A stretch of 11,771 nt of DNA from NCBI GenBank assembly GCA_028689195.1, contig JAQTWR010000050.1, positions 1 to 11,771 on the forward strand. The letters are read 5' to 3'. Source of the DNA: Anaerolineales bacterium (GTDB lineage: Bacteria; Chloroflexota; Anaerolineae; Anaerolineales; Villigracilaceae). The notes under the pieces were generated by a model, which saw only the letters and a program-made list of their open reading frames with translations, had not been told where the DNA came from and did no database searches. This document shows, one piece after another, positions 1 through 11,771 of this stretch (position 1 is its first letter; each line of letters opens with the position of its first letter). Made by a program: the position numbers and the translations under genes.

Positions 1-28
1 TTTTGAGTTTATCAGCCAGCGAAGACAT
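1..28 (-). CDS. Possible 5' end of an unidentified minus-strand gene (partial)
   Basis: Reading leftward from an ATG at 28, the frame MSSLADKLK stays open to the window edge. A TAAAAT box (plus-strand ATTTTA around 36-41) lies seven bases before the ATG, which would place transcription at or next to the start codon, a leaderless arrangement; there is no Shine-Dalgarno. The reading direction matches the sortase gene upstream. Nine codons are too few to identify a family, and this could be chance. Confidence 0.25.
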
Positions 29-79
29 GGAGGGTATTTTATCCGCAAATTTCGCGGAGAAACGCCCCAAAGCGCTCTG

Positions 80-202
80 GAGAGTGTCTAACTTTGTGGG
101 CTAAACACAAAGTCACGAAGACTCGAAGACGCAAAGAAACCTTTGAGGCTTGGCGTCTTTGCGCCTTCGCGTTAAAGAAAGCCCATCCTTTTAGACACTC
201 CT
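80..202 (+). mobile_element. 123-bp MITE, copy 1, with 8-bp target duplication
   Basis: This is a non-autonomous element of 123 bp with imperfect terminal inverted repeats: the left end reads GAGAGTGTCTAA and the reverse complement of the right end reads AGGAGTGTCTAA. It is flanked by perfect direct repeats GCGCTCTG at 72-79 and 203-210, the footprint of a transposition. Its sequence is identical to copy 2 (inverted) and differs from copy 3 at one base (G152). The core is four degenerate octamers (107-138, roughly NCRAAGNC) followed by four inverted octamers (141-172). The right duplication abuts the stop codon of the sortase gene, so that gene is intact. There is no coding capacity; the transposase must be elsewhere. 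Confidence 0.93.
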
Positions 203-210
203 GCGCTCTG

Positions 211-819
211 TTATTGTATCGGTTTTGCGATGATGAATAATCTTCCCCATTCGGCGTCTCCGCCGCTCTCGATGCAGGTTTGCAATGCGAGGTGGTACGC
301 GCCGCCATAAACTGCGTCGAATAATTCTCCCGTTCCCAAGTTGTTTTGCGTTTTGAGGTCTTTGTATAATCCGTAGGGAAGTTTTTGGTATTGAAGAATA
401 CTTTCCGCTACAAATGTTTCTGTGCGCCCGTCTCCGTAAACGAGGACGATTTGGTCGCCTTGCTTTATGCTGGGGAATGATTTTCCAGCCAGATAGCTGT
501 GAGCCAGCAAGCCGACGTTTCCCGCTTTGGCTGCCATGTTGAATTGCGTAACCGCTGATTTTTCTGTGGAGACGAATCCCGCGTCTTTTTCAGGTTGTTG
601 AACGATGGAGTAAGCCATCACGTTGGGGACGTATACTCCGCGCAGAGTAGAGGCTTCGCCGTTTTTGACTATTGTGACGAAGGCGTTCAGGCTGGGTAAA
701 GACGGGGATGCGCTTTTTGCGTAAACCTGAACGGGGACTATAAACGCGCAAAAGAGAATTGCGAGCAGCGCGCTGGCGATGAAGCGATTTGCGATTTGCG
801 TAAGATTTTTGGATGTCAT
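211..819 (-). CDS. Secreted sortase-like transpeptidase
   Basis: A 202-aa exported protein. Residues 12-34 form a signal peptide or anchor (hydrophobic stretch ending VYA before K35). The rest resembles a sortase domain: a candidate catalytic His107 in GLLAHSYLAG, Cys182 in LALQTC (the sortase T-x-T-C type motif) and Arg193 in WGRLFIIA, in the canonical His-Cys-Arg order with 11 residues from Cys to Arg. Sortases cleave a sorting signal on secreted proteins and attach them to the cell surface; no substrate with a sorting signal is visible here. The ATG at 819 is preceded by AAAGGAA (826-832) at six bases. The gene lies behind a leader of about 350 nt with two GEMM-I riboswitches, so it is probably controlled by a cyclic dinucleotide. 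The sortase subclass cannot be assigned. The family call rests on motifs only. Confidence 0.8.
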   Translation of the reverse strand: MTSKNLTQIANRFIASALLAILFCAFIVPVQVYAKSASPSLPSLNAFVTIVKNGEASTLRGVYVPNVMAYSIVQQPEKDAGFVSTEKSAVTQFNMAAKAGNVGLLAHSYLAGKSFPSIKQGDQIVLVYGDGRTETFVAESILQYQKLPYGLYKDLKTQNNLGTGELFDAVYGGAYHLALQTCIESGGDAEWGRLFIIAKPIQ

Positions 820-900
820 AAGAAGTTCCTTTATGAGCGTCCGATTTCTTACGTATCTTGTCGCCGCTGTTCGCGGAATACGTCGTCAATTATGGATGCT

Positions 901-993
901 CGTTTTCGGTGGCTTGGCGATCATGTCTGCGCTTCGGCAGATTTAGACCCATAGCTTTGCGTCGCCGTCTTTCGACGGGTTTGCCGTTATCGG
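901..993 (-). promoter_or_regulatory. GEMM-I (c-di-GMP-I) riboswitch, gene-proximal aptamer
   Basis: Read on the minus strand, this stretch has the hallmarks of the GEMM-I aptamer in order: GGCAAACC, a stem closed by a GAAA tetraloop (CCGTC-GAAA-GACGG), GACGCAAAGC, GGGTCTA, a second hairpin (TCTGC...GCAGA) and a closing strand GATCGCCAAGCC. By the Vibrio Vc2 numbering the ligand-contacting positions are G20 (at 985) and A47, which fits c-di-GMP. It lies about 80 nt before the sortase ATG. Downstream is a hairpin (851-883, arms ACGTAT/ATACGT with an inner CCGC/GCGG stem) but no T-run, so its output may be translational or rely on alternative pairing. Confidence 0.9.
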
Positions 994-1014
994 TACGATG
1001 AGTTTTTAAGATTC

Positions 1015-1045
1015 AAAACGGGTCTGATTCTTTGAACCAGACCCG
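1015..1045 (-). terminator. Intrinsic terminator between the two riboswitches
   Basis: On the minus strand an 11-bp stem (CGGGTCTGGTT pairing with AATCAGACCCG, one G-U pair) with a five-base loop at 1019-1045 is followed by TTTT (1018-1015). It is placed where an expression platform of the upstream aptamer is expected. Its 5' arm contains GGTCTGG, complementary to CCAGACC at the 3' end of that aptamer (1075-1081), which suggests mutually exclusive folds. The T-run is short. Confidence 0.75.
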
Positions 1046-1064
1046 CGAAAATGTGTAACGATAT

Positions 1065-1158
1065 TATCTTCGGCGGTCTGGCGATCGTGGCTGCATCTCT
1101 GCAACTTTAGACCCATGACTTTGCGTCTCCATCTTTCGGTGGATTTGCGATTTATCGG
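1065..1158 (-). promoter_or_regulatory. GEMM-I riboswitch, promoter-proximal aptamer, variant ligand position
   Basis: This is a second GEMM-I aptamer of nearly the same length as the gene-proximal one and upstream of it in the transcript. It shows CGCAAAT, a stem with GAAA loop (CCACC-GAAA-GATGG), GACGCAAAG, GGGTCTA, a TTGCAGAGATGCAG hairpin and a closing strand GATCGCCAGACC. A47 is kept, but the base at Vc2 position 20 is C (at 1149) where c-di-GMP aptamers have G and the cGAMP-responsive variants have A. Position 26 is T, compensated by A41. The ligand is therefore uncertain. It starts a few bases after the predicted transcription start near 1166. Confidence 0.85.
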
Positions 1159-1172
1159 ATATTTCTGACTTC

Positions 1173-1181
1173 AGTATAGCA
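1173..1181 (-). promoter_or_regulatory. Extended -10 promoter of the riboswitch-sortase transcript
   Basis: On the minus strand TGCTATACT gives a TATACT -10 box (1173-1178) with the extended TG (1180-1181). No good -35 box is found at 17 bases. The predicted start near 1166 is just before the first aptamer, which supports the assignment. Confidence 0.65.
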
Positions 1182-1244
1182 GGAAACGGGCGTTGCGTCC
1201 TTTTCATTTTAGAAAGTTGAACTTTCGCGTTTGCAATCTTCCCG

Positions 1245-1367
1245 AGGAGTGTCTAAAAGGATGGGCTTTCTTTAACGCGAAGGCGCAAAGACGCCAAGCC
1301 TCAAAGGTTTCTTTGCGTCTTCGAGTCTTCGTGACTTTGTGTTTAGCCCACAAAGTTAGACACTCTC
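1245..1367 (-). mobile_element. 123-bp MITE, copy 2 (inverted), with 8-bp target duplication
   Basis: This is base-for-base the reverse complement of the copy at 80-202, flanked by perfect direct repeats TCTTCCCG at 1237-1244 and 1368-1375. It lies in the divergent spacer between the sortase promoter (-10 at 1173-1178) and the symporter promoter (-10 near 1405), damaging neither. Identity to copy 1 implies recent spread. Short open frames through it encode only the meaningless peptide of the repeat. Confidence 0.93.
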
Positions 1368-1401
1368 TCTTCCCGCATTGCGGCGCGGCGCGTTTATTCC
1401 A

Positions 1402-1410
1402 TGCTACACT
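1402..1410 (+). promoter_or_regulatory. Probable extended -10 promoter of the symporter gene
   Basis: TGCTACACT (extended TG at 1402-1403, TACACT at 1405-1410) lies 20 bases before the GTG start at 1430. No -35 match is visible because the upstream bases are GC-rich. The 5' leader would be only about 12 nt but includes the AAAGAGA ribosome site at 1416-1422. Confidence 0.45.
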
Positions 1411-1429
1411 TGCATAAAGAGAATCTATC

Positions 1430-2854
1430 GTGCAAAAACGTCTTCCATTTTGGTTGAAATTCCTATACGGCTCGGGCGACTGGGGCATCTCCAGCATCAA
1501 TATGATGCGGTCGCTTTTTTACGCGCTGTATCTCACGGATGTGGTTCGCATCGAACCGCGTCTCGCGTCTATTGGCGCGTTGGTGGGAATTATCTGGGAC
1601 GCGGTTAATGACCCGATCATCGGAATTATCAGCGACAGGGTCAAGTCGCGTTTGGGGCGCAGGCGTCCCTTCCTTTTGTGGTTTGCGTTTCCGTTCGGGT
1701 TGAGTTTTATAGTCCTGTGGTCTGCGCCGCATTGGGAGAGTCAAATTGCGCTGACGATCTATGTGACGCTCGCGTTTATGTTATCCGATACCTTTACGAC
1801 GCTGGTCGGCGTTCCCTACCTTGCGCTAACTCCCGACCTGACCCGCGATTACGACGAGCGCACCACGCTTTCGAGTTTTCGCACCGTGTTTCAATTGGTC
1901 GGCGCGATTGCGGTCGTAGTCGGCGCGCCGATGATTGTGGATTTTGCAATCGAAAGCGGGGCGACGCAGCAGCAGGGTTTTATGCTCGCGGGCGCATGTT
2001 TCGGCGGGCTGGGCGCAATACCGTTATTCCTCATCGGCTGGTTTGTGCGCGAGAAATACGCGCCCGAAGATCAGGAAGATTTGCCGTTCCGCGAAACCTT
2101 GAAAATCTCATGGGCAAATATCCCGTTTCGATACGCGGCGGGAATTTATATGTTCAACTGGTCTGCGGTGGATATGATCGCCATCGGCTTTCAGTATTTC
2201 TTGTTGTATTGGGTGGCGCAGGGGAATCTGCTTGCCAAGGTCAATGTATTTGGCGTGAGCCTTTCGCTCGAATCCGCGTTTTACGGGGTGATGATGATGG
2301 TTTGTATTCTCTGCGTGCCGTTCTGGCAGTGGCTGGCGCGGACGCGGAACAAACGCGAAGCCTATATTCTCGGCATGATGTTTTGGGTCATCGTGCAGGT
2401 TTTGATTTTTACGATTCAACCCGGTCAAACCGATTATTTGCTGTTCATCGGCGCGCTGGCGGGAGTGGGCGTTTCAGCCGCGTACATCCTGCCCGATTCG
2501 ATTTTGCCCGACGTGATCGAATGGGACGAGTTACGCACGCGCCGCAGGCAGGAGGGAGTCTATTACGGCATCCGAACCCTCATCCGCAAGTTGACGGGCG
2601 CGCTGGTCATCTTCCTCACTTTGCAAACGCTCGGCTGGTCGGGGTATCAAGCGCCGCCGGAGAATGTCGTCCAATTTACGCAGCCAGAATCCGCGCTGTT
2701 GGCGATCCGTTTGATGGTTTCCCTTTTCGGCGGAATCATCCTCGCGGTTTCGATTGTCATTGCGTGGAATTATCCGCTTTCGCGCGAGAAATATGACCGC
2801 GTTGCGAAGTTGTTGAAAAGAAGAAGGGAAGAAGCGCAAGACGTCGCGATATAA
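1430..2854 (+). CDS. GPH/MelB-type sugar-cation symporter (MFS)
   Basis: A 474-aa, 12-segment membrane transporter of the glycoside-pentoside-hexuronide:cation symporter family (MFS_2). Family signatures: WDAVNDP at 56-61, whose Asp57 and Asp61 match the cation-binding Asp55 and Asp59 of E. coli MelB; the loop 2-3 basic motif SRLGRRRPF (73-81); VPYLALTPDLT near 128-138; and the mid-C-terminal ILPDVIEWDELRTRRRQEG near 358-376, the counterpart of the MelB loop ending in an R-x-E-G-like motif. It should import a glycoside or sugar acid with Na+ or H+; the substrate cannot be read from sequence. The start is GTG, chosen because AAAGAGA lies seven bases upstream and the second frame begins with the typical polar N-terminus. 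It stands alone, closed by a terminator that starts within its stop codon. Confidence 0.9.
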   Translation: MQKRLPFWLKFLYGSGDWGISSINMMRSLFYALYLTDVVRIEPRLASIGALVGIIWDAVNDPIIGIISDRVKSRLGRRRPFLLWFAFPFGLSFIVLWSAPHWESQIALTIYVTLAFMLSDTFTTLVGVPYLALTPDLTRDYDERTTLSSFRTVFQLVGAIAVVVGAPMIVDFAIESGATQQQGFMLAGACFGGLGAIPLFLIGWFVREKYAPEDQEDLPFRETLKISWANIPFRYAAGIYMFNWSAVDMIAIGFQYFLLYWVAQGNLLAKVNVFGVSLSLESAFYGVMMMVCILCVPFWQWLARTRNKREAYILGMMFWVIVQVLIFTIQPGQTDYLLFIGALAGVGVSAAYILPDSILPDVIEWDELRTRRRQEGVYYGIRTLIRKLTGALVIFLTLQTLGWSGYQAPPENVVQFTQPESALLAIRLMVSLFGGIILAVSIVIAWNYPLSREKYDRVAKLLKRRREEAQDVAI

Positions 2855-2888
2855 AAAGGCGGATAGTCGCGCGACTATCCGCCTTTTT
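2853..2888. terminator. Bidirectional palindromic terminator
   Basis: A perfect 36-bp palindrome with no built-in loop: AAAAAGGCGGATAGTCGC followed by its exact reverse complement. It provides a GC-rich stem with five T residues on either strand. It overlaps the symporter stop codon and lies 18 bp from the end of the convergent mutase gene, so it can end both transcripts. Confidence 0.9.
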
Positions 2889-2906
2889 ATTTGCAGCCTT
2901 CTATCT

Positions 2907-4586
2907 TTATATTACAGCCATCTCTTCATAAATCCCAAAGACTTCCTTCATCACGCCGACGATTTCGCCGAGCGTGCAATAGGCGTGGACGCATTCCATG
3001 ATATACGGCATGGTGTTCTCCGTTCCCTGACATGCGATTCGTAATTTGTCGAGCGTTTGACCTACGCGCCCGTTGTCGCGCGTCTTGCGGACTTCGTTCA
3101 AGCGCGCTACCTGACGGTCGTATCCATTGGGGTCCATTTTCAAAATTGGGATGGTGAGCGGTTTGTTTTCTTCGTACGCATTTACGCCGACGATTCTTCT
3201 CACGCCAAGATCAATCTCGCGTTGATAGCGATACGCCGCGTCGGCAATTTCGCCCTGGAAGAATCCCTTTTCAATTGCGGGCAGCATACCGCCCAATTCT
3301 TCAATGCGGCGGAAATAATCATACGCCTGCTTTTCGATTCTATCCGTCTGCGCTTCGACGAAGAACGAGCCGCCGAGCGGATCAATCGTATTCGTCACGC
3401 CCGATTCTTCCGCGATGATTTGCTGCGTGCGCAGGGCAATCGTCACCGCATGTTCGGACGGCAGCGCGAGCGCTTCATCGAGCGAATTGGTGTGCAGAGA
3501 TTGCGTTCCGCCGAGAACGGCAGCCAGCGCTTGAAGCGCCACGCGGACGACGTTATTTTCGGGTTGCTGCGCGGTGAGACTCACCCCCGCAGTTTGCGTG
3601 TGGAAGCGAAGCAGCCACGAGCGCGGATTTTTCGCTTTGAATGTTTCGCGCATCTCGCGCGCCCATATCCTTCTTGCGGCGCGATATTTGGCGATCTCTT
3701 CAAAGAAATCATTGTGCGCGTTGAAGAAGAACGACAGACGCGGCGCGAATTCGTCCACGTCCATGCCGCGCGCGATTCCCCAACGGACGTATTCCATGCC
3801 GTCGGCGAGCGTGAAGGCGAGTTCTTGCGCGGCGGTCGAGCCAGCCTCGCGGATGTGATAACCCGAAATCGAAATCGTATTCCACTGCGGGACCTTCTGC
3901 GCGCCGAATTCCATCGTATCCACAACGAGGCGCATCGAAGGTTCGGGCGGGAAGATAAATTCCTTTTGCGCGATAAATTCTTTCAAAATGTCGTTCTGCG
4001 TCGTGCCGCGCAGTTGATCGAGTCGCAGTCCTTTGTTTTCGGCGGCGGCGAGATACATCGCCCAGATAATTGCGGCGGGCGAGTTGATGGTCATGCTGGA
4101 AGAAACTTTGTCGAGCGGAATGCCGTCCAATAAAATTTCCATATCTTTCAGGGATGAGATCGCCACGCCGCATTTGCCAAACTCGCCGAGCGCTTCGGGC
4201 TGGTCGGTGTCGTAGCCCATGAGAGTCGCCAAATCGAACGCGATGCTCAACCCCGTTTGACCTTGATCGAGCAGATATTTGAAGCGCGCGTTGGTTTCCT
4301 CTGCCGTGCCGAAACCCGCGAACATGCGCATCGTCCACAATTTGCTGCGATGCAGGGTGGGATGAACGCCGCGCGTAAACGGATATTCGCCGGGCAGTCC
4401 GAGAGAATCCGCGTAATTTGCGGCGGCGGAATCTAACGGGGTATAGAGGCGATTGATCGGCTCTGAAGAAGTCGTGATAAATTGTTCCGCGCGTTCGGGG
4501 AGTTGTTTCAACGCTTTTTGTAACGAAGTCTTTTCCCAATTTTCAAGCGAGGACTTTAATTCGTCGAGGTTGTTTTTGTCATACAT
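2907..4586 (-). CDS. icmA: B12-dependent acyl-CoA mutase large subunit, isobutyryl-CoA mutase type
   Basis: A 559-aa member of the methylmalonyl-CoA mutase family (catalytic TIM-barrel domain only), without the C-terminal cobalamin-binding domain, so it must pair with a separate small subunit not in this window. The numbering runs in step with the P. shermanii enzyme through the active site: Thr85 and Arg87 ([10 protein letters not shown]), His244 (SISGYH) and Arg219 (PSMR) are present. The two residues that set substrate choice are Phe89 and Gln207 (EFIAQKEF). In methylmalonyl-CoA mutase they are Tyr89 and Arg207; Phe and Gln are the isobutyryl-CoA mutase pair. Length also fits stand-alone IcmA. 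Predicted reaction: isobutyryl-CoA to n-butyryl-CoA and back, linking valine breakdown with butyrate metabolism. The ATG at 4586 has AAAGGAG six bases upstream and its own promoter. Automated annotation will probably say methylmalonyl-CoA mutase; the general family is certain, the substrate is inferred. Confidence 0.93.
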
Positions 4587-4608
4587 GGGGCGCTCCTTTG
4601 TTGGCAGG

Positions 4609-4637
4609 ATTATAAATGGACGACGGACAATTGACCA
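4609..4637 (-). promoter_or_regulatory. Promoter of the acyl-CoA mutase gene
   Basis: On the minus strand TGGTCA (4632-4637) and TATAAT (4609-4614) are spaced by 17 bp, followed by AAAGGAG and the ATG at 4586. The -10 is a perfect consensus. The -35 occupies the same bases as the TTGACC upstream of the divergent DUF3090 promoter. Confidence 0.7.
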
Positions 4638-4653
4638 TAGACTATTTTACTTC

Positions 4654-4662
4654 TGGTATACT
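4654..4662 (+). promoter_or_regulatory. Extended -10 promoter of the DUF3090 gene
   Basis: TGGTATACT gives TATACT at 4657-4662 with extended TG at 4654-4655. A TTGACC at 4631-4636 is 20 bp away, too far for an ideal -35. Transcription should start near 4669, just upstream of the MITE. Confidence 0.6.
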
Positions 4663-4677
4663 GCATTTTATAAAAGG

Positions 4678-4800
4678 GAGAGTGTCTAACTTTGTGGGCT
4701 AAACACAAAGTCACGAAGACTCGAAGACGCAAAGAAACCTTTGAGGCTTTGCGTCTTTGCGCCTTCGCGTTAAAGAAAGCCCATCCTTTTAGACACTCCT
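4678..4800 (+). mobile_element. 123-bp MITE, copy 3, inserted in the DUF3090 5' leader
   Basis: Same orientation as the copy at 80-202 with a single difference (T at 4750 instead of G). It is flanked by perfect direct repeats ATAAAAGG at 4670-4677 and 4801-4808. In this copy the inner hairpin GACGCAAAG / CTTTGCGTC is perfect, so the other two copies probably carry a derived base. It lies between the -10 box (4657-4662) and the start codon (4815) of the next gene, lengthening the leader from about 15 to about 146 nt. The target duplication contains the ribosome site AAAAGG, so a site remains next to the ATG. Confidence 0.95.
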
Positions 4801-4814
4801 ATAAAAGGTAACTT

Positions 4815-5342
4815 ATGCCACGTTTTGAAATAGATGTAGACCCTTGCGATCATATCACCGCAGACGCCATCGGCAAGCCCGGACAGCGCGTTTTTTATCT
4901 GCAAGCCTATCAGGAACAGCGCACCATCACCATTCTTATCGAGAAGGCGCAACTGCAATCGCTTGCCATCGGCATCGAACAATTCCTCGCGCAAATTCAA
5001 CAACAAAACCCGGAGATCGAAGAAGCGTCGGGCGAGTACGCGGAACACGTCATGCGAATCAACCCGCCCGTCGATCCGCTCTTCCGCGCGGGCGAGATCG
5101 GACTCGGCTACGATAAACAACGCGACCGCGTCGTCATCTTTACCAAAGAATTGCTTACCGAAGAATTTGAACCCGAATCCGCCGCGCAAATCCGCTTTTG
5201 GGGGACGCGCTCGCAAATGCGTATACTCGCCCGCTGGGGCGCGGACGTCGTCGCGCGCGGACGTTCCACCTGTCCGCAATGCGGTCAGCCGATGGAACCC
5301 GAAGGACATTTTTGCCCCAAGAAGAACGGGCATTTGAGTTAG
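4815..5342 (+). CDS. DUF3090 family protein with C-terminal zinc-ribbon-like motif
   Basis: A 175-aa soluble protein of the DUF3090 family, whose function is not established. Recognised from the N-terminal pattern (IGKPGQRVFYLQA at 19-31, then IEKAQLQSLA), the central FRAGEIGLGYD (90-100), FWGTRSQMRILARWGADVV (128-146) and a Cys/His-rich tail with C153, C156, H165, C167 and H173, which could bind one metal ion. The ATG at 4815 has AAAAGG six bases upstream (4803-4808). In Actinobacteria DUF3090 genes sit next to a SCO1664-family gene, as here (next gene downstream), which argues for a shared role. No mycothiol gene or phosphatase of the actinobacterial cluster is seen in the window. Confidence 0.85.
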   Translation: MPRFEIDVDPCDHITADAIGKPGQRVFYLQAYQEQRTITILIEKAQLQSLAIGIEQFLAQIQQQNPEIEEASGEYAEHVMRINPPVDPLFRAGEIGLGYDKQRDRVVIFTKELLTEEFEPESAAQIRFWGTRSQMRILARWGADVVARGRSTCPQCGQPMEPEGHFCPKKNGHLS

Positions 5343-5395
5343 CAAGTCGCAAGTCAAAGGTCGCAGGTCTGACTTTTGGCTTGCGACTTTTGACC
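5342..5395 (+). repeat. Heptamer tandem-plus-inverted hairpin repeat
   Basis: The gap between DUF3090 and the next gene is almost entirely a structured repeat: heptamers GCAAGTC, GCAAGTC, AAAGGTC, GCAGGTC (5342-5369) followed by inverted heptamers (GACTTTT, GGCTTGC, GACTTTT). Arms 5344-5362 and 5371-5389 pair over 19 bp with two G-U pairs and an 8-base loop. A TTTT (5388-5391) partly follows the stem, so it might attenuate transcription. No clear ribosome site is left before the ATG at 5400. Confidence 0.85.
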
Positions 5396-5399
5396 AACG

Positions 5400-6110
5400 A
5401 TGAACACTCACGCCGCTAAATTAATTCAGTCAGCGCTCGCGCATGGAAATTATGACCTCAAAGGTCAATTCATGCTGGGCAGCAATTACACTTTTTTTGT
5501 AGACGTTCATTACGAGGGCAAAATCTATAAAGCCGTGTATAAGCCCATCAGAGGCGAGCAGCCGCTTTGGGATTTCCCCGATAACTCGCTGGCGCAGCGC
5601 GAAGTCGCCGCGTATTTATTGAGCGAGGAACTCGGCTTTCACATTGTCCCGTTTACCATCTTGCGCGAGGATGGTCCCTATGGCGCGGGTTCGCTCCAGC
5701 AATATATCAACTACGACGTCGAATATCATTATTTCAACTTTACCGACGAAGATAAACAGGCGCTCAAACCCGTCATGTTGTTTGACCTGCTCGTCAACAA
5801 CGCCGATCGCAAAGGCAGTCACGTTTTTTTTGAAGAGGGCACGCGCGCGCTTTATGCGATAGATCATGGGATTTGTTTCCATGAAGAGGATAAACTCCGC
5901 ACCGTGATTTGGGATTTTGCGAATCAACCCATCCCCGACGAATTGCTCGCGCCTCTTTCCTCGACCTCGAATTGGGCTGCGCTTTTGGAATCTTATCTTA
6001 CGCCCAATGAAATCCGCGCCCTCAAAAGCCGCGCCGAATTTTTATTGACCGCCAAAATGTTTCCCCGCGTCCCGCAAGACAGGCGCGCGTTTCCATATCC
6101 GCCAATTTGA
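5400..6110 (+). CDS. SCO1664 family protein (PI3/4-kinase-like fold)
   Basis: A 236-aa protein of the SCO1664 family, which resembles the phosphatidylinositol 3/4-kinase and HipA-like catalytic fold. Visible motifs: a nucleotide-binding lysine in VYKPIRGEQPLWDF (K48), REVAAY (68-72, the position of the helix glutamate), a catalytic-loop-like NNADRKGSH (133-141, D136) and a metal-binding IDHG (154-157, D155). These suggest ATP-dependent phosphotransfer; the substrate is unknown. It follows DUF3090 by 57 bp filled with a hairpin repeat, and the same pair occurs in Actinobacteria. No good Shine-Dalgarno precedes the ATG at 5400, so translation may be coupled to the upstream gene or weak. It is shorter than many actinobacterial members, but no domain appears lost. 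Confidence 0.83.
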   Translation: MNTHAAKLIQSALAHGNYDLKGQFMLGSNYTFFVDVHYEGKIYKAVYKPIRGEQPLWDFPDNSLAQREVAAYLLSEELGFHIVPFTILREDGPYGAGSLQQYINYDVEYHYFNFTDEDKQALKPVMLFDLLVNNADRKGSHVFFEEGTRALYAIDHGICFHEEDKLRTVIWDFANQPIPDELLAPLSSTSNWAALLESYLTPNEIRALKSRAEFLLTAKMFPRVPQDRRAFPYPPI

Positions 6111-6182
6111 GTTTGCAGGTTTACAAGTTTACAGGTTGGCAAGTTAAAACCTGCTAACTTTCCAACTTTCTAACATTCCAAC
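6111..6182 (+). repeat. Octamer tandem-plus-inverted repeat before hom
   Basis: Seventy-two bases made of nine octamers: GTTTGCAG, GTTTACAA, GTTTACAG, GTTGGCAA, GTTAAAAC, then inverted units CTGCTAAC, TTTCCAAC, TTTCTAAC, ATTCCAAC. The array begins right after the stop codon at 6110 and ends right before the AGGAG ribosome site (6183-6187). The inner units (6135-6145 with 6156-6166) form a hairpin with one mismatch. There is no T-run. Confidence 0.85.
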
Positions 6183-6196
6183 AGGAGAACTTTCTC

Positions 6197-7234
6197 ATGC
6201 ACTACAAACTCGCGCTCATCGGCTTCGGCAACGTTGCCCGCTCGTTGGCAAAATTACTTCTGCGAAAAGAAGATTTGCTCAAACAGCAGGGAATCACGTT
6301 TTCATTTACGGGCATTTCTACGGGAAGTCATGGCTTCGCCGTGAACTCAAACGGACTGGATGTTCAAAAAGCCATTGAATTCGTCGAAAGCGGAAAAGAT
6401 ATTTCGCCATTGAACAATTCCCAATTTCCAATTCCCGATTCCCTTTCTGTAATTCAGCATTCATCCGCCGATGTGATTTTCGAGAATTCCCCCGTCAACA
6501 CGCAGACGGGACAGCCCGCGCTCGATCATATCCGCGCGGCGTTAAATCTTGGGATGCACGCCATTACCGCCAACAAAGGTCCCGTGGTGCATGGCTACCG
6601 CGAATTAACCGCGTTGGCGAAATCCAAAGGGAAGCAGTTCAAGTTTGAATCCACCGTGCTGGGCGGCGCGCCGGTATTTTCCGTCTTCCGCGAATCTTTC
6701 CCGCTCGCGGAACTTTCTTCGATCAAAGGAATTTTCAACGCGACCACCAACGTCATCCTCTCGCGCATGGAAGACGGCGAAGCGTATGAAGACTCGGTCA
6801 AGTACGCGCAGTCCATCGGTTTGGCGGAGACCGACCCAACCAACGACGTGGACGGCTGGGACGCGGCGATCAAAGTCGCGGCGCTGGTCACCGTGTTATG
6901 GGATACGCCCATGACTCCGCAGCAGGTCAATCCCACTGGTATTCGCGGAATTACATCCGAAATGATTGCCAAAGCCAAAGCCGAAGGCAAGCGTTATAAA
7001 TTGGTTTGCTCCGCCGAAAAAGTGGATGGGAAAATTATCGCCAGCGTTTCTCCCCAACTTGTTGATTCATCATCTCCGCTTTACGGCATGATGAATTCCA
7101 GCACGGGCATTACTTTCAGAACCGACGTGATTCTCGATTACTCGATTGTCCTTTCAGAAAAGCCCGGCATGAAGGGCGGTCCCGTTGAAACGGCGTACGG
7201 CTTGTTTGCAGATTTTGTGACGATTGCGAAGTAA
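6197..7234 (+). CDS. hom: Homoserine dehydrogenase, short form without ACT domain
   Basis: A 345-aa NAD(P)-dependent enzyme that reduces aspartate semialdehyde to homoserine, the branch step toward threonine and methionine. Nucleotide-binding loop GFGNVA (9-14); substrate domain with TANKGPV (124-130), GIFNATTN (178-185) and GLAETDPTNDVDGWDAAIK (208-226), in which Glu211, Asp222 and Lys226 correspond to the active-site residues of the yeast enzyme. The protein ends after the catalytic fold, so the C-terminal ACT domain that gives threonine feedback in longer forms is missing; feedback inhibition is probably absent or weak. The start is supported by AGGAG at nine bases. Residues 73-82 (NNSQFPIPDS) come from a heptamer repeat in the DNA and look like a surface insertion. 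It follows the SCO1664-family gene through a hairpin repeat and ends at a strong terminator. Confidence 0.93.
   Translation: MHYKLALIGFGNVARSLAKLLLRKEDLLKQQGITFSFTGISTGSHGFAVNSNGLDVQKAIEFVESGKDISPLNNSQFPIPDSLSVIQHSSADVIFENSPVNTQTGQPALDHIRAALNLGMHAITANKGPVVHGYRELTALAKSKGKQFKFESTVLGGAPVFSVFRESFPLAELSSIKGIFNATTNVILSRMEDGEAYEDSVKYAQSIGLAETDPTNDVDGWDAAIKVAALVTVLWDTPMTPQQVNPTGIRGITSEMIAKAKAEGKRYKLVCSAEKVDGKIIASVSPQLVDSSSPLYGMMNSSTGITFRTDVILDYSIVLSEKPGMKGGPVETAYGLFADFVTIAK
6415..6443 (+). repeat. Heptamer array inside hom
   Basis: Four consecutive heptamers CAATTCC, CAATTTC, CAATTCC, CGATTCC plus one C lie in the coding sequence and encode the Ser/Pro-rich stretch around residues 74-82. They resemble the short tandem heptanucleotide repeats described in cyanobacteria. 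Unlike the intergenic arrays, no inverted half follows. Confidence 0.7.
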
Positions 7235-7269
7235 AAAACCTCCGAGGTATTCAAGACCTCGGAGGTTTT
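7235..7269. terminator. Bidirectional terminator between hom and the DUF1304 gene
   Basis: A 14-bp perfect stem AAAACCTCCGAGGT (7235-7248) and ACCTCGGAGGTTTT (7256-7269) with a seven-base loop. T-runs follow on the plus strand (TTTTCTTTT) and on the minus strand (TTTTTTAC). It starts right after the hom stop codon and lies four bases from the stop of the convergent gene. Confidence 0.9.
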
Positions 7270-7273
7270 CTTT

Positions 7274-7621
7274 TCACGCAACAAAAACCAACAACAGCGC
7301 CGCAATCGCGGGCAGCGCCTGCATATAAAATATCCGTTTGCTGACTGTGAGCGCGCCAAAAATTCCGGCGATGATGACGCAACTGAGAAAGAATATTTTC
7401 GTAGGGGAATCCGCGAACAAACTCCAGATCAAACCAGCCGCGAGAAATCCGTTATACAGCCCTTGATTCATCGCCAGCGTTTTGGATTGTTTGGCGAATT
7501 CTTCGGTCATGTGAAACGACTTTATGCCGCGCGGCTTGTCCCATAGGAACATTTCGAGGTAGAGAAAATTGAAATGCAGAAGGGCGATAATACCGATAAG
7601 AATATCCGAGATGAGTTTCAT
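7274..7621 (-). CDS. DUF1304 family membrane protein
   Basis: A 115-aa integral membrane protein with four predicted helices (about 3-24, 52-69, 75-92, 98-114). The family is recognised from LYLEMFLWD (20-28) after the first helix, MNQGLYNGFLAAGLIWSLF (51-69) and FYMQALPAI (98-106). The function of DUF1304 is not known. The start is placed at 7621 because AGGAG lies six bases upstream and the family begins there; an open frame extends 19 codons further to 7678 but that part overlaps the likely promoter. It is transcribed away from radA out of a shared spacer and ends four bases from the terminator shared with hom. Confidence 0.85.
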   Translation of the reverse strand: MKLISDILIGIIALLHFNFLYLEMFLWDKPRGIKSFHMTEEFAKQSKTLAMNQGLYNGFLAAGLIWSLFADSPTKIFFLSCVIIAGIFGALTVSKRIFYMQALPAIAALLLVFVA

Positions 7622-7650
7622 GGCAGTCTCCTGTAAATAAATTTTTGTTG

Positions 7651-7693
7651 AGTATAGCGCGTTTTCAAAACAGAACATAAATTCTGTTATACT
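7651..7693. promoter_or_regulatory. Divergent promoters with a central dyad (DUF1304 / radA)
   Basis: Two TATACT boxes face away from each other: 7651-7656 on the minus strand and 7688-7693 on the plus strand (with extended TG at 7685-7686). Between them AACAGAA (7669-7675), a 6-bp gap and TTCTGTT (7682-7688) form a perfect 7-bp dyad that covers the -35 area of both promoters, where a dimeric regulator could act. No -35 box is convincing. The dyad does not match a known LexA box that I can name. Confidence 0.55.
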
Positions 7694-7700
7694 CGCTTCA

Positions 7701-7738
7701 CCTCACCCCCAGCCCCTCTCCTAAAAGAGAGGGGGGAG
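7701..7738 (+). repeat. C-rich/G-rich hairpin repeat in the radA leader
   Basis: Pyrimidine-rich heptamers (CCTCACC, CCCAGCC, CCTCTCC) are followed by a purine-rich strand. CCCCTCTC (7713-7720) pairs with GAGAGGGG (7727-7734) around a 6-base loop. The 3' arm runs into the purine-rich ribosome site (GGGGGGAG, 7731-7738) ten bases before the radA ATG, so the fold would partly cover it. Repeats of this CCTCACCCCCAGCCCCTCTC type are common in environmental genomes. Confidence 0.7.
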
Positions 7739-7748
7739 TAAAAAGACT

Positions 7749-9155
7749 ATGTCAAAAACACATACGCGTTATGTCTGTCAACAGTGCGGACGAGTCGTTG
7801 CATCATACATGGGCAAATGCCCGCAGTGTGGATCGTTCAACAGCATGGTGGAAGAAGTTGTCCACGAAGAGCCGATCAGCAAGGGAGCGGTATCAAGCGG
7901 ACGCGGATTAAGCGGACGCTCGGAGCCGCGTCCCATTGCGGATGTCGGCGGCGAAGCGGAAGATAGAATCCACTTGAAGATCGAAGAATTTTCGCGCGTG
8001 CTCGGCGGCGGAATTGTCGTCGGTTCGATTGTCCTCGTCGGCGGCGATCCGGGCATCGGCAAATCCACGCTGATGCTGCAAATGGCGATGGAGATGGCAA
8101 ACACAAAACGCGTGTTGTATGTTTCGGGCGAAGAATCTGAACGACAGATCAAAATGCGCGCGGTGCGTTTGTTGGGCGGCGTAAGGACGAATCGCGATTC
8201 GTCCTTACCCAAAAATCTTTTACTCGTCACCGAAACAAATCTTGAAGTGATTTTGAATCACGTCAAAGACACAAAACCCGATTTATTAATTGTCGATTCA
8301 ATTCAGACCGTTTATCTCTCCGACCTTGATTCATCGGCGGGTTCGGTTTCGCAGGTGCGCGAATGTTCGTCGCAGTTGCGCGAGCTGGCAAAATCTTCGG
8401 GCGTGTCTGTTTTCTTAATTGGGCATGTCACCAAAGAAGGCAACATCGCGGGTCCGCGCGTGCTGGAACATATCGTGGATACGGTTTTATATTTGGAAGG
8501 CGACCGTTTTCAGGCGTATCGTCTGCTGCGTTCGGTGAAGAATCGCTTCGGCGCGACGGCGGAAGTCGGCGTGTTTGAAATGCGCGAAGGCGGCTTGGTC
8601 GAGGTGACGAATCCATCCGAGGCGTTTCTCGCGGAGCGATTGGTCAACGCGGCGGGTTCTGCGATTGCGGTGACGATGGAAGGCACGCGCCCGATTTTGG
8701 TCGAAATTCAGGGATTGACTTCGCCCACGCAGTTCGGCAACGCGCGGCGGACTCCCAACGGGGTGGACTTCAACCGCCTGTTATTGATTACCGCCGTGTT
8801 AACTCGCCGCGTGGGATTGAAACTCGCGGAGCAGGATACTTTTGTGAACGTGGTCGGCGGCATTCAAATTGACGAACCCGCCGCAGATTTGGCGATTGCC
8901 GCCGCGATTGCCTCTTCGTGGAAGGATGTTCCCGTCCGCGCGGAGGCGGTACTCATCGGCGAGATTGGTCTCGCGGGCGAGCTGCGGATGCCCGGTCAAA
9001 TGGTGGCGCGGCTGCGCGAGGCGCAGAAACTCGGCTTCAAGGTTGCCATCGTCCCCAAAGCGATTCGTCAAGGCGAGCCGTATCCAAAAGGAATTGAAAT
9101 CGTCGAGGTCAGGTCGCTGGATCAGGCGCTGACCGCGGCGCTGAAAAAAGGATGA
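7749..9155 (+). CDS. radA: DNA repair protein RadA (Sms)
   Basis: A 468-aa RecA-related ATPase that promotes branch migration and processing of recombination intermediates. Order of domains: an N-terminal zinc finger with C10, C13, C24 and C27 (CQQC...CPQC); a RecA-type core with Walker A GGDPGIGKST (98-107) and Walker B LLIVDSIQT (179-187); the RadA-specific KNRFG motif (264-268); and a C-terminal Lon-protease-like domain (about 290-468). Length is normal for the family. Residues 145-154 come from a perfect 28-bp palindrome in the DNA and lengthen the loop between RLLG and NLLLVTETN compared with the B. subtilis and E. coli proteins; the frame is kept and all motifs are intact. The ATG is preceded by a GGGGGGAG ribosome site within a hairpin. 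Monocistronic, with a terminator about 40 bp downstream. Confidence 0.97.
   Translation: MSKTHTRYVCQQCGRVVASYMGKCPQCGSFNSMVEEVVHEEPISKGAVSSGRGLSGRSEPRPIADVGGEAEDRIHLKIEEFSRVLGGGIVVGSIVLVGGDPGIGKSTLMLQMAMEMANTKRVLYVSGEESERQIKMRAVRLLGGVRTNRDSSLPKNLLLVTETNLEVILNHVKDTKPDLLIVDSIQTVYLSDLDSSAGSVSQVRECSSQLRELAKSSGVSVFLIGHVTKEGNIAGPRVLEHIVDTVLYLEGDRFQAYRLLRSVKNRFGATAEVGVFEMREGGLVEVTNPSEAFLAERLVNAAGSAIAVTMEGTRPILVEIQGLTSPTQFGNARRTPNGVDFNRLLLITAVLTRRVGLKLAEQDTFVNVVGGIQIDEPAADLAIAAAIASSWKDVPVRAEAVLIGEIGLAGELRMPGQMVARLREAQKLGFKVAIVPKAIRQGEPYPKGIEIVEVRSLDQALTAALKKG
8181..8208 (+). repeat. 28-bp perfect palindrome inside radA
   Basis: Fourteen bases GTAAGGACGAATCG are followed at once by their exact reverse complement CGATTCGTCCTTAC. 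It is read in frame as V-R-T-N-R-D-S-S-L inside the radA protein, at a loop whose length varies in the family. Intergenic palindromes of similar form are known in many environmental bacteria, so this is probably a repeat that settled in a coding region. Confidence 0.85.
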
Positions 9156-9194
9156 CGATTTTCCGTTTTGCGAAAATTGCAGCGAACGCATTCG

Positions 9195-9216
9195 AGCCGC
9201 CCATAAAGGGCGGCTT
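9195..9216 (+). terminator. Terminator of radA
   Basis: An 8-bp GC-rich stem AGCCGCCC (9195-9202) and GGGCGGCT (9208-9215) with loop ATAAA, followed by a poor T-run (TTACTTGT). It directly precedes the -10 box of the next gene. Confidence 0.65.
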
Positions 9217-9221
9217 ACTTG

Positions 9222-9227
9222 TATAAT
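9222..9227 (+). promoter_or_regulatory. Promoter -10 box of the solute-binding protein operon
   Basis: TATAAT at 9222-9227, a perfect -10 box immediately after the radA terminator. No -35 match at 17 bp; that position falls within the terminator stem. The leader of about 28 nt contains AAAAGGA (9248-9254), seven bases before the ATG at 9262. Confidence 0.55.
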
Positions 9228-9261
9228 TGACGCACGCTCTTTCGCATAAAAGGATTCTGCT

Positions 9262-11202
9262 ATGTCACATTCAAAACGCGCCCTCTTGTTCGCCGCTTTC
9301 TTTCTCTTAATGATTGCGTGCGGAATTTTCCCCTCGTCTTCCAGCGTTACGCCCGCCGCGTCTGAAACGCCCGCCGCGCCGATCTCCACCTCCGCGCCCG
9401 AATCGCGCGCGTTGACCATTTGCATCGGACAGGAGCCGCCTACGCTTTATCCCTTTGGCGAGCTGAGCGATTCCGCGCGCAGCGTCCTCGCCGCCGTTTA
9501 CGACGACCCGTATGACGTGGTCGGCTATAAATATCAAACGGGGATTCTCGCGCAAGTTCCGTCCATAGAAAATGGAGACGCGCAAATCACGCCTGTTGAG
9601 GTTAAAACCGGCGACGAGGTTGTAGACGCGGACGGGAATTTGATCAAATTGACGCAGGGCGCAAAAATCCGCCCGTCGGGTTGCCGCGCCGACGATTGCG
9701 CCATCGCTTACGACGGAGTCACTCCGCTCAAAGTGGATCAAATGACCGTCAACTTTCGGATGCGCAACGACCTTACATGGTCGGACGGAACGCCCATCAC
9801 AGCCGATGATTCTGTTTACGCATATACGCTCGCTTCCGCGCCCAACGCAAATCCCGTCAATGCCTATATCGCAAAATATACGCAAACTTACGAAGCCGCC
9901 GACGCGACCACCGCTCAATGGTGGGGCAAGCCCGGTTTTTTTGATTCTTCATACGCCGCGAATTTTTTCGCGCCCGCGCCGAAACATGTGTGGAGCAAAT
10001 TTACCGTCGCGCAAATGCCCGAAATTGATATGGCTTCGCGCTCGCCGATGGGTTGGGGCGCGTATATGATTCAGGAATGGGCGAAGGGCGACCACATCGC
10101 GTTGACGAAAAATCCGTACTATTATCGCGCCGCCGAAGGACTGCCGAAATTCGACAGGCTCGTCTTCCGTTTTATTTCCGACCCCAATATCGCCTTGACT
10201 GAATTGGTCGCCCGCCGCTGCGATATTCTCGACCCGTCAATTCGTCTCGATAGCCACGTCGGTTTGTTGCAGCAGATGCAGGCAGGCGAGCAGGCGCAAG
10301 CCTTCTTTACGCCCGGCATGACCATCGAATGGCTTGGGCTTGGCGTTACGCCGTCATCGTATGCAGACGGATACAACGTGGATTTTCAAATTGACAGGCA
10401 GGATATTTTCGGCGACGCGCACACGCGCCAAGCCATTGTCTATTGCTTAGACCGTCAATCGGTTGTGGATAATCTTCTGTTTGGGTTGACCGCCGTCCCC
10501 GCAACTTATATTCCCGTCGCGCATCCGTTGTACGACCCCAACACCCAAAAAATTCAATACGATCCAACCATCGGAAATTCGCTGCTCGATCAAGCGGGCT
10601 GGCGAGACGCCGACGGCGACCCGTCCACGCCGCGCATTGCGGTCACTGTGAAGAACGTCATTCCCGGCACGCCGCTCAAATTAAATTACTACACTACCAT
10701 TTCCACGCAGCGCAGGCAAGTTGCCGAAATTCTTACGCTGTCGCTTCAAAAATGCGGCGTCGAAGCCGTTCCGCAATATTTCTCGCAAAACGATCTTTAC
10801 TCATCGGGACCCATTGGACTTTTGTTTGGGCGCAAATTCGACCTCGCCGAATATTCGATGGGCGTCAATGATATTCAACCGCCGTGCGAGTGGTTTACCA
10901 GTCAGGAAGTCCCCGCCGACGAAAACTCGTGGATCGGCACAAACTTGAGCGGCTATAAAAATGAAGAATATGACGCCGTCTGCCGCACTGCCAAATCTGC
11001 GCTGCCCGACGAAAAAAACTACGCCGAATCCTACCGCCAAACTCAGGTCATCTTCGCGGACGAACTCCCTTCCATTCCGTTGTTTTATCGCCTGCGCGTC
11101 GCCGCCGCGCGCCCCGACCTTTGCGGTTTCGACCTCGACCCAACCGCCAATCCGCTTTGGAATATCGAAGCCTTTGACGTAGGCGAGGCTTGCCAGAAGT
11201 AA
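9262..11202 (+). CDS. ABC transporter solute-binding lipoprotein, family 5 (peptide-type)
   Basis: A 646-aa lipoprotein. A signal peptide with lipobox LMIAC gives a lipidated Cys20, followed by a Ser/Thr/Pro/Ala-rich tether (about 23-48). The body is of the SBP_bac_5 type that binds oligopeptides, nickel or sugars for ABC importers; the signature LTWSDGTPITADDSVYAY (171-188) is clear, as is WAKGDHIALTKNPYYYR in the middle. It is longer than the usual 500-600 residues, with an extra segment around 90-160 that includes Cys141 and Cys146. The start follows AAAAGGA at seven bases. The stop codon overlaps the ATG of a second binding protein (TAATG), so the two are translationally coupled. No permease or ATPase gene is in view, though they may follow. 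The ligand is unknown. Confidence 0.9.
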   Translation: MSHSKRALLFAAFFLLMIACGIFPSSSSVTPAASETPAAPISTSAPESRALTICIGQEPPTLYPFGELSDSARSVLAAVYDDPYDVVGYKYQTGILAQVPSIENGDAQITPVEVKTGDEVVDADGNLIKLTQGAKIRPSGCRADDCAIAYDGVTPLKVDQMTVNFRMRNDLTWSDGTPITADDSVYAYTLASAPNANPVNAYIAKYTQTYEAADATTAQWWGKPGFFDSSYAANFFAPAPKHVWSKFTVAQMPEIDMASRSPMGWGAYMIQEWAKGDHIALTKNPYYYRAAEGLPKFDRLVFRFISDPNIALTELVARRCDILDPSIRLDSHVGLLQQMQAGEQAQAFFTPGMTIEWLGLGVTPSSYADGYNVDFQIDRQDIFGDAHTRQAIVYCLDRQSVVDNLLFGLTAVPATYIPVAHPLYDPNTQKIQYDPTIGNSLLDQAGWRDADGDPSTPRIAVTVKNVIPGTPLKLNYYTTISTQRRQVAEILTLSLQKCGVEAVPQYFSQNDLYSSGPIGLLFGRKFDLAEYSMGVNDIQPPCEWFTSQEVPADENSWIGTNLSGYKNEEYDAVCRTAKSALPDEKNYAESYRQTQVIFADELPSIPLFYRLRVAAARPDLCGFDLDPTANPLWNIEAFDVGEACQK

Positions 11203-11771
11203 TGCGACGAATTTTCCTTACGCTTCTTTATTTGATTCTGCTCTCCGCGTCTTGCGCCCCTCAATCTGATTCTGTATTGACGGAAATTCCCGCGCCTTCG
11301 GCTACCTCGATTTTTTCCGCGCCCGCGCCAGACGTTATCCGCTTTGCGCTGGTCGGCGCGCCGCGCGCCACGAATGTTTGGGAACTGTTCGATAAAAGCG
11401 GCGCGACCTACGCGGATTATGCCCTGCGCTCCGAATATTTTCCGCGTTTGTATCATCTTGCCCCGCCGGATTTTTCCTTTCAGCCGCTCGCCGCGCAGGG
11501 ACTTCCAAGCGAAGTTATTCAAGACGGCGAATTTTATTCCGCTACCGTAAAACTCCGCGCGGACTTAAAGTGGACGGACGGCTCGCGCTTCACCGCCGCC
11601 GACGTTGCTTTCACCGCCAACGCCGCGCTCGCCTTTGAACTCAACTTCGATTGGGGCGCGTCTTACGCGCGCCATTATCTCGACCAGGTCGAAGCGCCCG
11701 ACGCGGCGACGGTCAAATTTGTTTTCAAGCAAAAACCCAACGTAAGAGTCTGGCAATATGGCGCGCTGCAG
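11202..11771 (+). CDS. Second family-5 solute-binding lipoprotein (partial, runs off the window)
   Basis: An open frame of 190 codons with no stop to the window end, starting at the ATG that overlaps the previous stop codon (TAATG). It begins with a lipoprotein signal (hydrophobic residues 4-14, then SASC with Cys18) and a short Ser/Ala/Pro-rich tether. The motif KWTDGSRFTAADVAFT (about 123-138) identifies the SBP_bac_5 family. It differs clearly from its neighbour in sequence, so it is not a recent duplicate. There is no ribosome site of its own beyond the GAAG before the overlap, which fits translational coupling. The C-terminal two thirds are missing. Confidence 0.88.
   Translation, partial: MRRIFLTLLYLILLSASCAPQSDSVLTEIPAPSATSIFSAPAPDVIRFALVGAPRATNVWELFDKSGATYADYALRSEYFPRLYHLAPPDFSFQPLAAQGLPSEVIQDGEFYSATVKLRADLKWTDGSRFTAADVAFTANAALAFELNFDWGASYARHYLDQVEAPDAATVKFVFKQKPNVRVWQYGALQ

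Follow-up and report, generated by a model that had tools for sequence, protein, structure and literature searches.

Genes and repeats in the window

The window (the whole stretch of DNA that was analysed, 11,771 nt) contains three copies of a MITE, plus-strand genes separated by spacers that hold paired arrays of short degenerate repeats, and two further repeats, one inside hom and one in the radA leader. These features are:

80-202, plus strand: MITE copy 1, 123 bp, target duplication 72-79 / 203-210
About 107-138 (forward) and about 141-172 (inverted), plus strand: octamer arrays in the core of MITE copy 1
1245-1367, minus strand: MITE copy 2, target duplication 1237-1244 / 1368-1375
4678-4800, plus strand: MITE copy 3, target duplication 4670-4677 / 4801-4808
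4815-5342, plus strand: DUF3090 protein gene (PF11290)
5343-5395, plus strand: paired heptamer array of GTCRMAR type that occupies the gap from the DUF3090 gene to the following gene
5400-6110, plus strand: gene between the two spacers, with a sub-threshold HipA_2 match only (PF20613, 23 bits; cut-off 27)
6110-6182, plus strand: paired octamer array of GTTNNNAR type (forward 6110-6145, inverted 6156-6182)
6197-7234, plus strand: hom, homoserine dehydrogenase gene (PF00742)
6415-6443, minus strand: forward-only heptamer array inside hom, reading GGGAATC, GGGAATT, GGAAATT, GGGAATT on that strand
7701-7738, no strand assigned: radA leader repeat, a GC-rich triplex-type motif by visual comparison with a published table

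The window was scanned for places where three units in tandem and three in inverted orientation agree at ≥0.745, at periods from 5 to 12. Exactly five places matched: the three MITE cores, the heptamer spacer at 5345-5388 (0.81) and the octamer spacer at 6123-6170 (0.79). In 40 dinucleotide shuffles of the window, for which the scan covered periods 7 and 8, no paired array was found at 0.75, the maxima being 0.71 and 0.71. The original prediction that the MITE core and both spacers are forward-then-inverted arrays was thus borne out. Independently, TRF reported period 8 or 16 at 6110-6145, 6156-6182, 141-172 and 4739-4770; inside hom, it reported period 7 at 6415-6443. Rfam at gathering thresholds returned two riboswitches only, and the arrays had no match. 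The forward-plus-inverted layout of 7- and 8-mers is real in the short intergenic gaps of this bacterium.

The MITE is a separate, ordinary, recently mobile element with a CRAAG octamer hairpin in its core. It has terminal inverted repeats with 21-nt arms (82-102 / 180-200) that are 76% complementary, and 25 of the 27 copies examined are flanked by 8-bp target duplications in which 7 or 8 of the 8 bases are equal. The copies are many and nearly identical: the genome holds at least 42 matches, at least 36 of them full length at ≥97%, both counts being lower bounds from the 40 of 77 first-look candidates that were scored. When the MITE end sequence was searched in the loci collected for the analysis, MITE-like ends only were found. 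CRAAG octamer pairs occur in at least seven phyla, judged by record titles, and also on viral contigs, with counts of one and two.

Paired arrays in the genome and in orthologous spacers

For a sample of the genome, 100 of its 422 contigs were drawn at random and the first 80 of these were used, which gave 77 N-free segments with 539,343 bases, or about one fifth of the genome. At thresholds of ≥0.75, ≥0.79 and ≥0.83, this sample contained 27, 22 and 17 paired arrays of period 8, compared to 0, 0 and 0 in shuffles, and 13, 6 and 1 of period 7, compared to 0.7, 0 and 0. The comparison with shuffled sequence that had been proposed earlier thus gave an excess at both periods. Periods 9-12 pooled yielded one array at ≥0.75, of period 10. 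Periods 5 and 6 gave 13 and 8 arrays (shuffles, 6.7 and 2.7), with no excess over mirror and complement controls. At periods 7 and 8, these nonsense controls produced three mirror and five complement pairs each at ≥0.75. Direct-direct pairs at the same threshold numbered 13 at period 7 and one at period 8; long direct heptamer arrays are thus as numerous as paired ones (13 and 13), which counts against the interpretation favoured below. Simple lag-run counts also gave a period-7 excess, but were spoiled by N runs, and the paired scan took their place. When the 80-contig sample was searched for plain hairpins, 65 scored ≥14, mostly non-periodic by eye.

Twelve of the 22 period-8 matches at ≥0.79 are copies of the MITE. 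Among the other ten, six are diverged relatives of it, as judged by eye (L068, L070, L083, L090, L129 and L132), and four have no MITE ends (three in L089, one in L115). An inverted partner was present for 13 of 32 tandem 7-mer arrays in spacers and for 12 of 32 8-mer arrays, where the octamer count takes in copies of the MITE and an element may have contributed both of its arms; with reversed or complemented units, the number was 0-1 of 32.

These counts bear on the notion that slippage made the arrays neutrally, in units of 7-8 nt, and that chance or composition accounts for the inverted halves. In most genomes, heptamers are reported to outnumber the other classes of 5-11 nt repeats, as recounted in PMC4679880, and indels in unit multiples separate two close strains (see below). 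However, inverted partners are well above the nonsense controls, and shuffles yield no array of period 8 and 0.7 of period 7. The controls already disfavour this reading, which we regard as improbable.

Heptamer arrays are found in short spacers, mostly between co-directional genes, although the distances from array to gene are approximate, since the genes were called by a home-made procedure from codon scores. Inside called genes lie 18 of 48 heptamer elements and 6 of 22 octamer elements, 24 in all at period 7-8, some of them perhaps in miscalled genes and some there by chance. The heptamer figure counts against the interpretation favoured below.

The spacers flanking the 5400-6110 gene were also compared with those of relatives, as had been suggested. 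Spacers outside 35-300 nt or lacking either neighbour were left out beforehand, and 13 of 45 were too short for the scan and were excluded from the negatives. Among the testable orthologues, a significant paired array was present in 12 of 16 and 9 of 16 for the two spacers. Unit families and lengths vary by species, so that different families occupy one place in different species. Repeat turnover can thus replace short intergenic spacers, which calls for caution when intergenic conservation is interpreted.

Unit grammar, polarity and the origin of the arms

The units are 7-10 nt long, and some of their positions are fixed and some free. Over 41 elements, conservation varied between positions more than expected from neutral drift in a simulated null (variance 45.3 vs. 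29.2, sd 2.2; z = 7.4). Polarity is one-sided: 89 element pairs had the same polarity and four the opposite, all four in the TTACCAA family. One polarity is kept by eight of the nine unit families. The tests of arms, conservation and polarity over-sampled families similar to the window's own arrays. Two of the results run counter to our preferred interpretation, namely that position heterogeneity was significant (p < 0.05) in only 5 of 41 single elements and that TTACCAA shows both polarities.

With slightly less than even confidence, we favour the interpretation that these are chromosomal repeats acting at the DNA level, comprising many unit families, in which convergent tandem arrays have their polarity and fixed positions kept by a putative reader. 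Fixed positions and polarity would persist since something reads the units as DNA, perhaps a protein of nucleoid type, or else an enzyme that copies the units and so spreads them. Slippage would add and remove units, and the inverted half may be born by a rare fold-back or joining event, after which the arms would diverge. The fixed positions could also reflect some mutational constraint.

The original prediction had instead proposed strand switching or fold-back copying, which would produce a perfect inverted copy that mutation and slippage later blur, with no protein reader. One perfect palindrome, with four octamers per arm, was indeed found in the genome (L036). In the CRAAG arms of other phyla, the match to the hairpin partner at free positions was 0.677, compared to 0.477 when partners were swapped (55 distinct arm pairs), again as copying would predict. 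An earlier version of this test (0.753 vs. 0.618) was discarded because positions fixed by the search pattern had biased it. In the 41 elements from this family of genomes, however, there was no partner excess: arms in hairpin register matched no better than arms with shuffled unit order (0.757 vs. 0.763, sd 0.008), and similarity between neighbouring units did not exceed that between units two apart (0.729 vs. 0.738). Copying of a hairpin arm is thus not supported as the usual state. The non-uniform conservation of positions, the one-sided polarity (89:4) and the recurrence of unit families in several species, and of CRAAG across phyla, also argue against strand switching, which we consider possible but rather doubtful. 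The associated idea of a common way of making the arrays, as opposed to one ancestor, held in part. It is consistent with unrelated units in one architecture and with replacement at one place, but the MITE copies do share one ancestor, and for CRAAG alone, independent origin is further weakened by its recurrence across phyla.

Two strains that are about 98% alike, G041 and G051, differ in the length of three of eight arrays. The changes are 62 nt, 14 nt (2 × 7), and 16 nt (2 × 8) plus 5 nt in the other arm; in two of the three, one arm has thus gained or lost two units, which strand switching followed by slippage would also allow. Outside the arrays, the 67,224 aligned positions contained 14 indels of ≥6, one of which is the same 62-nt event. 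The 62-nt change is no multiple of 7, and point substitutions in the eight arrays (14 of 604) were close to the background of 1.6%; both weigh against the interpretation involving a reader. The origin and upkeep of the arrays are a question that can be tested through such comparisons of close strains.

The arrays might also be intergenic RNA hairpins that serve as terminators, attenuators or mRNA stabilisers, with selection acting on base pairing within the transcript. The prevalence of heptamers between co-directional genes would fit, and the heptamer spacer in the window has a folding energy of -33.3 kcal/mol in the sense and -21.9 kcal/mol in the antisense direction. In 22 tight co-directional arrays, however, sense G-U and A-C mispairs were balanced (40:37, p = 0.82), and the mean folding energies were -22.2 kcal/mol for sense and -21.7 kcal/mol for antisense (p = 0.68). 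As unit partners show no excess either, selection on the RNA seems unlikely.

Relation to described repeats

Intergenic heptanucleotide tandem arrays are known in cyanobacteria as STRR. The original prediction knew of no description of the paired layout, but precedents exist. In Geobacter metallireducens (Aklujkar et al. 2009, PMC2700814), classes 1-3 of putative global-regulator sites are pairs in which three to five tandem octamers or heptamers face a partner site on the opposite strand. There are 24, 21 and 8 such pairs, with three unit types in one genome (GTTGCTYN, TCTCCGTS and MTYCTGA), and IHF/HU were proposed as putative binders. In Xanthomonas (Rehm et al. 2015, PMC4692102), GGGAATC heptamers, degenerate as GGGANTN with fixed and free positions, form pairs of convergent sites, 70 in one genome and 75 in another. 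Most of these lie near stop codons in gaps that separate co-directional ORFs, with none on the plasmids examined there; Nostoc is described as having only a few GGGAATC pairs. The heptamer spacer in the window resembles this system, being a convergent pair of a degenerate heptamer with fixed positions, in a short gap between co-directional neighbours. What is new here is the many unit families, the fixed polarity and the replacement at one site. Our literature search by sequence word, covering titles and abstract openings, found nothing on CRAAG or GTC arrays among the papers listed.

The single G-rich Xanthomonas unit was attributed to G-quadruplexes (PMC4692102). The two spacer arrays and the GTC and GTT units contain no GGG. 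It is present in some GAC-family units elsewhere, but most families (GTCRMAR, GTTNNNAR, CRAAG, TCAGT) lack it, and quadruplexes are therefore unable to explain the common layout. More broadly, since the same layout occurs in many unrelated families, with near-uniform polarity and differing families per spacer, explanations by IHF/HU or G-quadruplexes are disfavoured as general ones. Repeat-bearing regions in Xanthomonas were reported to be more conserved than controls (PMC4692102), in contrast to the turnover observed here, a difference that weighs against our preferred interpretation. The TAACTGA heptamer arrays of cyanobacteria and Beggiatoaceae (PMC4679880) are likewise intergenic 7-nt tandems with a scattered phylogenetic distribution, but differ from the paired layout in that almost all those reported are direct (169 direct sets, one inverted).

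REP/REPIN elements (PMC3116915, PMC3733652) resemble the arrays described here in that they are short palindromes between genes, are present in many copies and occur in several phyla. All arrays might be mobile hairpins of this kind, with a RAYT-like Y1 transposase to move them. A GTAG or CGTC tag marks most REPs (PMC3733652), but neither was seen by eye on either strand of 5343-5399 and 6111-6196. The 82%-complete genome has three Y1_Tnp matches, but a scan of their 3.3-kb loci at periods 7-10 gave no paired arrays at ≥0.74, and no family-specific RAYT flanked by copies was found in it. The lack of arrays beside these matches counts against our preferred interpretation as well. The heptamer array has 15 further genome matches at 13 places, some of them marginal, and the octamer array nine at eight places (both E ≤ 1), but these are only 71-91% identical and mostly partial, except for one 95% match over 19 bases. 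Mobility of this type thus seems unlikely.

Nine unit clusters were found in one bacterial family, and the same layout occurs in several phyla. Conceivably, though we would not expect it, paired convergent arrays make up one widespread class of bacterial DNA element with a unit grammar for each family and one polarity in all families except one. Should recognition be what maintains the grammar, there would be a set of cognate proteins that read 7-10 nt units, perhaps on single-stranded DNA.

The two remaining repeats in the window are different. The hom array is forward-only as described, but lies within coding sequence, and its unit resembles the GGGAATC of Xanthomonas. At the array, the hom protein is two residues longer than most aligned relatives, a length common to two of four congeners (L137 and L142), and the possibility of a recent insertion was dropped after this alignment. 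An equally periodic 29-nt stretch occurs in 3 of 459 genes.

The radA leader, which had been considered a looser 7- or 8-mer pair, had no match at three units per arm; when arms of two units were allowed, its raw score was 0.79 (period 7) or 0.80 (period 5). The closest described repeats are Geobacter class 4 and a G/C-rich motif for intrastrand triplexes (Holder et al. 2015, PMC4666352). The order of its blocks, CCCTCTCC, GGAGAGGGG and GGGTGAGG, is the same as in the triplex motif, which is not made of 7- or 8-mers; among the features in the window, only the radA leader belongs with this motif. On the reverse complement, a pyrimidine arm, a purine arm and a second purine arm follow in the published order, as judged by eye, making it a candidate triplex-type element.

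Paired arrays in the window and its genome

A match in the paired scan consists of three tandem units and, no more than 24 bases further on, three inverted units of the same consensus; its score is that of the worse arm. Five places in the window reached ≥0.745 at periods between 5 and 12:

80-202, 1245-1367 and 4678-4800: MITE copies, core of each, score 0.83
5345-5388: heptamer spacer, score 0.81
6123-6170: octamer spacer, score 0.79

No match at 0.75 appeared in forty dinucleotide shuffles of the window, for which periods 7 and 8 were scanned. The scan was extended to 539,343 bases of the window's own genome (the first 80 of 100 randomly drawn contigs). The assembly, in which the window is contig 55, comprises 2.85 Mb in 422 contigs and is 82% complete; its gene content points to Chloroflexota. 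Paired arrays at ≥0.75 in this sample came to 27 (period 8) and 13 (period 7), where shuffles averaged 0 and 0.7. The mirror and complement nonsense controls yielded 3 and 5, respectively, at each of these periods. The original prediction asked for a test against shuffled sequence; in this sample, an excess was present for units of 7 and 8 bases. For units of 5 and 6 bases, the paired counts of 13 and 8 exceeded shuffles (6.7 and 2.7) but not the nonsense controls (15 and 15; 11 and 8). Forward-forward pairs were counted as well, 13 of them with heptamer and one with octamer periodicity; long heptamer arrays are thus direct as often as they are paired.

Tandem arrays in spacers had an inverted partner in 13/32 cases for heptamers and 12/32 for octamers, the latter figure taking in MITE copies, compared to 0-1/32 in controls; the corresponding numbers were 0/9 at period 6 and 1/6 at period 9. 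Twenty 20-kb stretches from related genomes contained 5, 0, 2 and 1 paired arrays at ≥0.79 for periods 7, 8, 9 and 10, while shuffles gave none and each nonsense control gave one, at period 7. This spread over periods 7, 9 and 10 indicates that the array period differs from species to species. The paired layout is real and general, and the proposal that one architecture recurs with different unit sequences holds for the spacer arrays. A plain hairpin search of the genome sample returned a palindrome of AGGTGACAGTCACCT type that is not periodic and recurs in several contigs (L102, L096, L132, L123 and others).

The 22 period-8 matches at ≥0.79 comprised 12 MITE copies, six diverged MITE relatives and four arrays without MITE ends. 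The 123-bp MITE has at least 42 genome matches, 36 of them full length at ≥97%, a lower bound from scoring 40 of 77 first-look candidates, and 8-bp target duplications were present at 25 of the 27 copies examined. It is an ordinary, recently mobile element that should be kept apart from the spacer arrays. The diverged relatives, recognized by eye from their related ends (such as GGGAGTGACTAA or GGGAGTGGCTAA), are found in L068 (about 9050-9200), L070, L083, L090, L129 and L132, and have different octamer cores. CRAAG-type core octamers also occur without MITE ends (L089, L115). Scanning one genome per species returned at least 110 CRAAG stretches; judging by record titles, the 80 loci listed fall in seven phyla (Bacteroidota, Verrucomicrobiota, Planctomycetota, Acidobacteriota, Pseudomonadota, Myxococcota and Chloroflexota). 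Other phyla also have the layout with different families: among the matches at ≥0.785 in the listed loci, 16/110 are not CRAAG-like. The CRAAG pattern was seen in one viral contig and the GTC heptamer pair pattern in two.

Unit families, polarity and gene context

A de novo scan of 1.21 Mb identified 79 distinct elements. Clustering of the 72 elements at ≥0.755 gave nine families with two or more members, among which GTY and GTT are over-sampled because the set takes in loci retrieved for their resemblance to arrays of the window:

Heptamers: GTY, 11; GAC, 8; TTACCAA, 4; ACGCA, 3; a weak ATCA-like pair, 2
Octamers: GTT, 9; CRAAG, 5
Nonamers: GCGAA, 3 (one genome stretch); CGCNAAG, 2 (one stretch)

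Polarity agreed in 89 within-family element pairs; the four pairs of opposite polarity all belong to TTACCAA. Mismatches to the unit consensus cluster at certain positions: in the 41 elements at ≥0.78, the variance was 45.3, compared to 29.2 (sd 2.2) upon permutation, and the concentration reached a z of 7.4 relative to simulated neutral drift. Taken singly, only 5/41 elements were heterogeneous at p<0.05. Neighbouring units in these elements were not more similar than units two apart (0.729 vs. 0.738).

Paired heptamers at ≥0.75 in the own-genome sample occupied 5/86 co-directional, 0/17 convergent and 0/10 divergent short (50-130 nt) spacers; for longer spacers, the counts were 1/78, 0/13 and 1/30. 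Octamers, mostly MITE and CRAAG, were found in 1/86 short co-directional, 10/78 long co-directional and 9/30 long divergent spacers of the same sample. Related genomes had paired heptamers in 4/60 short and 1/69 long co-directional, 3/20 convergent and 0/32 divergent spacers. When an array lay ≤40 bases from two co-directional genes (n = 22), both distances were ≤15 bases in 11 cases. Heptamer elements fell inside called genes in 18 of 48 cases, which may represent miscalls or chance matches.

Turnover between strains and among relatives

Strains G041 and G051 (98% identity over the first stretch compared) were aligned over about 68 kb of orthologous DNA, mostly picked for containing arrays. 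Gain and loss in close strains, which the original prediction had proposed as a check, was observed: 3/8 paired arrays differed in length. One has lost 62 nt and carries 7 substitutions among the 35 positions left, one has gained exactly two heptamers within a single arm, and one has lost two octamers from one arm and 5 nt from the other. The remaining five kept their length, one of them with a single inserted base. Point substitutions in arrays (14/604) were close to the background of 1.6%. Outside arrays, the 67,224 aligned positions contained 14 indels of ≥6: the 62-nt event already counted in arrays, one indel within a forward heptamer array, two that form part of a spacer with a swapped array, and ten that are other repeats or replaced segments. 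In the swapped spacer (L325, about 13200-13310, in G041; L337 in G051), TACAAGT-like heptamers of one strain correspond to a CGCNAAG nonamer hairpin and GTC heptamers of the other; the tract is locally more diverged, which suggests exchange of a short segment. Other repeat arrays also differ between the strains (L328, about 13365-13945, vs. L334): one has a 14-nt unit, and another a unit of roughly 19 nt (GCAGACACGCAGGTCTGGG), with 76 more bases in G051.

A search of 61 genomes from the same family found the gene at 5400-6110, which separates the two window spacers, in 56; the best 30 of these 56 loci were compared. Spacers of 35-300 nt numbered 24 upstream and 21 downstream, with 16 and 16 long enough for the scan; a paired array was detected at shuffle p≤0.02 in 12/16 and 9/16, respectively. 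A direct-repeat version of the test gave p≤0.02 in 15 of those 21 spacers, indicating that it measures periodicity as well as pairing. The array families differ among relatives and have been replaced at one place, as the suggested comparison of the same spacers brought out: in the upstream spacer, GTC heptamers make up the array of the window and of two other loci, GTT heptamers were seen three times, GTT octamers four times, and CRAAG-type nonamers and a GAGA-type octamer once each. In the genus labelled g17, a GTT octamer array is common to two species and evidently inherited; the corresponding spacer of a third species holds GTC heptamers (L144, L148, L151).

Arm copying, folding and precedents

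Copying of a hairpin arm had been offered as a way of making the arrays. As their usual state, it is unsupported: in the 41 elements, arms matched at 0.757 in the best hairpin register vs. 0.763 (sd 0.008) with unit order shuffled, and they are not mutual copies. The CRAAG arms of other phyla are partly copies of each other: over 55 distinct arm pairs, free positions match the partner at 0.677 vs. 0.477 after swapping units. The genome contains one perfect palindrome (L036). Copying may thus be the birth event of arrays, whose arms would usually differ later. The 22 arrays closely flanked by co-directional genes had as many G-U as A-C mispairs on the sense strand (40 and 37), and their sense folding was on average not stronger than antisense, which argues against general selection for an RNA hairpin. 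The window's heptamer array folds more strongly in the sense direction (-33.3 vs. -21.9 kcal/mol antisense). Most likely, the arrays are DNA-level elements in which a putative recognising factor would keep unit grammar and polarity, while units would be gained and lost by slippage within each arm separately.

The many-family, one-polarity picture had no description in the literature searched, most subscription journals lying outside it. Direct TAACTGA heptamers are described by MacGregor 2015 (PMC4679880). The original prediction knew of no description of the paired layout, which is partly known already. Work on Geobacter metallireducens reports three to five tandem octamers or heptamers at sites paired on opposite strands and suggested as IHF/HU binders, with a CCYTC-based class 4 similar to sequences in many genomes (Aklujkar et al. 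2009, PMC2700814). For degenerate GGGAATC heptamers of Xanthomonas, Rehm et al. 2015 (PMC4692102) count 70 and 75 convergent pairs in two genomes, most of them lying between co-directional ORFs; they read the heptamers as quadruplex formers and find the regions around them better conserved than controls. The radA leader (7701-7738), previously grouped with the paired arrays, is to be taken out, as it resembles the triplex motif described by Holder et al. 2015 (PMC4666352).

Other features of the window are as follows:

Genes by Pfam: MFS transporter, methylmalonyl-CoA mutase, DUF3090, homoserine dehydrogenase, DUF1304, solute-binding protein
RadA-like ATPase gene by Pfam (the name radA comes from the original prediction)
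One protein with a sub-threshold Pfam match to HipA_2 only
211-819, minus strand: ORF without a match in the Pfam search
905-995 and 1069-1159, minus strand: two c-di-GMP-I riboswitch aptamers in tandem (75 and 66 bits), both upstream of ORF 211-819
2851-2890: perfect loopless 20-bp inverted repeat where the MFS transporter gene ends, a probable bidirectional terminator
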